From Methyloversatilis universalis EHg5 (GTDB lineage: Bacteria; Pseudomonadota; Gammaproteobacteria; Burkholderiales; Rhodocyclaceae), in assembly GCF_000378945.1 (NCBI RefSeq), contig NZ_KB900539.1, forward strand, positions 1,528,527 to 1,592,526: 64,000 nucleotides of DNA, given 5' to 3'. Of this stretch, positions 1 through 64,000 are shown in pieces. A model generated the notes under the pieces. It was not told where the DNA came from. It saw nothing but the letters and a program-made list of their open reading frames with translations, and made no database searches. Numbering within the stretch: the stretch's first letter is position 1; each line of letters starts with the position of its first letter. The position numbers were made by a program, and so were the translations under genes.

Positions 1-323
1 ACTTCCTGGACGTCGGCGGCGGCGCCTCGCCCGAGCGCGTGGCCAATTCCTTCCGCCTGGTGCTGTCGGACAAGAACGTGAAGGCCATCCTGGTGAACAT
101 CTTCGCCGGTATCAACCGCTGCGACTGGGTTGCCCAGGGCGTGGTTCAGGCCTGCAACGACATCGATATCACGGTGCCGCTGATCGTCCGCCTGGCCGGT
201 ACGAACGAGGAAGAGGGTCGCCGCATCATCCGCGACAGCGGTCTGCCCATCATCAGCGCCGATTCGCTGACCGAAGCCGCGCAGAAGGCAGTCGATGCCG
301 CCCGCGCCCACGCCGCCAGCTGA
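1..323 (+). CDS. mtkA: Malate thiokinase / succinyl-CoA ligase beta subunit, 3' part only
   Basis: This is the C-terminal end of an ADP-forming acyl-CoA ligase beta subunit, cut by the window edge; reading starts at base 3. The GGGAS stretch near the start and the NIFAGI segment are typical of the SucC/MtkA C-terminal ligase domain. The alpha subunit follows 116 bp downstream, then PEP carboxylase and malyl-CoA lyase. That context points to malate thiokinase (malate + CoA + ATP to malyl-CoA) of the serine cycle rather than the TCA-cycle enzyme. Sequence alone does not separate the two, so the substrate is inferred from neighbours. Confidence 0.85.
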
Positions 324-345
324 GTGAACAGACCCCCACGCGCAC

Positions 346-400
346 TCCGTTCGCTGCCCCCCGAGGGGGCTGCGCCCGCCCTTGGGGCGGCCCGGCGGGC
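346..400. repeat. GC-rich double-hairpin intergenic element
   Basis: Two palindromes lie side by side between the ligase subunit genes. The first pairs GCCCCC with GGGGGC at 356-370; the second pairs GCCCGCC with GGCGGGC at 374-400. There is no T-run, so it is not an ordinary terminator. Its wording resembles a palindromic element I recall from intergenic regions of many betaproteobacteria. I saw no second copy in this window. Confidence 0.45.
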
Positions 401-439
401 GGTGCGCGGCGGATAACCGATGCACACGAGGATTTAGAC

Positions 440-1327
440 ATGAGCATTCTGATCAACGAAAAGACCAAGATCATCGTCCAGGGCTTCACCGGCGACAAAG
501 GTACCTTCCACGCCAAGGAAATGATCGAGTACGGCACCAACGTCGTCGGTGGCGTGACCCCGGGCAAGGGCGGCACCACCCACCTCGGCAAGCCGGTGTT
601 CAACACGGTTGCCGATGCGGTGGCCGCGACCGGCGCCGAAGCATCGATCACTTTCGTCGCGCCGGCCTTCTGCGCCGACGCCATCATGGAAGCGGCCGAC
701 GCCGGCATCCAGCTGGTGTGCTCGATTACCGACGGCATCCCGGCGCAGGACATGATGCGCGTCAAGCGCTACTTCATGCGCTACCCGAAAGAGCGTCGCA
801 CGCTGATGGTCGGCCCGAACTGCGCCGGCATCATCAGCCCGGGCAAGGCCATGCTGGGCATCATGCCGGGCCACATCTACAAGCAGGGCAACATCGGCAT
901 CGTGTCGCGTTCGGGCACGCTGGGCTACGAAGCGGCCGCGCAGATGAAGCAGCTGGGCATTGGCGTGTCGACCTCGGTCGGCATCGGCGGCGACCCGATC
1001 AACGGCTCGTCCTTCCTCGACCACCTGATGAAGTTCCAGGAAGACCCGGACACCCACGCCGTCGTGATGATCGGCGAAATCGGTGGCCCGCAGGAAGCCG
1101 AAGCGTCGGCCTGGGTGAAGGAAAACATGAAGAAGCCGGTGATAGGTTACGTCGCCGGTCTGACCGCACCGAAGGGCCGCCGCATGGGCCACGCGGGCGC
1201 CATCATCTCGGCCGCCGGTGATTCGGCTGCCGAGAAGTCGGAAATCATGCGTTCCTTCGGCCTGACCGTCGCGCCGAGCGCCGGCGAGCTGGGCAGCACC
1301 GTGGCTTCCGTTCTGGCCAAGCTGTAA
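440..1327 (+). CDS. mtkB: Malate thiokinase / succinyl-CoA ligase alpha subunit
   Basis: A 295-residue alpha subunit of the ADP-forming acyl-CoA ligase family. The N-terminal CoA-binding Rossmann domain has the GFTGDKGTFHA segment near residue 15. The GHAGAI motif places the phosphorylated catalytic histidine at residue 251. The ATG at 440 has a GAGGA ribosome site 9 bases upstream. With the beta subunit it should form malyl-CoA from malate, which malyl-CoA lyase (4217-5194) splits to glyoxylate and acetyl-CoA. SucD is the alternative; the ppc and mcl neighbours favour MtkB. Confidence 0.85.
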   Translation: MSILINEKTKIIVQGFTGDKGTFHAKEMIEYGTNVVGGVTPGKGGTTHLGKPVFNTVADAVAATGAEASITFVAPAFCADAIMEAADAGIQLVCSITDGIPAQDMMRVKRYFMRYPKERRTLMVGPNCAGIISPGKAMLGIMPGHIYKQGNIGIVSRSGTLGYEAAAQMKQLGIGVSTSVGIGGDPINGSSFLDHLMKFQEDPDTHAVVMIGEIGGPQEAEASAWVKENMKKPVIGYVAGLTAPKGRRMGHAGAIISAAGDSAAEKSEIMRSFGLTVAPSAGELGSTVASVLAKL

Positions 1328-1369
1328 GAGCAGAGCAGCACGGGGCGTGCGGAGCGCGCCCTGCTTTCC

Positions 1370-1390
1370 GTCCGCCCCGGTGGGGCGGAC
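1370..1390. other. Stem-loop between mtkB and ppc
   Basis: GTCCGCCCC pairs perfectly with GGGGCGGAC around a GGT loop. No T-run follows, so it may be an RNA-stabilising or weak pausing hairpin rather than a terminator. Confidence 0.4.
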
Positions 1391-1419
1391 GCCCGCCACC
1401 AGCCTGCGAGACTCCCACC

Positions 1420-4164
1420 GTGGTGAGTGATCCCATTTCCGTCCCTGCGTCGGCCGACGCGACCGGGGCGGCGTTCTCGGAAAAGGCGATCGACCTGCTG
1501 TTTTCGCTGCTGCGCGAAGTGGTCGAACGTCACCATCCGGAACTGCTGCCCGTACTGGCCGGCGAATCCGGCAACACGCTGTCCCCGCAGATGCTGGGCC
1601 GTGCCATCCAGGCGCAGGGCATCCTGTTCCAGCTGCTGTCCATCGCCGAACAGAATGGCGGCATGCGCAAGCGCCGCGAAGTCGAGCGACTGCAGGGCCG
1701 CGAGGCGCTGCCCGGCTCCTTCGCCAACGTGCTTGCATCGGCGAAGAAGGCCGGCCTGTCGGCCGAGCGCGTGCGCGAAGCCTTCGCCGGTCTCAAGGTG
1801 CGTCCGGTGCTGACCGCGCACCCGACCGAAGCCAAGCGGGTGACCGTGCTGGAGCGTCACCGCCGCATCTACCGCATGCTGATCGAGCTGGAATCGCCGC
1901 GCTGGACGCCGCGCGAGCGCCACGATCTCGAAGACACGCTGCGCAACGAGATCGAACTGCTGTGGCTGACCGGCGAACTGCGGCTGGAAAAGCCGAATGT
2001 GTCGCAGGAAATCGCCTGGGGCCTGCACTTCTTCAATGAAACGCTGTTCGAGGTCGGCCCCGACGTGCTGGCGCGCGCCGATGAGGCGATGGCGCAGCAT
2101 TTCGGCGAGGCGAACCTGCCCGGCTTCCTGGAATTCGGTTCCTGGATAGGCGGCGACCGCGACGGTAATCCTTTCGTCACCAATGCGATCACGCGCGGTG
2201 CACTGGTCGAGTGCCGGCTGGCCGCGCTGCGCCGCCACCGTCAGTCGGTGCTGGAGCTGCTGCGCGGGCTGTCGGTGACCGAGGCGTCGCTCATCCTGTC
2301 CGGCGACTTCCGCGACGCGCTGACGCTGGCGCTGGAAGAGAGCGGCGAGGGCAATGCGATCGCTGCCCGCAATCCGGGTGAGCCCTTCCGCCAGTTTCTG
2401 GTGTGCGTGCTGAACAAGCTGGACGACACCATCGCCTGTACCGAAGCGGAAGAGGGCGCTGCCTGCCGTCGCGGCTACGAATCCGCCGACCGGCTGGTGA
2501 GCGATCTGCGCACGCTGGAAGCCGGACTGCGCGATTCGCGTCTGGGCCGTCTGGCCGATACCGAAGTGGTGCCGCTGCGCCGCCAGGTCGATCTGTTCCG
2601 CTTCAGCACCGTGCGGCTGGACGTGCGCGAAAACTCCACCCGGGTCACCCAGACGCTGGAAGCGCTGTGGCGCGCCAGCCGTGGCGAGCCGGACGATGTG
2701 GCCGCACCGGCGCAGGACGGCAAGGAGTGGCAGACCTGGCTGCTGGCCGAACTGGCCGCCCCGCGCACCGGCATGCGCGACCTGTCCGGACTGCCGGCAG
2801 TGGCCACCGAAACGCTGGGCCTGTTCCGGCTGATCGCCGACATGCGGCCCAAGGTCGGCCGCGAAGCCTTCGGCAGCTTCATCCTGAGCATGACGCGCAA
2901 CGCGTCCGACGTGCTGGGCGTGTATCTGCTGGCGAAGGAAGCCGGCCTGTACGCCGATCCGGCCGGTGTGGAGCGCTGTTCGCTGCCCATCATGCCGCTG
3001 TTCGAAACCATCGAGGACTTGCGCCGCGCGCCGGCCATCATGCGCGAACTGCTGGCGCTGCCGCTGGTGAAGCGCTCGGTGCGCGCGCTGGGTGGCGTGC
3101 AGGAAGTGATGATCGGCTATTCCGATTCGAACAAGGACGGTGGCTTCCTGTCGTCGAACTGGGAACTGTTCAAGGCGCAGCAGAAGCTGACCGCGGTGGG
3201 CGGCGAAGCAGGGGTGAAGATCGCCTTCTTCCACGGCCGCGGCGGTTCGGTGAGCCGCGGCGGCGTGCCGGCCGGCCGGGCCATCGGCGCTCAGCCGCGC
3301 GGCTCCATCCAGGGCCTGTTCCGGCTGACCGAACAGGGCGAGGTCATTTCCAGCAAGTACGCGAACAAGGGCACCGCCGCCTTCAATCTGGAACTGCTGG
3401 CGGCCAGCGTGTTCGATCACGCGCTGAAGTCGCAGGCCGCGGCGGGCACGTCGTCCAACCCGGAATTCGACGACGCGCTGGAAGCGCTGTCGGGCGCGGC
3501 CCACGCGGCCTATCAGAACCTGATCTCGAATCCGGCCCTGGTCGCCTATTTCCAGGAAGCCAGCCCGCTGGAGGAAATTTCGCTGCTCAACATCGGCTCG
3601 CGTCCGGCCCGCCGTTTCGGCGCCAAGTCGCTGGCTGAACTGCGCGCGATTCCGTGGGTGTTCGCCTGGTCGCAGAACCGCCACATCGTCACCGGCTGGT
3701 ACGGCGTCGGTTCCAGTCTGGCCAATTTCATCGAGGTGCGCGGCAGCCGCGGCGAAGCGCTGCTGGCCCGCATGTTCGACGAATCGCCGCTGTTCCGCCT
3801 CATCGTCGATGAGGTGGAAAAGACGCTGGCGGTGGTCGATCTGGACATCGCCCGTGAATACAGCCAGCTGGTGGCCGATGCCGGCGTGCGCGAACAGGTG
3901 TTCGGCATGATCGCCCGCGAATACGACATCACCCGAGCGCAGATCCTGCGCCTGTCCGGCACCCGCGGTCTGGCCGAGCGCTTCCCGGAATACCGCCAGA
4001 AGCTGGATCACCGGCTGCCGGTGGTCAATCAGGTGAGCCGCCAGCAGGTGTCTCTGCTGCGCGCCTTCCGGATGACCGAGGACGCGCTGCGCAAGGAGGA
4101 ATTCCGCAAGACCCTGCTGCTGTCGATCAACTGCGTGTCCGCCGGCTTCGGCGCGACAGGCTGA
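1420..4164 (+). CDS. ppc: Phosphoenolpyruvate carboxylase
   Basis: A 914-residue PEP carboxylase, normal length for the bacterial enzyme. It adds bicarbonate to PEP to give oxaloacetate, the C1-fixing carboxylation step of the serine cycle. The LTAHPTEAKR motif carries the catalytic histidine at residue 134. GGDRDGNP lies at 244-251, the GYSDSNKDGG loop near 567, and the glycine-rich FHGRGGS loop at 604-610. The C-terminus ends GATG where most family members end in NTG. The start is GTG at 1420; a second GTG directly follows at 1423, so the exact first codon is uncertain. It lies 92 bp after mtkB and 52 bp before mcl. Confidence 0.96.
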   Translation: MVSDPISVPASADATGAAFSEKAIDLLFSLLREVVERHHPELLPVLAGESGNTLSPQMLGRAIQAQGILFQLLSIAEQNGGMRKRREVERLQGREALPGSFANVLASAKKAGLSAERVREAFAGLKVRPVLTAHPTEAKRVTVLERHRRIYRMLIELESPRWTPRERHDLEDTLRNEIELLWLTGELRLEKPNVSQEIAWGLHFFNETLFEVGPDVLARADEAMAQHFGEANLPGFLEFGSWIGGDRDGNPFVTNAITRGALVECRLAALRRHRQSVLELLRGLSVTEASLILSGDFRDALTLALEESGEGNAIAARNPGEPFRQFLVCVLNKLDDTIACTEAEEGAACRRGYESADRLVSDLRTLEAGLRDSRLGRLADTEVVPLRRQVDLFRFSTVRLDVRENSTRVTQTLEALWRASRGEPDDVAAPAQDGKEWQTWLLAELAAPRTGMRDLSGLPAVATETLGLFRLIADMRPKVGREAFGSFILSMTRNASDVLGVYLLAKEAGLYADPAGVERCSLPIMPLFETIEDLRRAPAIMRELLALPLVKRSVRALGGVQEVMIGYSDSNKDGGFLSSNWELFKAQQKLTAVGGEAGVKIAFFHGRGGSVSRGGVPAGRAIGAQPRGSIQGLFRLTEQGEVISSKYANKGTAAFNLELLAASVFDHALKSQAAAGTSSNPEFDDALEALSGAAHAAYQNLISNPALVAYFQEASPLEEISLLNIGSRPARRFGAKSLAELRAIPWVFAWSQNRHIVTGWYGVGSSLANFIEVRGSRGEALLARMFDESPLFRLIVDEVEKTLAVVDLDIAREYSQLVADAGVREQVFGMIAREYDITRAQILRLSGTRGLAERFPEYRQKLDHRLPVVNQVSRQQVSLLRAFRMTEDALRKEEFRKTLLLSINCVSAGFGATG

Positions 4165-4216
4165 CTGCCTTACCAACGCCGAACCGATTCGCACCATTCC
4201 AACCGAGGAGTTTCAC

Positions 4217-5194
4217 ATGAGCTTCACGATCATCGAACAAGCCACGCCCCGCCTGCACCGCTCCGAACTGGCCGTTCCGGGTTCCAACCCCGGCATGTTC
4301 GAGAAGGCCGCAAAGTCCGCTGCCGACATCATCTTCCTGGACTGCGAGGACGCGGTCGCGCCGGACGACAAGGAGCAGGCCCGCAAGAACATCATCGAAG
4401 GTCTGAACGACGTCGACTGGGGCAACAAGACCATGATGGTGCGCATCAATGGTCTGGACACCCACTACATGTACCGCGACGTAGTGGACATCGTCGAAGC
4501 CTGCCCGCGCCTGGACATGATCCTGATCCCGAAGGCCGGCACCGCCGCCGACGTGTACGCGGTCGACATGATGGTTACCCAGATCGAGGCGGCCAAGAAG
4601 CGCACCAAGCGCATCGGTTTCGAAGTGCTGATCGAGACCGCGCTCGGCATGGCCAACGTCGAGGCGATCGCCCAGTCGTCGAAGCGCCTGGAAGCGATGA
4701 GCTTCGGCGTCGCCGACTACGCCGCGTCGACCCGCGCCCGCACCACCGTGATCGGTGGCGTGAACAAGGACAGCGTGGTGCTGACCGACAAGGACGAGCA
4801 GGGCAATCGCCAGTCCTTCTGGACCGATCCGTGGCACGCCGCGCAGACCCGCATGATGGTCGCCTGCCGCGCTTACGGCCTGCGTCCGATCGACGGCCCG
4901 TTTGGTGACTTCAATGATCCGGACGGCTATATTTCCGCAGCGAACCGCGCTGCCGTGTTGGGTTACGAAGGCAAGTGGGCCATCCACCCGTCGCAGATCG
5001 AACTGGCCAACAAGGTCTACACGCCGTCGGACGCTGAAGTGACCAAGGCACGCCGCATTCTCGAAGCGATGGCCCAGGCCGCGAAGGAAGGCCGCGGTGC
5101 GGTGTCGCTCGACGGTCGCCTGATCGACATCGCCAGCATCCGCATGGCCGAAGCGCTGATCGCCAAGGCCGACACGATCGCTGCAGCACGCTGA
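4217..5194 (+). CDS. mcl: L-malyl-CoA / beta-methylmalyl-CoA lyase
   Basis: A 325-residue member of the HpcH/HpaI-CitE aldolase superfamily that cleaves malyl-CoA to glyoxylate and acetyl-CoA. The magnesium ligands of the family fit Glu140 (in FEVLIET) and Asp167 (in FGVADYA). The ATG has a GAGGAG ribosome site 7 bases upstream. Its position after the thiokinase genes and ppc completes the acetyl-CoA-releasing branch of the serine cycle. Confidence 0.93.
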   Translation: MSFTIIEQATPRLHRSELAVPGSNPGMFEKAAKSAADIIFLDCEDAVAPDDKEQARKNIIEGLNDVDWGNKTMMVRINGLDTHYMYRDVVDIVEACPRLDMILIPKAGTAADVYAVDMMVTQIEAAKKRTKRIGFEVLIETALGMANVEAIAQSSKRLEAMSFGVADYAASTRARTTVIGGVNKDSVVLTDKDEQGNRQSFWTDPWHAAQTRMMVACRAYGLRPIDGPFGDFNDPDGYISAANRAAVLGYEGKWAIHPSQIELANKVYTPSDAEVTKARRILEAMAQAAKEGRGAVSLDGRLIDIASIRMAEALIAKADTIAAAR

Positions 5195-5215
5195 CCCCAC
5201 GGTCGGCGTGAAGGA

Positions 5216-5239
5216 ATGGCCGGGGAGGTGCCCGGCCAT
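5216..5239. other. Stem-loop in the mcl-fhs gap
   Basis: ATGGCCGGG pairs perfectly with CCCGGCCAT around a 6-base loop. No T-run follows. The 158-bp gap holds nothing else recognisable; the hairpin may protect the upstream mRNA end. Confidence 0.4.
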
Positions 5240-5352
5240 GTGCGCTACATCCACAGATCAAAGAGGACGCAGACAGCAGACACATGCAGCAACGGCGGGT
5301 AGTGAGGCCCGCCGCTCCACAACCGATAGACGACTGAACGGAAAAAACCAAT

Positions 5353-7026
5353 ATGGCATCCGACATCGAAATCGCCCAGCAGGCGAAAATGCAGCGCATC
5401 AGCCAGGTGGTGTCCAAGCTGGGCATCCCGGAAGACGCGATCGAACCCTATGGCCACTACAAGGCCAAGGTGTCCCTCGAATACCTGAACAGCCTGAAGG
5501 ACCGTCCGGACGGCAAGCTCATCCTGGTCACCGCGATCAGCCCGACGCCGGCCGGCGAGGGCAAGACCACGACCACGGTGGGTCTGGGCGATGCGCTGAA
5601 CCGCATCGGCAAGAAGACCATGATCTGTCTGCGCGAGCCCTCGCTCGGGCCGGTGTTCGGCGTGAAGGGCGGGGCGGCGGGCGGCGGCTACGCCCAGATC
5701 GTGCCGATGGAAGACATCAACCTGCACTTCACCGGCGATTTCCACGCCATCGGTGCCGCGCACAACCTGCTGTCGGCGCTGATCGACAACCACATCAACC
5801 ACGGCAACGAACTGCGCATCGATCCGCGGCTGATCCAGTGGAAGCGCGTGGTCGACATGAATGACCGCGCGCTGCGCAAGATCACCATCGGTCTCGGCGG
5901 TACCGCCAACGGCTTCGTGCGCGAAGACGGCTACGACATCGTGGTGGCTTCGGAAGTGATGGCCATTCTGTGTCTGGCCAGTTCGCTGATGGACCTGAAG
6001 GAACGCCTCGGCCGCATCATCATCGGCTACACGCTGGGCGACAAGAAGCCGGTCTATGCGAGCGACCTGAAGGCGCAGGGCGCCATGGCCACGCTGCTGA
6101 AGGACGCGATCAAGCCGAACATCGTGCAGACGCTGGAAAACAATCCGGCCATCATCCACGGCGGCCCGTTCGCCAACATCGCGCACGGCTGCAACTCGGT
6201 GTCGGCCACCAAGGCCGGCCTGAAGATGGCTGACTACGTGGTGACCGAAGCCGGTTTCGGCGCCGATCTCGGCGCCGAGAAGTTCATCGACATCAAGTGC
6301 CGCATGGCGGGTCTGAAGCCGTCCGCCGTGGTGCTGGTCGCCACCATCCGTGCGCTGAAGTTCCACGGCGGCGTGAAGAAGGAAGACCTGAACCAGGAGA
6401 ACCTCGACGCGCTGTCCAAGGGCATCGTGAACATCGAGCGTCACCTGAAGAACATCACCGAGCACTACGGCCTGCCCTGCGTCGTGTCAGTGAATCACTT
6501 CACCTTCGACACCGACGCCGAAATCGCGCTGCTGAAGGGCCGCATCGAAGCGCTCGGCGGCAAGTTCGTGATCGCCCGCCACTGGGCGAGCGGCGGCGCC
6601 GGTGCGGAAGAACTGGCGCGCATGGTGGCTGACATCTGCGACAACGCGCCGGGTCAGCACAAATTCGTGTACGACGAGAACGCTCCGCTGCAGGACAAGA
6701 TCACCGCCATCGCCACCAAGATCTACGGCGCCGGTGCGGTCACCTTCTCCGACGCCGCGCGCAAGCAGCTGGACGACTGGAACAAGGACTACGGCCGCTT
6801 CCCGGTCTGCATGGCGAAGACCCAGATGTCCTTCTCCGCAGACCCGGCGGCCCGCGGTGCGCCGAGCGGCCACACGCTCAACGTGCGCGAAGTGCGCCTG
6901 GCGAACGGTGCGGGTTTCGTGGTCGCCATCTGCGGCGACATGATGACCATGCCGGGCCTGCCCAAGGTGCCGGCGTCGGAAAAGATCGACATCGACGAGC
7001 ATGGAAAGGTGTCGGGTCTGTTCTGA
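5353..7026 (+). CDS. fhs: Formate-tetrahydrofolate ligase
   Basis: A 557-residue formate-H4F ligase (called FtfL in methylotrophs). It makes 10-formyl-H4F from formate, ATP and tetrahydrofolate and so feeds C1 units to serine synthesis. The P-loop [11 protein letters not shown] is at residues 65-75, at the family's usual position. Length matches the bacterial family. It follows mcl and ends the serine-cycle cluster just before a strong terminator. Formate released by the dimethylformamidase encoded at 11091-14035 is a plausible substrate source. Confidence 0.96.
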
Positions 7027-7040
7027 CCGTTCTTTCGCAG

Positions 7041-7078
7041 CAATGAAAAAGGCCGCCCGAGGGCGGCCTTTTTCATTG
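7041..7078. terminator. Perfect bidirectional intrinsic terminator
   Basis: Two 18-base arms are perfectly complementary around a GA centre. The core is GGCCGCCC/GGGCGGCC, flanked by AAAAA and TTTTT, so it can end transcription from both fhs (plus) and the 7145-8098 gene (minus). Confidence 0.9.
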
Positions 7079-7144
7079 CAATGGTCGGAGTTCAGCACTG
7101 CTCGACGATGGAGTGAAAACTGCAACAGACGACGAAGCAGCGCC

Positions 7145-8098
7145 TCACTCGTCGCTGCCGGGGTTGGGGGTGTTCTCCGGTTTGTTGCTGGCGGCGATTT
7201 CGACCTCATGGGCGGAGACGCTGCACGTTGTATGGCGCGAAGAAGGAATCGAAAGCAACCAGCCGCGCAGTGTTCGAAGGACTTGTCGATGACATTCCTC
7301 GCTTACCAGCTGCGCGCGTTCAATGCGCTCGAAACCGCCCTCGCGGTATCGGAAGGTTCGATGCCGCTCTTCTGCCGCCTGGACCGAGCGCGCGTCGAGC
7401 AGGGCGATCTTCAGCGATTCGGCCAGCAGATCGCTGCTGGCGCTTCGAATGAGGGCGCCGTCACCGTCTCTCCAGGCCTTGATGATCGCTGTCTCGTCCA
7501 TGTCCTCGAGTGGAAAAGAAACTACTCGAATGACGCGGGAATAGACCGGATTCTTGCTTCCATTGGCAAAGACGCGCACGGTATTGTCGAGAACGATGGC
7601 TCGTTGATCCGGCGTCATTACATAGAGTGGAGTGACTTCCATGATCCACATCCGCGACGACGCCTCCGCGGAACCGATCAGCTCAGGCGAAGAAGCACTA
7701 TCGATCTTTCCGGATGCATGTTCGATCAGCGTTCGATACGACAGCACTGAAAGAACATCCGCGTAGGGTTCGAGAATGCGGTTGGCCTGTTCCTGGATGC
7801 GCTGCCGCTCGGCAGTCTTGCTGCTCTCGTTGATCAATCCGTGCGTGACGAGCGCCGCGATGAAGCCAGCCATGTTTGGCGCCGGATACATGATCTGCGC
7901 GGTTCCGCCACCGGCTCCGTCCCGATTGGCCTGCCCCTGAAAGCTGACGCCATTGGCATCGGGAACGCGCAGTGCCCAAGTGCTGCTGCCGAGAGCTGGA
8001 ATCTTTCCGGCAGCATCGTTACTGGCGCTTGCCGGTGTGCAGAGCGCGGCAAGACACAGGAGGCCGGTGCTCAGTCCGGAACGATTAAGGCGTCTCAT
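7145..8098 (-). CDS. Exported protein of unknown function
   Basis: A 317-residue protein with a clear signal peptide: a positively charged MRRLNRS start, then a hydrophobic stretch ending TPASAS near residue 26. I do not recognise a domain in the mature part; the C-terminal tail is Ser/Pro/Asn-rich. The start at 8098 overlaps the stop of the upstream lipoprotein gene in an ATGA arrangement, so the two are probably translationally coupled. An upstream in-frame extension to 8233 is unlikely, because it would bury the signal peptide and run through the neighbouring gene. The pair probably acts together at the cell envelope. Confidence 0.75.
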   Translation of the reverse strand: MRRLNRSGLSTGLLCLAALCTPASASNDAAGKIPALGSSTWALRVPDANGVSFQGQANRDGAGGGTAQIMYPAPNMAGFIAALVTHGLINESSKTAERQRIQEQANRILEPYADVLSVLSYRTLIEHASGKIDSASSPELIGSAEASSRMWIMEVTPLYVMTPDQRAIVLDNTVRVFANGSKNPVYSRVIRVVSFPLEDMDETAIIKAWRDGDGALIRSASSDLLAESLKIALLDARSVQAAEERHRTFRYREGGFERIERAQLVSEECHRQVLRTLRGWLLSIPSSRHTTCSVSAHEVEIAASNKPENTPNPGSDE

Positions 8099-8793
8099 CG
8101 TGAGAACGGCTGCAGCACTTCGTCCTTGCTGAGCTCTATCGCCTGGAAATATGCATTGGTCAGGCCCGGGAATTTGGGTGCTTCGTCCCAATGACCATCG
8201 GCAGCCTTCCTTACACTCAGCGGCTGATACCACTCGTAGGCATTGCTGCCCAGATCAACCATGTAAGCCACGCCCTGTATGGCCCCCTTGGGTTCAGCTG
8301 TCGGGAAGTAGGCGGAATAGGTCCGCTCGAATCCGATGTTGCTGACCGAGATCACGACAATCTTGTCGACGCCGTACTTGCCCTGCAAGGCTCTGAAATC
8401 CTTGTCTGCGAGATTTGGCCCCTTGTTGGGAGCGTCCGGCAGTGCCTTTACGTCAAGGTCGGATTCAATGATTTGAGCATCGATTCCCTTCGCGGCTAAG
8501 CGCTGGACCAGTTCGACCTTCAATCCGCTCAGGTCGTCGCGGGGAAGGGTTCGCGCATGGTCGGTCAGCTCCGAGTTGCTGGCTGACGCGGCAGCGAGGC
8601 AGAGGAGGCAACTCGCCCCCGGGAACCAGGTGTCGACTGCGGGCAGCGGGGTCATGGCCACACCGATGCGCGCAGGAGATTGGATTGCTGTCGCCTTGAA
8701 TGCCAAGGGTTCCTGACGGGTTACTGCACAACCAGCCAGCAACAGAACTGATGCGAGGCCTGCAAGAAGTGACGTGATTCGTGATCCGGACAT
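8095..8793 (-). CDS. Putative lipoprotein of unknown function
   Basis: A 232-residue protein with a signal peptide and a lipobox ending LLAGC, so Cys22 is the expected lipidation site. The mature part contains two alpha/beta-like stretches (near VELVQRLAAKGIDA and YGVDKIVVIS). These recall proteins that compare a target with a stored value, but I cannot assign a family. AAGGA lies 7 bases before the ATG. It is the first gene of a two-gene unit with the exported protein at 7145-8098. An internal Cys-x2-Cys (SCLLCLA, near residue 61) might bind metal or form a disulfide. Confidence 0.75.
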   Translation of the reverse strand: MSGSRITSLLAGLASVLLLAGCAVTRQEPLAFKATAIQSPARIGVAMTPLPAVDTWFPGASCLLCLAAASASNSELTDHARTLPRDDLSGLKVELVQRLAAKGIDAQIIESDLDVKALPDAPNKGPNLADKDFRALQGKYGVDKIVVISVSNIGFERTYSAYFPTAEPKGAIQGVAYMVDLGSNAYEWYQPLSVRKAADGHWDEAPKFPGLTNAYFQAIELSKDEVLQPFSR

Positions 8794-8990
8794 CAGAGTT
8801 CCTTCATCTCATACTCAAGCGGTGAGCTGCCATGATTGCGAGCATGACAGCCGGGCGTGTGAGATTAACAGGAGATGGTCAGGATTATGACGTCGGTAAA
8901 TGTGAAATTCGCCGAACGCAATCAGATCGGATACTTGCGGACATGGCCGTGTGGTGGCCACGGCATTCAACGCTCCAACAAGACGATGAA

Positions 8991-9012
8991 GGGAGGGGAA
9001 ATCACCCCTCCC
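8991..9012 (-). terminator. Probable terminator after the ANTAR gene
   Basis: GGGAGGGG pairs with CCCCTCCC around a 6-base loop directly after the minus-strand regulator gene. Only a short, interrupted T-rich stretch follows on the minus strand, so it is a weak call. Confidence 0.45.
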
Positions 9013-9021
9013 GGCATGCGG

Positions 9022-9648
9022 CTATCCAGAAAGAATCTCGTCAGCATGGATGATGGCACGCGCGATTTCCTCGGTCGGGATGCGCTTGCTCATCGCCTGT
9101 TCGCGGATGATTCTGTAGGCCTCGGCGTCACTGACCCCACGGGTGCGCATCAGGATGGCCTTGGCGTCGTTGATCTGGTTCACGCTGAGCAGCTTCTGCT
9201 CCAGCCGCTGCACCCTCTTCTTGTAGCCGCGCATTTCCTGCGTCAGGCCGACGGTGAGCACCAGTGAGGCGAGCACGCCGGTCGAACGCAGCGGGGCGCT
9301 CAGCACACCGGTTGCGCCCATGCGCAGCATGACCTCGAAAATGGTCGGGTTTTCGTAGCCGACGACGGCGATCACCGCCGGCGGCTGTTCGAAGTTGCTG
9401 AAATTCAGCGGCGCGTGCATTTCGTTCGACTGGATCGCGTAATACACGACATCGACCTTGTCCGGCAGATCCTGCACCGGAGGCCAGAAGGTCTGCACCT
9501 GACAGCCGATGCGCTGTAGCTGCTGGATCAGCACCTCGCCGTCGGCATCACGCGGATGCAGCACGACGATGCGCAGATTGCGCAGCTGGGTCAGGAATTC
9601 AGGCGTGATGCGCTTGCTGCGTACGCCTGTGCGCGGCGGACTGCTCAC
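9022..9648 (-). CDS. ANTAR-domain transcription antiterminator (AmiR/NasT family)
   Basis: A 208-residue regulator with the AmiR layout. Residues 25-125 form a pseudo-receiver domain without an obvious phosphoryl-accepting aspartate pocket. Residues 138-156 look like a coiled-coil helix. Residues 158-201 form the RNA-binding ANTAR three-helix module, including the family's A-x3-L-M core (AKAILMRTRG). Such proteins bind tandem hairpins in nascent leader RNA and prevent termination. The GTG start (9646-9648) overlaps the stop of the AmiC-like gene by 4 bp, as in ami operons, suggesting a sensor-antiterminator complex. Likely targets are the two leaders at 10900-10977 and 16370-16452. Confidence 0.9.
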   Translation of the reverse strand: MSSPPRTGVRSKRITPEFLTQLRNLRIVVLHPRDADGEVLIQQLQRIGCQVQTFWPPVQDLPDKVDVVYYAIQSNEMHAPLNFSNFEQPPAVIAVVGYENPTIFEVMLRMGATGVLSAPLRSTGVLASLVLTVGLTQEMRGYKKRVQRLEQKLLSVNQINDAKAILMRTRGVSDAEAYRIIREQAMSKRIPTEEIARAIIHADEILSG

Positions 9649-10835
9649 GTTGATTCCTCTTCGTTCGCATTGACGCGCAGCCGCGTGCTCCAGTCGTCGA
9701 AGGAGTGGCTGACGAGATAGGGATCGGCCTCCACGCCGCCCGGTGTCTCGGCCAGTATCGTGAACTGGCCTTCGCTGTTTACCCGGCCGATGCGCGGATA
9801 GAGGCGGGCGTGGTGGTTGTGCGGCAGGATGCGGATGCGTCCCTGCGGTGCCTCGAACTCGCGTCCGAGAATGTGCGGCAGCAGGATGTCATGGTCATCG
9901 CTGCCCGCTTCGCGGAAGGCGTCGGCGAACACATGCACCTGGTAGTAGGACGACTCCCAGCTCATATTGGGCTGCACATCGTTGCCGAACAGCTTGCGGA
10001 ACAGCGCGACGCAGTCGCGGTTGCGCGGTGTGCCGATCGACTGGAAATAGGTGCCGCCGGTGTAGTGGCCCTCGGCCAGACGGATACCCATTTCGGATAC
10101 TTCCTCCTCGCTGGTGCACAGGCTGGCGATCGGCATCCTCTTCGGATCGAAACCGGCGTCCGCATAGGCCTGGTAGAGCATGCGGGTGGTCTTGCCGACC
10201 ATGGTCGAGAAGATGAAGTCCGGCTGCTTGGCCTTGATGTCCTTCATGATGGGCGTGAAGGCGCTTTCCTTCGCGTCGAGGTGCACATAGCGTTCGCCCA
10301 CCTTGGCTCCGCCCTGACGGTGGTGCACGAAGTCGCTCATGATGCGGTTCGACTCGTAGGGGAAGATGTAGTCGCTGCCGATCAGATACACCCGCGCGCC
10401 GAAACGGGTCGACATGTAGTCGGCGAGCAGGGCGCTGTTCTGGTTCGGCGCACCACCGGTGTAGATGATGTTGTTCGAGAACTCGAAGCCCTCGTACATG
10501 GTCGGGCAGAACAGCAGGCGGTTCCATCTTTCGACCACCGGCAGCACCGCCTTGCGCGTGCTCGACATGTAGCAGCCGAAGATGACATTGACCTTGTCGT
10601 CCTGGACCAGACGGGTCGCGAGCGAGCGGAAAAGCTGCGGATTCGACTGCGGATCGTAGTAGACCGGAACCAGCTCCCGGCCGTGGATGCCGCCGGCATC
10701 ATTGATCTCGCGGATCGCGAAAAGCGTGCCGGCCAGCATCGTATTTTCGATGCGCGATGTCACGCCCTCACGCGAGAACAGAACACCGACCTTGATGGGA
10801 TCGTTTGTGGACACGGGTTTGCGGCCGGGTGACAA
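9645..10835 (-). CDS. AmiC-like amide sensor (cytoplasmic binding-protein fold)
   Basis: A 396-residue periplasmic-binding-protein-like domain with no signal peptide, as in AmiC, which holds AmiR inactive until an amide binds. The core begins IKVGVLFSREG near residue 14. It is clearly related to the exported UrtA-like protein at 16540-17715: both carry GCY-x-S-x2-RKAVLPV and a YLIGSDYI segment. The longest reading starts with TTG at 10835; an in-frame GTG lies at 10814, and neither has a good ribosome site. The ligand is unknown; formamide, dimethylformamide or urea are reasonable guesses from the target genes. Confidence 0.88.
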   Translation of the reverse strand: MSPGRKPVSTNDPIKVGVLFSREGVTSRIENTMLAGTLFAIREINDAGGIHGRELVPVYYDPQSNPQLFRSLATRLVQDDKVNVIFGCYMSSTRKAVLPVVERWNRLLFCPTMYEGFEFSNNIIYTGGAPNQNSALLADYMSTRFGARVYLIGSDYIFPYESNRIMSDFVHHRQGGAKVGERYVHLDAKESAFTPIMKDIKAKQPDFIFSTMVGKTTRMLYQAYADAGFDPKRMPIASLCTSEEEVSEMGIRLAEGHYTGGTYFQSIGTPRNRDCVALFRKLFGNDVQPNMSWESSYYQVHVFADAFREAGSDDHDILLPHILGREFEAPQGRIRILPHNHHARLYPRIGRVNSEGQFTILAETPGGVEADPYLVSHSFDDWSTRLRVNANEEEST

Positions 10836-10860
10836 AAAACGTGATTGATACTAACAGAGC

Positions 10861-10889
10861 TTGACCGCGCGAAAGAGGCTCACTAAGAT
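10861..10889 (+). promoter_or_regulatory. Sigma-70 promoter of the dimethylformamidase operon
   Basis: TTGACC (10861-10866) and TAAGAT (10884-10889) are separated by exactly 17 bases, close to the housekeeping consensus. The expected start point near 10896 lies just upstream of the first leader hairpin at 10900. Confidence 0.75.
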
Positions 10890-10899
10890 TCACTCAACG

Positions 10900-10946
10900 C
10901 TTCGCCCCGCCAACACTGCCGGGCGCGAAGACGGGCAAAAAGGCCT
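10900..10946 (+). promoter_or_regulatory. ANTAR-type antitermination leader element (dmf copy)
   Basis: Two hairpins precede a terminator. P1 (10900-10930) pairs CTTCGC-CCCG with CGGG-C-GCGAAG (one bulged C) around CCAACACTGC, in which an inner C-G pair would leave the hexaloop AACACT. P2 (10933-10946) pairs GGGC with GCCT around the hexaloop AAAAAG, and its 3' strand is also the 5' arm of the terminator. P2 and terminator are therefore mutually exclusive, as expected for ANTAR targets. The copy at 16370-16415 keeps the loops while its stems covary. Confidence 0.65.
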
Positions 10947-10987
10947 GCACGGATCTCCGGATCCGGCAGGCCTTTTTGTTTTGGTTT
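10937..10987 (+). terminator. Leader terminator upstream of the dimethylformamidase genes
   Basis: AAAAAGGCCTGC, one bulged A, then CGGATC pairs with GATCCG-GCAGGCC and TTTTT across a TCCG tetraloop. A long T-rich tract follows to about 10987. It sits 104 bp upstream of the first structural gene, after the promoter, so it must be read through for expression. Confidence 0.85.
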
Positions 10988-11090
10988 TTCGCTTTCGAGT
11001 TTTCGCAGTTTTTCGAGATTTTTCGCATTGGCCAGTGCCGGCCGGTCGCGACAGGAGCTTCCAGATGTTCAACCCTTGAAGGAGAGTGCA

Positions 11091-11531
11091 GTGATTCCGA
11101 TACCCAGGAAAGGCACGCCGGAACGCGACCGGCTGATCCAGGAACACCTCGAGTGCGTGAAGTCGATGGCCGGCGTGGCCGGCTTTTCAGTGCTCAAGTG
11201 CGCGACGCCGGGCGACACCACCGAAATCAGCGGCGGTGTGCATGAAGACTATCTGCTGCGCCGCGTGCTGCTGCGCATGCGCGGCGCCTCGCCCAAAGGC
11301 AAGCTCATCGTCATCTGCACCAAGATCGACGCTGAATGGCGCATCGGGCGTCTGTCGGGCATCCGCGGCGTGCCGCCGGTATTCGTCGACGACACCGTCT
11401 ACACCAGCGAGCAGGACATCCAGCACGCCATCTTCCTGATGCGTCTCGACGAAATGGACGAGACCGATGGCATGCCTGAGCACTACCACGAAGGCTACAA
11501 GCGGCGCGACGACAACTGGCCGGTGACCTGA
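11091..11531 (+). CDS. dmfA1: N,N-dimethylformamidase small subunit
   Basis: A 146-residue protein placed directly before the large subunit gene; the known small subunit of this enzyme is about 130 residues. With the large subunit it hydrolyses dimethylformamide to dimethylamine and formate. The GTG at 11091 is chosen because AAGGAG ends 7 bases before it; a longer reading from 11028 has no such site. The protein is soluble and charged, with a C-terminal region rich in Asp, Glu and His. Expression should depend on read-through of the leader terminator at 10937-10987. Confidence 0.85.
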   Translation: MIPIPRKGTPERDRLIQEHLECVKSMAGVAGFSVLKCATPGDTTEISGGVHEDYLLRRVLLRMRGASPKGKLIVICTKIDAEWRIGRLSGIRGVPPVFVDDTVYTSEQDIQHAIFLMRLDEMDETDGMPEHYHEGYKRRDDNWPVT

Positions 11532-11638
11532 TCACCGCTGTGTCCTGACGTGCGCGGCTGCGGCCGCACCGTTTTCACCCCATCCCCGTAAATGCATCCG
11601 AGCCCCCGGAGGGCGGCGCTCGGCCTGGAGAAACGACC

Positions 11639-14035
11639 ATGTGTGCAATGCGACTGACCGGATACGCCGACAAGTTCAGCGTCCATCCCGGCGACAAGAT
11701 CAAGTTCTACGTCAATTGCGACGGACCGAAGCAGTACAGCGCGTCCATCGTGCAGATGATCAATGGCGACACCAACCCGCGCGGCCCTGGCTTCATCGAG
11801 AAGGCGGTGAAGGCCGACTGCGAGGGCGACTACGACGGCATCAAGCAGGTCGTCTACGGCGGCTCCTACGGTTTCGTGGCGGACGCGCCGCAGCTGAAGC
11901 CGGACAGCTTCACGCTGCAGTGCTGGATCTGGCCGACCACGCCCAAGACCGACAAGCGCTACTGGAAGCACGGCGCCCAGGGCCTGGTGACCAAGTGGTC
12001 CGGCGGCAAGGGCTATGGCCTGTTCATCAATACCGACGGCTGTGTCGAGCTGCGCATCAACGGTGAAACCTACTCGACCGGCGCGCCGCTGCGTGACCAC
12101 GCCTGGCACTTCATCGCGGCGAGCTTCGACGCGAAGACCGGAGAGGTGGTGCTGTATCACGAGCCGCAGGTGGTCTATGCACTCGACCCCGAAATTCCGC
12201 CGGTCAAGGCGAGCTTCAAGGGCAAGGTCGAACACACCGACCTGCCGCTGGTGATCGCAGGCTACGTTGATCATGTCGAGCCGGGGCCGCTGGGCCTGTC
12301 CTCGCTGCCGCAGGGCGTCATCGTCGGCGGCCAGTACAACGGCAAGATCGACAGCCCGCGCCTGTGCAGCCGTGCGCTGTCGCGCTTCGAGATCGAAATG
12401 ATGAAGGGCGGCGCGCAGCCGGGCCTGACCGAGCGCCGCAACGCCGGCCCGACCGGCGTGCTGTCGGAAGCCATCGTCGCCGCCTGGGACTTTTCCGACG
12501 GCATCGACACGCTGGTGGCGAAGGATGCCGGCCCCTACCGCTTCGACGCCACGCTTGTTAACTGCCCGACGCGCGCGCTGACCGGCTACAACTGGGCCGG
12601 CCAGACCTTCGACTGGAAGGTGGCGCCGAAGGAATACGGCGCCATCCACTTCCACGACGACGACCTCGACAACGCGCGCTGGGAAGTGAGCTTCGAGTGG
12701 ACCGTGCCGGCGGACATCAAGAGCCGCTTCTACGCCGCCAAGCTCACCACGCCGGAAGGTGACGAGGACTACATCCCGTTCTGGATCGTGCCGAAGATCG
12801 GTAAGGAACAGTCGAAGATCGCCGTGATGGTGCCCACCATCAGCTACATGGCCTACGCGAACGAGCACGTTGCGTGCAATGCGGGTGGCGCCGAACTGTT
12901 CGTCTATCGCGTGCCCATCATGCAGCAGCAGAACATGTTCCTCGCCGAACACCGCGAGTACGGCGGCTCGATCTACGACACCCACACCGACGGCAGCGGC
13001 ATCTGCCTGTCGTCCCGACTGCGGCCCATCCTGAGCATCCGGCCGAAGTACGACCACTTCCTGGCGCAGGCGCCGTGGCAGTACCCGGCCGACCTGCACC
13101 TGATCTGCTGGCTGGAACAGATGGGCTACGAGTACGACGTGTTCACTGACGAGGACGTGACCTATGACGGTCTGGCCCGGCTGGAGAACTACAACGTCAT
13201 CATCACCGGTTCGCACCCCGAGCACAACTCGGGCACCCAGCTCGACGCGCTGCACAACTACACGCAGCGCGGCGGCCGCCTGATGTATATGGGCGCCGAC
13301 GCCTGGTACTGGGTGCATTCCTTCCATCCGGCCTACGACGGTCTGGGCCGCGGCATCGTCACCGAAATGCGCCGCTGCGAATCCGGCATCCGCACCTGGC
13401 GCGCCGATCCGGGCGAGTACTACCACCAGGGCACCGGCGAACTGGGCGGGATGTGGCGCTACCGTGGCCGCTACCTGCACTCGGTGGCCGGCACCGGCAT
13501 GTCGTCCGAAGGTTTCGACATTTCGTCCTACTACTCGCGTACGCCGGAAAGTCTGGATCCGCGCGTCAGTTGGGCCTTCGACGGCATCGGCTACGAAGAG
13601 AACCTCGGCAACTTCGGTCTGGTCGGCGGCGGTGCGGCCGGTCTGGAGCTGGACATCGTCGACACCATGCTGGGTTCGCCGCCGCACATCCTCACCGTCG
13701 CCACCTCGGCCGGTCGTCACACCGAGGCCTACCTGCTGGTGATGGAGGATTTCGGCTTCAACCAGCAAGGTCTGGACGGCACCGTGCATCCGCGCGTGCG
13801 CGCCGACATCACCTTCCACGAAACGCCCAACGGCGGCGGCTGCTTTGCCTTCAGCTCCATTGCCTACTGCGGTTCGCTGCCGTGGAACAACTGCGACAAC
13901 AACATTTCGCGTCTGACCAGGAACGTGCTTGACCGCTTCATGCAGGACGGCCCGCTGCCGGCCGCGCCGAAGGAAGCGATCAAACACCGCGGTCGCGCGG
14001 ATTACGAGTCGCCGGCGCTGGCGTCGAAGAGCTGA
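11639..14035 (+). CDS. dmfA2: N,N-dimethylformamidase large (catalytic) subunit
   Basis: A 798-residue protein; the family is about 760. A concanavalin-like (LamG-type) beta-sandwich occupies roughly residues 80-250, followed by the catalytic domain. The enzyme family uses a mononuclear iron held by two tyrosines and a glutamate. By spacing and motif these should be Tyr406 (in MAYANEH), Tyr446 (in SIYDTHTDG) and Glu528 (in SHPEHN), which keep nearly the same spacing as the ligands I recall from the Paracoccus enzyme. GGAG lies 9 bases before the ATG. Start at 11639 is supported; an in-frame ATG at 11648 is possible. Confidence 0.92.
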   Translation: MCAMRLTGYADKFSVHPGDKIKFYVNCDGPKQYSASIVQMINGDTNPRGPGFIEKAVKADCEGDYDGIKQVVYGGSYGFVADAPQLKPDSFTLQCWIWPTTPKTDKRYWKHGAQGLVTKWSGGKGYGLFINTDGCVELRINGETYSTGAPLRDHAWHFIAASFDAKTGEVVLYHEPQVVYALDPEIPPVKASFKGKVEHTDLPLVIAGYVDHVEPGPLGLSSLPQGVIVGGQYNGKIDSPRLCSRALSRFEIEMMKGGAQPGLTERRNAGPTGVLSEAIVAAWDFSDGIDTLVAKDAGPYRFDATLVNCPTRALTGYNWAGQTFDWKVAPKEYGAIHFHDDDLDNARWEVSFEWTVPADIKSRFYAAKLTTPEGDEDYIPFWIVPKIGKEQSKIAVMVPTISYMAYANEHVACNAGGAELFVYRVPIMQQQNMFLAEHREYGGSIYDTHTDGSGICLSSRLRPILSIRPKYDHFLAQAPWQYPADLHLICWLEQMGYEYDVFTDEDVTYDGLARLENYNVIITGSHPEHNSGTQLDALHNYTQRGGRLMYMGADAWYWVHSFHPAYDGLGRGIVTEMRRCESGIRTWRADPGEYYHQGTGELGGMWRYRGRYLHSVAGTGMSSEGFDISSYYSRTPESLDPRVSWAFDGIGYEENLGNFGLVGGGAAGLELDIVDTMLGSPPHILTVATSAGRHTEAYLLVMEDFGFNQQGLDGTVHPRVRADITFHETPNGGGCFAFSSIAYCGSLPWNNCDNNISRLTRNVLDRFMQDGPLPAAPKEAIKHRGRADYESPALASKS

Positions 14036-14110
14036 TGTGAGGTGCACGCAGGGTTCGCTCGCCATGCGGGCGAACCCTGCGCAGATGGAATCAGACTGAG
14101 GATTCGTCAG

Positions 14111-15094
14111 ATGGAATGCATGACCGAACATCCGGTTCACCTGCACCGCCGACCGGGCAGGGCGGGCGAGGCATTCGACGTCGCCGCCTTCCGCGGGCTG
14201 GATTTCGCCCGCGCCGAGGACGACGCGATCTGGACGCGCGAATGGGTGTGCGTGGGCAGCCCGCTCGACATTCCGGCCGCCGGCGACCTGCTGCCTTTCA
14301 CCGTCGGCGATCACGCCATCCACGTTCAGCGCCTGCCGGATGGCGGATTCGCTGGCCGCTTCAACAAGGCGCAGCACGGCGGCTGCCGCGTGGTGCCGCT
14401 GCAGTGCCAGCAGGGCGCGAAGACGCCGTGTTCCTTCACCTCCTGCGGCCACAGTCTCGACCGCCCGGCCATCGCTGCCGGCGAGCTGGGCGAGGGTACG
14501 CCGCAGATGTACCAGTATCTCGGCCTGCGACCGGAGCGCCTGCTGCCGGTGCGCGCCGCGACCTGGGGGCCGCTGCTGTTCGTGAGCCTCGATCCGCACG
14601 GGACCTCGTTCGAGCCGATCGCCCGCGCGCTGACGGCGGCACTGCCGGCCTGGCGCGGCGAGCCCGCGGACCGCCACCGCATCCGCTGGATGGACTGCGA
14701 CGCCAACTGGAAGCTGGTCGCCCAGCACCTGCTGGCGGCGTCGACCACGCTCTCATCCGGTGAGGTCGCGTTGTGCCGTGCCGATGCCGAAGGACGGGCG
14801 GCGCTGCTGTTCCCCAATCTCGTGCTGCTGTCGTCACCGCTTGGCACCTGTGCCGTCGTGCTGCAGCCGGTGTCGCTCACCCGCACGCTGTGCCGGGTCG
14901 CGCAGTTCGGGCCAGACGACAGCCCGCTCGCTTGGGAGATGTTGCTGCACACCCGGCTTGCCGCCGCCGCGCAGGCGCAGGCGGCGATCGAAGGCGGCGG
15001 CATAGGCGGACGCGGCTGTGAGCCGGCCGGCCAGCTGGATGCCGGCGGACGATGGATCGAAACGCAGGTGATGGCGCGCATCGCTGCGCGCTGA
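14111..15094 (+). CDS. Rieske-oxygenase-like protein lacking metal ligands
   Basis: A 327-residue protein that follows the alpha subunit of Rieske non-haem oxygenases along its whole length. It has the WTREWVCVGSP and IPAAGD segments, then a Rieske-like region and an NWK helix. The cluster ligands are broken: in the first motif His89 remains but the cysteine position is Ala87; in the second His114 remains but the cysteine position is Ser111. In the catalytic domain the two iron histidines expected after NWK (199-201) appear as Thr212 and Gly217. It is therefore probably not an oxygenase; a structural or chaperone role for dimethylformamidase is conceivable. GAGGA lies 8 bases before the ATG at 14111. 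Confidence 0.75.
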   Translation: MECMTEHPVHLHRRPGRAGEAFDVAAFRGLDFARAEDDAIWTREWVCVGSPLDIPAAGDLLPFTVGDHAIHVQRLPDGGFAGRFNKAQHGGCRVVPLQCQQGAKTPCSFTSCGHSLDRPAIAAGELGEGTPQMYQYLGLRPERLLPVRAATWGPLLFVSLDPHGTSFEPIARALTAALPAWRGEPADRHRIRWMDCDANWKLVAQHLLAASTTLSSGEVALCRADAEGRAALLFPNLVLLSSPLGTCAVVLQPVSLTRTLCRVAQFGPDDSPLAWEMLLHTRLAAAAQAQAAIEGGGIGGRGCEPAGQLDAGGRWIETQVMARIAAR

Positions 15095-15120
15095 TCGGGC
15101 AAACCAGGAGATCTGTATAT

Positions 15121-15810
15121 ATGGACGCACTGATGGAAACGGCGCTGTCACTCGAAGACGCGGTGGCCGCCTACCGCGATGGCGATCTGCCGACTGCGGC
15201 GAGATTGTTCGAGGCGCTGGCCGAAGAAGGCGAAGCGGAGGCGCAGGCCTGGACCGGCGCGCTGTACGCGAATGGTGAAGGCGTGCCGGCTGATCTGGCG
15301 CAGGCTTTCCGCTGGTATCTGCGCGCCGCAGAGGGCGGCCACGTGCCGGCGCAGACCAATGTCGGCGCCATGCTCATGATGGGCAACGGCACGCCGACTG
15401 ATCCCGAGCGCGGCCTGCACTGGCTGCGCACCGCGGCCGAAGCAGGCGACGCGATGGCGCAGAGCAATCTGGCCACGCTGTACTTCAAGGGCCAGGGCAC
15501 GACGCAGGACGAAGCGCAGGCGGCGCACTGGTACCGGCAGGCGGCCGGGCAGGGGCACTTTCCCTCTCAGGCGCGGCTGGGTTTCATGTACGCCAACGGG
15601 CTGGGCGTGGACAAGGACAGGGCGCAGGCCTTCGCCTGGCTGTCGCTGGCCGCGCAGCACGGCGTGGGCAGCGCGCTCAATGCGCTTGAGGGCATGATCG
15701 GCCAGATGTCGGCCGAAGAGAAACAGAAGGGGGCTGCGCTGTTCGACCAGTGGCGCAGCCGCACCGCAGCGGTGTCGTCGCCGGCACGGCTGATTCCGGT
15801 TCCGGGGTGA
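15121..15810 (+). CDS. Sel1-repeat protein
   Basis: A 229-residue protein with about four Sel1-like (TPR-related) repeats of 36 residues, starting near residues 38, 74, 110 and 146 (for example AQAFRWYLRAAEGG). Such alpha-solenoids mediate protein-protein contacts. AGGAG lies 10 bases before the ATG at 15121. No signal peptide is visible, so it is probably cytoplasmic. It lies 26 bp after the Rieske-like gene in the dimethylformamidase operon and may help assemble or hold that complex. Confidence 0.85.
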   Translation: MDALMETALSLEDAVAAYRDGDLPTAARLFEALAEEGEAEAQAWTGALYANGEGVPADLAQAFRWYLRAAEGGHVPAQTNVGAMLMMGNGTPTDPERGLHWLRTAAEAGDAMAQSNLATLYFKGQGTTQDEAQAAHWYRQAAGQGHFPSQARLGFMYANGLGVDKDRAQAFAWLSLAAQHGVGSALNALEGMIGQMSAEEKQKGAALFDQWRSRTAAVSSPARLIPVPG

Positions 15811-15814
15811 TGCG

Positions 15815-16120
15815 ATGAGCTACAGCGTGCAGCAGATCAAGTTCGAGTGCCTCACCTATATCAAGGAGTTCGGTGCGCGCATGGACGAGTGGTCCATCGG
15901 CATGGCGGACGACCCGGAACACGCGCTGTTCGGCCTGTGCGGCGTCGACCCGGAGCGCGACATCTGGCTGTGGAAGCCGGCGCTGTCGGTGAATGCCGCG
16001 CGCACCGTGGTCGACTTCATGACCGGCCGCTATCGGCTGCACCCGGCGCGCGCGTCGAACGCGGCCGCGGGGGGGCGTTGCGTATTCATGTACCGACGAT
16101 CCACCGCCATGGAGGGGTAG
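15815..16120 (+). CDS. Small conserved-context protein of unknown function
   Basis: A 101-residue protein starting 4 bp after the Sel1-repeat gene, so surely in the same operon. It is soluble, with a mixed alpha/beta composition and no motif I recognise. The C-terminal 25 residues look less ordered. As the last gene before the second leader it may belong to dimethylformamide use. No function can be assigned. Confidence 0.65.
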   Translation: MSYSVQQIKFECLTYIKEFGARMDEWSIGMADDPEHALFGLCGVDPERDIWLWKPALSVNAARTVVDFMTGRYRLHPARASNAAAGGRCVFMYRRSTAMEG

Positions 16121-16330
16121 CGGCCGCGATACTGCAGGAGCGGACCTCTGACCGCGGCAGTGCCTTCGGTCACGCATCGCCGCCTGTTGCGGTGCCGCGA
16201 CCGTGCGCGCATGGCGTCATGTGCGTCTGCCCGCGAGTACCGGAATGCTGATGTGCTGACCGCCTGAAATCGCTCGCCTGCGTGCGTTCAGACCGTCGAA
16301 AAGAATTTGAAAAAAAGCCGCTGTCGACGC

Positions 16331-16359
16331 TTGACGCACCGCAGCAGCCTTCCTATCAT
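16331..16359 (+). promoter_or_regulatory. Sigma-70 promoter of the urea/amide-binding protein gene
   Basis: TTGACG (16331-16336) and TATCAT (16354-16359) are 17 bases apart. The predicted start near 16366 is immediately before the leader hairpin at 16370, matching the dimethylformamidase leader. The 16121-16330 stretch upstream shows no gene or other signal to me. Confidence 0.75.
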
Positions 16360-16369
16360 CGATTCAACT

Positions 16370-16415
16370 TTCCGCGTCGCCAGCATTGCCGGCGCGGAAC
16401 AAGGCAAAAGGGCCT
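16370..16415 (+). promoter_or_regulatory. ANTAR-type antitermination leader element (second copy)
   Basis: P1 (16370-16399) is a 10-bp stem, TTCCGCGTCG with CGGCGCGGAA, around CCAGCATTGC; an inner C-G pair leaves the hexaloop AGCATT. P2 (16402-16415) pairs AGGC with GCCT around AAAAGG, again using the terminator's 5' arm. Compared with the copy at 10900-10946, the P1 loop differs only by purine or pyrimidine exchanges while the stems change on both sides. This is good evidence for RNA structure. Confidence 0.65.
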
Positions 16416-16452
16416 GCCCTGGATCTCCGGATCCGGGCAGGCCCTTTTTTTT
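16406..16452 (+). terminator. Leader terminator upstream of the binding-protein gene
   Basis: AAAAGGGCCTGCCC, one bulged T, then GGATC pairs with GATCC-GGGCAGGCCC across a TCCG tetraloop, followed by eight Ts. It is 88 bp upstream of the start codon and shares its GGATC-TCCG-GATCC core with the dmf leader terminator. Confidence 0.88.
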
Positions 16453-16539
16453 CGCCTTCACGACACGTAATTCCGCCCCGGCAACGACGACGGTGCGATC
16501 GCAAGCCACTTTCTTTCATCACTTCAATCGAGGTTCAAC

Positions 16540-17715
16540 ATGAAGAATCAATCCAGGCGCGACATCGTCAAGGGGCTGGCCCTCGCGGCAGTCGCCGGTC
16601 CGTGGATGGTGCGCAACGCCATGGCCGAAGACACGGTCAAGGTGGGCATCCTGCATTCGCTGACCGGCACCATCGCGCTGGCCGAAGCGTCGGTGGTCGA
16701 CGCGGAAAAGCTGGCCATCGACGAAATCAATGCGGCCGGCGGCGTGCTCGGCAAGAAGATCGTGCCGGTGGTCGAGGACGGCGCCAGCGACTGGCCGACC
16801 TTCGCCGAAAAGGCGCGCAAGCTGCTGGACCGCGACAAGGTCGCGGCGGTGTTCGGCTGCTACACCTCGGCGTCGCGCAAGGCGGTGCTGCCGGTGTTCG
16901 AACAGCAGAAGGGTCTGCTGTACTACCCGACCTACTACGAAGGCCAGGAACAGTCGCCCAACATCCTGTACACCGCGCACGAAGCGACCCAGCAGTGCAT
17001 CCAGGCCTGCAACTGGCTGCTGGCCAACCGCGGCAAGAGCGTCTATCTGATCGGCTCGGACTACATCTGGCCGCGGGTCACCAACAAGATCGCGCGCCCG
17101 ACCATCGTGAAGGGTGGCGGCAAGGTGCTGGGCGAGGAATACCTGCCGCTGGGCAGCACCAATTTCGGCTCCACCATCAACAAGATCAAGGCGACCAAGC
17201 CGGACATCATCCTGAGCACCGTGGTCGGTGGCTCCAATGTGGCCTTCTACAAGCAGCTGAAGGCGGCCGGCGTGAACTTCAGCAAGACCACGGTGATGGC
17301 GCTCGCGGTGTCGGAAGAGGAAGTGTCCGGCATTGGCAAGGAGAACGTGCAGGACGTGCTCACCTGCATGAGCTATCTGCAGAGCCTCGATAACCCGGCC
17401 AACAAGAAATTCGTCGCCGCCTTCAAGGCCAAGTACGGCGACAAGCGCGTCACCGGCGACACGCTCGCCAGCGCCTACACAGCGGTCTATCTGTGGAAGC
17501 AGGCGGTCGAGAAGGCCAAGAGCTTCGACGTCGACAAGGTGGTGGCGGCCTCGGCCAACCTCGAGTTCGAAGGACCGGAAGGCAAGGTGAAGTTCCACGC
17601 CACCAATCACCATCTGTGGAAGCAGGCGCGCATCGGTTCCTTCATGGCGGACGGTCAGGTCAAGCTGATCTACGAATCGCCGCTGATCGAACCGAATCCG
17701 TATCCGACGCTGTAA
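16540..17715 (+). CDS. UrtA/FmdD-like urea or short-amide ABC binding protein
   Basis: A 391-residue type I periplasmic binding protein. The N-terminus has a twin-arginine type signal (SRRDIVKG followed by a hydrophobic stretch, cleavage near AMA at residue 29), so it is probably exported folded. The mature domain starts VKVGILHSLTG and matches urea (UrtA) and formamide (FmdD) binding proteins. No urtBCDE-type permease or ATPase genes follow; urease genes come next, 98 bp later. It is a paralogue of the cytoplasmic sensor at 9645-10835. Expression should depend on antitermination at 16406-16452. Confidence 0.88.
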   Translation: MKNQSRRDIVKGLALAAVAGPWMVRNAMAEDTVKVGILHSLTGTIALAEASVVDAEKLAIDEINAAGGVLGKKIVPVVEDGASDWPTFAEKARKLLDRDKVAAVFGCYTSASRKAVLPVFEQQKGLLYYPTYYEGQEQSPNILYTAHEATQQCIQACNWLLANRGKSVYLIGSDYIWPRVTNKIARPTIVKGGGKVLGEEYLPLGSTNFGSTINKIKATKPDIILSTVVGGSNVAFYKQLKAAGVNFSKTTVMALAVSEEEVSGIGKENVQDVLTCMSYLQSLDNPANKKFVAAFKAKYGDKRVTGDTLASAYTAVYLWKQAVEKAKSFDVDKVVAASANLEFEGPEGKVKFHATNHHLWKQARIGSFMADGQVKLIYESPLIEPNPYPTL

Positions 17716-17720
17716 GCGCA

Positions 17721-17746
17721 TGCGGTCCCGCGACAGCGGGACCGCA
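17721..17746. other. Strong hairpin between the binding-protein gene and ureE
   Basis: TGCGGTCCCGC pairs perfectly with GCGGGACCGCA around GACA. There is no T-run, so it may act as an mRNA 3'-end stabiliser or partial terminator that lowers urease expression relative to the binding protein. Confidence 0.5.
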
Positions 17747-17813
17747 GCGGCACGGCCGGCGCCGCGACCGTCGCAGCGCCGGGCTCCTGTACCGAAAGAT
17801 TCGAGATCGAACC

Positions 17814-18311
17814 ATGCTCAGACTGACTGAAATCGTCGGCCACGCGTCCGACCCCGAACTGGCCGAGCGCCTGCACCAGATGGCACACGACGGCGTGGTG
17901 GAGCGCATCCACCTGTCGCGCACCGACCTTCAGCGACGCCGTCAGCGCGTGCTGACCGACCGCGGCAACGAGGTGGCTTTGATGCTGGACCGCGCATCGG
18001 CGCTCGACAACGGCTCGGTGCTGCTGCTCGAACCGGCCCGCGCGGTCGTCGTGGTGCTCGACGAGCCCGAATGGCTGGTGCTGCGCGCACCGCACGCCGC
18101 CGGCGCGCTGGAGCTGGGTTACTTCGCCGGCAACATGCACTGGAAGGTGCGCTTCGAGGGCAGCTGCCTGTGGGTGCCGCTCGAAGGTCCGCGCGAAGGC
18201 TATGTGAAACGCCTCGCGCATCTGATCGCCCGTGGCGATGCCGAAATCATCGACGCCCCGGCCGTACCGGCGGGCGGGGTGCGCTATCTGGCGGTTCCGC
18301 ATGCGCACTGA
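17814..18311 (+). CDS. ureE: Urease accessory protein UreE (nickel carrier)
   Basis: A 165-residue UreE, the nickel metallochaperone that passes Ni to UreG for insertion into urease. The N-terminal peptide-binding domain spans about 1-75. The C-terminal metal-binding domain contains the GNMHWK segment, whose histidine fits the conserved nickel ligand. The tail ends His-Ala-His rather than in a long poly-His run. The ATG at 17814 is the family-like start (MLRLTEIVG). It is the first urease gene, 1 bp before ureF. Confidence 0.9.
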   Translation: MLRLTEIVGHASDPELAERLHQMAHDGVVERIHLSRTDLQRRRQRVLTDRGNEVALMLDRASALDNGSVLLLEPARAVVVVLDEPEWLVLRAPHAAGALELGYFAGNMHWKVRFEGSCLWVPLEGPREGYVKRLAHLIARGDAEIIDAPAVPAGGVRYLAVPHAH

Positions 18312-18312
18312 C

Positions 18313-19047
18313 ATGAATCACGCCGATCCCGCCCTCGGCCTGCCGGCCGACGACGGCGGTGCGCTGGACATGCTCACCATGCTGCAGTTCGCCGACAGCT
18401 TCTTCCCCAGCGGCGCCACCTCGTTCTCCTGGGGGCTGGAATCGCTCCGGCACGACGCCCGGGTGAGCAATGCGGAACAGGTGTTCGAGGTGCTGTGCGC
18501 CCATATCGAACAGCGCTGGGCCGGCTTCGACCGGCCGCTGATGCACGCGGCCCGTGAAGCCTGGGTGCAGCGCGGCGCCGCCGCGCTCAGTGATGCGATC
18601 GAACTGGATCGCCTGTGCGAAGCGATGAACCTGACGCGCAGCTGGCGTGACGCCAGCCGCCGGCTCGGCTTCACCCAGCTCCGGGTGCATGCCGATCTGG
18701 GGCAGGGCATCGCCCAGGTCTATCTGGACCAGGTGCGTGCGTCGTGTCTGCCCGGCCATCTGCCGGTGGTGCAGGGCCTGGTGTGGGGAGCGTACGGACT
18801 GTCGGCCTCCGGCTGCGATGCGATGGCGTCCAGCGGCCTGTGCACCACGGTGGTCGGTGCGGCCCTGCGACTGGGGCTGATCGGTCATACCGAAGGCCAG
18901 CGACTGCTCACCCGTACGCGTCCGCTGATCGCCCGCGTCATGGCGGCGCCGCCATGCCCGGTCGACGCGCTGTGGAGCGGCGCACCGGTGCTCGACCTCG
19001 CCGCCATGCGCCACGAGCCGCGCAGCGCCCGGCTGTTCGCCAACTGA
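18313..19047 (+). CDS. ureF: Urease accessory protein UreF
   Basis: A 244-residue all-helical UreF, which with UreD and UreG forms the activation complex on apo-urease. The QFADSFFPSGATSFSWGLE region (residues 27-45) is the family signature. The start may be the ATG at 18313, 1 bp after ureE, or the ATG at 18301, which overlaps ureE; neither has a strong ribosome site. Translational coupling to ureE is likely. Confidence 0.9.
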   Translation: MNHADPALGLPADDGGALDMLTMLQFADSFFPSGATSFSWGLESLRHDARVSNAEQVFEVLCAHIEQRWAGFDRPLMHAAREAWVQRGAAALSDAIELDRLCEAMNLTRSWRDASRRLGFTQLRVHADLGQGIAQVYLDQVRASCLPGHLPVVQGLVWGAYGLSASGCDAMASSGLCTTVVGAALRLGLIGHTEGQRLLTRTRPLIARVMAAPPCPVDALWSGAPVLDLAAMRHEPRSARLFAN

Positions 19048-19062
19048 CTGGAGTACGCACAC

Positions 19063-19767
19063 ATGCTGCTCACACCGACCGAACTCGAAAGACTGACGAT
19101 ATTTAATGCCGCCGAACTGGCGCGCCGCCGCCGTGCGCGCGGCCTGAAGCTGAACTGCCCGGAGGCGATCGCGATCATCGTCGACGACATCCTCGAAGGT
19201 GCCCGCGACGGCCGCACCGTGGCCGAACTGATCGGCTACGGCTCGCAGATCCTCACCAGCGACGACGTGCTGCCCGGCGTTGCGGCGCTGATGCCGATGA
19301 TCCAGGTCGAGGCGAGCTTTCCCGACGGCACCAAGCTGGTGACCGTGCATGACCCGATACGACCCGGGCCCGACGCCGCGAACGCGCCGGTGCCGGACCG
19401 CATACCGGGCGAAATCATTCCGGCCGAGGGCCGCATCGAACTGAGCCCCGGGCGCCGACGCGCCACGCTGCGGGCGCTCAACACCGGCGACCGGCCGATA
19501 CAGGTGGGCAGCCACTTCCACTTCTTCGAGGTGAACCGCGCGCTCGAATTCGACCGCGCGCTGGCCTGGGGCATGCACCTGGACATTGCCGCCGGCACCG
19601 CGGTGCGCTTCGAACCGGGCGAGGACAAGGAAGTGACGCTGGTCGCCTTCGGCGGCAGCGGCGAGGTGTTCGGCCTGAACCGGCTGGCCGAAGGATCGAC
19701 CGCCGACGGCGCCGGCCTGCCCGACGCATTGACCCGCGCGCGCGCCGCCGGATTCCGCGGCGCCTGA
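19063..19767 (+). CDS. ureAB: Urease gamma-beta fusion subunit
   Basis: One 234-residue chain carries both small urease subunits. Residues 1-100 are the gamma subunit ([11 protein letters not shown] start, [10 protein letters not shown] segment). A short linker about 101-113 leads to the beta subunit at 114-234 (PGEIIPAEG start, [11 protein letters not shown]). Most bacteria encode these as separate ureA and ureB; a fused form is known from Helicobacter. With UreC it hydrolyses urea to ammonia and carbamate. GGAG lies 11 bases before the ATG. Confidence 0.94.
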
Positions 19768-19789
19768 CCGACAGATCACGGAGAACCAC

Positions 19790-21502
19790 ATGACATCGCT
19801 CTCCCGCCGCGACTACGCGGCGATGTACGGACCCACGAAGGGCGACATGGTGCGCCTGGGCGACACCTCGCTGCTGGCCGAGATCGAGCACGACTACACC
19901 ACGCCGGGTGATGAGTGCCTGCATGGCGGCGGCAAGACGCTGCGCGACGGCCTCGGCATGATGGGCGGGCTCACTTCGGAACAGGGCGCGCTCGACATGC
20001 TGATCAGCAACGTCGTGGTGATCGACGCGGTGGCTGGCATCGTGAAAGGCGACATCGGCATCAAGGACGGACGCATCGTCGCCATCGGCAAGGCCGGCAA
20101 CCCGCACGTGATGGATGGCGTGCATCCGCAACTGCTGGTGGGCAACGCCACCACGGTGCGCGACGGCGAAGGGCTGATCGCCACCGCCGGCGGGCTGGAC
20201 GTGCATGTGCACTTCGATTCCGCACAGCTGGTCGAGCACGCGCTCGCCTCCGGCATCACCACGATGTTCGGCGGTTCGCTCGGCCCGATCACGGTGGGCA
20301 TTGACTGCGGCGGCGCATGGAACGTCGGCCGCATGCTGCAGGCCTCCGAACAGTGGCCGATGAATTTCGGCTTTCTCGGCCGCGGCAACTCGTCGCGCCC
20401 GGAATCGCTGGTCGAACAGATGAAGGCCGGCTGCATCGGCCTGAAGATCCACGAGGACTGGGGCGCCACGCCGGCCACCATAGACACCTGCCTGTCGGTC
20501 GCCGACGAGATGGACTTCCAGGTTCAGCTGCACACCGACACGCTGAACGAATCCGGCTTTCTCGAAGACACGCTGGCCGCGACGAAGGGTCGCACCATCC
20601 ACATGTATCACACCGAAGGTGCGGGCGGCGGCCACGCGCCGGACGTGATCTGCGTGGCCGGGCTGCAGCACTGCCTGCCGTCGTCGACCAATCCGACGAA
20701 TCCCTACACGGTGAATACCTTCGACGAGCACCTGGACATGATCATGGTGTGTCACCACCTGAATCCTGCCGTGCCCGAGGACGTGGCCTTCGCCGAGAGC
20801 CGCATCCGCGCGCAGACCATCGCCGCCGAAGACGTGCTGCACGACATGGGCGCGATCTCGATGCTGGGCTCGGACAGCCAGGGGATGGGGCGCATCAACG
20901 AAGTGATCTGCCGCACCTGGCAGCTGGCCAGCAAGATGAAGGACCAGTTCGGCCGCCTGCCGGAAGAAACCACGCGCAGCGCCGACAACGAACGCATCCT
21001 GCGCTACATCGCCAAGTACACGATCAATGCCGCGCGATCGTTCGGCGTCGATCACCACGTCGGTTCGCTGGAGCCGGGCAAGCTCGCCGACATCGTGCTG
21101 TGGCGCCCGGCCTTCTTCGGCATCAAGCCGGAAATCGTGGTGAAGGGCGGCTTCATCGCCTACGGCGCGATGGGCGATTCGGCGGCGTCGCTGATGACCT
21201 GCGAGCCGCTCATCATGCGGCCGCAGTGGGGCGCCTTCGGTCGCGCGCCGCAGGGTCTGTCGGCCAATTTCGTCTGCGCCGCCTCGCTGGACAGCGACCT
21301 CAACGGCCGGCTCGACATCCGCAAGGCGCTGCTGCCGTGCAAGGGCACACGCACGCTGCAGAAGGCCGACATGGTGCGCAACGCCGCCTGCCCGAACATC
21401 ACGGTCAATCCGCAGACCTTCGAGGTGAGCGTCGACGGCCGCGTCATCAGCTGCCCGCCGGTCGACCGCGTGCCGCTCAACCGTCTTTACATGATGAGGT
21501 GA
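19790..21502 (+). CDS. ureC: Urease alpha (catalytic) subunit
   Basis: A 570-residue urease alpha subunit with all nickel-site residues present: His139 and His141 (DVHVHF), carbamylated Lys219 (GLKIHEDWG), His248, His274 and Asp362 (GSDSQGMGR). The mobile flap Cys321-His322 is also present. Length matches the family. It follows the fused gamma-beta gene by 22 bp and should be active once loaded with nickel by UreDEFG. Confidence 0.97.
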
Positions 21503-21506
21503 TGCC

Positions 21507-22154
21507 ATGTCCGCCCAGCTCTCTCCTTCTTCAAAGACCCGGCCGCGCGGTGCAGCGCGGGTCGGCATCGGCGGCCCGGTCGGCTCCGGCAAGACCGCGC
21601 TGCTGGAACAGCTCATTCCGCGCTTCATCGCGCGCGGCACCGATATCGCCGTAATCACCAACGATCTGGTCACCGCCGAAGACGCCGAGCGCGTGCGCCG
21701 CAGCGGCCTGATCGCGCCAGAGCGCGTGCTGGCGGTGGAAACCGGCGCCTGCCCGCACACCGCGATCCGCGAAGATCCGACGCTCAACCTCGCCGCAGCC
21801 GACGAACTGGACCGCGCCTACCCCGGCCTGGAGCTCATCCTGATCGAGAGCGGCGGCGATAACCTCGCGTCGTCTTTCTCGCTCGATCTGGTCGACTACT
21901 GGTTGTTCGTGATTGACGTCGCCGGCGGCGATGACATTCCGCGCAAGCGTGGGCTGGGCGTGCTGCAGAGCGATCTGCTGGTGATCAACAAGGTGGATCT
22001 GGCACCGCACGTGAACGTGAATCTGGACCGCATGGTGCGCGAGGCGCATGAGGTGCGCGCCGGGCGCACGACCCTGCTCACCAACTGTGCCCGTGGCGAT
22101 GGCGTCGATGCCGTGGTCGAGCGCATCGCGCAGGAGGTGCTGTTTGATCGCTGA
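21507..22154 (+). CDS. ureG: Urease accessory GTPase UreG
   Basis: A 215-residue SIMIBI-class GTPase that drives nickel insertion. The P-loop GGPVGSGKT is near residues 22-30, the metal-binding Cys-Pro-His motif ([12 protein letters not shown]) near 77-88, and the NKVD guanine-specificity motif near 151. It begins 4 bp after ureC. Its end overlaps the start of ureD. Confidence 0.95.
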
Positions 22155-23019
22155 ACCGGCACTGGCTGACGCGGCACACCGGGCGGCGCCCGACATGGGC
22201 GGGCGACCCTGCGTCGATCTCGCGTTCGCGCGCGACGCCGCCGGGCGCACCTATCTGGGCCGTCAGTACGTCGGCTACCCGGTGCATGTCGGGCGGGCGT
22301 TACATGTCGATGGTTCGGCGCCCGATCTGTGCGTGGTGTACCTGCAGTCGGTGTCCGGCGGCCTGTTCGAGCACGAGCGGCTGGCCGGCCGGATCGAGGT
22401 GGGGCAGGGCGCGCGCGCCCATGTCGCAACGCCGGCCTCCACCATCGTGCATGCGATGCAGGGCGGGTCCGCGGTGCAGCGCATGCGGCTCGTGGCGCAG
22501 CCGGGCGCGCTGCTGGAATACATGCCGGCGCCGCTCATCCTGTTTCCCGGCAGTCATATGGTGAGCGATACCGAGGTGACGCTGGCCGAAGGCGCGCTGG
22601 TGGTGGTGGCGGACAGCTTCCTGCCGCACGACCCGAAGGGCGGGCAGGGCTGTTTCGCGCGCATCGAATCGGCGATGACCATCCGCGATGCGCAGGGGCA
22701 ATTGCTCGCACGTGAGTGCATGCGCATCGACGGCGCTGGCTGGCTGGCCGGCGGTGCCGGCGCGAACGCCGGTCTGCGCATGCACGGTTCGCTGTGGCTG
22801 CTGGGCAGCCCGGCAGAGGGCGAACTGCTGCAGACGCTGCGCGCGCTGCCGGTACCCGCCGGCGAACTGGCGGGCGCCAGCCTGCTGCCGAATGGCGCCG
22901 GCATCGTGTTCCGCGCACTCGCCGGCGATGCGGTCGGGCTGGACAGACTCATGCACGCCGCCTGGAGCGCGGCGCGTACCCATCACACCGGCCATGCGCC
23001 GGCGCTGCGACGACGCTGA
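22144..23019 (+). CDS. ureD: Urease accessory protein UreD
   Basis: A 291-residue UreD (UreH) scaffold protein that binds apo-urease with UreF and UreG. The family's [11 protein letters not shown] and LPHDPKGG segments are present. I chose the TTG at 22144 because AGGAGG ends 6 bases before it and it overlaps ureG by 11 bp; the next in-frame ATG (22195) would lose part of the N-terminus. UreD usually opens urease operons, so its place at the end is unusual. Confidence 0.88.
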
Positions 23020-23165
23020 TCGTCGTGGCACATCGATCCCGTTGGCGGGGTGTGGCGGATGGCGGAAGGGGCAAGCCGTCACGCCTCGCTGGCGGGACCC
23101 CCGAATTCAACGCGTACGCAGCTCCAGGCTGTCCGTGACGCGAGGGGCTTGCAGTCGCTCTTCGC

Positions 23166-24170
23166 TCAGGAATGCGGGACGGGCGCAGATACGTCCCGCA
23201 GCGCCTCCGGCAGATACTGTTTCATCGAGCGGGTCATCAGCTCTGCATCCGGAAACCAGCATTTCGCATCGAACGGTGCGTTCAGCATGATGATGGGCAG
23301 CTCAGGCCGGAACAGGCTGGACCAGGCGGACATGAAGGAGGACGAGCGTATCAGTACGTCGCAGCGTGACAGCAGAAGCGTGTTGATCAGCGCTTCGCGT
23401 GCCTTCTGCCCGTTGTCGCCGCGGGCAGCCTGGGTGTGGATGGGCTTGCCGTCCCGGCTGCGTTCCTGGTCGTCGTGGGCGATCACTTCGATGCCGGCGA
23501 TGCGGCCGCGTATCCAGTCGATGAAGGCCGCTTCGTCGCTCGACACGAACAGCGCCTGTGTGTCCGGGTGGGCGCGGCGGTAGTTGTCGACCGTGGCTGC
23601 GCAGTCTTCCCAGGATACCCGGTGCGCTTCGGTGACTTTATCGGTACCGCGGAAGTGCAGGCCGATCACCCGACGCCGGTCGAAGTGCTGCGCGGCAAAG
23701 CGATCGACATGGGCCTGTATGTCCGGGCGAACGCGCAGCTGTTCGCGTATCAGCCGGGCGGCCTGCTGCACCGATATCCGTGCCGGAATGTCGCGGGCGA
23801 GGCCCAGCTGGGCAAATTCGGAAATGCGGCTGATCCGGAGGACGCCGATCGGAGGGCCGTGATTGTCCTCGCGCCGGTGCCGCAGTGCGAACAGATCGCC
23901 CAGCCAGTCGAGACCGGGCGCGCGCGCATAGAGCGGGCCGGTCAGCCGTATGCGCGGCACCATTCCGCGTTCTTCGCAGTACTGCAGCAGATAGACCACC
24001 CAGGTCAGCTGGGCGAACAGGCCGACCCAGGCATCGATGTCCACCGCCAGGACTGCGCCGTTCGCGCGCTGCTGCCATGGGCAGTAGAGCGGTTTCAGGC
24101 GGTTGTCCATCGTGCGCAGCAGGCTTCTTGTCCGGCTGCGCAGGGACCAGAGATGGGGGCGTACGCTCAT
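23166..24170 (-). CDS. Fucosyltransferase-like protein (NodZ / O-fucosyltransferase fold)
   Basis: A 334-residue protein resembling the NodZ/alpha-1,6-fucosyltransferase superfamily. The central HFRGTDK segment (near residue 174) corresponds to the family's H-x-R-x2-DK nucleotide-sugar motif. FVSSDE and RSSSFMSAW segments further on match the C-terminal donor-binding half. It may transfer a sugar to a surface glycan. It stands alone, convergent with the urease operon and divergent from ttcA, so no pathway can be named. The N-terminus is Arg-rich without a signal peptide. Confidence 0.6.
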   Translation of the reverse strand: MSVRPHLWSLRSRTRSLLRTMDNRLKPLYCPWQQRANGAVLAVDIDAWVGLFAQLTWVVYLLQYCEERGMVPRIRLTGPLYARAPGLDWLGDLFALRHRREDNHGPPIGVLRISRISEFAQLGLARDIPARISVQQAARLIREQLRVRPDIQAHVDRFAAQHFDRRRVIGLHFRGTDKVTEAHRVSWEDCAATVDNYRRAHPDTQALFVSSDEAAFIDWIRGRIAGIEVIAHDDQERSRDGKPIHTQAARGDNGQKAREALINTLLLSRCDVLIRSSSFMSAWSSLFRPELPIIMLNAPFDAKCWFPDAELMTRSMKQYLPEALRDVSAPVPHS

Positions 24171-24384
24171 TGAGAAGCACGGGGGCGGAACGAGGTCTCG
24201 CGCGTCATGTTATTGGGTTTTCCCGGTCCGGGCTGTCCTGCTTGCGGCGGGCGGCGTGTCGTAGATCGCGGCCCGGTATAATCGGGGTTTCCTGTGATGC
24301 ATCGTCTGCACGCTATGTACTGCGTGCCGCAGTCCGCTTCCGGATTGCCTGGATCGATGTGTCAGCCGCATGTCCGGAGTCCGT

Positions 24385-25326
24385 ATGCAGTCTGCCATCG
24401 CCCCGCTGCCCGAGCAGGGCACCCCGTCGAACACCTTCCTGAAGTTCCGCAAGCGGCTCGAACGCGCGGCCGGGCAGGCCATTGCCGATTACTCGATGAT
24501 CGAGGACGGCGACGTGATCATGGTGTGCATGTCCGGCGGCAAGGATTCCTACACGATGCTGGAACTGCTGCGTGGCCTCCAGCAGCGGGCGCCGGTGCGC
24601 TTCCGGCTGATCGCCTTCAATCTTGACCAGAAGCAGCCGGGCTTCCCGGACCACATCCTGCCTGCCTACTTCGAATCGATCGGCGTCGAGTACCGGATCG
24701 AGACCGAAGACACCTATTCCATCGTCAAGGACAAGATTCCCGAAGGCAAGACCACCTGCGGCCTGTGTTCGCGGCTGCGTCGCGGCATCATCTACCGCGT
24801 GGCGTCCGAACTGGGGGCGACCAAGATCGCGCTGGGTCATCACCGTGACGATCTGCTGGAAACGCTGTTCCTGAACATGTTCTTCGGCGGCAAGATCAAG
24901 TCCATGCCGCCCAAGCTGGTCAGCGACGATGGCCGCCACATCGTGATCCGGCCGCTGGCCTACTGCACCGAACGCGATATCGAGCGCTTCGCTCGGGCGA
25001 TGGACTACCCCATCATTCCGTGCAATCTGTGCGGCTCGCAGGAGAACGCGCAGCGCAAGCAGGTGAAGGCCATGCTGCAGGAGTGGGCGAGGCTCTACCC
25101 GGGCCGTATCGAATCGATGGCCACTTCGATGCGCAATGTCGTGCCTTCGCATCTCGCCGACCCGAAGCTGTTCGATTTCGCCGGACTGAAGCCGGGCAGC
25201 GTGGTGGAGGAGGGCGACACCGCCTTCGATCCGCCGGAACTGCCGGCGCGCTCATGGGTGGAGGACGATGCGGTGGGGGGCATACCGGTCCGTCTGAACG
25301 TCGCCGCGGGTGGCGGCTGTGCTTGA
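24385..25326 (+). CDS. ttcA: tRNA 2-thiocytidine(32) synthetase TtcA
   Basis: A 313-residue PP-loop ATPase that thiolates cytidine 32 in tRNA. The PP-loop SGGKDS is near residue 50. Two Cys-x2-Cys pairs (TCGLCSR and PCNLCGS) match the iron-sulfur cluster ligands of TtcA. The ATG at 24385 has GGAG 5 bases upstream; an ATG 15 bases earlier (24370) is the alternative. The downstream phosphatase gene starts 43 bp after it. Confidence 0.95.
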
Positions 25327-25369
25327 ACGCTGGATGCGCAGGCCGCTGCGTGCCGTGCCGGATCCCGAC

Positions 25370-25840
25370 ATGAAAATCCTGTTCTGCTGCATGGGTAACA
25401 TCTGCCGTTCGCCGACCGCCGAAGGGGTGGTCCGGGCCCGGCTGGAAACGGCCGGTCTGAGCGGACGGGTGGAGGTCGATTCGGCCGGTACTCACGGTTA
25501 CCACGCGGGCGGTCGCCCGGATCCCCGGGCCATTGCGGCGGCAGCGTCGCGCGGCGTGGATCTGGGCGGCATCCGGGCGCGCAGGGTCGAGGAGGTCGAT
25601 TTCGACCGTTTCGATCTCATCTACGCGATGGACCGAGACAACCTGCGCAATCTCGAGCGCAACTGCCCCGACCCGCTGCGCCACAAGCTGGCGCTGTTCC
25701 TGCAGCACGCCGATGCCTTCGACGAAGACGAAGTGCCCGACCCCTATTACGGCGGGCCGGCCGGCTTCGAGCGGGTGCTCGACCTGATCGAGAACGCCGC
25801 CGACGGTCTGGTGCGCGATCTGCAGCAGCGGCTGAAATGA
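25370..25840 (+). CDS. Low-molecular-weight protein tyrosine phosphatase
   Basis: A 156-residue LMW-PTP. The N-terminal active-site loop CMGNICRS places the nucleophile at Cys7 and the phosphate-binding arginine at Arg13. The general-acid aspartate is in VPDPYYGG. Bacterial members act on exopolysaccharide kinases or on heat-labile phosphoproteins; nothing nearby tells which. The ATG at 25370 is chosen because the family begins directly with this beta strand. Confidence 0.93.
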   Translation: MKILFCCMGNICRSPTAEGVVRARLETAGLSGRVEVDSAGTHGYHAGGRPDPRAIAAAASRGVDLGGIRARRVEEVDFDRFDLIYAMDRDNLRNLERNCPDPLRHKLALFLQHADAFDEDEVPDPYYGGPAGFERVLDLIENAADGLVRDLQQRLK

Positions 25841-25842
25841 AA

Positions 25843-25864
25843 ACGGGCGGCCAGGGCCGCCCGT
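25843..25864. terminator. Bidirectional terminator
   Basis: ACGGGCGGCC pairs perfectly with GGCCGCCCGT around AG, between convergent genes. Flanking A-rich (left) and T-containing (right) sequence suggests it serves both strands. Confidence 0.7.
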
Positions 25865-25888
25865 CGTCTTCTGCCCGTCAGCGGGCGA

Positions 25889-26404
25889 CTACTTGTCCAG
25901 CAGCGCCTTGAGGTTCTTCAGGCCGTCGGTGTAGACCGCCTTCATCGTGCCGGTCGCCGTTTCATCGTCCTTGCCTGCGGCCGGGTGTTCGCTGGCGTCG
26001 GCGCGGAAGAACACGCCCTTCCATTCCACCACCGAACCGCCACCGTCGGCCGGCTTCACGGTCAGCGTGGATTTGTACTTGCTGACCGGCAGCGCACTGC
26101 CGTCCTGCGCGGTGTAGGTGAAGCTGCGGTCAGCGTCCGAAATCGCTTCCAGCTTTTCGATCACTTCGCCACCACCCTTGATTTTCAGCGTACGCACCGA
26201 ACCGACCTCGCTGCCGGCGGTGGCGGTGCTGCTTTCGACCGCCGGATGCCAGGACTGCAGCTGGGTGAAGTCCTTCACTTTGGCCCACACCGCATCCGGA
26301 CTGGCTTTCAGCGTGATGGATTCATTCGCTTTCAGGCGTGACGGGCCGTGCGCGAACACAGTGGTGCTGGCGACGATGGCAAGCAGGGCTGCAAAAAGAC
26401 GCAT
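25889..26404 (-). CDS. Exported SRPBCC-fold protein, MxaD-like
   Basis: A 171-residue protein with a signal peptide (MRLFAALLAIVA, cleavage near residue 19) and a START/SRPBCC lipid-binding fold. The WAKVKDFTQLQSWHP segment is typical of polyketide-cyclase-like and MxaD proteins. MxaD is a periplasmic protein tied to methanol oxidation, which fits a methylotroph, but the fold is common. GAGGAG lies 6 bases before the ATG. It is a single-gene unit. Confidence 0.8.
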   Translation of the reverse strand: MRLFAALLAIVASTTVFAHGPSRLKANESITLKASPDAVWAKVKDFTQLQSWHPAVESSTATAGSEVGSVRTLKIKGGGEVIEKLEAISDADRSFTYTAQDGSALPVSKYKSTLTVKPADGGGSVVEWKGVFFRADASEHPAAGKDDETATGTMKAVYTDGLKNLKALLDK

Positions 26405-26500
26405 GGGTGTTCTCCTCGTTTGTTGTGATTGAAAGTGCGGGGCGCAGTGTCGGTTAAAACGTACATCCCGTGTCCGGGAAATTTGCCTGCGGACCCCCAT

Positions 26501-26534
26501 GCAAAAGGGCCCGAACGATGTCGGGCCCTTCTGC
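26501..26534 (-). terminator. Terminator downstream of rne
   Basis: AAGGGCCCGA pairs with TCGGGCCCTT around a 6-base loop; on the minus strand the stem is followed by TTTTGC. It lies 25 bp after the rne stop codon. Confidence 0.8.
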
Positions 26535-26558
26535 ACGATGCGGGACGACGGAACGCGC

Positions 26559-29552
26559 TTATTCGCCGCGCGTTTCCACCTGCTGCATCGGTTCGGCGCT
26601 GATCACCGCGGCCGGGCGGCGGCGGCGGCCGAGCGGGGTCTGTTCGACCTCGACCGGTTCGACGCCGGCCGCAGCCGACGTTTCGACCATGACCAGACCG
26701 CTGTCCGACAGCGAACTCTTCAGATCGGGGGCCGGGATCGGCGCGGGGGCTGCCGGGGCGAAGCTGCCCAGGCTTTCCATCGCACGTACCAGGGTGGATT
26801 CGCTGCTGTCGGTCTGCGGCGCCGCCGGCGCTGCTTCCACGACCGCTGCGACCACCGCCGGTTCGACCACCGCCTCGACCGCTTCGCTCACGGTGACGGC
26901 GGCCGTTTCCGGTGCGCTGTCGACCGTTGCGGCGACGGAGTGGTCGGCCGCGGGCTGTTCGCTCCGGGCTTCTTCCTGTACAGCCGCAACGGCTGCGCTG
27001 GCATCGACCGACGTGACGGCAGCCGGGGTTTCGAGCGGCAGGCTGGCCTGTGCAGCAGCGGGGGCAGCGGCAGCAGGCAATTCGACAGCCGGGGTATCGG
27101 CCACCGGCGTACTGACCGGCGCAGCGGCTTCGACAGCGCCGGTGCCCGTCGCTTCGTTGCCTGCTGCGGCGACCGTCAGATCGGCCTCGACGGCCTCTTC
27201 AGCCACGCCTTCGGCGCCGTTCAGCCCCTCGGTGGCGGCATCCGGACGGCGCTCGCCCCGTTCACGACGACCGCCGCGACGGCGACGACGCGGCGCGGCT
27301 GCGCCTTCCTCGCCTTCGGCCGGTGCCGGTACGTCAGCGCCAGTGGCCGCGGCCAGCGGCAGATCAGTCTGTGCCGCCTGGGCGACCGCCTGTTCGCGAC
27401 CGTCATTGGCCGCCCGTTCGCGCGGGGCACGCGGTTCGCGGGGCTCGCGCGGCGGACGCGGTTCACGCGGCTCGCGGACAGCGCCGGCTTCCTGGTCGGC
27501 GCGCGGTTCGCGCGGCTCACGCGGTTCACGCTGCTTGCGCGGCTGGCCATCGCCACGGCCTTCATTGCGTCCCTCGTTACGACCTTCGCCGCGGCCTTCA
27601 CCCTTGTTCGGCTGTTCGGCGCGTGCCTCGCGGCCTTCGCGGTTGTCACGACCTTCACGCGGCTCGCGGCCCTCGCGCTGTTCGCGACCTTCACGGCCCT
27701 CACGGTTGTCACGGCGGTTGCGGTTGCGACCGCGTTCGCCGTCACCGCGCGGGCTGCGCTCGCGCGTCTGCGCCGGCTTGGCTTCAGAGGCCGGCGCCGG
27801 TGCGGGCGCCGGGGCGGACTGGCTGCCACCGAACAGCGAGGCGATCCAGCCGAAGAAGCCGCCCTTGGCAGCCGGCGCGGGCGCCGTGGCGGCGGCAACC
27901 GGAGCGGTTGCGGCAGGTTCGGCCACCACAGGTGCCGGCTGATCCGGCGTGATGTGCTTGATTGCCGCTTCCATGCGCTTCGGACGCTCGTCGGCCGGAA
28001 TGGCGGACGGCGGCTGATAGCCTTCGGAGGACGGGTTGATCGCCATCTGGTAGGACGGCGGCGTCGTGCCTTCCTGATTCAGCTGATCGTGGCGCAGGCG
28101 GATGATTTCGTGCGCCGGCGTTTCGAGGTGCTTGTTCGGGATGAGGACGATGTTGACCTTGTGGCGCAGTTCGATTGCGTTGATGTCGGCCCGCTTCTCG
28201 TTCAGCAGGAAGGTGGCGACATCGACCGGCACCTGGGTATGCACCGCACCCGTGTTCTCCTTCATCGCTTCCTCTTCGAGGATGCGCAGGATGTGCAGCG
28301 CGGCCGATTCGGTCGACCGGATGTGGCCGGTGCCGCTGCAGCGCGGGCACGGGATGTAGCTGGTTTCGGCCAGCGCCGGACGCAGGCGCTGGCGCGACAG
28401 TTCGAGCAGGCCGAAGCGGCTGATCTTGCCCATCTGCACGCGGGCGCGGTCGTGATGCAGCGCGTCGCGCAGCCGGGTTTCCACCTCGCGCTGGGCGCGC
28501 GGGTTTTCCATGTCAATGAAGTCGATGACGATCAGGCCGCCGAGGTCGCGCAGGCGCAGCTGGCGGGCGATTTCGTCGGCAGCCTCGCAGTTGGTGCGCA
28601 GCGCGGTTTCCTCGATGTCGCTGCCCTTGGTCGAGCGGCCCGAGTTCACGTCCACCGCCACCAGCGCTTCGGTGTGGTCGATCACGATGGCACCGCCGGA
28701 CGGCAGATTCACCTGGCGGGAGTAGGCCGACTCGATCTGGTGCTCGATCTGGAAGCGCGAGAACAGCGGCACGTCATCACGGTAGCGCTTGACCCGGGCA
28801 ACGTTGCCCGGCATCACGTGTTCCATGAAGGTGTAGGCCTGGTCGAACACCTCGTCGGTGTCGATCAGGATTTCACCGATGTCCGGCTGGAAGTAGTCGC
28901 GGATGGCGCGGATGACCAGGCTGCCTTCCTGGTAGATCAGGAAAGCGCCGGTCTGCGACTGGGCCGCACCTTCGATCGCGGTCCACAGCTGCAGCAGGTA
29001 GTTCAGATCCCACTGCAGCTCTTCGGCGTTGCGGCCGATGCCGGCGGTGCGGGCGATCAGGCTCATGCCGCCCGGCACTTCGAGCTGGTCCATGGTTTCG
29101 CGCAGTTCGGCGCGATCATCACCTTCGACCCGGCGCGAAACACCGCCACCACGCGGGTTGTTCGGCATCAGCACCAGATAGCGGCCGGCCAGCGAAATGA
29201 AGGTGGTCAGTGCGGCGCCCTTGTTGCCGCGTTCGTCCTTGTCGATCTGGACGATCAGTTCCTGGCCGACGCTCAGCGCATCCTGGATGCGGGCGCGGCC
29301 CGGCTCGAGGTCGGGCTTGAAATAGGAGCGGGAGACTTCCTTGAACGGCAGGAAGCCGTGACGGTCTGCACCGTAGTCGACAAAGCAGGCTTCGAGACTG
29401 GGCTCGATGCGGGTAATGACTGCCTTGTAGATATTGCTCTTGCGCTGCTCCTTGCTGGATGACTCTATGTCGAGGTCGACCAGCTTCTGACCGTCGACAA
29501 TCGCGACGCGCAGCTCTTCGGCCTGCGTCGCGTTGAAGAGCATTCGTTTCAT
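26559..29552 (-). CDS. rne: Ribonuclease E
   Basis: A 997-residue RNase E, the scaffold nuclease of RNA decay and rRNA/tRNA processing. The N-terminal half (about 1-510) has the [10 protein letters not shown] start, an S1 domain near 35-120, the catalytic VIDFIDME motif, and the zinc-link CPRCSGTG. The C-terminal half is disordered: a long Arg/Glu/Gly tract with many EGRE and EPRE units (about residues 590-740), then an Ala/Val/Glu-rich tail. This is where partner proteins and RNA would bind. The start at 29552 has GGGAGAAG just upstream and gives the canonical N-terminus; an ATG 24 bases earlier is less likely. Confidence 0.95.
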
Positions 29553-29929
29553 CAACTTCTCCCGCGCGCACCGCACACGGGCAGGACAAACCGCTCGTCA
29601 ATTAATAACGTCTATCTTGTCGGCTGCAATCGGGTTTTTTCGATGGGAACGGACGGGGGACGTGGAGGGGTCTGCCAACTCTCAATGCAGCCGCACTGTG
29701 CGACTGCCTGGGGGATTCTGCCTGTACGGTACTCGCGCTACTCAGTACACTCGCTACTTTGGGTGAGCGGGATTAACCCGTGATCCGGTTCTGGCCTGTT
29801 CAAGAAGGACTGCATGAGGAAGCACTTCACCGTCTTAATGTCACCCGGCGTCCGCCACTTCGAGCTGGATGCGCTTCACGCTGCGTCTGTATTGAAATCA
29901 GAACAAAAACCCGCCGCAGTATATTTGAA
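29553..29929. other. Divergent rne-rluC intergenic region
   Basis: This 377-bp stretch has no gene I can support. It must contain both promoters and the rne 5' leader; in E. coli that leader is long and mediates autoregulation by RNase E. TATATT at 29920-29925 resembles a -10 box for rluC but lies only 5 bp before the assumed start. I see no conserved leader hairpin by eye. Confidence 0.5.
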
Positions 29930-30910
29930 ATGAAGGAGTTGGGTAAAGAAGCTCCGAAGGTGGTGCGGCATGTGGTGGACGCGGAGGACGCGGGCCAGCG
30001 CATCGACAACTTCCTGCTGCGGGTATGCAAGGGCGTGCCGAAAAGCCACGTCTATCGCATCCTGCGTTCCGGCGAGGTGCGTGTTAACAGCAAGCGGGTC
30101 GACCAGACCTACCGGCTGGCCGAGCACGACGAGGTACGCATTCCGCCGATCCGTCTGGCCGCGCCCGGGGCGCCGGCCGCGGTGCCGGCGCTCGAATTCG
30201 ACATCCTGTACGAGGACGAGGCCTTTCTGGCGATCAACAAGCCGGCCGGCATCGCGGTTCACGGCGGCTCGGGCGTCAGTTTCGGCGTGATCGAAAGCCT
30301 GCGCCGGGCGCGGCCACAGGCCCGGCTGCTGGAACTGGCGCACCGGCTGGATCGCGAAACCTCCGGCATCCTGCTGATTGCCAAGAAGCGCTCGGCACTG
30401 ACCGCGCTGCACGACGCTTTCCGCGACGGCGCGATGGACAAGCGCTATTTCGCGCTGGTGAAGGGGCGCTGGCTGAATCCGGTCCAGCACATCAGGCTGG
30501 CGCTGACCAAATACCTGACCGAATCCGGCGAGCGTCGAGTGTCGGTGGATCCGGATGGCAAGACCGCCCATTCCATCGTCGAGCTGGAGGCGCGCTGGCC
30601 CGGCTACAGCCTGCTCGGCGTGCGCATCAAGACCGGCCGCACCCACCAGATCCGGGTTCATCTGTCGGCCAGCGGGTTTCCGATCGCCGGCGACGAGAAG
30701 TACGGCGATTTCCCGCTGAACAAGGCGCTGCGCAAGGAGGGGTTGCCACGCATGTTCCTGCACGCGCACAGCCTGTCGCTGAACCACCCGCTCACCGGCG
30801 AACGCCTGCAGATCGAGGCGGCGCTGCCCGACGACCTGGCCGGCTTCGTGCGCCGGCTCGACCAGCAGCATCCGCGCGAATTCGACCGTGCGGCCCGCAC
30901 ACAGCCCTGA
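29930..30910 (+). CDS. rluC: 23S rRNA pseudouridine synthase RluC
   Basis: A 326-residue RluA-family enzyme. An S4 RNA-binding domain covers about residues 22-75, followed by the catalytic domain with HRLDRETSG; Asp141 is the nucleophile. RluC modifies positions 955, 2504 and 2580 in E. coli 23S rRNA. The gene lies divergent from rne, as in enterobacteria. The start is uncertain, since no ribosome site precedes the ATG at 29930. Confidence 0.92.
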   Translation: MKELGKEAPKVVRHVVDAEDAGQRIDNFLLRVCKGVPKSHVYRILRSGEVRVNSKRVDQTYRLAEHDEVRIPPIRLAAPGAPAAVPALEFDILYEDEAFLAINKPAGIAVHGGSGVSFGVIESLRRARPQARLLELAHRLDRETSGILLIAKKRSALTALHDAFRDGAMDKRYFALVKGRWLNPVQHIRLALTKYLTESGERRVSVDPDGKTAHSIVELEARWPGYSLLGVRIKTGRTHQIRVHLSASGFPIAGDEKYGDFPLNKALRKEGLPRMFLHAHSLSLNHPLTGERLQIEAALPDDLAGFVRRLDQQHPREFDRAARTQP

Positions 30911-30916
30911 TTCCCC

Positions 30917-31573
30917 ATGCCCGCACAGTTCGACCTCATCGTTTTTGACTGGGATGGCACGCTGCTCGATTCCGCAGCAGCCATCGTCCATGCCATCCAG
31001 CACGCCTGCGTCGATATCGGCGTTCCGCCGCCGGACGACGCGACCGCGCGTTCGGTCATCGGCCTTGGCCTGATCGACGCGCTGGCCCGTGCCGTGCCTT
31101 CGCTGCCGGTGTCGCGCCATCAGGAGCTGGCCGGCCGCTACCGCTATCGCTATCTGGCGCGCGACCATGAACTGACGCTGTTCGGCGGCGTTCCGGAGCT
31201 GCTGGACGACCTGGCCGGGCGAGGGCATACGCTGGCGGTGGCTACCGGCAAGAGTCGCGCAGGCCTGAACCGGGCGCTGGGGCATACCGGGCTGGGGCCG
31301 AAGTTCGCCGCCACCCGTTGCGCCGACGAGTCGGTGTCCAAGCCAGCGCCGGACATGGTGCTGGAACTGATGGAAGAGCTGGGCCATGCGCCGGAACGCA
31401 CGCTGGTGATCGGCGACACCACGCACGACCTGCTGATGGCCCGTCACGCCGGCTGTGCCGCGGTGGCGGTGAGCTATGGCGCGCATCCGCTGGACGAACT
31501 GCTGGCGGCCGGGCCGCGTGGCCATGTGGCCAGCGTGGACGAACTGGCGGAGTGGCTGCGGTGTCACGCATGA
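30917..31573 (+). CDS. HAD-family hydrolase, phosphoglycolate-phosphatase-like
   Basis: A 218-residue HAD phosphatase. FDWDGTLLD gives the nucleophile Asp11 and acid Asp13; VATGKSRAG and VIGDTTHDLLMA are motifs II/III and IV. A helical cap of type C1 lies between. The substrate is not determined; sugar phosphates or phosphoglycolate are usual for the subfamily. It starts 6 bp after rluC and overlaps the next gene, an arrangement common in betaproteobacteria. Confidence 0.9.
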   Translation: MPAQFDLIVFDWDGTLLDSAAAIVHAIQHACVDIGVPPPDDATARSVIGLGLIDALARAVPSLPVSRHQELAGRYRYRYLARDHELTLFGGVPELLDDLAGRGHTLAVATGKSRAGLNRALGHTGLGPKFAATRCADESVSKPAPDMVLELMEELGHAPERTLVIGDTTHDLLMARHAGCAAVAVSYGAHPLDELLAAGPRGHVASVDELAEWLRCHA

Positions 31574-31911
31574 AGGTGTGCGCGGCGGGGGAACTCGACG
31601 AAGGCGGGGTCGGCGTGCGCTTCGAGATCGAGCGCGCCGGTGTGCCGGTGCAGGCGTTTGCGATCCGCTTCCGGGGCAAGGTGTATGGATATGTCAACAG
31701 TTGCCGCCATGTACCGATCGAACTGGACTGGAACCATGGCGAGTTCTTCGATACTTCAAAGCTATACTTGATCTGCTCCACGCACGGTGCGCTGTACGCA
31801 CCCGATACCGGCCTGTGCGTGGGCGGTCCCTGTCGCGGCAAGCGGCTCGAAGCGCTGGGGCTCGAAGAATCCGAAGGACAGGTGTGGCTGTCCGAAGCAC
31901 GCAGCGAGTAA
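31561..31911 (+). CDS. Small Rieske [2Fe-2S] protein
   Basis: A 116-residue single Rieske domain. Cys48 and His50 (SCRHVP) and Cys72 and His75 (ICSTHGALY) are the complete ligand set, unlike the degenerate protein at 14111-15094. It could pass electrons in an oxygenase or biosynthetic system, but its partner is not evident. GTG at 31561 has GGAG 8 bases upstream and overlaps the HAD gene by 13 bp; ATG at 31570 is the alternative. Confidence 0.88.
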   Translation: MSRMKVCAAGELDEGGVGVRFEIERAGVPVQAFAIRFRGKVYGYVNSCRHVPIELDWNHGEFFDTSKLYLICSTHGALYAPDTGLCVGGPCRGKRLEALGLEESEGQVWLSEARSE

Positions 31912-31921
31912 CTGAAACATC

Positions 31922-32887
31922 ATGTCCGAATACGATCGTCAGTCCGAACAGCGCACCGATGCAACGTGGGAGCGCAAGCTGATAGAGCGACTGGCTCTTG
32001 AATCCGTCGTCGAACAGCGTCGTCGCCGGCGCTGGAGCATCTTCTTCCGCCTGGTCGGCTTCGCCTATCTGGGCGTGCTGGCCTTCGCGCTGATCGACTG
32101 GAGCGCGCTGTTCAATCAGGCCGAACACCGCAAGCACACTGCACTGGTGGAGCTGAGCGGCGTGATTGCGCCCAATGGCGAGGCCAGTGCCGACCGCATC
32201 ATTTCGTCGCTGCAGTCCGCCTTCGACGACAAGAACACCCAGGGCGTCATCCTGAAAATCAACAGCCCGGGCGGCAGTCCGGTGCAGAGCGGCATCATCA
32301 ACGACGAAATCCAGCGTCTGCGCGCGCTCTATCCGGATACGCCGCTGTACGCGGTGGTCGAGGACATCTGCGCATCCGGTGGTTACTACGTCGCGGTGGC
32401 GGCCGATCGCATCTATGTAGACAAGGCCAGCATCGTCGGCTCGATCGGCGTGCTGATGGACGGTTTCGGCTTCACCGGCCTGATGGACAAGGTGGGGGTG
32501 GAGCGCCGCCTGCTGACTGCAGGGGAGAACAAGGGCTTCCTGGATCCGTTCTCTCCGCAGGACGAGAAGCAGAAAGCCCACGCCCGCGTGCTGCTGGGCG
32601 ACGTACACCAGCAGTTCATCGAGGTGGTGCGCAAGGGTCGGGGTGATCGCCTCAAGGAGTCGCCGGACATGTTTTCCGGTCTGATGTGGAGCGGCTCGCG
32701 CAGCATCGAACTTGGCCTGGCTGATGATCTCGGCAGCGTGGAGTTCGTAGCGCGCGATGTGGTGAAAGCGGCCGACATCGTCGATTTCACCCAGCGTCAG
32801 AACATTGCCGAGCGCTTCGCCAAGAAGTTCGGGGCCAATCTGGGTGAAAGCGTGGCGGGTGCGCTGGGTCAGGTCGGCATGCGCTGA
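31922..32887 (+). CDS. S49-family signal peptide peptidase (SppA-like)
   Basis: A 321-residue membrane serine protease that degrades leftover signal peptides. One transmembrane helix spans about residues 39-59. The catalytic serine is Ser152 (ICASGGYY), and the general-base lysine fits Lys204 (TAGENKGFLDPF). It is the short, single-domain form rather than the 67-kDa enterobacterial SppA. It starts 10 bp after the Rieske gene in the rluC operon. Confidence 0.92.
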   Translation: MSEYDRQSEQRTDATWERKLIERLALESVVEQRRRRRWSIFFRLVGFAYLGVLAFALIDWSALFNQAEHRKHTALVELSGVIAPNGEASADRIISSLQSAFDDKNTQGVILKINSPGGSPVQSGIINDEIQRLRALYPDTPLYAVVEDICASGGYYVAVAADRIYVDKASIVGSIGVLMDGFGFTGLMDKVGVERRLLTAGENKGFLDPFSPQDEKQKAHARVLLGDVHQQFIEVVRKGRGDRLKESPDMFSGLMWSGSRSIELGLADDLGSVEFVARDVVKAADIVDFTQRQNIAERFAKKFGANLGESVAGALGQVGMR

Positions 32888-32902
32888 CCTCTGCGGCTGG
32901 CT

Positions 32903-33634
32903 TCAGCCGGCCAGCAGCAGGAAAAGGGCCGGACGGCGGTCGATGCGGCCGATCTCGTCGGCGGTCCATTGTGCGACCGGCCGGGTCCGTATGAACTGGT
33001 CGGGTGCGGTCAGCGCGGCGGCGATGCACAGCAGGGTGTCGCCGCGGCAGTGCGCGCGTATCGCGTCGAACATCCGCAGATTGCGATACGGCGTTTCGAT
33101 GAACAGCTGGGTCTGGCGCAGCCGCATCGACTGCTTTTCCAGTTCGGTCAGCGCCTTGCTCCGCGCGGCGTCGTCGACCGGCAGGTAGCCGTGGAAGGCG
33201 AAGGATTGCCCGTTCAGTCCTGAAGCCATCAGTGCGAGCAGGATGGACGAGGGTCCGACCAGTGGCGCGACCGGAATGCCCATCGCGTGGGCAGTGCGTG
33301 CGGCCAGTGCGCCCGGGTCCGCCACACCTGGGCAGCCGGCGTCCGAAATGACCCCGGCGCTGCGACCGGCGAGCACCGGCGCCAGCAGCTCGCGCAGCAG
33401 GCGCCCGTCTTTTTCCGGGGGCAGTTCGACGATGTCCAGTTCGCGCAGCGGGGTCGGGTGTTCCAGGCGCTTCAGCGTGGCGCGCGCCGATTTGGCGCTT
33501 TCGACCAGGAAGTAATCCAGCTCGTGTGCGCGCTCGCGTACTGCGGCGGGGGTGTCGAGGGCGCTGCCGGTGGCGGCGTCCAGCGGGCTGGGCAGCATGT
33601 AGAGCGTGCCCGGTGCGCGATGTGCGTCGCTCAT
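32903..33634 (-). CDS. Tetrapyrrole-methylase-fold SAM methyltransferase, RsmI-like
   Basis: A 243-residue protein of the tetrapyrrole methylase/RsmI superfamily. GTLYMLPSPLD replaces the usual GTLYxVATPIGN start; VISDAGCPGVADPG and PLVGPSSILLALMASG are the S-adenosylmethionine-binding segments. It diverges enough from RsmI that it may modify another rRNA site or a different target. Its start overlaps the maf stop by 4 bp (ATGA). Confidence 0.8.
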   Translation of the reverse strand: MSDAHRAPGTLYMLPSPLDAATGSALDTPAAVRERAHELDYFLVESAKSARATLKRLEHPTPLRELDIVELPPEKDGRLLRELLAPVLAGRSAGVISDAGCPGVADPGALAARTAHAMGIPVAPLVGPSSILLALMASGLNGQSFAFHGYLPVDDAARSKALTELEKQSMRLRQTQLFIETPYRNLRMFDAIRAHCRGDTLLCIAAALTAPDQFIRTRPVAQWTADEIGRIDRRPALFLLLAG

Positions 33635-34215
33635 GGCAGTGGATAGCCCAGTTCGCGCAGGATGGCGCTGAGTCGTATCAGCGGCAGGCCGACCAGCGCA
33701 GTCGGATCGTCGCCGCTGAGCCGTTCCAGCAGTGCAATGCCCAGGGATTCCGATTTGGCTGCGCCGGCGCAGTCCAGCGGATCGTCGAGATCGATGTAGC
33801 GTTCGATTTCGGCTTGCGACAGCGGGCGGAACACGACTTCGGTCGGCACGACCGTCTCGTACGTCTGGCCGCTGCGGCCGTCGATCACGCACAGTGCGGT
33901 GTCGAACACCACGGTCTGTCCGCTCAGTTCGGCCAGCTGGGCGATGGCGGCGTCGCGCGTACCGGGCTTGCCATACTGACGGTTGCCACATGAGGCCACC
34001 TGGTCGGAGCCGATCACGGTATGGCCGGGCAGGCGGGTGGCGATGGCTTCCGCCTTCTGCCGCGCCAGTCGGGCAGCGAGCGCGCGCGGTGTTTCGCCGG
34101 AGGTCGGGCTTTCGTCGATGTCCGGCGATGCGGTTATGAAGGGAATGCGCAGACGCGACAGCAGTTCGCGCCGGTAGCGCGAGGACGAGCCAAGGACGAG
34201 TTCGGGCAGGGGCAT
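33631..34215 (-). CDS. Maf-family nucleoside triphosphate pyrophosphatase
   Basis: A 194-residue Maf/YceF protein that removes modified nucleotides such as 7-methyl-GTP. GSSSRYRRELL is the N-terminal substrate loop, SPDIDE lies near residue 31, and TVIGSDQV has the catalytic aspartate. I chose the ATG at 34215 because the family begins two residues before the first strand; ATG at 34248 is possible. It is divergent from yceD, as in many proteobacteria. Confidence 0.9.
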   Translation of the reverse strand: MPLPELVLGSSSRYRRELLSRLRIPFITASPDIDESPTSGETPRALAARLARQKAEAIATRLPGHTVIGSDQVASCGNRQYGKPGTRDAAIAQLAELSGQTVVFDTALCVIDGRSGQTYETVVPTEVVFRPLSQAEIERYIDLDDPLDCAGAAKSESLGIALLERLSGDDPTALVGLPLIRLSAILRELGYPLP

Positions 34216-34341
34216 GGTGCGGGCGGAAAGCAGGGCGGTCTGAGCCATTCGGGCGCAGCGCGCTTTGACATACACAGGCCGCGGATAGTATCATTTACGG
34301 TTTGTTTCTCCCGCCTCGCGAGATGTCGTGGCGCCACAGGC

Positions 34342-34890
34342 ATGGCTGAACAGACCGGAAACACGCTGTCGGGCGACGAATTGCAGGTGCGCATCGATGC
34401 ACAGCAGTTTGCGCGTGCCGGACACACCCTAGCGGGTGAGGTCGGAATGGCCGCTTTCGAGCGGCTGAGCGCTGAATGCGACAGTGAAGAGATCGGAGCG
34501 CGCGCGGTGCGTTGGGCGCTCCAGGGGTCGGTTGATGCAGAGGGCGTGTGCTGGCTGTCGCTCGATGTGACGGCAGACGTGCCCATGCAGTGCCAGCGTT
34601 GCCTGGGCAGTGTGGTGGTCGAGGCTCACGGGGTGTCGCGCTTCCGTCTTGTGTTCGCGGGCGAAGAGTGGGGCGACGAGGATCTCGAAGACGATAGTTT
34701 CGAGGCACTCGAAATCGATGGGCCGCTGGATCTGGCGACCCTGGTCGAAGACGAGGTGCTGCTGGCGCTGCCGACCGTGCCGACGCACACGCAGTGCGCC
34801 ATGCCGGCGAAAGCCGGTGAACAGGTTGAGCCGGTCGTTGAAAAGCGGCCCTCGCCGTTCGCGGTGCTCGAAAAGTTGAAACGGAATTGA
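34342..34890 (+). CDS. yceD: YceD family protein (DUF177), 23S rRNA accumulation protein
   Basis: A 182-residue DUF177 protein. The CQRC motif in the centre (MQCQRCLG) and an acidic stretch ([11 protein letters not shown]) are characteristic. In E. coli and plants its homologues are needed for 23S rRNA processing. It precedes rpmF by 73 bp, the standard gene order yceD-rpmF-plsX. Confidence 0.9.
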
Positions 34891-34963
34891 TTCATGCTCG
34901 CCGGCAGGTGCTGGCGGGTTGGTACGTCGAGTTTTTTATCCGGTTATCCGGGGGAGTTGTTTC

Positions 34964-35143
34964 ATGGCTGTCCAGCAAAACAAGAAGTCGCCGTCGAAGC
35001 GCGGCATGCATCGTGCCCACGATTTCCTGACCGCGCCGGCGACCGCCGTCGAGTCGACCACGGGCGAAACCCACCTGCGTCATCACATCTCGCCGAGCGG
35101 TTTCTACCGCGGCAAGAAGGTGCTCAAGACCAAGGGCGAGTGA
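34964..35143 (+). CDS. rpmF: Ribosomal protein bL32
   Basis: A 59-residue L32 protein: [19 protein letters not shown] is the universal N-terminus. It lacks the zinc-binding cysteines found in some bacteria. GGGGGAG precedes the ATG by 7 bases. Confidence 0.97.
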
Positions 35144-35222
35144 TCATCGCCTTTCCGTTGTTTCCGGCCCGCCGCATCCGTGCGGCCGAACCGGGCAAAC
35201 GTGAATTGATCGGGTGCGTGGC

Positions 35223-36236
35223 ATGAGCTATACCCTGGCCATCGATTGCATGGGCGGGGATCATGGTCCGTCCGTCACCCTTCCGGCTTCCCTGGCCTAT
35301 CTGCGCAGGGATCCGGACTGCAACCTCCTTCTGGTAGGTCTGCAGGATGTCCTCGATGCGGAACTGAAGCGGCTCGGCGCGGATCGCGAGCCGCGGCTTT
35401 CTGTCGTCCACGCGTCCGAGGTGGTCGGTATGGATGAACCGCCGGCGCAGGCGCTGAGAGGCAAGAAGGATTCCTCGATGCGGGTTGCAATCGACCTGGT
35501 CAAGGAAGGGCGTGCCCAGGCCGCGGTGTCGGCCGGCAATACCGGCGCGCTGATGGCCATTTCCAAGTTCGTGCTGAAGATGCTTCCGGGCATCGACCGG
35601 CCGGCCATCGCATCCATTCTGCCCACGGTGAAGGGTCACACCTATGTGCTCGACCTTGGCGCCAATGTCGATTGCACGTCTGAACATCTCTGCCAGTTCG
35701 GCCTGATGGGCGCGATGCTGGTGTCTGCGCTCGAATCGCGTGAACGCCCCAGCGTCGGTCTGCTCAATATCGGCGAAGAAGAGATCAAGGGTAACGAGGT
35801 GGTCAAGGGCGCTGCAGAACTGCTGCGGGCCAGTGACCTCAACTTCTACGGCAATGTGGAAGGCAACGATATCTACAAGGGCACGACCGATGTCGTCGTG
35901 TGCGACGGTTTTGTCGGCAATGTCGCGCTGAAGACTTCGGAAGGGCTGGCTCAGATGATCGGCACCTTCCTGCGCGAGGAATTCAGCCGCGGACCGCTGC
36001 GCAAGCTGATGTACATCGTGGCTCGCCCGGTCATCGCGGCCTTCCGCAATCGGGTCGATCATCGTCGTTACAATGGCGCCAGCCTGCTGGGCCTGCGAGG
36101 CGTTGTGGTGAAGAGCCACGGCTCCAGCGACGCCTACGGCTTCGAGCAGGCGGTGGCGCGTGCCGCCGACGCGGTGCGCAACGATCTGATTGCCCGCATC
36201 ACCCAATGCATGAAACGTACCGAGGTAGCTGCATGA
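35223..36236 (+). CDS. plsX: Phosphate acyltransferase PlsX
   Basis: A 337-residue PlsX that converts acyl-ACP to acyl-phosphate for phospholipid synthesis. [10 protein letters not shown] near the start and VSAGNTGA near residue 100 are family signatures. ATG at 35223 is the family-like start ([11 protein letters not shown]); a GTG 9 bases earlier is possible. The stop overlaps the fabH start by 4 bp. Confidence 0.95.
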
Positions 36237-37195
36237 CTTTCTGCCGCATTACCGGTACCGGTGGCTATCTGCCCGGTGCCCCGGTGTCGAACCATGACCT
36301 GGTTGCCCGGGGGATCGAAACGTCTGACGAGTGGGTCAGCGAACGCACCGGCATCCGCTTCCGCCACTTCGCGGCGGAGGCAGAACATTCCAGCGATCTC
36401 GCCCTGCATGCGAGCCGGAAGGCGCTGGAAGCGGCCGGTCGCAGTGCTGCCGACGTAGACCTGATCATCGTCGCGACCTCGACGCCGGACCAGGTTTTCC
36501 CGAGTACCGCCTGCATCCTCCAGCACAAGCTGGGCAATCGCGCCGCCACCGCCTTCGACGTGCAGGCGGTGTGTTCCGGCTTCGTCTATGCGTTGACGGT
36601 GGCGGAGAAGTTCATCCGCTCGGGCTCGCACAAGTGCGCTCTCGTCATCGGTGCGGAAGTGTTCTCCCGCATCCTGGACTGGAACGATCGTGGCACCTGC
36701 GTGCTGTTTGGCGACGGTGCCGGCGCGGTGGTGCTTGAAGCGTCGGACGAGCCGGGCATCCTGGCCTCTGCGCTGCATGCCGACGGCCATTACCATGACA
36801 TCCTGTCGGTGCCTGGTCAGGTGTGCAATGGCGCCGTGTCCGGCACGCCACTGCTCCAGATGGATGGCCAGGCGGTATTCAAGTTCGCAGTGCGCGTGCT
36901 GGGTGATACCGCGGTCGAACTGATGGCGGCGGCCGGTCTTCCGCTCGATGCGCTGAACTGGCTGGTGCCGCACCAGGCCAATATCCGCATCCTGCAGTCG
37001 ACCGCCAAGCGGCTCGATCTGCCGATGGAACACGTGGTGACCACGGTGGCCGATCACGGCAACACCTCGGCCGCTTCGGTGCCGCTGGCGCTGGACGTGG
37101 CGGTGCGCGACGGCCGCATCAAGCGCGGCGACCACGTGATGCTCGAAGGCGTGGGCGGCGGCTTCACCTGGGGCGGCGTGCTGCTGCGCTACTGA
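36233..37195 (+). CDS. fabH: 3-oxoacyl-ACP synthase III
   Basis: A 320-residue KAS III that starts fatty acid chains from acetyl-CoA and malonyl-ACP. The catalytic triad is Cys114 (AVCSGF), the histidine in VPHQANIRI and the asparagine in DHGNTSAAS. The ATG overlaps the plsX stop, so translation is likely coupled. Confidence 0.96.
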
Positions 37196-37255
37196 TCCGC
37201 AGGGGCGCTCCGGGCGGGCGCCCTGCATCGCTGGACATCTGATTCCGGACACACC

Positions 37256-38194
37256 ATGCAGAAACTTGCTTTCGTATTTCCCGGCCAGGGCTCGCAGTCG
37301 GTCGGCATGATGGCCGCCTATGGCGACGACGCCGATATCCGCGCCACCTTCGACGAAGCGTCGCAGGCGCTGGGCGAGGATCTGTGGGCGATGGCGGCCG
37401 AAGGCCCGGCCGAGCGCCTGTCGCTCACCACCAACACCCAGCCGCTGATGCTGACCGCCGGCGTGGCGGTGTACCGCAGCTGGATCAAGCGTACCGGCCG
37501 TCAGCCGGACGTGGTCGCCGGACACAGTCTCGGCGAGTACGCGGCGCTGGTGGCGGCCGGCGTGCTCGCGCTGAAGGATGCGGTGCCGCTGGTGCGCCTG
37601 CGCGCACAGGCCATGCAGGAAGCCGTGCCTGCGGGTACCGGTGCCATGGCTGCGGTGCTCGGTCTGGATGCCGACGTGGTCAGGACTGCCTGCGTGGATG
37701 CAGCGCAGGGTGAGGTGGTGGCTGCGGTGAATTTCAATTCGCCGGAACAGACCGTGATCGCCGGCCATGCCGCCGCGGTGCAGCGGGCGATGGCCCTGCT
37801 GTCGGAGCGCGGCGCCAAGCGCACCGTTGCGCTGCCGGTCAGCGCGCCTTTCCACTGCAGCCTGATGCAGCCGGCGGCCGACCGCCTGGCGGCCGTGCTG
37901 CCGGGCATCGCCTTCGCCCGTCCGCAGATCGCGCTGGTAAACAACGTCGATGTGGCGACGCCGGATGAGCCGGACGCCATCCGCGATGCGCTGGTGCGTC
38001 AGGCTGCAGCGCCGGTGCGCTGGGTTGAGGTGATCCAGCGGATGGCTGCGCTGGGCGTCACTACCGTGGCGGAATGCGGTCCGGGCAAGGTACTGGCCGG
38101 TCTCACCAAGCGCATCGACCGCAATCTCACTGGCGTGGCGCTGGCCGATGCGGCCGCACTCGACCAGCTGGTTCAACAGATCGGAGTGAATTGA
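37256..38194 (+). CDS. fabD: Malonyl-CoA:ACP transacylase
   Basis: A 312-residue FabD. FPGQGSQ near residue 8 and GHSLGEY with nucleophile Ser91 define the family; the catalytic histidine lies in SAPFHCSLM. It supplies malonyl-ACP to FabH and FabF. The stop and the fabG start overlap by one base (TGATG). Confidence 0.96.
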   Translation: MQKLAFVFPGQGSQSVGMMAAYGDDADIRATFDEASQALGEDLWAMAAEGPAERLSLTTNTQPLMLTAGVAVYRSWIKRTGRQPDVVAGHSLGEYAALVAAGVLALKDAVPLVRLRAQAMQEAVPAGTGAMAAVLGLDADVVRTACVDAAQGEVVAAVNFNSPEQTVIAGHAAAVQRAMALLSERGAKRTVALPVSAPFHCSLMQPAADRLAAVLPGIAFARPQIALVNNVDVATPDEPDAIRDALVRQAAAPVRWVEVIQRMAALGVTTVAECGPGKVLAGLTKRIDRNLTGVALADAAALDQLVQQIGVN

Positions 38195-38940
38195 TGGGCG
38201 TACTTGACGGACAGATTGCGCTGGTGACCGGCGCGAGCCGCGGCATCGGCCGCTCGATTGCGCTGGCGCTGGGCCAGGCGGGGGCTACCGTGGTCGGCAC
38301 CGCCACCTCGGAATCCGGTGCGGCCGGCATCCAGCAGGCTTTTGAAGCTGCCGGCATCAAGGGACGTGGCCTGGTGCTGGACGTGACCGATGCAGCGGCC
38401 ATTCCCGCCGTGATCGGCGCGATCGAGAAGGATTTCGGCACCGTTTCGGTTCTGGTGAACAACGCCGGCATCACGCGCGACAACCTCGCGATGCGGATGA
38501 AGGACGACGAGTGGCAGGCGGTGATCGACACCAATCTGAAGGCGGTGTTCACGATGTCGCGTGCAGTGATGAAAGGCATGATGAAGGCACGCAGTGGCCG
38601 CATCATCAACATCACCTCGGTGGTCGGCGAAACCGGCAATCCGGGGCAGGCCAACTACGCGGCCGCCAAGGCCGGCGTGGCCGGCATGAGCATGGCGCTG
38701 GCGCGTGAGCTGGGTTCGCGCAACATCACGGTGAACTGTGTCGCCCCCGGCTTCATCGCCACCGACATGACCGAGGCGCTGGGCGATGCGGCGCGCGATG
38801 CGCTGCTGGGCCAGATTCCGCTGGGGCGTCTGGGCAATGCCGACGAAGTGGCCGCCGCAGTGGTGTTTCTTGCTTCGCCGGGCGCCGCTTACGTGACCGG
38901 CAGCACGCTTCACGTCAACGGCGGCATGTTCATGCATTGA
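38194..38940 (+). CDS. fabG: 3-oxoacyl-ACP reductase
   Basis: A 248-residue SDR enzyme reducing 3-ketoacyl-ACP with NADPH. TGASRGIG is the cofactor loop; NNAG, the serine in ITSVVGETG and YAAAK provide the catalytic Ser-Tyr-Lys. Coupled to fabD by overlapping stop and start codons. Confidence 0.96.
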   Translation: MGVLDGQIALVTGASRGIGRSIALALGQAGATVVGTATSESGAAGIQQAFEAAGIKGRGLVLDVTDAAAIPAVIGAIEKDFGTVSVLVNNAGITRDNLAMRMKDDEWQAVIDTNLKAVFTMSRAVMKGMMKARSGRIINITSVVGETGNPGQANYAAAKAGVAGMSMALARELGSRNITVNCVAPGFIATDMTEALGDAARDALLGQIPLGRLGNADEVAAAVVFLASPGAAYVTGSTLHVNGGMFMH

Positions 38941-38948
38941 TTTTTGTC

Positions 38949-38984
38949 GGGCGCCGGTGGGCGGATTTCCGCCGGTTGGCGCCC
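38949..38984. other. Nested hairpin in the fabG-acpP gap
   Basis: GGGCGCC pairs with GGCGCCC, and inside it GGCGGA pairs with TCCGCC. There is no T-run afterwards. It could be a processing or stability element that allows the much higher acpP mRNA level usually needed. Confidence 0.45.
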
Positions 38985-39080
38985 GGAAGCGAAGTGGAGC
39001 AGGCTTTCTGATACACTCGCGCCACTTTTTTTTCGCGTCCTCACGCTCTCGTCAGGGCCTAACAGGGAAGGAGTACCGCA

Positions 39081-39326
39081 ATGGAAAACATCGAACAACG
39101 CGTCAAGAAGATCGTCGCTGAACAACTGGGCGTCAACGAAGCCGAAATCAAGAACGAATCGTCCTTCGTGGATGATCTGGGTGCCGACTCGCTCGATACG
39201 GTCGAACTGGTGATGGCCCTCGAAGAGGAATTCGAGTGCGAAATCCCGGACGAAGAAGCCGAGAAGATCACCTCGGTGCAGCAGGCCATCGACTACGTGA
39301 ATGGCCACCTCGCCAGCAAGGCCTGA
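39081..39326 (+). CDS. acpP: Acyl carrier protein
   Basis: An 81-residue acidic ACP. The phosphopantetheine site is Ser37 in [18 protein letters not shown] lies 7 bases before the ATG. The holo form is made by AcpS, encoded at 53394-53783. Confidence 0.98.
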
Positions 39327-39350
39327 TCGTTTCATTCCGCGGAGCACGTT

Positions 39351-40589
39351 TTGGCACGTAAGAGAATAGTCGTCACCGGCCTGGGCATCATTTCCCCGGT
39401 CGGCAATACCGTCGGACAAGCCTGGGAAAACATCCTGGCGGCAAAGTCGGGCATCCGTCGCATCACGCGCTTCGATGCTTCGGAAATGCCGGTCCAGATC
39501 GCAGGCGAAGTACGCGATTTCGACGTCGCCAACTACCTGTCTCCGAAAGAGGCCCGCCGTTACGACACCTTCATCCATTACGGCATCGCTGCCTCGATGG
39601 ATGCGGTGCGTGATGCCGGTCTCGAGGCTCACCCGGCCAACGCCGAGCGCATCGGCGTCTGTGTCGGCTCCGGCATCGGCGGTCTGCCGATGATCGAGGA
39701 CACGCATACCGCCATGATGTCCGGTGGTGTGCGCAAGGTATCCCCGTTCTTCATTCCCGGCTCGATCATCAACATGATCTCCGGCATCGTCGCGATCAAC
39801 TACGGCTTCAAGGGCCCGAATTTCGCGACGGTGAGCGCCTGCGCGACCGCCAATCATTCGATCGGCGAAGCCATGCGCCTGATCGAGTACGGTGATGCCG
39901 ACGTGATGATTGCCGGCGGTGCCGAATCGACCATCTGCAGTCTCGCGGTGGGCGGTTTTGCCGCTGCCAAGGCACTGTCTACTCGCAACGACGATCCGGA
40001 AACGGCCAGCCGTCCGTGGGACACCGGCCGTGACGGCTTCGTGCTGGGCGAAGGTGCCGGCGTGCTGGTGCTCGAGGAGTACGAACACGCCAAGGCGCGC
40101 GGCGCACGCATCTACTGCGAGCTGGCGGGCTACGGCATGAGCGCAGACGCTCATCACATCACCGCTCCGTGCGAGGATGGTGAAGGCGCATCGCGCAGCA
40201 TGAACAACGCGCTGCGCAATGGCGGTGTCGCGCTGGACGAAGTCGACTACATCAACGCCCACGGCACATCCACGCCGCTGGGTGACATTGCCGAAACGGT
40301 GGCGGTCAAGCGCTGCTTCGGCGAGCACGCCAAAAAGCTGTGCGTCAGTTCGACCAAGTCCATGACCGGCCACGCGCTGGGTGCCGCGTCGGGCATCGAG
40401 GCAGTGGTGAGCATTCTTGCTCTCCACCACCAGATCGCTCCGCCGACCGCCAACCTGCACGATCAGGATCCGGCCTGCGATCTGGACTACGTGCCGTTGG
40501 TCCCGCGCGAACTGAAAATCCGTGCCGCGATGTCGAATGCCTTCGGTTTCGGGGGCACCAACGCGACGCTGGTGTTCCGTCGCCTCTGA
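39351..40589 (+). CDS. fabF: 3-oxoacyl-ACP synthase II
   Basis: A 412-residue KAS II elongation enzyme. Cys164 (SACATANHS) is the nucleophile; the two histidines are in NAHGTSTPLGD and TGHALGAASG. The start is TTG at 39351 with GGAG 6 bases upstream. It is the last fab gene; its terminator appears to lie inside the following gene (40647-40680). Confidence 0.96.
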   Translation: MARKRIVVTGLGIISPVGNTVGQAWENILAAKSGIRRITRFDASEMPVQIAGEVRDFDVANYLSPKEARRYDTFIHYGIAASMDAVRDAGLEAHPANAERIGVCVGSGIGGLPMIEDTHTAMMSGGVRKVSPFFIPGSIINMISGIVAINYGFKGPNFATVSACATANHSIGEAMRLIEYGDADVMIAGGAESTICSLAVGGFAAAKALSTRNDDPETASRPWDTGRDGFVLGEGAGVLVLEEYEHAKARGARIYCELAGYGMSADAHHITAPCEDGEGASRSMNNALRNGGVALDEVDYINAHGTSTPLGDIAETVAVKRCFGEHAKKLCVSSTKSMTGHALGAASGIEAVVSILALHHQIAPPTANLHDQDPACDLDYVPLVPRELKIRAAMSNAFGFGGTNATLVFRRL

Positions 40590-40616
40590 CGCGGGCGGCG
40601 CCGGACGTCCGCAAGG

Positions 40617-41081
40617 ATGGAAGTCGCCGCGCCGATTCAGCTGAAAGGGTCACGTCGTCTCGACGTGGCCCTTTTTGTTTGCGCGCTCGTAGCCGTGCTG
40701 GCGGCGTCGCTGCACCCGGCTGCAGCGTGTACCCTGTTGCCGGCGCTGTGCGGCGCGGTATGGCTGCGCCATCGGGACGGATGCCTGCAGGCGCTGTCAC
40801 TGGAGGACGGGCGCGAGGTGGTGCTGTACCGGGCTGACGGCACGACACTGCATCTGCGGCTGGCGCATGCACGGATGAGCCGGCACACGCTTTCGCTTGA
40901 ACTGGAAGGCGCCGGGCGTGGTTGGCGACGGCTGCTGCTGACGGCCGACCGCTTCGTGCGGCCGGACGACTTCAGACGTCTGCGGCGAGCGGTGCGTGAA
41001 GGTCTTCGGGCTGACGCGTCCGGCGCGGCCGCAGGATGGTCGGCATGGCGGTCGCGCTGGTTTCCGGATAGTCGCGGCTGA
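40617..41081 (+). CDS. YgfX-like membrane protein
   Basis: A 154-residue protein that fits the YgfX/CptA-type family often found beside nadB and rpoE in betaproteobacteria. [10 protein letters not shown] is the N-terminal family-like motif; two hydrophobic helices span about residues 18-52, and a soluble C-terminal domain follows. Function is unclear. Two oddities: codons 11-21 contain a perfect intrinsic terminator, and its last 110 bp overlap the convergent nadB gene. Confidence 0.7.
40647..40680 (+). terminator. Intrinsic terminator inside a coding region
   Basis: GGGTCACGTCG pairs over 11 bp (one T-G) with CGACGTGGCCC around TCT, followed by TTTTTGTTT. It is 58 bp past the fabF stop and within the first 22 codons of the YgfX-like gene, in the coding direction. 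Confidence 0.8.
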
Positions 41082-42597
41082 AATGCAGGCCGCGGCTCTC
41101 GTGCCGCTGCATCGCGCTGCGCACGATGAGGTGGGCGGTGAGCACCAGATTGCGCAGTTCGATCAGATCGTTGCTGATGCGGAAGTTGGCGTAGTACTCG
41201 TCGATCTCGCGCTCAAGCAGGCGGATGCGGTGCAGCGCGCGCTCGAGCCGTTTGTTGGTGCGTACGATGCCGACGTAGTCCCACATGAAGCGGCGCAGTT
41301 CGTCCCAGTTGTGAGCGATCACCACCTCTTCGTCGGCGTCGGTCACCCGGCTTTCGTCCCAGGCCGGCAGTGCCGGCTGCGCCTGCGGGCCGCGGGCGAG
41401 AATGTCCTGAGCGGCCGCCTCGGCATAGACCAGACATTCCAGCAGCGAATTGCTGGCCAGACGGTTGGCGCCGTGCAGACCGGTGTAGCTGGTTTCACCC
41501 AGCGCATACAGGCCGTCGACATCGGTACGGGCGCGGTGATCGACCCGTACGCCGCCGCAGGTGTAGTGGGCCGCCGGCACCACCGGGATCGGCTGGCGGG
41601 TGATGTCTATGCCCAGTTCCAGGCAGCGGGCGTGGATGTTCGGGAAATGGCTGATCAGGAAGTCGGCCGGCTTGTGCGACACGTCCAGATACACGCAGTC
41701 CAGGCCGCGCTTCTTCATTTCGTAGTCGATTGCCCGTGCTACCACGTCGCGCGGCGCCAGTTCGGCGCGCTCGTCGTGTTCCGGCATGAAGCGTTCGCCG
41801 TCCGGCAGTCGCAGCAGACCGCCTTCTCCGCGCATCGCTTCGGTGATCAGGAAGGATTTGGCGTGCGGGTGGTACAGGCAGGTCGGGTGGAACTGGATGA
41901 ATTCCATATTGCCGACCCGGCAACCTGCGCGCCAGGCCATCGCGATGCCGTCGCCGGTCGCCGTGTCCGGATTGGTCGTATACAGATAGACCTTGCCCGC
42001 ACCGCCGGTGGCCAGCGCGACCACCGGTGCCGAAAAGGTGTCTACCCGCTCATCGTCGAGATCCAGTACGTAGGCGCCGGCGCAACCCAGATCCGGGCGG
42101 CCTATCTTCCAGCCGACGATGAGATCCACCGCCAGATGGCGTTCGAAGATGTGGATGTTCGGGTGCGCCTTGACCTGTTGCGTCAGCGTCATCTGGATGG
42201 CGGAGCCGGTGGCGTCGGCCGCATGCACGATGCGGCGGTGGCTGTGGCCGCCTTCGCGGGTCAGGTGATAGCCGAGTGCGCTGCCTTCGTCGCGGGTGAA
42301 GGGCACGCCGCGGGCGATCAGCCATTCGATCGCGCGCCGGCCGTTCTCGACCACGAAGCGGCTGGCGTCCGTATCGCACAGGCCGGCGCCGGCCACCAGG
42401 GTGTCGCGCAGGTGGGCTTCGATCGAGTCCTCGTCGTCCAGTACCGCCGCCACGCCACCCTGAGCCCAGCTCGAAGCCGAATCTTCCAGCTTGAGCTTGG
42501 TGATCAGTGCAACCTGGCGCCCGGCCTCGGCCAGACGCAGCGAAAGCGCCTGTCCGGCCAGGCCGCTTCCCAGTACCAGCACGTCGAATGTCTGCAC
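40972..42597 (-). CDS. nadB: L-aspartate oxidase
   Basis: A 541-residue flavoprotein that oxidises L-aspartate to iminoaspartate, the first step of NAD synthesis. FAD-binding [17 protein letters not shown] is at residues 8-24; [10 protein letters not shown] near 45 and the HPTCLYHP segment match the fumarate reductase/NadB family. The start is GTG at 42597. The C-terminus runs 110 bp into the convergent YgfX-like gene. Confidence 0.95.
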
Positions 42598-42681
42598 GGT
42601 TTTTCGCGTTTCACGAGAAGGGCTGCACTATATCGCAGTGCAACGCAACACACGCCCGGAAACGCCGAGTTACGCAATGGA

Positions 42682-42710
42682 TGAACTTTGCCGAAACCCC
42701 TCAGTCAATA
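42682..42710 (+). promoter_or_regulatory. Possible sigma-E promoter for rpoE
   Basis: TGAACTT and TCAATA are 16 bases apart, resembling the GAACTT / TCxGA pattern of sigma-E promoters. It lies about 120 bp upstream of rpoE, where autoregulation would be expected. The -10 match is imperfect. Confidence 0.3.
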
Positions 42711-42832
42711 GGGGCATGGACGCGACCCTGAACCCCCTCCAAGTAATGCCCAGGCCTGTGCGCTCGGATATACTGCGCGCCAGTTCAAAACCTGCACCGG
42801 CGAAAGATCCGGGTGGCACCACATCAGCCCAG

Positions 42833-43432
42833 ATGACTGAGCGAGAGCTTGACCAGCGACTTGTCGAGCGCGCGCAGCGCGGCGACAAGCAGGCCTTCGG
42901 GCTGCTGGTCAGCAAGTACCAGCGCAAGCTCGGGCGGCTGCTGTCGCGCCTGATACGCGACCCTGCCGAGGTCGAGGACGTCGCACAGGAAGCCTTCATC
43001 AAGGCCTACCGTGCGCTGCCCTCGTTCCGCGGCGAAAGTGCGTTCTACACCTGGCTCTACCGCATCGGCGTAAACACCGCGAAGAACTACCTCGTGTCGC
43101 AGGGCCGGCGTGCCCCGACGAGCACGGAGTTCGATTCCGAAGAGGCGGAGAACTTTGACGACAGCGACAACCTGCGGGACATCAATACGCCCGAACGGCT
43201 GCTGCTGACCAAGCAGATCGGCGAGACGGTGACTTCCGCGATGGAAGCGCTGCCTGAAGAACTGCGCACGGCCATCATGCTGCGCGAACTCGAAGGCATG
43301 GCCTACGAGGAGATCGCAATGGTGATGGATTGTCCGATCGGCACGGTGCGTTCGCGCATCTTCCGTGCCCGTGAGGCGATCGCCGAAAAGCTGCGCCCGC
43401 TGCTCGATACGGCACCCGACAAGAGGTGGTAA
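42833..43432 (+). CDS. rpoE: RNA polymerase sigma factor RpoE (sigma-E)
   Basis: A 199-residue ECF sigma factor of the envelope-stress type. Region 2 covers about residues 20-90 (EDVAQEAFIKAYRALPSFR), region 4 about 130-185 (LPEELRTAIMLRE). The ATG at 42833 gives the standard N-terminus (MTERELDQRLVERAQRGD). It heads the operon with rseA, rseB, rseC and mucD, which control its activity. Confidence 0.95.
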   Translation: MTERELDQRLVERAQRGDKQAFGLLVSKYQRKLGRLLSRLIRDPAEVEDVAQEAFIKAYRALPSFRGESAFYTWLYRIGVNTAKNYLVSQGRRAPTSTEFDSEEAENFDDSDNLRDINTPERLLLTKQIGETVTSAMEALPEELRTAIMLRELEGMAYEEIAMVMDCPIGTVRSRIFRAREAIAEKLRPLLDTAPDKRW

Positions 43433-43437
43433 CACGC

Positions 43438-43947
43438 ATGAAAGAGAATCTGAGCGCCTTCATCGACAACGAGCTCGATGAGCGCACGTCGCAGCAGGTG
43501 CTGGACCGCCTGCATGCCGACGGTGATCTGCGTGACGAATTTGCGCTGCAGGTATTGATCGGCGACCTGCTGCGCGGTGAGCAGCAGCATTTCGACGACG
43601 GTTTTACGGCTTCGGTCATGAACCGCCTCGAAGACGAGCCCACGGTTCTTGCACCGGTCGCCATTCGCGTTCAGCCTGAAGCCAAACGTCTCTGGATGCC
43701 GGCCGCGGCTGCAGTGGCGGGTGTTGCGCTGGTGTCCTGGCTGGGGCTTGATCTGATGTCCGCCCCGACTGAACAGCTCGCGGTAGTACCGGTGGCAGCG
43801 CCTGCTGTCGTCCAGATTGCCCAGACTGAATCTCCTCTGCGCGCCTATCTGGTGGCGCACCAGGCTTACTCCCCGGCCGGCAGCATGCAGGGTGTGGCCC
43901 TGTACGCGCGCGGCGTTTCGGATCTGCAGACCGACGAACGTCGATGA
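43438..43947 (+). CDS. rseA: Anti-sigma-E factor RseA (MucA-like)
   Basis: A 169-residue membrane anti-sigma factor. The N-terminal domain (ENLSAFIDNELDE) binds RpoE; one transmembrane helix is near residues 83-103; the periplasmic tail would bind RseB. GAGGTGG lies 8 bases before the ATG. The stop overlaps the rseB start by 4 bp. Confidence 0.92.
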   Translation: MKENLSAFIDNELDERTSQQVLDRLHADGDLRDEFALQVLIGDLLRGEQQHFDDGFTASVMNRLEDEPTVLAPVAIRVQPEAKRLWMPAAAAVAGVALVSWLGLDLMSAPTEQLAVVPVAAPAVVQIAQTESPLRAYLVAHQAYSPAGSMQGVALYARGVSDLQTDERR

Positions 43948-44912
43948 TTCTTCGTGCAGCATGGCTGCTGGCGGGCCTGCTGGTCGGGCAGGTCGCGCTG
44001 GCCCAGGGGCAGCCGGAAGCGCTGTCCCTGCTCGGGCGGGCGGTCAGCGCCTCGCAGAAAACCTCCTACGTTGGCACTTTCGTCTACCAGAGCGGTGCCA
44101 GCGTCGAAACCTCACGCATCGCCCACTACGTCGATACCGAAGGCAATTCGATCGAGCGGCTGGAGGTGCTGGATGGCAGTCCGCGCGAGGTGATACGCGT
44201 CAATGACGACGTGCGCTGCTATCTGCCGAAGGAAAAGATGATCATCGAAGACCGCCGCGGCGCACGGAAAACCTTTCCGTCCCTGCTGCCGGAGGCGGTT
44301 GCCGCGCTCGGTGATTTCTACACCGTGCGCAAGGTGGCGCCAGGTCGGGTCGCCGGTTTCGACACTCAGACCGTGGTGCTGGAACCGAAGGACGGTTTCC
44401 GTTATGGCCACATGTTCTGGATCGAATCCCAGTCCGGTCTGCTGCTGAAGGCACGCATGGTGAACGAGAAGGGTGAGCCGATAGAGCAGTTCGCCTTCGC
44501 CCAGCTGCAGATCGGTCCGGCGCTGACCCGCGACGATGTGCAGTCCAGGCTGGCGGCCAGCGCCACCGGCTGGAAGGTGCATGCGGCCAATTCCACCCAG
44601 GCCCAGAATGCCGATCTCGGCTGGACGGTGAATGCCGATGTGCCCGGCTTCAGGCAGATTGCCGGCATGCGGCGATCGCTCGGGCCGGACCGGCAGGACA
44701 TGGTACACATGGTGTTTTCCGACGGTCTGGCCGCGATTTCGGTGTTCATCGAACCCTACCGCAAGGATGACGGCAGCCAGATTGGCCCGATGAAGCACGG
44801 CGCGGTCAATGTATTCAAGCGTCGGGTGGCCGGTTTCGTCGTGACCGCGCTGGGCGAGGTGCCTGCACACAGCGTGCAGCGCATGGCCGAGGCGGTAGGG
44901 CCGAAGCGCTGA
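43944..44912 (+). CDS. rseB: Sigma-E regulatory protein RseB (MucB)
   Basis: A 322-residue periplasmic protein with a signal peptide (cleavage near residue 19). The large N-terminal domain resembles LolA/LolB lipoprotein carriers (YVGTFVYQSG) and the smaller C-terminal domain binds RseA. It shields RseA from proteolysis until envelope stress. Confidence 0.93.
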   Translation: MILRAAWLLAGLLVGQVALAQGQPEALSLLGRAVSASQKTSYVGTFVYQSGASVETSRIAHYVDTEGNSIERLEVLDGSPREVIRVNDDVRCYLPKEKMIIEDRRGARKTFPSLLPEAVAALGDFYTVRKVAPGRVAGFDTQTVVLEPKDGFRYGHMFWIESQSGLLLKARMVNEKGEPIEQFAFAQLQIGPALTRDDVQSRLAASATGWKVHAANSTQAQNADLGWTVNADVPGFRQIAGMRRSLGPDRQDMVHMVFSDGLAAISVFIEPYRKDDGSQIGPMKHGAVNVFKRRVAGFVVTALGEVPAHSVQRMAEAVGPKR

Positions 44913-45370
44913 TGAACGTGCGCCCTGGCGTTGTCCGCCGCGTGGCTGACGGCTACGCGTGGGTCGATGTAGAGCGCCAGAGCGGTTGCGGCCGCTGCGC
45001 GGAGAACGGCGGCTGTGGCCGCCGCTGCGAAACTGCATCTTCCTCATCAACCTATATCGTGCCGGTCGATGTCGCGCTGCTGCCAGGCGCCCGGGTCGAT
45101 CTGGCAGTCGGTGAGGGCGGGCCGCTGACCGCGGCGCTGCTGTCTTACGGTGTGGCGCTGGTGGCACTGTTCGCGGGCGTATCCGTCGCGGTGCTGATCG
45201 GCGGACTGTCCGATCCGGTGGTGGCGGCCGGCGTACTTGCCGGCCTTGTCGCGGCGGCTGGCTGGTTGCAACTGAGCCGACGTTACCGCAGCCTGCTGCC
45301 AGCGGTCCGTATTCTTCCCGATCCGCTGTCCACCTCCGTATCCGCTTCATTCCCTGCCGGAAAATCATGA
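44912..45370 (+). CDS. rseC: SoxR-reducing system / sigma-E modulator RseC
   Basis: A 152-residue inner-membrane protein. A cysteine-rich cytoplasmic N-terminus (GCGRCAENGGCGRRCE, residues 24-39) precedes two transmembrane helices near residues 72-110. The ATG overlaps the rseB stop by one base. Confidence 0.9.
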   Translation: MNVRPGVVRRVADGYAWVDVERQSGCGRCAENGGCGRRCETASSSSTYIVPVDVALLPGARVDLAVGEGGPLTAALLSYGVALVALFAGVSVAVLIGGLSDPVVAAGVLAGLVAAAGWLQLSRRYRSLLPAVRILPDPLSTSVSASFPAGKS

Positions 45371-46812
45371 CTGCCTTCATCCGGGCCGCTCTGTTCGGCC
45401 TGCTGACCGCCCTGAGCCTGCCGCACGCCGCAGCCGCCCAGCGCGAACTGCCCGATTTTTCCCAGCTGGTTGAGCAGCAGGGGCGGGCGGTGGTGAATAT
45501 CAGCACCACCCAGAAGGTGAGTGCGCGCGCGATGCCGCAGATGCCGCCCGGCGTGGACGAAGACGATCCGATGTTCGATTTCTTCCGCCGCTTCATTCCG
45601 CAGCAGCCGGGCACACCCGGCTCGCAGGACGCGCGATCGCTCGGCTCCGGTTTCATCATTTCCGCCGACGGTCATCTGCTGACCAATGCCCACGTGGTCG
45701 AGGATGCCGACGAAATCACGGTGCGACTGTCCGACAAGCGCGAATTCAGGGCGAAACTGATCGGTGCCGACCGGCGCACCGATATCGCGCTGCTCAAGAT
45801 TGACGCCAGCGGCCTGCCGGTTGTGCGCTTCGGCGACGCGAATCGCCTGAAAGTGGGCGAATGGGTGGTCGCCATCGGTTCGCCCTTCGGCTTCGAGAGC
45901 TCGGTGACTGCCGGCATCGTATCGGCGAAGGGGCGGGCGCTGCCGCAGGAAAACTTCGTGCCCTTCATCCAGACCGACGTGGCCATCAATCCGGGCAATT
46001 CAGGCGGCCCGCTGTTCAATCTGCGCGGTGAGGTGGTGGGCATCAATTCCCAGATCTACAGCCGCAATGGTGGCTACATGGGCCTGTCGTTCGCGATTCC
46101 GATCGATGTGGCGATGGACGTGCAGTCACAGTTGCGTGTGAGCGGCCGGGTGCAGCGCGGGCGCATCGGTGTGGTGATCCAGGAGGTGACCAAGGAACTG
46201 GCCGATTCCTTCGGTCTGCAAAAGCCGGAAGGCGCGCTGGTCAGTTCGGTCGAGCCGCGCGGTCCTGCGGAAAAGGCCGGCGTCGAGCCGGGCGATGTCA
46301 TCCTGCGTTTCGATGGCAAGCCGATCGAGAAATCCGGCGACCTGCCACGTCTGGTCGGCGGGACCAAGCCCGGGGCAGCTTCGCTGCTGCAGGTGTGGCG
46401 CAACGGGGCGGCGCGCGACGTCCGTGTCACGGTGGCCGAACTGAACGATGACCGCATCGATCCGCGCAAGGGTCGCCGCAGCGCTGCGCCGGAGGCCGGG
46501 CCCGCGCCCAACCGGCTCGGGCTGGTGCTGTCGGAACTGAATGCGCAGCAGAAGCGGGAACTGAAGGTTGAGGGCGGGCTGAGGGTGGAGCAGGTGTCGG
46601 GCAGCCAGCGCTCCGATCTGCGTGCCGGCGATGTCATCCTGGCGGTGATCGCGCGCGGCAGGCAGACGCCGGTCAGCACGCTGGACCAGTTCAACCGCAT
46701 CCTGTCCGGCATCGAGCCCAAGGTCGGCCTGACGGTGCTGGTGCGCAGGGGTGACAGCCAGACTTTCCTGACGCTGCGAGCGCCCGATGCACAGCGCGGT
46801 GACGAGCGGTGA
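45367..46812 (+). CDS. mucD: Periplasmic serine protease MucD/DegP-type
   Basis: A 481-residue HtrA protease with a signal peptide (cleavage near residue 24). The catalytic triad is His109 (TNAHVV), Asp139 (RTDIALLK) and Ser212 (GNSGGP). Two PDZ domains follow, about 255-345 and 385-475. It degrades misfolded envelope proteins and ends the sigma-E operon, overlapping rseC by 4 bp. Confidence 0.95.
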   Translation: MTAFIRAALFGLLTALSLPHAAAAQRELPDFSQLVEQQGRAVVNISTTQKVSARAMPQMPPGVDEDDPMFDFFRRFIPQQPGTPGSQDARSLGSGFIISADGHLLTNAHVVEDADEITVRLSDKREFRAKLIGADRRTDIALLKIDASGLPVVRFGDANRLKVGEWVVAIGSPFGFESSVTAGIVSAKGRALPQENFVPFIQTDVAINPGNSGGPLFNLRGEVVGINSQIYSRNGGYMGLSFAIPIDVAMDVQSQLRVSGRVQRGRIGVVIQEVTKELADSFGLQKPEGALVSSVEPRGPAEKAGVEPGDVILRFDGKPIEKSGDLPRLVGGTKPGAASLLQVWRNGAARDVRVTVAELNDDRIDPRKGRRSAAPEAGPAPNRLGLVLSELNAQQKRELKVEGGLRVEQVSGSQRSDLRAGDVILAVIARGRQTPVSTLDQFNRILSGIEPKVGLTVLVRRGDSQTFLTLRAPDAQRGDER

Positions 46813-47066
46813 GCGGCGGGCCGCGCGAACTGACGCTCTATCTGCGACGCTGGTGCCATCTGTGCGACGACCTGCTGGCAGCGCTTGAACCGCTGATTGC
46901 CGGCCAGAACGTCGAGGTGCGTGAAATCGACATCGACGAACACGAAGAGTACGAGGATGCCTACGGCGAGCATATTCCGGTGCTGTGTGCCGGAGAGCGC
47001 GAACTGTGCCGGCATCGACTGGACGAGCGGGCGGTCAGGGCCTATCTGCTAGAATCGCGCGCTTGA
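46809..47066 (+). CDS. Glutaredoxin-family protein
   Basis: An 85-residue thioredoxin-fold protein of the DUF836 type. The Cys-x2-Cys active site is WCHLC near residue 15, and the conserved proline lies in EHIPVLCAG. Start GTG at 46809 overlaps the mucD stop. It is commonly placed between mucD and lepA in betaproteobacteria. Confidence 0.88.
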   Translation: MSGGPRELTLYLRRWCHLCDDLLAALEPLIAGQNVEVREIDIDEHEEYEDAYGEHIPVLCAGERELCRHRLDERAVRAYLLESRA

Positions 47067-47086
47067 ACAGAGGTCCGGCCGATCAC

Positions 47087-47114
47087 GGGGGCTGCCGAAA
47101 GGGCGCCCCTTTTT
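47087..47114 (+). terminator. Probable terminator before lepA
   Basis: GGGGGC pairs with GC-g-CCCC (one bulge) around a 10-base loop, followed by TTTTTG. It may end the rpoE-operon transcript 21 bp after the glutaredoxin gene. Confidence 0.55.
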
Positions 47115-47190
47115 GTTGCCGGGCCCGCGGCGCGACCGCCGTTCCCGACCCGTTCCGGGCCCTTGAGCATTTTCCGATCTGATCCGACCG

Positions 47191-48984
47191 ATGCAGCACA
47201 TCCGAAACTTTTCCATCATCGCCCACATCGATCACGGCAAGTCCACGCTGGCGGACCGGCTGATCCAGCGCTGCGGCGGCCTGTCCGACCGCGAGATGGA
47301 GGCGCAGGTGCTCGACTCGATGGATCTGGAGCGCGAGCGCGGCATCACCATCAAGGCGCAGACCGCCGCGCTGTCGTACAAGGCCAAGGACGGTCAGGTC
47401 TATAACCTGAACCTGATCGACACCCCGGGCCACGTCGATTTTTCCTACGAGGTGAGCCGCTCGCTGTCCGCCTGCGAAGGCGCGCTGCTGGTGGTCGACG
47501 CCTCTCAGGGCGTCGAGGCGCAGACGGTGGCCAACTGCTACACCGCGCTCGACCTCGGCGTCGAAGTGGTGCCGGTGCTGAACAAGATGGACCTGCCGCA
47601 GGCCGATCCGGACAACGCGAAGCAGGAAGTCGAGGACGTGATCGGCATCGACGCGACCGACGCCATTCCGTGTTCGGCCAAGACCGGCCTGGGCATCGAC
47701 GACATCCTGGAAGCGGTGATCGCGCGCATCCCCGCGCCCAAGGGTGATCCGGATGCGCCGCTGAAGGCGCTCATCATCGATTCGTGGTTCGACAACTACG
47801 TCGGCGTGGTCATGCTGGTGCGCGTGGTCGATGGCGCGCTCAAGCCCAAGGACCGCATGCTGCTCATGTCGACCGGTGCCCAGTACCAGTGCGACCAGGT
47901 CGGCGTGTTCACGCCGAAGTCGGTGCAGAAAACCGCGCTGTCGGCCGGCGAGGTGGGTTTCATCATTTCCGGCATCAAGGAACTGCAGGCCGCCAAGGTG
48001 GGTGACACCATCACCCTGGCCGACCGCCGCGCTGATGCAGCGCTGCCCGGCTTCAAGGAAATCAAGCCGCAGGTGTTCGCCGGTCTGTACCCGGTCGAAG
48101 CCAGCGAATATGACCAGCTGCGCGAGTCGCTGGAAAAGCTCAAGCTGAACGACGCTTCGCTGCAGTACGAGCCGGAAGTGTCGCAGGCGCTGGGCTTCGG
48201 TTTCCGTTGCGGCTTCCTCGGCATGCTGCACATGGAAATCGTGCAGGAGCGTCTGGAACGCGAGTTCGACATGGACCTCATCACCACGGCGCCGACCGTG
48301 GTGTACGAGGTGCTGATGAACGACAACACGGTGGTGATGGTCGAGAACCCGTCCAAGCTGCCGGATACGTCCAAGGTTGCGGAAATCCGCGAGCCCATCA
48401 TCAAGGCGGTCATCTTCATGCCGCAGGATTACCTGGGCGCGGTGATCACCCTGTGCGAACAGAAGCGCGGCCAGCAGGTGAACATGCTCTACCACGGCCG
48501 TCAGGTGCAGCTGACCTATGACCTGCCGATGGCTGAAGTGGTGTTCGACTTCTTCGACAAGCTGAAGTCGGTGTCGCGCGGCTATGCCTCGCTTGACTAC
48601 GAGTTCAAGGAATACCGCGCCGCCGACGTGGTGAAGCTCGACCTGATGGTGGCCGGCGAGAAGGTCGATGCGCTGTCGGTCATCGTGCATCGCGCCAACG
48701 CACAGTTCCGCGGCCGCGAGGTGGCGGCCAAGATGCGCGAGCTGATTCCGCGCCAGATGTTCGACGTGCCGGTGCAGGCGGCGATCGGCGCCCACATCAT
48801 CGCGCGCGAAACGATCAAGGCGCTGCGCAAGAACGTGCTCGCCAAGTGCTACGGCGGCGACATCTCGCGGAAGAAGAAGCTGCTGGAAAAGCAGAAGGCC
48901 GGCAAGAAGCGCATGAAGCAGGTGGGCAACGTGGAAATTCCGCAGGAAGCCTTCCTCGCCGTACTGCGGGTCGACGACAAGTAA
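47191..48984 (+). CDS. lepA: Elongation factor 4 (LepA)
   Basis: A 597-residue translational GTPase. G1 is AHIDHGKST near residue 11, DTPGHVDF is G3, NKMDLP is G4. The C-terminal EF4-specific domain is complete. It is followed 51 bp later by lepB, the standard operon. Confidence 0.97.
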
Positions 48985-49035
48985 GCGCGTCGCGCAGCCT
49001 GCCTCTCCGAACGATTACAGGACTGGATTCCGATC

Positions 49036-49848
49036 TTGAACTTTGCACTGATTCTTTTCGTGCTGTGCGTGGCCACGGGCATTCTGTGGGGACTCGATAA
49101 GGCGGTATTCGCCAAGCGGCGGCCGGCCGGCGCACCCGATCCGTGGTGGGTCGAGTATGGCGCCAGCTTCTTTCCGGTCATCATCGTGGTGTTTACGCTG
49201 CGCAGCTTCGTGGTCGAGCCCTTCCGCATTCCGTCCGGCTCGATGATTCCGACCCTGCTGGTGGGCGACTTCATCCTGGTGAACAAGTTCACCTATGGCA
49301 TCCGCCTGCCGGTGCTCAACACCAAGGTGGTCGACATGAACGACCCCAAGCGCGGTGACGTGATGGTGTTCCGCTACCCGGCCGATCCGTCGGTCGATTA
49401 CATCAAGCGCGTGGTCGGCCTGCCGGGCGACAAGATCGTCTATCAGAACAAGCGGCTCACCATCAATGGCGTCGAAGTGCCGCTCAAGGCGCAGGACGAC
49501 TATCTGCACAAGGACCGCGCCTACTACTCGAAGCGTTTCCAGGAAACGCTGGGCGAGGTCGAGCATTCCATTCTGAACGACCGTGACGCGCGCGCCGACG
49601 TGCCGATGGCACTGGATTTTCCGGGTCGCGAGAACTGTGTCTACAATCACGAAGGGGTGCGCTGCGAAGTGCCGGCCGGCCACTACTTCATGCTCGGTGA
49701 CAACCGCGATCAGAGTGCGGACAGCCGGGTGTGGGGCTTCGTGCCGGATGCGAACATCGTCGGCAAGGCCTTCTTCGTGTGGTTCCACGCCGACGCCATC
49801 GTGCCGCCGAAAGGCATCGATTTCGGCCGCATCGGCAGTTTCCGGTAA
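49036..49848 (+). CDS. lepB: Signal peptidase I
   Basis: A 270-residue LepB. Two N-terminal membrane helices lie at about 1-21 and 43-62. The Ser-Lys dyad is Ser69 (IPSGSM) and Lys124 (YIKRVVGLPG). GDNRDQSADSR is box E. The start is TTG at 49036. Confidence 0.95.
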   Translation: MNFALILFVLCVATGILWGLDKAVFAKRRPAGAPDPWWVEYGASFFPVIIVVFTLRSFVVEPFRIPSGSMIPTLLVGDFILVNKFTYGIRLPVLNTKVVDMNDPKRGDVMVFRYPADPSVDYIKRVVGLPGDKIVYQNKRLTINGVEVPLKAQDDYLHKDRAYYSKRFQETLGEVEHSILNDRDARADVPMALDFPGRENCVYNHEGVRCEVPAGHYFMLGDNRDQSADSRVWGFVPDANIVGKAFFVWFHADAIVPPKGIDFGRIGSFR

Positions 49849-49890
49849 GGCGTTCCGCTTCTGCACAGAACAGTCAACAGGGAGGCAGCG

Positions 49891-50256
49891 ATGCAGCGCA
49901 AGCAGTCCGGTCTGAGCATGATCGGTTTTCTCGTCGTCGCGAGCTTCATCGCGATCATCGTCATCCTCGGCATGAAATCGGTGCCGGCGGTGATCGAGTA
50001 CTACACCATCCTGAAGAACGTGAAGGCGATCGCCAAGAGCAGCGAACTGCGCGGCGGTACGGTCGCCGACTACCGCAACGCCTTCAGCAAGCGGTCAGTC
50101 ATGGACGAAATGTCCAGCGTCACGCCGGCCGACCTGGACATCGTGAAGGATTCGACCGGCGTCGAGATTTCCTTCTCCTACCAGCGCAAGGTGCCGTTGT
50201 TCGGCCCGGTCAGCCTGCTGTTCGATTTCGAAGGATCGGCCTCGGGGTCGAACTGA
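49891..50256 (+). CDS. DUF4845 pilin-like membrane protein
   Basis: A 121-residue protein with one N-terminal membrane helix (residues 9-29) behind a short basic head (MQRKQSG), like a type IV pilin without the leader-peptidase site being obvious. DUF4845 proteins occur between lepB and rnc in betaproteobacteria; their role is unknown. AGGGAGG precedes the ATG by 7 bases. Confidence 0.85.
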   Translation: MQRKQSGLSMIGFLVVASFIAIIVILGMKSVPAVIEYYTILKNVKAIAKSSELRGGTVADYRNAFSKRSVMDEMSSVTPADLDIVKDSTGVEISFSYQRKVPLFGPVSLLFDFEGSASGSN

Positions 50257-50260
50257 AGTC

Positions 50261-50941
50261 TTGAATGCACCGGATGCAAGGGTCGAGCAGGCGCTCGGCC
50301 ACGTCTTTGCCTCGCGCGCATTGCTGGCGCAGGCGCTGACGCACAGCAGTTTTTCCTCCTCTCACAACGAACGGCTTGAACTGCTCGGTGATGCGGTGCT
50401 CGATTGCGCCGCCACCGACCTGCTGTTCCGCCGCTTCCCGGACACGCCCGAAGGTCTGCTGTCGCGGCTGCGCGCTTCGCTGGTCAAGGAAGACACGCTG
50501 GCTGAAATCGCCGCCGCCATTGCGCTGGGCGATGCACTGCGCCTGAGTGCGGGCGAGCAGAAGACCGGCGGTCGCGGCCGGCCGGCACTGCTGGCCAACG
50601 CGCTCGAAGCGCTGATCGGCGCGGTATTCCTCGAAGCCGGTTACGACGCCGCACACGCCGTCGTGGCCCGTCTGCTCGAATCCCGGCTGGTGGCGCTGAA
50701 CCCGGAGCGCGACGCACGCGACCCCAAGACCGCGCTGCAGGAGTGGCTGCACGCGCGGGCCAAGCAGCCGCCGCGCTACGAAATCGTGTCCACCACCGGT
50801 CCCGCCCACGCGCCGGTATTCCGTGCCGCCTGCGTGATCGACACGCTCGGCCTGCGCACCGAAGGCGAGGGCCGCAGCCGGCGTCATGCCGAACAGGCCG
50901 CTGCCGCGTGCGCGCTCGAACAACTTCAGGGGGCGGCATGA
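50261..50941 (+). CDS. rnc: Ribonuclease III
   Basis: A 226-residue RNase III. The signature NERLELLGDAVL is near residue 36; a C-terminal double-stranded RNA-binding domain covers about 155-222. The start is TTG at 50261, 4 bp after the DUF4845 gene; the stop overlaps era by 4 bp. Confidence 0.95.
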   Translation: MNAPDARVEQALGHVFASRALLAQALTHSSFSSSHNERLELLGDAVLDCAATDLLFRRFPDTPEGLLSRLRASLVKEDTLAEIAAAIALGDALRLSAGEQKTGGRGRPALLANALEALIGAVFLEAGYDAAHAVVARLLESRLVALNPERDARDPKTALQEWLHARAKQPPRYEIVSTTGPAHAPVFRAACVIDTLGLRTEGEGRSRRHAEQAAAACALEQLQGAA

Positions 50942-51873
50942 CCGACATTCCTCAGCAAGACATGAAGGCGGACGATGCCGCCGCATCGCCGGTCACCCAT
51001 TGCGGCTTCATCGCCATCGTCGGCCGGCCCAACGTCGGCAAATCGACCTTGATGAACCGGCTGATCGGCCAGAAGGTGAGCATCACGTCGGCCAAGGCGC
51101 AGACCACCCGCCACCGCATACACGGCGTATTCACCCGCGATGCCCACCAGTTCGTGTTCGTCGATACGCCCGGTTTTCAGACCAAGCACCGCAATGCGCT
51201 GAACCGCGTGATGAACCGTGCGGTCACGCAGGCACTGGCTGATGTGGACGTGATCCTGTTCGTGATCGAAGCCGGTCGCCTGACCGAAGCTGACGAAGAG
51301 GTGATCGCGCTGCTGCCCAAGGACAGGCCGGTGCTGCTGCTGCTGAACAAGACCGACAAGACCGGCGACCGCGCCAAGCTGCTGCCCTTCGTCGAACGCA
51401 TCGCGAAGCTGCACGACTTCCACGCCATCATGCCGGTCAGCGCCCAGCGCGGCGACGGCCTCGATGCGCTGCTGAAGGTGGCCGGCGAACTGCTGCCCGA
51501 GGGGCAGGCCATGTTCGATGTCGATGACTTCACCGACCGCAGCGAACGCTTCCTCGCCGCCGAGTACATCCGCGAAAAACTGTTCAGGCAACTGGGTGAC
51601 GAGCTGCCCTACGGCCTCGCGGTCGAGATCGAGCGCTTCGAGGCCGAAGGCGCGCTGCGCCGCATCGCTGCCTGCGTCATCGTGAGCCGCGAGGCGCACA
51701 AGGGCATCGTGATCGGGCAGGGCGGTGAGGTGCTCAAGTCAGTCGGTTCGGCCGCGCGCAGCGATATGGAGAAGGTGTTCGGCTCCAAGGTTTTTCTTGA
51801 GCTGCACGTGAAGGTCCGCAGCGGCTGGGCCGACGACGAGCGCGCGCTGAAGAGTCTGGGCTTCGAACCATGA
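50938..51873 (+). CDS. era: GTPase Era
   Basis: A 311-residue GTPase for 30S assembly. GRPNVGKST is the P-loop near residue 30, DTPGF is G3, NKTDK is G4. A KH domain with VIGQGGEVLKSVG binds 16S rRNA. The ATG overlaps the rnc stop. Confidence 0.96.
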   Translation: MTDIPQQDMKADDAAASPVTHCGFIAIVGRPNVGKSTLMNRLIGQKVSITSAKAQTTRHRIHGVFTRDAHQFVFVDTPGFQTKHRNALNRVMNRAVTQALADVDVILFVIEAGRLTEADEEVIALLPKDRPVLLLLNKTDKTGDRAKLLPFVERIAKLHDFHAIMPVSAQRGDGLDALLKVAGELLPEGQAMFDVDDFTDRSERFLAAEYIREKLFRQLGDELPYGLAVEIERFEAEGALRRIAACVIVSREAHKGIVIGQGGEVLKSVGSAARSDMEKVFGSKVFLELHVKVRSGWADDERALKSLGFEP

Positions 51874-51907
51874 GCACCGCACAGCCTGCGCGCCGGAGGA
51901 CGGTGGC

Positions 51908-52639
51908 GTGACCTCCGGCAAGCAGCGGGTGGACGGCCAGCCCGCCTTCCTGCTGCAGGCCCATCCCTACCGCGAAACCAGCCTGGTGGTCGACGTGTTC
52001 AGCCGCGACTTCGGCCGCATCGGCCTGGTCGCGCGCGGCGCCAAGCGCCCGCGCTCACAGCTGCGCGGCGTGCTGGTCGAGTTCCAGCCGCTGGATCTGG
52101 GCTGGTTCGGTGCGGGCGAACTGCGCACGCTGGCGCGCGCCGAGTGGCAGCGCGCCTGGCCCATGCTGTCCGGCCCGCGACTGCTGCTGGGCTACTATCT
52201 GAACGAGCTGCTGCAGCGCCTGATGGTGCGCGACGACGCACATCCCGCGCTGTTTGACCTCTATGCCGAGGCGGTGCAGAAACTGGCGCTGGCGCCGGCC
52301 GAAACCGTGCGCCACGAAGCGCTGCTGCGCGGCTTCGAAAAGGCCCTGCTGCGCGAACTGGGCTATGGCCTGACGCTGGACCACGACACCAACGGCGATG
52401 CGCTCGACCCGCAGGCGCGCTACGTCTACAAGCCCGAGCTGGGCCTGCTGGAAGGCGAGGGCAGTGGCGACGACGTGAGCATGACCGGCGCGCAGGCGCT
52501 TGCGCTGCACGAGGACGATTACGCCGACGCGCAGGTGGCGCGTCTGGCCAAGACACTGATGCGTGTGCTGATCGCGCATTATCTGCAGGGACAGGAGCTG
52601 CGCACGCGGCGGGTATTCATCGAACTACAGGATCTCTGA
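51908..52639 (+). CDS. recO: DNA repair protein RecO
   Basis: A 243-residue RecO: an N-terminal OB fold ([16 protein letters not shown]) and a helical C-terminal domain. It lacks the zinc cysteines of some homologues. GTG at 51908 has GGAGGA about 10 bases upstream. Confidence 0.93.
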
Positions 52640-52641
52640 AC

Positions 52642-53397
52642 ATGATCGAACTGGGCGTCAACATCGACCACGTGGCCACGATACGGCAGGCGCGCCGCAC
52701 CTACGAACCGGATCCGGTGTGGGCGGCGGTCGAGGCCCACCTGGGCGGCGCGGACGGCATCACCGTCCATCTGCGCGAAGACCGTCGCCACATCCAGGAC
52801 GACGACGTGCGCCGGCTGCGCGATCTGGTGCACATCAAGCTCAATCTCGAAATGGCGGCCACCGATGAAATGGTGGGCATCGCCTGCGCGCTGAAGCCGG
52901 AAATGGCCATGCTGGTGCCGGAAGGCCGGCACGAGGTGACCACTGAAGGCGGTCTGGACATCGTGTCGCAGGAAGCGCGGCTGAAGGGCGTGATCGGTCG
53001 CCTGCGCGATGCCGGCATCGTCACCAGCGTGTTCATCGACGCCGAGCCGGCACAGATCGAGGCGGCCGCGCGCATCGGCGCCCAGGTGTGCGAGGTGCAC
53101 ACCGGGCCGTACGCGCACGCCTTCCACGGCCTCGGTCGCGACCGCGAATCGCAGGCGGTGGTGGTCGAGCTCGACAAGGTGCGCGCCGGCGGCAAGCTCA
53201 TCCGCGACCTCGGCATGCGCTTCAACGCCGGCCACGCGCTGAACTACGCCAACGTGCAGCCGGTGGCCGAACTGCCGGGCGTGCGCGAACTGCACATCGG
53301 CCACGCCATCGTGAGCCGCTCTGTGTTTGTCGGCCTGCGCGAGGCGGTGCGCGAAATGAAGGCGCTGATGCGCGAGGCGGCCGGGAGGGCTGCGTGA
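52642..53397 (+). CDS. pdxJ: Pyridoxine 5'-phosphate synthase
   Basis: A 251-residue PdxJ barrel that makes pyridoxine phosphate. [16 protein letters not shown] is the universal N-terminus; the [16 protein letters not shown] loop is complete. It starts 2 bp after recO and overlaps acpS by 4 bp. Confidence 0.97.
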
Positions 53398-53783
53398 TTT
53401 TCGGTGTCGGCACCGATCTGTGCGGTATCGCGCGTTTCGAGCGCATGCTGGCCGAGGACGGTGACGGCATCGCGCGGCGCATTCTCGCCGCGTCCGAACT
53501 GGATGAATTCGCGCGTGTGAAGCAGCCGGCGCACTTTCTGGCCAAGCGCTTCGCCGCCAAGGAGGCGCTGGGCAAGGCACTGGGCACCGGCATCCGCGCG
53601 CCGGTACTGCTGCGCTCGATCGCGGTGACCCACGACGATCTGGGCAAACCCGCCTTCGCCTTCGATGACACGCTGACCGCGTGGATGAGTGCGCGCGGCC
53701 TGCGCGCCCATCTGTCGCTGTCTGACGAAACCGAACACGCGCTCGCCTTCGTCGTGGTCGAGCGCACGGAGAACACTGCATGA
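53394..53783 (+). CDS. acpS: Holo-ACP synthase
   Basis: A 129-residue AcpS that attaches phosphopantetheine to [14 protein letters not shown] holds the magnesium-binding aspartate and [11 protein letters not shown] the glutamate. GTG at 53394 with GGGAGG upstream; overlaps pdxJ and nagZ by 4 bp each. Confidence 0.95.
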
Positions 53784-54814
53784 GAACCACCCCGCCCGGA
53801 CCGGTCATGATCGACGTGGCCGGCTTCGAACTGGACGCCGAAGACCGCGAACTGCTGGCCCACCCGTCGGTGGGCGGGCTCATCCTGTTCGCGCGCAACT
53901 TCCACGACGCGAAGCAGCTCGCCGCGCTGACCGAGGCCATTCACGCGCTGCGCCGGCCGCCGCTGCTGATCGCGGTCGATCACGAAGGCGGCCGGGTGCA
54001 GCGTTTCAGGACCGACGGCTTCACTCACCTTCCGTCGATGCGCACGCTGGGTACGCGCTACGAGGCGGATGCGCAGGGTGCGCTGGCCGACGCCCGCGCC
54101 GCCGGCTACGTGCTGGCGGCCGAGCTGCGCGCGCTCGGCGTGGATCTGTCCTTCACGCCGGTGCTCGATCTCGATTTCGGCCGCAGCGGCGTGATCGGCG
54201 ACCGCGCCTTCCACCGCGACCCTTCCATCGTCGCGCCGCTGGCCGGCGCGCTGGCGGAGGGGCTGCGTGCCGCAGGCATGAAGTCGGTCGGCAAGCACTT
54301 CCCCGGCCACGGCTTCGTCGAGGCGGATTCGCATGTGGCGATTCCGGTCGACGAGCGCGATTTCGACACCATCTGGGCCGACGACATCCGCCCCTACATC
54401 GATCTCGGCAGACAGATCGACGCGGTGATGCCGGCGCACGTGATCTATCCGGCGGTCGATCGCATGCCGGCCGGTTTTTCGCGCGCCTGGGTGCAGGGCA
54501 TCCTGCGCGAGAAGCTCGCTTTCGACGGTGTGGTGTTCAGCGACGACCTGTCGATGGAAGGCGCGTCGGTTGCGGGCGACGTGGTGGCACGCGCAGAGGC
54601 TGCGTGGGAGGCTGGCTGCGACATGGTGCTGGTGTGCAATGCACGCGACCAGGCGGTGAAGCTGATCGACGGCTGGCGCCCGGCATTCGACAGCGTGCGC
54701 AGCGCACGCGTCGAATCGCTGATGCCCAAGCAGCCTTACGGCGACCGCACAGTGCTGGCGCAGGATGTGCGCTACCGCGACGCGCTCGGTGCGGTGCAGC
54801 GCCTGATCGGCTGA
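53780..54814 (+). CDS. nagZ: Beta-N-acetylhexosaminidase NagZ
   Basis: A 344-residue GH3 enzyme of peptidoglycan recycling. DHEGGRVQRF, KHFPGHG (with the His-Asp style acid/base loop following) and the nucleophile aspartate in FSDDLSMEG are present. Cytoplasmic, no signal peptide. Confidence 0.95.
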   Translation: MRTTPPGPVMIDVAGFELDAEDRELLAHPSVGGLILFARNFHDAKQLAALTEAIHALRRPPLLIAVDHEGGRVQRFRTDGFTHLPSMRTLGTRYEADAQGALADARAAGYVLAAELRALGVDLSFTPVLDLDFGRSGVIGDRAFHRDPSIVAPLAGALAEGLRAAGMKSVGKHFPGHGFVEADSHVAIPVDERDFDTIWADDIRPYIDLGRQIDAVMPAHVIYPAVDRMPAGFSRAWVQGILREKLAFDGVVFSDDLSMEGASVAGDVVARAEAAWEAGCDMVLVCNARDQAVKLIDGWRPAFDSVRSARVESLMPKQPYGDRTVLAQDVRYRDALGAVQRLIG

Positions 54815-54829
54815 CGGAATGTCTGGGGC

Positions 54830-56611
54830 ATGAGCTTCGACGCGAAGGCTTTCCTGCCGACGGTGACCGAAGATCCGGGCGTGTACCGGATGATAGGCAG
54901 TGAGGACGAGGTGCTCTACGTCGGCAAGGCGAAGAACCTGCGCCGGCGGGTGTCCTCGTACTTCCAGCGCACGCCGTCGAGCCCGCGCATCGGCATGATG
55001 GTGTCGCAGGTGGTGCGGGTGGACCTCACCGTGGTCAGGTCGGAAGCCGAGGCGCTCATCCTCGAAAACAATCTGATCAAGAGCCTGCGGCCGAAGTACA
55101 ACATCCTGTTTCGGGACGACAAGTCCTACCCCTACATCAGGCTCAGCAACGACCGCTTCGCGCGCATCGGCTTTTTCCGTGGCACGGTCGGCCGCGACGC
55201 GCGCTACTTCGGTCCGCTGCCCAACGCCTGGGCGGTGCGTGAAACGATACAGCTGGTGCAGCGGGTGTTCCTGCTGCGCACCTGCGAGAACAGCGTGTTC
55301 TCGAACCGCTCGCGGCCCTGCCTGCTGCACCAGATCCATCGCTGTTCGGCGCCCTGCGTCGACCTCGTGTCCAAGGAAGACTACGACGAGGACGTGCGCA
55401 TGGCCACGCTGTTCCTGAACGGCCGGCACGGTGAGGTGATCGACCGGCTGTCGGAACAGATGAATGCCGCCGCCGAGGCGCTGGCTTTCGAGAAGGCGGC
55501 GCAGATCCGCGACCAGATCCGCGCGCTGTCCAAGGTGCTGCACAAGCAGTACGCCGACAGCGCCCGTGACGAAGACCTCGACATCGTGGTCGCCATCGAG
55601 CGCGACGGCTCGGCCTGCGTCAATCACGCCATGGTCCGCGGCGGTCGCCACCTTGGCGACCACGCGCATTTTCCGGCCGCGGGGCAGGGCAGTGCGGCCG
55701 ACATGCTGCTCGCCTTCGTCACCCAGCACTACGCGGCCGGCAATGCGCCGAAGCGCATCGTGGTCAATGCGCTGCCCGAGGCGGACGAAGGCGAGGCGCC
55801 GCTGCCCGGCTCTACGCTGGCGCTGGCCCGCAACGAACGCGAGCGCGCGTGGACCGACATGGCGCTGAAGAACGCCGAGATCGCGCTCGGCGTGAAGCTG
55901 GACGCAGGCGCCCGTGCTTCGCACCGGGTGCGCGCGCTGGTCGAGGCGCTGGAACTGGATGTGGCGCCGGAGCGTATCGAGTGCTTCGACATCAGCCACA
56001 CGATGGGCGAAGCCACCGTGGCCTCCTGCGTGGTGTGGATGGGCGGCGCCATGCGCAACAGCGAATACCGCCGCTACAACATTGACGGCATCACGCCGGG
56101 CGACGACTACGCCGCGATGCGCCAGGTGCTCACCCGCCGTTACGAGAAGGTAGCGAGCGGCGAGGGCGCCCGGCCCGATCTGGTGCTGATCGACGGTGGC
56201 CGCGGCCAGCTGGGCATCGCCATCGAGGTGATGGCTGAACTCGGTCTGGACCTGCCGCTGGTCGGTGTGGCCAAGGGCGAAGAACGCAAGATGGGGGCAG
56301 AAGAGCTGATACGCCCCGGCATCGACCAGGCGCTGGTGCTCGGCCCGGAACACCCGGCCCTGCACCTGATCGCGGAAATCCGCGACGAGGCGCACCGTTT
56401 CGCGATCGCAGGCCACCGCGCCAAGCGCGCGAAGAAGCGGCTCACCTCGACGCTGGAAGACATTCCGGGCATCGGCCCGGCACGTCGCAAGCGCCTGCTC
56501 ACCACCTTTGGCGGACTGGCTGGCGTGCGCAACGCCACGGTCGAGGATCTGTGCCGGGTGGACGGCATCAGCCGTACGCTCGCCGAACAGATACACCGGC
56601 AGTTAAACTAG
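54830..56611 (+). CDS. uvrC: Excinuclease ABC subunit C
   Basis: A 593-residue UvrC. The GIY-YIG nuclease domain is at about 15-93 (GVYRMIG, LYVGKAKNLRRR). A UVR domain lies near 200-235, the RNase H-like nuclease about 370-530 (FDISHTMGE), and helix-hairpin-helix motifs at the C-terminus (IPGIGPARRKRLL). Confidence 0.96.
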   Translation: MSFDAKAFLPTVTEDPGVYRMIGSEDEVLYVGKAKNLRRRVSSYFQRTPSSPRIGMMVSQVVRVDLTVVRSEAEALILENNLIKSLRPKYNILFRDDKSYPYIRLSNDRFARIGFFRGTVGRDARYFGPLPNAWAVRETIQLVQRVFLLRTCENSVFSNRSRPCLLHQIHRCSAPCVDLVSKEDYDEDVRMATLFLNGRHGEVIDRLSEQMNAAAEALAFEKAAQIRDQIRALSKVLHKQYADSARDEDLDIVVAIERDGSACVNHAMVRGGRHLGDHAHFPAAGQGSAADMLLAFVTQHYAAGNAPKRIVVNALPEADEGEAPLPGSTLALARNERERAWTDMALKNAEIALGVKLDAGARASHRVRALVEALELDVAPERIECFDISHTMGEATVASCVVWMGGAMRNSEYRRYNIDGITPGDDYAAMRQVLTRRYEKVASGEGARPDLVLIDGGRGQLGIAIEVMAELGLDLPLVGVAKGEERKMGAEELIRPGIDQALVLGPEHPALHLIAEIRDEAHRFAIAGHRAKRAKKRLTSTLEDIPGIGPARRKRLLTTFGGLAGVRNATVEDLCRVDGISRTLAEQIHRQLN

Positions 56612-56616
56612 GCTTC

Positions 56617-57189
56617 ATGTTTACCTTGCCTACCGCGCTCACCTGGGCGCGCATCCTGCTCATTCCGCTGTTCGTCGGCGTGTTCTTCCTGCCGGCGCAT
56701 GCCCTGACCTTCCACGAGAAGAACCTGATCGCCACCGTGGTGTTCGTCGTGGCCGCGCTGACCGACTGGCTGGACGGTTACCTCGCGCGCACGCTGAACC
56801 AGACCTCGGCCTTCGGTGCCTTTCTTGATCCGGTGGCCGACAAGCTCATGGTGGCGGCGGCGCTCATCATGCTGGTCGAACTCGACCGCACCAGCACCGT
56901 CATCGCGCTCATCATCATCGGCCGTGAAATCACCATCTCGGCACTGCGCGAGTGGATGGCCAAGGTGGGCGCGTCGCGCAGCGTGGCGGTGTCCATGATC
57001 GGCAAGATCAAGACCACCGCGCAGATGATTGCCATTCCCATGCTGCTGTACTTCGACCCGCTGTTCGGCGTCGATGTGGCGGCCATCGGCGGCAAGCTCA
57101 TCTGGGTGGCTGCGGTGCTCACCGTGTGGTCCATGGTGTACTACATGCGAAAGGCATGGCCGGAACTGCGCGCGCGCAAGGCGGTGTGA
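56617..57189 (+). CDS. pgsA: CDP-diacylglycerol-glycerol-3-phosphate 3-phosphatidyltransferase
   Basis: A 190-residue integral membrane enzyme committing CDP-diacylglycerol to phosphatidylglycerol. The CDP-alcohol transferase motif runs from DWLDGYLAR to FGAFLDPVADK. Four or more membrane helices. It starts 5 bp after uvrC and precedes the tRNA genes, as in many proteobacteria. Confidence 0.94.
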   Translation: MFTLPTALTWARILLIPLFVGVFFLPAHALTFHEKNLIATVVFVVAALTDWLDGYLARTLNQTSAFGAFLDPVADKLMVAAALIMLVELDRTSTVIALIIIGREITISALREWMAKVGASRSVAVSMIGKIKTTAQMIAIPMLLYFDPLFGVDVAAIGGKLIWVAAVLTVWSMVYYMRKAWPELRARKAV

Positions 57190-57259
57190 AGCTTCTTCAA
57201 AAAAGTGCGCTGTCAGTGTTGACAGCTTCTCTGGCAGGCCTATAATGCGCGCCTGTCTT

Positions 57260-57335
57260 GCGGGAATAGCTCAGTTGGTAGAGCGCAACCTTGCCAAGGT
57301 TGAGGTCGCGAGTTCGAGCCTCGTTTCCCGCTCCA
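57260..57335 (+). tRNA. tRNA-Gly (anticodon GCC)
   Basis: A complete 76-base cloverleaf with encoded CCA. The acceptor stem GCGGGAA/TTCCCGC is perfect and the anticodon loop is TTGCCAA. Confidence 0.97.
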
Positions 57336-57343
57336 AGATACAG

Positions 57344-57371
57344 AAATGGGGAAGCCTAGCTTCCCCATTTT
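57344..57371 (+). terminator. Hairpin after the first tRNA-Gly
   Basis: AAATGGGGAAGC pairs with GCTTCCCCATTT around CTA, followed by a T. It may end or process the tRNA transcript. Confidence 0.6.
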
Positions 57372-57402
57372 GCTTCACAGCCGGTTCGCCGGCTGCGCCT
57401 CA

Positions 57403-57476
57403 GGCGAGGTGGCAGAGTGGTTATGCAGCGGCCTGCAAAGCCGTGGACGCCGGTTCGATTCCGACCCTCGCCTCCA
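57403..57476 (+). tRNA. tRNA-Cys (anticodon GCA)
   Basis: A 74-base tRNA with encoded CCA. The acceptor stem is GGCGAGG/CCTCGCC and the anticodon loop is CTGCAAA. Confidence 0.96.
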
Positions 57477-57508
57477 GGACAATTTGATCGGTACTCACGT
57501 GCCGATAC

Positions 57509-57584
57509 GCGGGAATAGCTCAGTTGGTAGAGCGCAACCTTGCCAAGGTTGAGGTCGCGAGTTCGAGCCTCGTTTCCCGCTCCA
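57509..57584 (+). tRNA. tRNA-Gly (anticodon GCC), second identical copy
   Basis: All 76 bases equal the copy at 57260-57335, so this is a recent duplication or is kept identical by gene conversion. Confidence 0.97.
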
Positions 57585-57592
57585 ACACCCTG

Positions 57593-57622
57593 AACGGGGA
57601 AGCGCAAGCTTCCCCGTTTTTC
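57593..57622 (+). terminator. Terminator of the tRNA operon
   Basis: AACGGGGAAGC pairs with GCTTCCCCGTT around GCAA, followed by TTTCTTT. Confidence 0.85.
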
Positions 57623-57827
57623 TTTGCGCTGCCGGTCCGGGTGTTTTCAGGCCTGCGCAGATCATCCCGCCTGAAGCTCGTCGTGTCCGCCCGGCCGGGG
57701 CAGCTTATGATGCATGCCTGATTCTGGGCCGTGCGGCATGTGCGCCGCACGGCGTACGACCTTCTGTCAGCGGGTGGACAATCCGGTGCGGCGCATCCTC
57801 TCATCAACTGCAGCGAACGGTGTCCGT

Positions 57828-59858
57828 GTGCGGCCGCTCGTCATGGCGTGCGCGCTTGCGCTTTTCATGTTGCCCGGCTGGGTGCTGGCGGGCGGCACCG
57901 TGCGGCTGGTGGCCGCCGAAATGTCGCCCTACATCGGTCCGACCCACGCGCGCGAGGGCTATGTGGCGGAGCTGGTGCGCGCCGCGTTCGAGCGTGCCGG
58001 CTACCGGGTGGAACTGCGTTTCTATCCGCTCGCGCGGGCGCGCAGCATGGCAGCGGCCGGTCAGGCGGACGGCCTGTTGCCGGTGTCCGACAGCCGCTCG
58101 CTGGAGGACGATTTCGTGCTGTCGGCGCCTTTCCCGGGCGCCAGCGGCGGTTTGCTGAAGAAGCGCACGCTGAAGCTGTCTTACCCGGCAGATGCGCCCG
58201 GCAAGCCGCTCGATACGCTGCGCGCGCTGTCCGGGCTGCGCTTCGGTGCGGTGCGCGGCGCTTCGGTATCGCAGGCGTTCGATCAGGCTGATTTCCTGAA
58301 ACGGGACTACGTGGACCGCGACCTGCAGAATCTGGACAAGCTGGCGCTGGGTCGCATCGATCTGATGGTGGTCGATAAATTCCGCGCCAGCGATCTGATG
58401 ATCCTGCACCGCCCGCACCTCATCGGTCAGCTGGAATTCCTGAATCCGCCGCTGTTTCGCAGCGACTTCCACATTGCGTTCTCACGCAAGGCGCCGAACC
58501 ATGATCGCCTGCTGGCCGATTTCAACCGCGGCCTGTCGGCTCTGGTTGCAGAAGGGCGGATAGACGACATCCTGCTCCGTCATGGGCTGAGCGTGCGCAA
58601 GCCGGTGGTTTCGGGTCGCGAAGTGCTCACGATCGCTACGGTGAACAATCCGGACATGCTGCTGATGCGCAAGCTGTCGGAGGAATTCGTGCGCCAGAAC
58701 CCGGGTGTGCGCATCGAGTGGCGTGTGCTGGACGAGAACTCGCTGCGCACCCGGCTGATGACCGATCTGGCCACCGCCGACGGGCAGTTTGACGTGATGA
58801 CCATCGGGTCCTACGAGGCGCCGATGTGGGCGGCGCGCGGCTGGCTCACGCCGTTCGACGACCTGCCGCCGGCCTATGGCGTCGACGACCTGCTGCCACC
58901 GGTGCGCGAAAGTCTGACCCATCGCGACCGGCTGTACGCACTGCCCTTCTATGCGGAAAGCTCGATGACCTATTACCGGCGTGACCTGTTTGCGCGCGCC
59001 GGGCTGACCATGCCGGCGCAGCCGGGTTGGGCTGACATCCAGCGCTTCGCCGCGGCACTGCACGACCCGGCGGCCGGCGTGTATGGCATTTGCCTGCGCG
59101 GGCGGCCCGGCTGGGGCGAGAACGTGACCTTGCTCACTACCATGGCCAACAGCTTTGGCGGCCGCTGGTTCGACGAGAACTGGAAGCCTGAACTCGACAG
59201 CGAGCCGTGGCGCGAGGCGGTGCGGCTGTATGTCGATCTGCTGCGTCGCTACGGCCCTCCGGATGCGCATCTGAACGGCTTCAACGAATCGCTGGAACTG
59301 TTTGCGCGCGGCAAGTGTGCGCTGTGGGTGGATGCGACCGTGGCGGCCGGCATGCTGTACAACCCGAAGACCTCGAAAGTGGCCGGCCAGCTCGGCTATG
59401 CGGCGGCGCCGGTCGCCCGTGCGCGCGAAGGCGCGAACTGGCTGTGGGTGTGGGCGCTTGCGGTGCCGGACACTTCACCGAACAAGGCACTGGCCAGGCG
59501 CTTCGTGCAATGGGCCACGTCTGCTGACTACATACGGCTGGTGGCCGCACGGGAGGGCTGGGTGGCGGTCCCGCCGGGCACGCGGCAGTCGACCTACGGT
59601 CAGCCTGCCTACGCAGCCGCGGCACCGTTCGCACGCTTCGTGCATGAGGCGGTGCGGAGTTCGAACAACCAGCTGCCCGGCCGCCATTACCGCGGCGTGC
59701 AGTGGGTGGGCATTCCTGAGTTCCCGGCCATCGGCCATGCCTTCGGCGCCGAGATCGCACGCGTGCTCGGAGGCGAGCTCGATGTCGACAGCGCACTGCG
59801 CAAGTCGCAGGCCGATGTGACCCGGCTGATGAGAGATTCCGGCTACATACGGCCCTGA
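57828..59858 (+). CDS. Tandem solute-binding protein (family 3 plus family 1 domains)
   Basis: A 676-residue exported protein. After a signal peptide (MACALALFMLPGW, ending near residue 22) comes a family 3 (amino-acid type) binding domain, about 24-265 (GYVAELVRAAFERAGY, PLARARSMAAAGQADG). A second, family 1 (sugar/polyol type) domain follows, about 275-655 (VLTIATVNNPDM, TYYRRDLFARAGL). Such a pair in one chain is unusual. No permease gene is nearby; the convergent gene is a hybrid histidine kinase, so a sensing role is possible. The start is uncertain; GTG at 57828 or ATG at 57843 both keep the signal peptide. Confidence 0.72.
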   Translation: MRPLVMACALALFMLPGWVLAGGTVRLVAAEMSPYIGPTHAREGYVAELVRAAFERAGYRVELRFYPLARARSMAAAGQADGLLPVSDSRSLEDDFVLSAPFPGASGGLLKKRTLKLSYPADAPGKPLDTLRALSGLRFGAVRGASVSQAFDQADFLKRDYVDRDLQNLDKLALGRIDLMVVDKFRASDLMILHRPHLIGQLEFLNPPLFRSDFHIAFSRKAPNHDRLLADFNRGLSALVAEGRIDDILLRHGLSVRKPVVSGREVLTIATVNNPDMLLMRKLSEEFVRQNPGVRIEWRVLDENSLRTRLMTDLATADGQFDVMTIGSYEAPMWAARGWLTPFDDLPPAYGVDDLLPPVRESLTHRDRLYALPFYAESSMTYYRRDLFARAGLTMPAQPGWADIQRFAAALHDPAAGVYGICLRGRPGWGENVTLLTTMANSFGGRWFDENWKPELDSEPWREAVRLYVDLLRRYGPPDAHLNGFNESLELFARGKCALWVDATVAAGMLYNPKTSKVAGQLGYAAAPVARAREGANWLWVWALAVPDTSPNKALARRFVQWATSADYIRLVAAREGWVAVPPGTRQSTYGQPAYAAAAPFARFVHEAVRSSNNQLPGRHYRGVQWVGIPEFPAIGHAFGAEIARVLGGELDVDSALRKSQADVTRLMRDSGYIRP

Positions 59859-59871
59859 CCGGCGCCGCGCG

Positions 59872-62800
59872 TCAGGTGCCGGCGTCCGACCGGGGGAGCG
59901 GCAGAGTCTGCAGATGGGCCAGCGCGGCGTCGAAATCGTAGCGGTGGGTGGCCCGGGCGATGTCTTTCAGCCGGCCATGCAACTGCGGTGGCACAGGCCC
60001 GGCCAGCAGGCTGTCTATCACGTCCAGTGCATCGCTGTCGTTGCTGGTCAGCAGTGTCCTGAGGCGGCTCAGTTCTGCTTGCATGAGCGCAGGGTCCATC
60101 GGCTTGCCGTGACGGTCCAGATAGTGGCGGACCGCGTCGCGCGTAGCGCTGAGTGTCGTTGCCACACATTCGGCCAGCTCGGCCGCCTGTTCCGTTTCGT
60201 TGGCGCGGCAGGCCTGTTCGAGCCGGTCCGACAGCGCATGCAGCGCGTGCGCACCAAGTGAGCCGCAGCTGCCGCGCAGCCGGTGGGCCAGCTGCCGCAG
60301 GCGCTCGATATTCATGTCGGCCCGGCTGCTTCGCAGTTCGTCCAGCGTCGGGTCGGCACTGTCGAGGAAGAGCCCGAGTATCCGCAGATAGGTGCTTTCC
60401 TTGCCGCGCAGGGCGTGCAGCGCAGTGCCGGGGTCCAGCAGTGCACCGTCGTCGGGCGACGGCGAACCTGCCGTCGACGTGTCGGTATCGACCGGCGGCC
60501 GTCCCGACAGGGCGCGCAGCAGCGCGTCGATCAGGGCGTCCACATCCACCGGCTTGGTCACGTGGTCGTTCATGCCGGCCGCACGTGTCTGCGCTCTTTC
60601 GTATTCCATCGCACCGGCGGTCATCGCGATCACCGGCAGATCCTCCAGCCCGGGGCGCTTGCGAATGGCCAGCGTGGCGGCCAGTCCATCCATTACCGGC
60701 ATCTGCACGTCCATCAGCACGCAGTCGAAGCGCTGGCGATCCAGCTGATCCAGCGCTTCGCGGCCGTTGTCGGCCACGCTTACCTGCATGCCGAGATTGC
60801 GCAGCAGTTCGATGCCCAGTTCCTGGTTGATTTCGTTGTCCTCGACCAGCAGCACGCTGCGTCCGCGCAGGGCGGCTGCGTCACTGCGGCCGAAACTGCC
60901 GGCGACGCCAGGGGCGCCGCTCGGCAAGGGCGCGCGGCCGAAGGCTGCGATCAGCGCGTCATGCAGCGCAGACAGACTGACTGGCTTGCTCAGCACGCCG
61001 GCCAGCGCCAGGTCTCGGCCGGCGGAACGCACCTCCTCGGCGTCGTGCACGCTCACCATGATGACCGTGGGCGGCCGGGCCGGGCCCTGCATGGACTGGA
61101 TCTGCCGGGCCAGTTCGATACCGTCCATGCCCGGCATGCGCCAGTCGCTCACCAGCAGATCGAACGGCGGCCGTCCGGCGATCACTTCCAGTGCCGCGGC
61201 GGCCGAGGTCGCGCGTTCGGGCAACAGACCGAGGTGGGCGAGGTCGCGGCACAGGATGTCGAGCGCATCCGGGTTGTCGTCCACCACGAGCACCTTCCGG
61301 CCGTTCAGTTCGGCCGGCAGATGAGGGGTGCCTGTGCTGCCGGCATCGCGTCCGAGCGGGAAGCGGGCGGTGAGCGTGAAATGACTGCCCTGGTCCGGCA
61401 CGCTGCGCACCTGCAGCGTGGCGTGCATCAGGTCGGCCAGGCGCTTGCTGATCGCCAGACCCAGACCGGTACCGCCGAAGCGTCGGGAAATGGTGCTGTC
61501 GCCCTGGCGGAAGGGCTGGAACAGTTCGCTGATCTGTTCCGCGCTCATGCCGATGCCGGTGTCGCGCACGCCGAATTCCAGCGTTACGCCATCGTCGTCG
61601 CGTGCCACCGGACGGCAGGACACGATCACCTCGCCGCGGTCGGTGAACTTGACCGCGTTGCCGGCAAGGTTCGTGAGGATCTGGCCCAGCCGCAGCGGGT
61701 CGCCGACGATCACGTCCGGCGTGTCGGGGGCGACGTCGAACAGCAGGTCCAGCCCCTTTTCGTCCGCCCTCAGCGCGATCACCGTGCCCAGCGAATCGAA
61801 TACCCGCTCGAGCCGGAAATCGACCTGTTCCAGATCGATGCGGCCGGCTTCCACTTTCGAAAAATCCAGGATGTCGTTCAGGATGCCCAGCAGTGCCACC
61901 GCCGAACCGTTGGCCTTGCTGACGAAATTGCGCTGTTTCGGCGTCAGTTCGGTCTGCAGCGCCAGCCGTGTCATGCCGATCACCGCATTCATCGGGGTAC
62001 GGATTTCATGGCTCATGTTGGCCAGGAATTCGCTGCGGGCCTGAGCGGCGCTTTCGGCGGCCAGCTTGGCGCGTATAAGCGCCTGTTCGGCTTCCTTGCG
62101 CGGCGTGATGTCGATGGCGAAGACGATGTAGTGTCCGGCGCTGCCGTCCGGCGGCGGATCGAAGAACACGCCGATCTCTATCGGAACCTGGCTGCCGTCA
62201 CCGCGCAGCGCGCTGCCTTCAAGGCGCAGGCTGCCTTCGGCGCGCAGGCGCTGTTCCATCGTTTTCATGCCGTCGCGCGAGAAATCGGCCAGCACGGCGC
62301 TGGCAGGCAGGCCGATGATGCGTTCGCGGGGCCGTCCGAACAGCGTGCAGGCCTGATCGTTCACCGCGTTGAAGCAGCCGGTTTCCGCGTCTATCCACTG
62401 GATGGCAACGCCGGCGTGGTCGAGCGCGAACTGGGTTTCTTCCAGCTGCCGGTTGGCGGCTTCCAGTTCCGCGGTGCGGCTCGACACCAGCTCCTCCAGC
62501 CGGTTGCGGTGGCGCGCCAGCTCTTCTTCGGCCAGCGTGCGGTCGGTGATGTCGTTCAGCACCGTGATGTTCGGGTCTTCGGTCATCATGCCGCCGATTT
62601 CCACGATCTTGACGCTGCCGTCGCGGCAGGTCACCCGGTAGGGGCGGGCGCGTACCAGGCCGGAGGTTTGACGCGATGCTTCCAGCTCCTGCGCCCAGCC
62701 GTTCAGCACTTCGCTGCGGTAGGCCGGGTCCGGGTAGGCGAGCTGGAACCAGGTGTGGGCGTCCGGAATGTCCTTCAGCGTGTAGCCGAAAGTGTCAACG

Positions 62801-63603
62801 AAGCGGTCGTTCACGAACACGATGCGACCTTCGCGATCGAACAGGCTGATCGGAAATGGCAGCAGCCGGATCACCCGCTCGAAGCGTTCGGTCGAACGCG
62901 ACAGCTCGGCGTTGCGCAGGCCGAGCTGGCGCACCATGGCGTCGATCGACTGGGTGAGCCGCTGCAGTTCGCCGACGAAATGCAGTTCGCCCAGCACGGT
63001 CTCCGAGTTTTCGCCGCGCGCCACATCGTTGGCATGGCGTTCGACCAGCCGCAGCGGCTGCAGCACCATGCGCTGCAGGCCGACATAGAGCGCCAGCGAC
63101 AGCACCGCGTCGAGCAGCAGAATGAGCAGTACCAGGGTGATCAATGCACTGCGCAGTTCCTGGTCTACGAAGCGCTCGGTACCGAACTGGCGGACCTGAC
63201 CGATGATCTGGTCCTCGAAGCGGATCGGCAGTTCGCTGACCGACAGGCCCTGGACGTCGATGTCGCCGTCGGCCCAGCGCGCTTCGCCGTCGCGACCACG
63301 CTCAAGCGTGAAGCGGGCGGTGTCCAGCTGTACGGTCAGACCATGTACCGACGGCTCGCGCATGCGGCTTTCCATCAGCTTGCGCACCTGTTCGTATTCG
63401 AGATTCCAGGCCGCCGGAGCCAGACTGATCGAAAGCTGTTCGGTGGCCAGTTGCAGTGCGCGGGTGAACTTGGCGCGCTCTCCCTGGCTGTAGCTGCGAT
63501 AGGCCAGCGCTCCAGCCGCGCCCAGCAGCACCGAAACCGTGACCACGATGAGCACGATGAGCAGTGCCGCGATCGAGGTGGGGGTGTGCGCCCGGCCCTT
63601 CAT
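59872..63603 (-). CDS. BarA-like hybrid sensor histidine kinase with two receivers and HPt
   Basis: A 1243-residue membrane kinase. Membrane helices at about 13-35 and 152-175 enclose a periplasmic region of some 115 residues; a HAMP-like segment (178-230) and two PAS domains (about 240-360 and 390-505) follow. HisKA has FLANMSHEIRTPMN with His532; the ATPase domain ends near 750. Two receivers carry Asp820 and Asp965, and an HPt domain has His1107 (LAHRLRGSCGS). This is a complete phosphorelay in one chain. The cognate response regulator is not in the window. Confidence 0.93.
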   Translation of the reverse strand: MKGRAHTPTSIAALLIVLIVVTVSVLLGAAGALAYRSYSQGERAKFTRALQLATEQLSISLAPAAWNLEYEQVRKLMESRMREPSVHGLTVQLDTARFTLERGRDGEARWADGDIDVQGLSVSELPIRFEDQIIGQVRQFGTERFVDQELRSALITLVLLILLLDAVLSLALYVGLQRMVLQPLRLVERHANDVARGENSETVLGELHFVGELQRLTQSIDAMVRQLGLRNAELSRSTERFERVIRLLPFPISLFDREGRIVFVNDRFVDTFGYTLKDIPDAHTWFQLAYPDPAYRSEVLNGWAQELEASRQTSGLVRARPYRVTCRDGSVKIVEIGGMMTEDPNITVLNDITDRTLAEEELARHRNRLEELVSSRTAELEAANRQLEETQFALDHAGVAIQWIDAETGCFNAVNDQACTLFGRPRERIIGLPASAVLADFSRDGMKTMEQRLRAEGSLRLEGSALRGDGSQVPIEIGVFFDPPPDGSAGHYIVFAIDITPRKEAEQALIRAKLAAESAAQARSEFLANMSHEIRTPMNAVIGMTRLALQTELTPKQRNFVSKANGSAVALLGILNDILDFSKVEAGRIDLEQVDFRLERVFDSLGTVIALRADEKGLDLLFDVAPDTPDVIVGDPLRLGQILTNLAGNAVKFTDRGEVIVSCRPVARDDDGVTLEFGVRDTGIGMSAEQISELFQPFRQGDSTISRRFGGTGLGLAISKRLADLMHATLQVRSVPDQGSHFTLTARFPLGRDAGSTGTPHLPAELNGRKVLVVDDNPDALDILCRDLAHLGLLPERATSAAAALEVIAGRPPFDLLVSDWRMPGMDGIELARQIQSMQGPARPPTVIMVSVHDAEEVRSAGRDLALAGVLSKPVSLSALHDALIAAFGRAPLPSGAPGVAGSFGRSDAAALRGRSVLLVEDNEINQELGIELLRNLGMQVSVADNGREALDQLDRQRFDCVLMDVQMPVMDGLAATLAIRKRPGLEDLPVIAMTAGAMEYERAQTRAAGMNDHVTKPVDVDALIDALLRALSGRPPVDTDTSTAGSPSPDDGALLDPGTALHALRGKESTYLRILGLFLDSADPTLDELRSSRADMNIERLRQLAHRLRGSCGSLGAHALHALSDRLEQACRANETEQAAELAECVATTLSATRDAVRHYLDRHGKPMDPALMQAELSRLRTLLTSNDSDALDVIDSLLAGPVPPQLHGRLKDIARATHRYDFDAALAHLQTLPLPRSDAGT

Positions 63604-63804
63604 GTGCGATGAGCCGCCGGCAGGCGGGGCAGCGTGTGGAGGAGGGCTGATGCGTTCATGGGCGGTCGGTTGCCTGGTGGTCGCCGGCCGGGGCGTTCCG
63701 GTCGCTGCGGGTTGGTCGCTACGACCTCTGCATTATCGGCTGATGTTGCCCGATCTTTCACCTGCACATCGCACCGGGCCTGAGAAACAGGCGATCGGGA
63801 CAGG
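63604..63804. other. Intergenic region without recognised features
   Basis: About 200 bp upstream of the hybrid kinase and downstream of the glycosylase gene. It should hold the kinase promoter, but I see no clear -35/-10 pair. Confidence 0.4.
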
Positions 63805-64000
63805 TCAGTGGTCGCACAGCGCCGCCTGCCACGCGGCCAGCTTGTGCCCGGCCGGCAGCCCGGCGTGGGCCGGGCTGGTCGAGGGCAGGCGTATCAGTTC
63901 GAGCGGCCGGAGCTGTGGCGCAATGTCGCGTCGGAACAGGCGTTCGGCGGTGCCGCCGTTGAAAGCCACCCGGGTGATGCGCGGGTGAGTGGCGAAGAAA
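63805..64000 (-). CDS. Uracil/hypoxanthine-DNA glycosylase family protein, 3' part only
   Basis: The C-terminal 64 residues of a minus-strand gene cut by the window edge; the stop codon is at 63805-63807. VAFNGGTAERLF and LPSTSPAHAG are typical of the small uracil-DNA glycosylase superfamily branch that includes Mug-like and deoxyinosine glycosylases. These remove deaminated bases from DNA. The subfamily cannot be fixed from this fragment. Confidence 0.78.
   Translation of the reverse strand, partial: FFATHPRITRVAFNGGTAERLFRRDIAPQLRPLELIRLPSTSPAHAGLPAGHKLAAWQAALCDH

Follow-up and report, generated by a model that had tools for sequence, protein, structure and literature searches.

The leader of the dimethylformamidase (DMFase) operon of Methyloversatilis universalis EHg5 is, judging by its sequence, very probably an antitermination switch of the AmiC/AmiR type that couples DMFase to a urea operon. 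We studied it within a window of 64,000 nucleotides of that genome, the window being the whole stretch of DNA that was analysed (Table 1). An earlier note on this DNA had proposed an antitermination leader in front of the operon, read by an ANTAR-type regulator encoded nearby. That proposal gains support from covarying base pairs in the first hairpin, from a twin leader, from the joint presence or absence of leader, AmiR and DMFase in 13 genomes, and from other AmiR loci whose leaders are laid out in the same way.

Architecture of the leader

The leader combines a promoter, two small hairpins (P1 and P2) and an intrinsic terminator, as the earlier note had described. The promoter, called near-consensus there, is present at the place given in Table 1. 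Its pattern, TTGACC-17-TAAGAT, is by itself at chance level (3 promoter-like sites in 20 kb against 2.7 expected from shuffles). Among Methyloversatilis leaders TTGAC and TA..AT are kept and the spacer diverges; the pattern matched 11 of 14 upstream sequences, which include two pairs identical in that stretch, and in the unmatched ones (L008, L009 and L011) TTGACG and TAGTAT stand one base further apart, as read by eye. The stretch around GATACTAACAGAGC (10847-10860), directly 5' of the -35 box, is near-identical among dmf leaders and differs in urt leaders; it may hold a back-to-back amiC promoter.

Transcription usually starts about 7 nt past the -10 box, and from this spacing P1 begins 2-4 nt past the predicted RNA start, in agreement with the roughly 4 nt noted earlier. 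Its hexaloop AACACU (10912-10917) is closed by a C-G pair with a C.C mismatch beneath, and P2 carries the hexaloop AAAAAG (10937-10942); both have A at positions 1 and 4 (A1, A4). Positions 10934-10947 are common to P2 and the terminator, whose 5' arm includes the loop and 3' arm of P2, so that the two hairpins are mutually exclusive, as had been claimed. The strong terminator of the earlier note is also upheld; it spans 10934-10980 ahead of its T tract, with perfect outer arms of 13 nt and a fold of 10893-11000 at -57.2 kcal/mol (z -6.5; none of 200 shuffles as low). Its distance to the first gene needs correction, as the T tract and the GTG codon that opens dmfA1 (11091) are 108 nt apart rather than 104. 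Stepwise folding of the growing RNA, an analysis of the kind suggested in that note, shows P2 present from 10946 to 10966, after which, from 10970, the terminator displaces it. When P2 is forced, the best fold (-33.9 kcal/mol) is much weaker than the terminator fold (-54.9 kcal/mol), and something must therefore hold P2 for read-through to occur. Rfam at gathering thresholds recognised only three tRNAs in the window and left the leader unmatched; at relaxed thresholds only sub-threshold matches fell over the leader. Three consecutive tRNA genes lie at 57260-57581.

Table 1. Leaders, regulators and target genes in the 64-kb window (positions within the window)
Feature	Position	Strand	Basis or remark
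AmiR-like antiterminator	9022..9648	-	PF21332 AmiR_N + PF03861 ANTAR; Asp at the EutV Glu160 position
AmiC-like amide sensor	9645..10835	-	PF13433; P. aeruginosa AmiC 1pea is the best solved relative, E 6e-83
Promoter of the DMFase operon, TTGACC-17-TAAGAT	10861..10889	+	sigma-70-like; sequence and hexamer conservation
Hairpin P1	10898..10933 (10900-10930 without the two outer pairs)	+	folding, covariation
Hairpin P2 (putative antiterminator)	10932..10947	+	folding
Intrinsic terminator and T tract	10934..10982	+	5' arm includes P2 loop and 3' arm
dmfA1, DMFase small subunit, 146 aa, GTG start	11091..11531	+	position; without Pfam match
dmfA2, DMFase large subunit	11639..14035	+	PF20254 DMFA2_C
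Second-leader promoter, TTGACG-17-TATCAT	16331..16359	+	sequence
Second-leader P1, hexaloop AGCAUU at 16382-16387	16370..16399	+	alignment, scan
Second-leader P2, hexaloop AAAAGG	16402..16415	+	alignment
Second-leader terminator	16406..16450	+	alignment, stepwise folding
urtA-like urea/short-chain-amide binding protein	16540..17715	+	TIGR03407, 520 bits, above cut-off
Urease genes (ureE, ureF, ureAB, ureC, ureG-like, ureD)	17493..23019	+	ORF starts as listed, provisional
ureF	18232-19047	+	urease gene set
ureAB	19063-19767	+	urease gene set
ureC	19790-21502	+	urease gene set
ureG-like	21507-22154	+	urease gene set
ureD	22048-23019	+	urease gene set

Regulators and target genes

The earlier note had placed the ANTAR regulator immediately next door to the leader and divergent from the operon. 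It is indeed neighbouring and divergent, but the directly adjacent gene encodes an AmiC-like sensor, missed in the first reading, which sits between AmiR and the leader. The amiC and amiR reading frames overlap by 4 bases, and both AmiR domains exceed their cut-offs (PF21332 with 120.9 bits, PF03861 with 51.1 bits). On the other side of the leader, dmfA2 is 98% identical to the DMFase large subunit of a Methyloversatilis discipulorum MAG, and dmfA1 owes its name to its conserved place directly upstream of the large subunit. A Sel1-repeat protein (15052-15810) is encoded between the DMFase and urea operons.

A second copy of the leader, also mentioned in the earlier note, is present at 16331-16450 and precedes the urtA-like and urease genes. 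Urea transporters figure among the ANTAR targets in a passage of PMC3369931, which makes the twin leader one of a known kind.

The link of AmiC to dimethylformamide (DMF) is suggested by gene position. In the four Methyloversatilis AmiC proteins that were aligned, Cys, Phe and Cys occupy the columns of Tyr104, Tyr152 and Thr233 of P. aeruginosa AmiC, residues that we take to line the amide pocket. This combination is absent from all other aligned rows, as are Cys104 and Cys233 each on their own. It is possible that the exchange fits a ligand other than acetamide, for example DMF, though it proves nothing of the sort; residues 104, 152 and 233 are not named in PMC8895129.

Conservation within Methyloversatilis

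In an alignment of 13 distinct Methyloversatilis leaders (6 dmf, 7 urt), P1 pairing stands at 95.8% with both sides changed in 6 of 11 pairs, and none of 500 shuffles reaches the covariation score; the consensus structure was drawn from the same sequences that entered these tests. Sliding the partner by one column reduces the paired cells of P1 and P2 together from 97% to at most 49%. Two measures for P1 and P2 are less extreme: 22 of 500 shuffles equal or exceed the number of doubly changed pairs, and 21 of 500 the number of pair types. Two pairs are broken in some leaders and never compensated. P2 shows no compensatory change among the 13 leaders, 3 of its 4 pairs being invariant. Both sides have changed in 2 of the 18 terminator pairs, and the pair-type count of P1 plus terminator is at chance (274 of 500 shuffles). 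The ten apical columns of P1, CCARCAYUGC, vary little beyond one purine and one pyrimidine, and the stem changes.

This pattern bears on the proposal that a conventional regulator uses the inverted repeats as its DNA operators, the terminator merely stopping stray transcription. A palindrome does lie just 3' of the promoter, and the DMFase regulator described in a passage of PMC4543880, DmfR of Paracoccus, is an activator of the LuxR family. However, stem letters that vary with pairing kept around a constant unpaired loop are the reverse of what an operator needs, and the adjoining regulator carries an ANTAR domain; we regard operators as improbable. A crude, over-strict scan for a LuxR motif was positive at none of 14 AmiR-bearing DMFase loci and at 2 of 66 others.

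Still less probable is ribosome-dependent attenuation, in which a leader peptide would sense an amino acid and control the terminator: sub-threshold Rfam matches to Thr_leader (22.2 bits) and Phe_leader (20.1 bits) do fall over the leader, but they are far under the curated cut-off of 55 each, P1 at the predicted RNA start leaves no room for a ribosome site and a leader ORF, and the conserved part is an apical loop.

The covariance search with both copies that the earlier note had suggested was carried out with a model (R1) built on Methyloversatilis leaders, 150 candidates being scored per genome, with weak extra copies possibly missed. Of the 13 Methyloversatilis genomes, 11 gave two strong matches each (99-109 bits), and G007 and G009 gave none; weaker matches (up to 31 bits) lay on the opposite strand at the same sites. 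AmiR is found in the same 11 genomes, and orthologous DMFase likewise; G007 and G009 lack both, the DMFase of G007 being only a 38% identical paralogue. A riboswitch that needs no protein and has an amide or urea as its direct ligand would suit a structured leader with a terminator ahead of substrate-related genes, yet we give it hardly any credence, as two small hairpins with six-base loops form no larger conserved core and, in the genus, leaders occur in 11 of 11 genomes with AmiR and in 0 of 2 without.

A urtA paralogue, 59-60% identical, is kept in G007 and G009 and occurs also in G000, G002 and G005. DMFase-like proteins 38-41% identical to that of the window are encoded at L015-L019 in G007, G011, G012, G028 and G060; the frame in G028 is interrupted by one stop, and one such protein in G060 is encoded about 10 kb from an amidase-linked AmiR.

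Leaders at AmiR loci in other genomes

Of 399 genomes sampled from the order, 24 have an AmiR_N match at E <= 1e-12. AmiR lies within the fetched flank (up to 5 kb) at 14 of 80 named DMFase loci, namely 6 Methyloversatilis-like ones, 6 of Burkholderiaceae, L087 and L088. Five Burkholderiaceae DMFase loci were scanned (L026, L027, L028, L096, L097), and each has the AmiC-AmiR pair together with two leaders, which stand ahead of dmfA1 and of urtA; the gene order is a different one. A further 12 loci of the order have AmiC-AmiR divergent from urtA and a leader in the DNA that separates them. A leader precedes a CN_hydrolase gene in a family of the order, f25, which we take for Methylophilaceae, and at L151 (L151, L174 and L265 were tested); according to NCBIfam the gene after the leader is an aliphatic amidase at L151 and L174, the two loci so tested.

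R1 is weak on distant leaders (best 27 bits), and purpose-written scans were therefore used. A scan for leader motifs free as to loop letters found 55 at AmiR loci (1.79 Mb) and 5 in the control (1.49 Mb); 34 of the 55 have A1 in both loops, against none of the 5. A scan for P1, P2 and terminator that required A at position 1 and left position 4 free gave 49 raw hits in 2.08 Mb of AmiR loci, including duplicates and a few doubtful ones, and 0 in the 1.49 Mb of control. The control consists of 63 DMFase loci, nearly all of them without AmiR nearby (the range L031-L086 and L089-L095 held none with an AmiR hit), in which the scan with A1 loops covered both strands; on both strands of the 64-kb window it found only the two leaders.

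Three loci of another order of the class (L275, L276, L278) have P1 loops AAUUGC, AGCUUC and AACUGC, that is U4, with G4 kept in P2; this is another departure from the published motif. Also in another order of the class, L181:8710-12957 and L271:7936-12189 each combine an all-A4 leader, a CN_hydrolase gene and, two ORFs on, a VWA-domain gene, an order reminiscent of the plasmid amiE operon in a passage of PMC13209695, which includes NorQ- and NorD-like genes. At L267 (~12773), L268 (~789) and L269 (~12900) the 5' arm of a terminator holds GGAC-AAAGGC-GUCC, with a G4-type loop, and the AmiR leader is of the A4 type; these terminators could belong to a second ANTAR system there.

Loop position 4

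According to passages of PMC3369931, PMC7496416 and PMC8934654, both hexaloops of ANTAR targets begin with A (A1) and have G as their fourth letter (G4). The same sources report that G4 matters in vivo and for binding by EutV and is preferred in NasR SELEX, and that in the EutV-RNA crystal G4 stacks on Tyr164, the G4 of P2 being held by Arg142, Lys149 and Glu160. The dmf and urt loops of the window (AACACU/AAAAAG and AGCAUU/AAAAGG) depart from this rule, a point that the first reading had missed. A1 and A4 are present in both loops of all 22 strong leaders of the 11 genomes; 21 were read by a pattern that allowed only A or G at position 1 of P1 and left position 4 free, and the remaining one, the dmf leader of G005 (same site as L013), was read from the alignment. 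Thus A1, two hairpins with six-base loops and the overlap with the terminator agree with the described motif, and G4 is absent from both loops, so that an ANTAR protein of the described specificity should not bind. These leaders seem best filed as a variant of the ANTAR target motif, one with presumably ami-like working and AmiC/AmiR proteins that lacks a defining feature.

The genome of the window also encodes an ANTAR protein with Arg142, Lys149, Glu160 and Tyr164, followed by a leader (G000:C1 ~1253159-1253250; L001:2000-2092) with loops AACGAC/AAGGGU, whose 43-nt spacing holds a third hairpin. A nitrate-type ABC transporter comes next, its permease and ATPase above the NCBIfam nitrate cut-offs. 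Neither loop of this leader departs from A1 and G4 in any of the 13 Methyloversatilis genomes. One cell thus has two ANTAR systems that differ consistently at loop position 4. A third ANTAR protein, L002 (G000:C1:518267-518422), is of the response-regulator type with Arg160, Val149 and Phe164 and adjoins a kinase-like ORF, as judged by eye. It could be the reader of the dmf leader RNA, which counts against reading by AmiR.

Residue 160 of AmiR

Aligned to EutV, AmiR of the window has V142, N143, D147, K149, D160, Y164, R168 and M172; the RNA contacts of EutV are kept at K149, Y164, R168 and M172 and changed at V142, N143, D147 and D160. An AmiR-like ORF was obtained from 77 of the 78 loci examined (the exception, L175, has an internal stop). 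L177, L179 and L295-L297 were dropped before the tree, leaving 72, and 19 of these had no findable leader and were uncounted, including 4 without Glu160 (L163, L165, L166, L270). For the remaining 53 we took the loop letters from the scan output by hand; at L266-L269 and L298 the register AACAGC (-9.4 kcal/mol) was used rather than the scan's first, AGCGCC (-3.7 kcal/mol), which has G4.

G4 occurs in at least one loop with all 31 Glu160 AmiRs and with 6 of the 22 AmiRs without Glu160. Conversely, in all 16 cases with both loops devoid of G4 the AmiR lacks Glu160; residue 160 is Asp in the 4 rows from Methyloversatilis, Ala or Ile in the 9 from f25, and Arg or His in the 3 from another order of the class. 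The 6 non-Glu160 AmiRs with G4, which have it in P1 only, are the DMFase-linked ones of Burkholderiaceae. Two stricter rules were rejected: G4 in P1 is missing with 6 of 31 Glu160 proteins and present with 6 of 22 others, and G4 in P2 is missing with 4 of 31 and present with 0 of 22.

Because Methyloversatilis and f25 share one branch, G4 was lost from both loops on two separate occasions, and Burkholderiaceae represent a third loss of Glu160. The tree has 3 changes at residue 160 and 2 of the loops, and the independent pairs (2 concordant, 1 tied) give a sign-test p of 0.5, uncorrected for the several positions that were examined for a residue-loop link. With only three Glu160 losses beneath it, the association of Glu160 with G4 is suggestive and not significant.

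What A4 means is a separate question from antitermination itself. One answer, to which we give close to an even chance, is that A4 is neutral, AmiR using its ordinary contacts and tolerating either purine. Lys149, Tyr164, Arg168 and Met172 of EutV are kept in AmiR of the window, 10 of the 31 leaders of Glu160 AmiRs lack G4 in one loop (some have U), and a passage of PMC8164766 has actinobacterial ANTAR RNAs conserving A1 and G4 only at >50%. Against neutrality, A4 never varies in either loop of the 22 leaders, and the nitrate-transporter leader has G4 in both of its loops in 13 of 13 genomes. That the Methyloversatilis AmiR has instead an altered recognition of loop letter 4 is a tentative reading of these sequences, which we hold with rather less than even confidence. 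We offer in the same guarded spirit, as a conjecture somewhat short of an even bet, a broader account. Position 4 would be a specificity letter of ANTAR RNAs; the Methyloversatilis AmiR would have lost Glu as its leaders took A4, insulating an amide, urea and DMF regulon from the G4 nitrate system; a separate shift would have occurred in another order; and DMFase would have been recruited twice by different regulator lineages.

In the AmiR and AmiC trees the Methyloversatilis pair groups with those of L166 and f25, and the Burkholderiaceae pair with urtA-linked ones. A single clade of DMFase-linked regulators is rejected (p-AU 0.002 for AmiR, 0.0001 for AmiC; 34 chosen rows, the group having been named after an earlier tree was seen). 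For DMFase a single clade is not rejected (p-AU 0.081; 54 chosen rows, without L087 and L088). AmiC/AmiR control of DMFase was gained either twice or once with a later swap of regulator.

Proposed mechanism

With antitermination as the preferred reading, one may propose the following course of events. Without ligand, AmiC would keep AmiR inactive, and the nascent RNA would fold P1 and then the terminator, so that transcription stops near 10982. Binding of an amide by AmiC (DMF, formamide and urea are candidates) would free AmiR, which would bind the hexaloops of P1 and P2 as they emerge and hold P2. The terminator would then be blocked and dmfA1A2 transcribed, and likewise urtA-ure from the twin leader. 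AmiR in the Methyloversatilis lineage may read A, not G, at loop position 4, and such a reading would keep it apart from the G4 ANTAR system in front of the nitrate-transporter genes.

Going by the open-licence literature, this would be the first proposal of RNA-level control over the breakdown of a major industrial solvent, and DMF use would be tied to urea use. It also makes directly testable how a cell with several ANTAR proteins keeps each of them off the RNAs of the others: the lineages described here supply natural protein-RNA pairs in which one loop letter and a few residues differ. Leaders with A4 would probably escape any search model that demands A1 and G4.

Relation to known systems

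The earlier note knew of no described RNA-level control of DMF degradation, and the open-licence literature is consistent with this: the described regulator, DmfR of Paracoccus aminophilus pAMI2, also regulates dmfA1A2 with DMF, but according to a passage of PMC4543880 it is a LuxR-family transcriptional activator and does not act through RNA. The fmdCABDEF genes of Methylophilus methylotrophus likewise belong to a methylotroph, concern formamide, short-chain amides and urea, and are induced by formamide and urea; they differ in encoding a formamidase rather than a DMFase, and an RNA mechanism is absent from the passage concerned of PMC10781810.

Closer to the leaders described here are the urtA leaders of other Burkholderiales (12 loci), with the same protein pair divergent from urtA and the same RNA layout. 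They differ in P1 loops such as AAAGGC and AAGGAC (G4) and in an AmiR with Glu160, and the DMFase of the window has no match in the stretches concerned. The EutV leaders of Enterococcus faecalis likewise have two short hairpins with six-base loops, A1, and the second hairpin inside the terminator; here, unlike there, position 4 is A, AmiR has Val142, Asn143, Asp147 and Asp160, and an AmiC-like sensor takes the place of the kinase.

The amiE leader of P. aeruginosa with AmiC/AmiR likewise joins a sensor and an ANTAR protein to P1, P2, an overlapping terminator and amide-related genes, and the leaders at L151 and L174 precede an aliphatic amidase gene as in that described system. In Methyloversatilis, by contrast, DMFase and a urea operon are the targets, the regulators are divergent and there are two leaders; both loops have A1/A4, whereas a passage of PMC3369931 reports A1/G4 for both loops of amiE. 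The type of switch is known, and its use on DMFase genes and the altered letter that it seems to recognise appear to be new.
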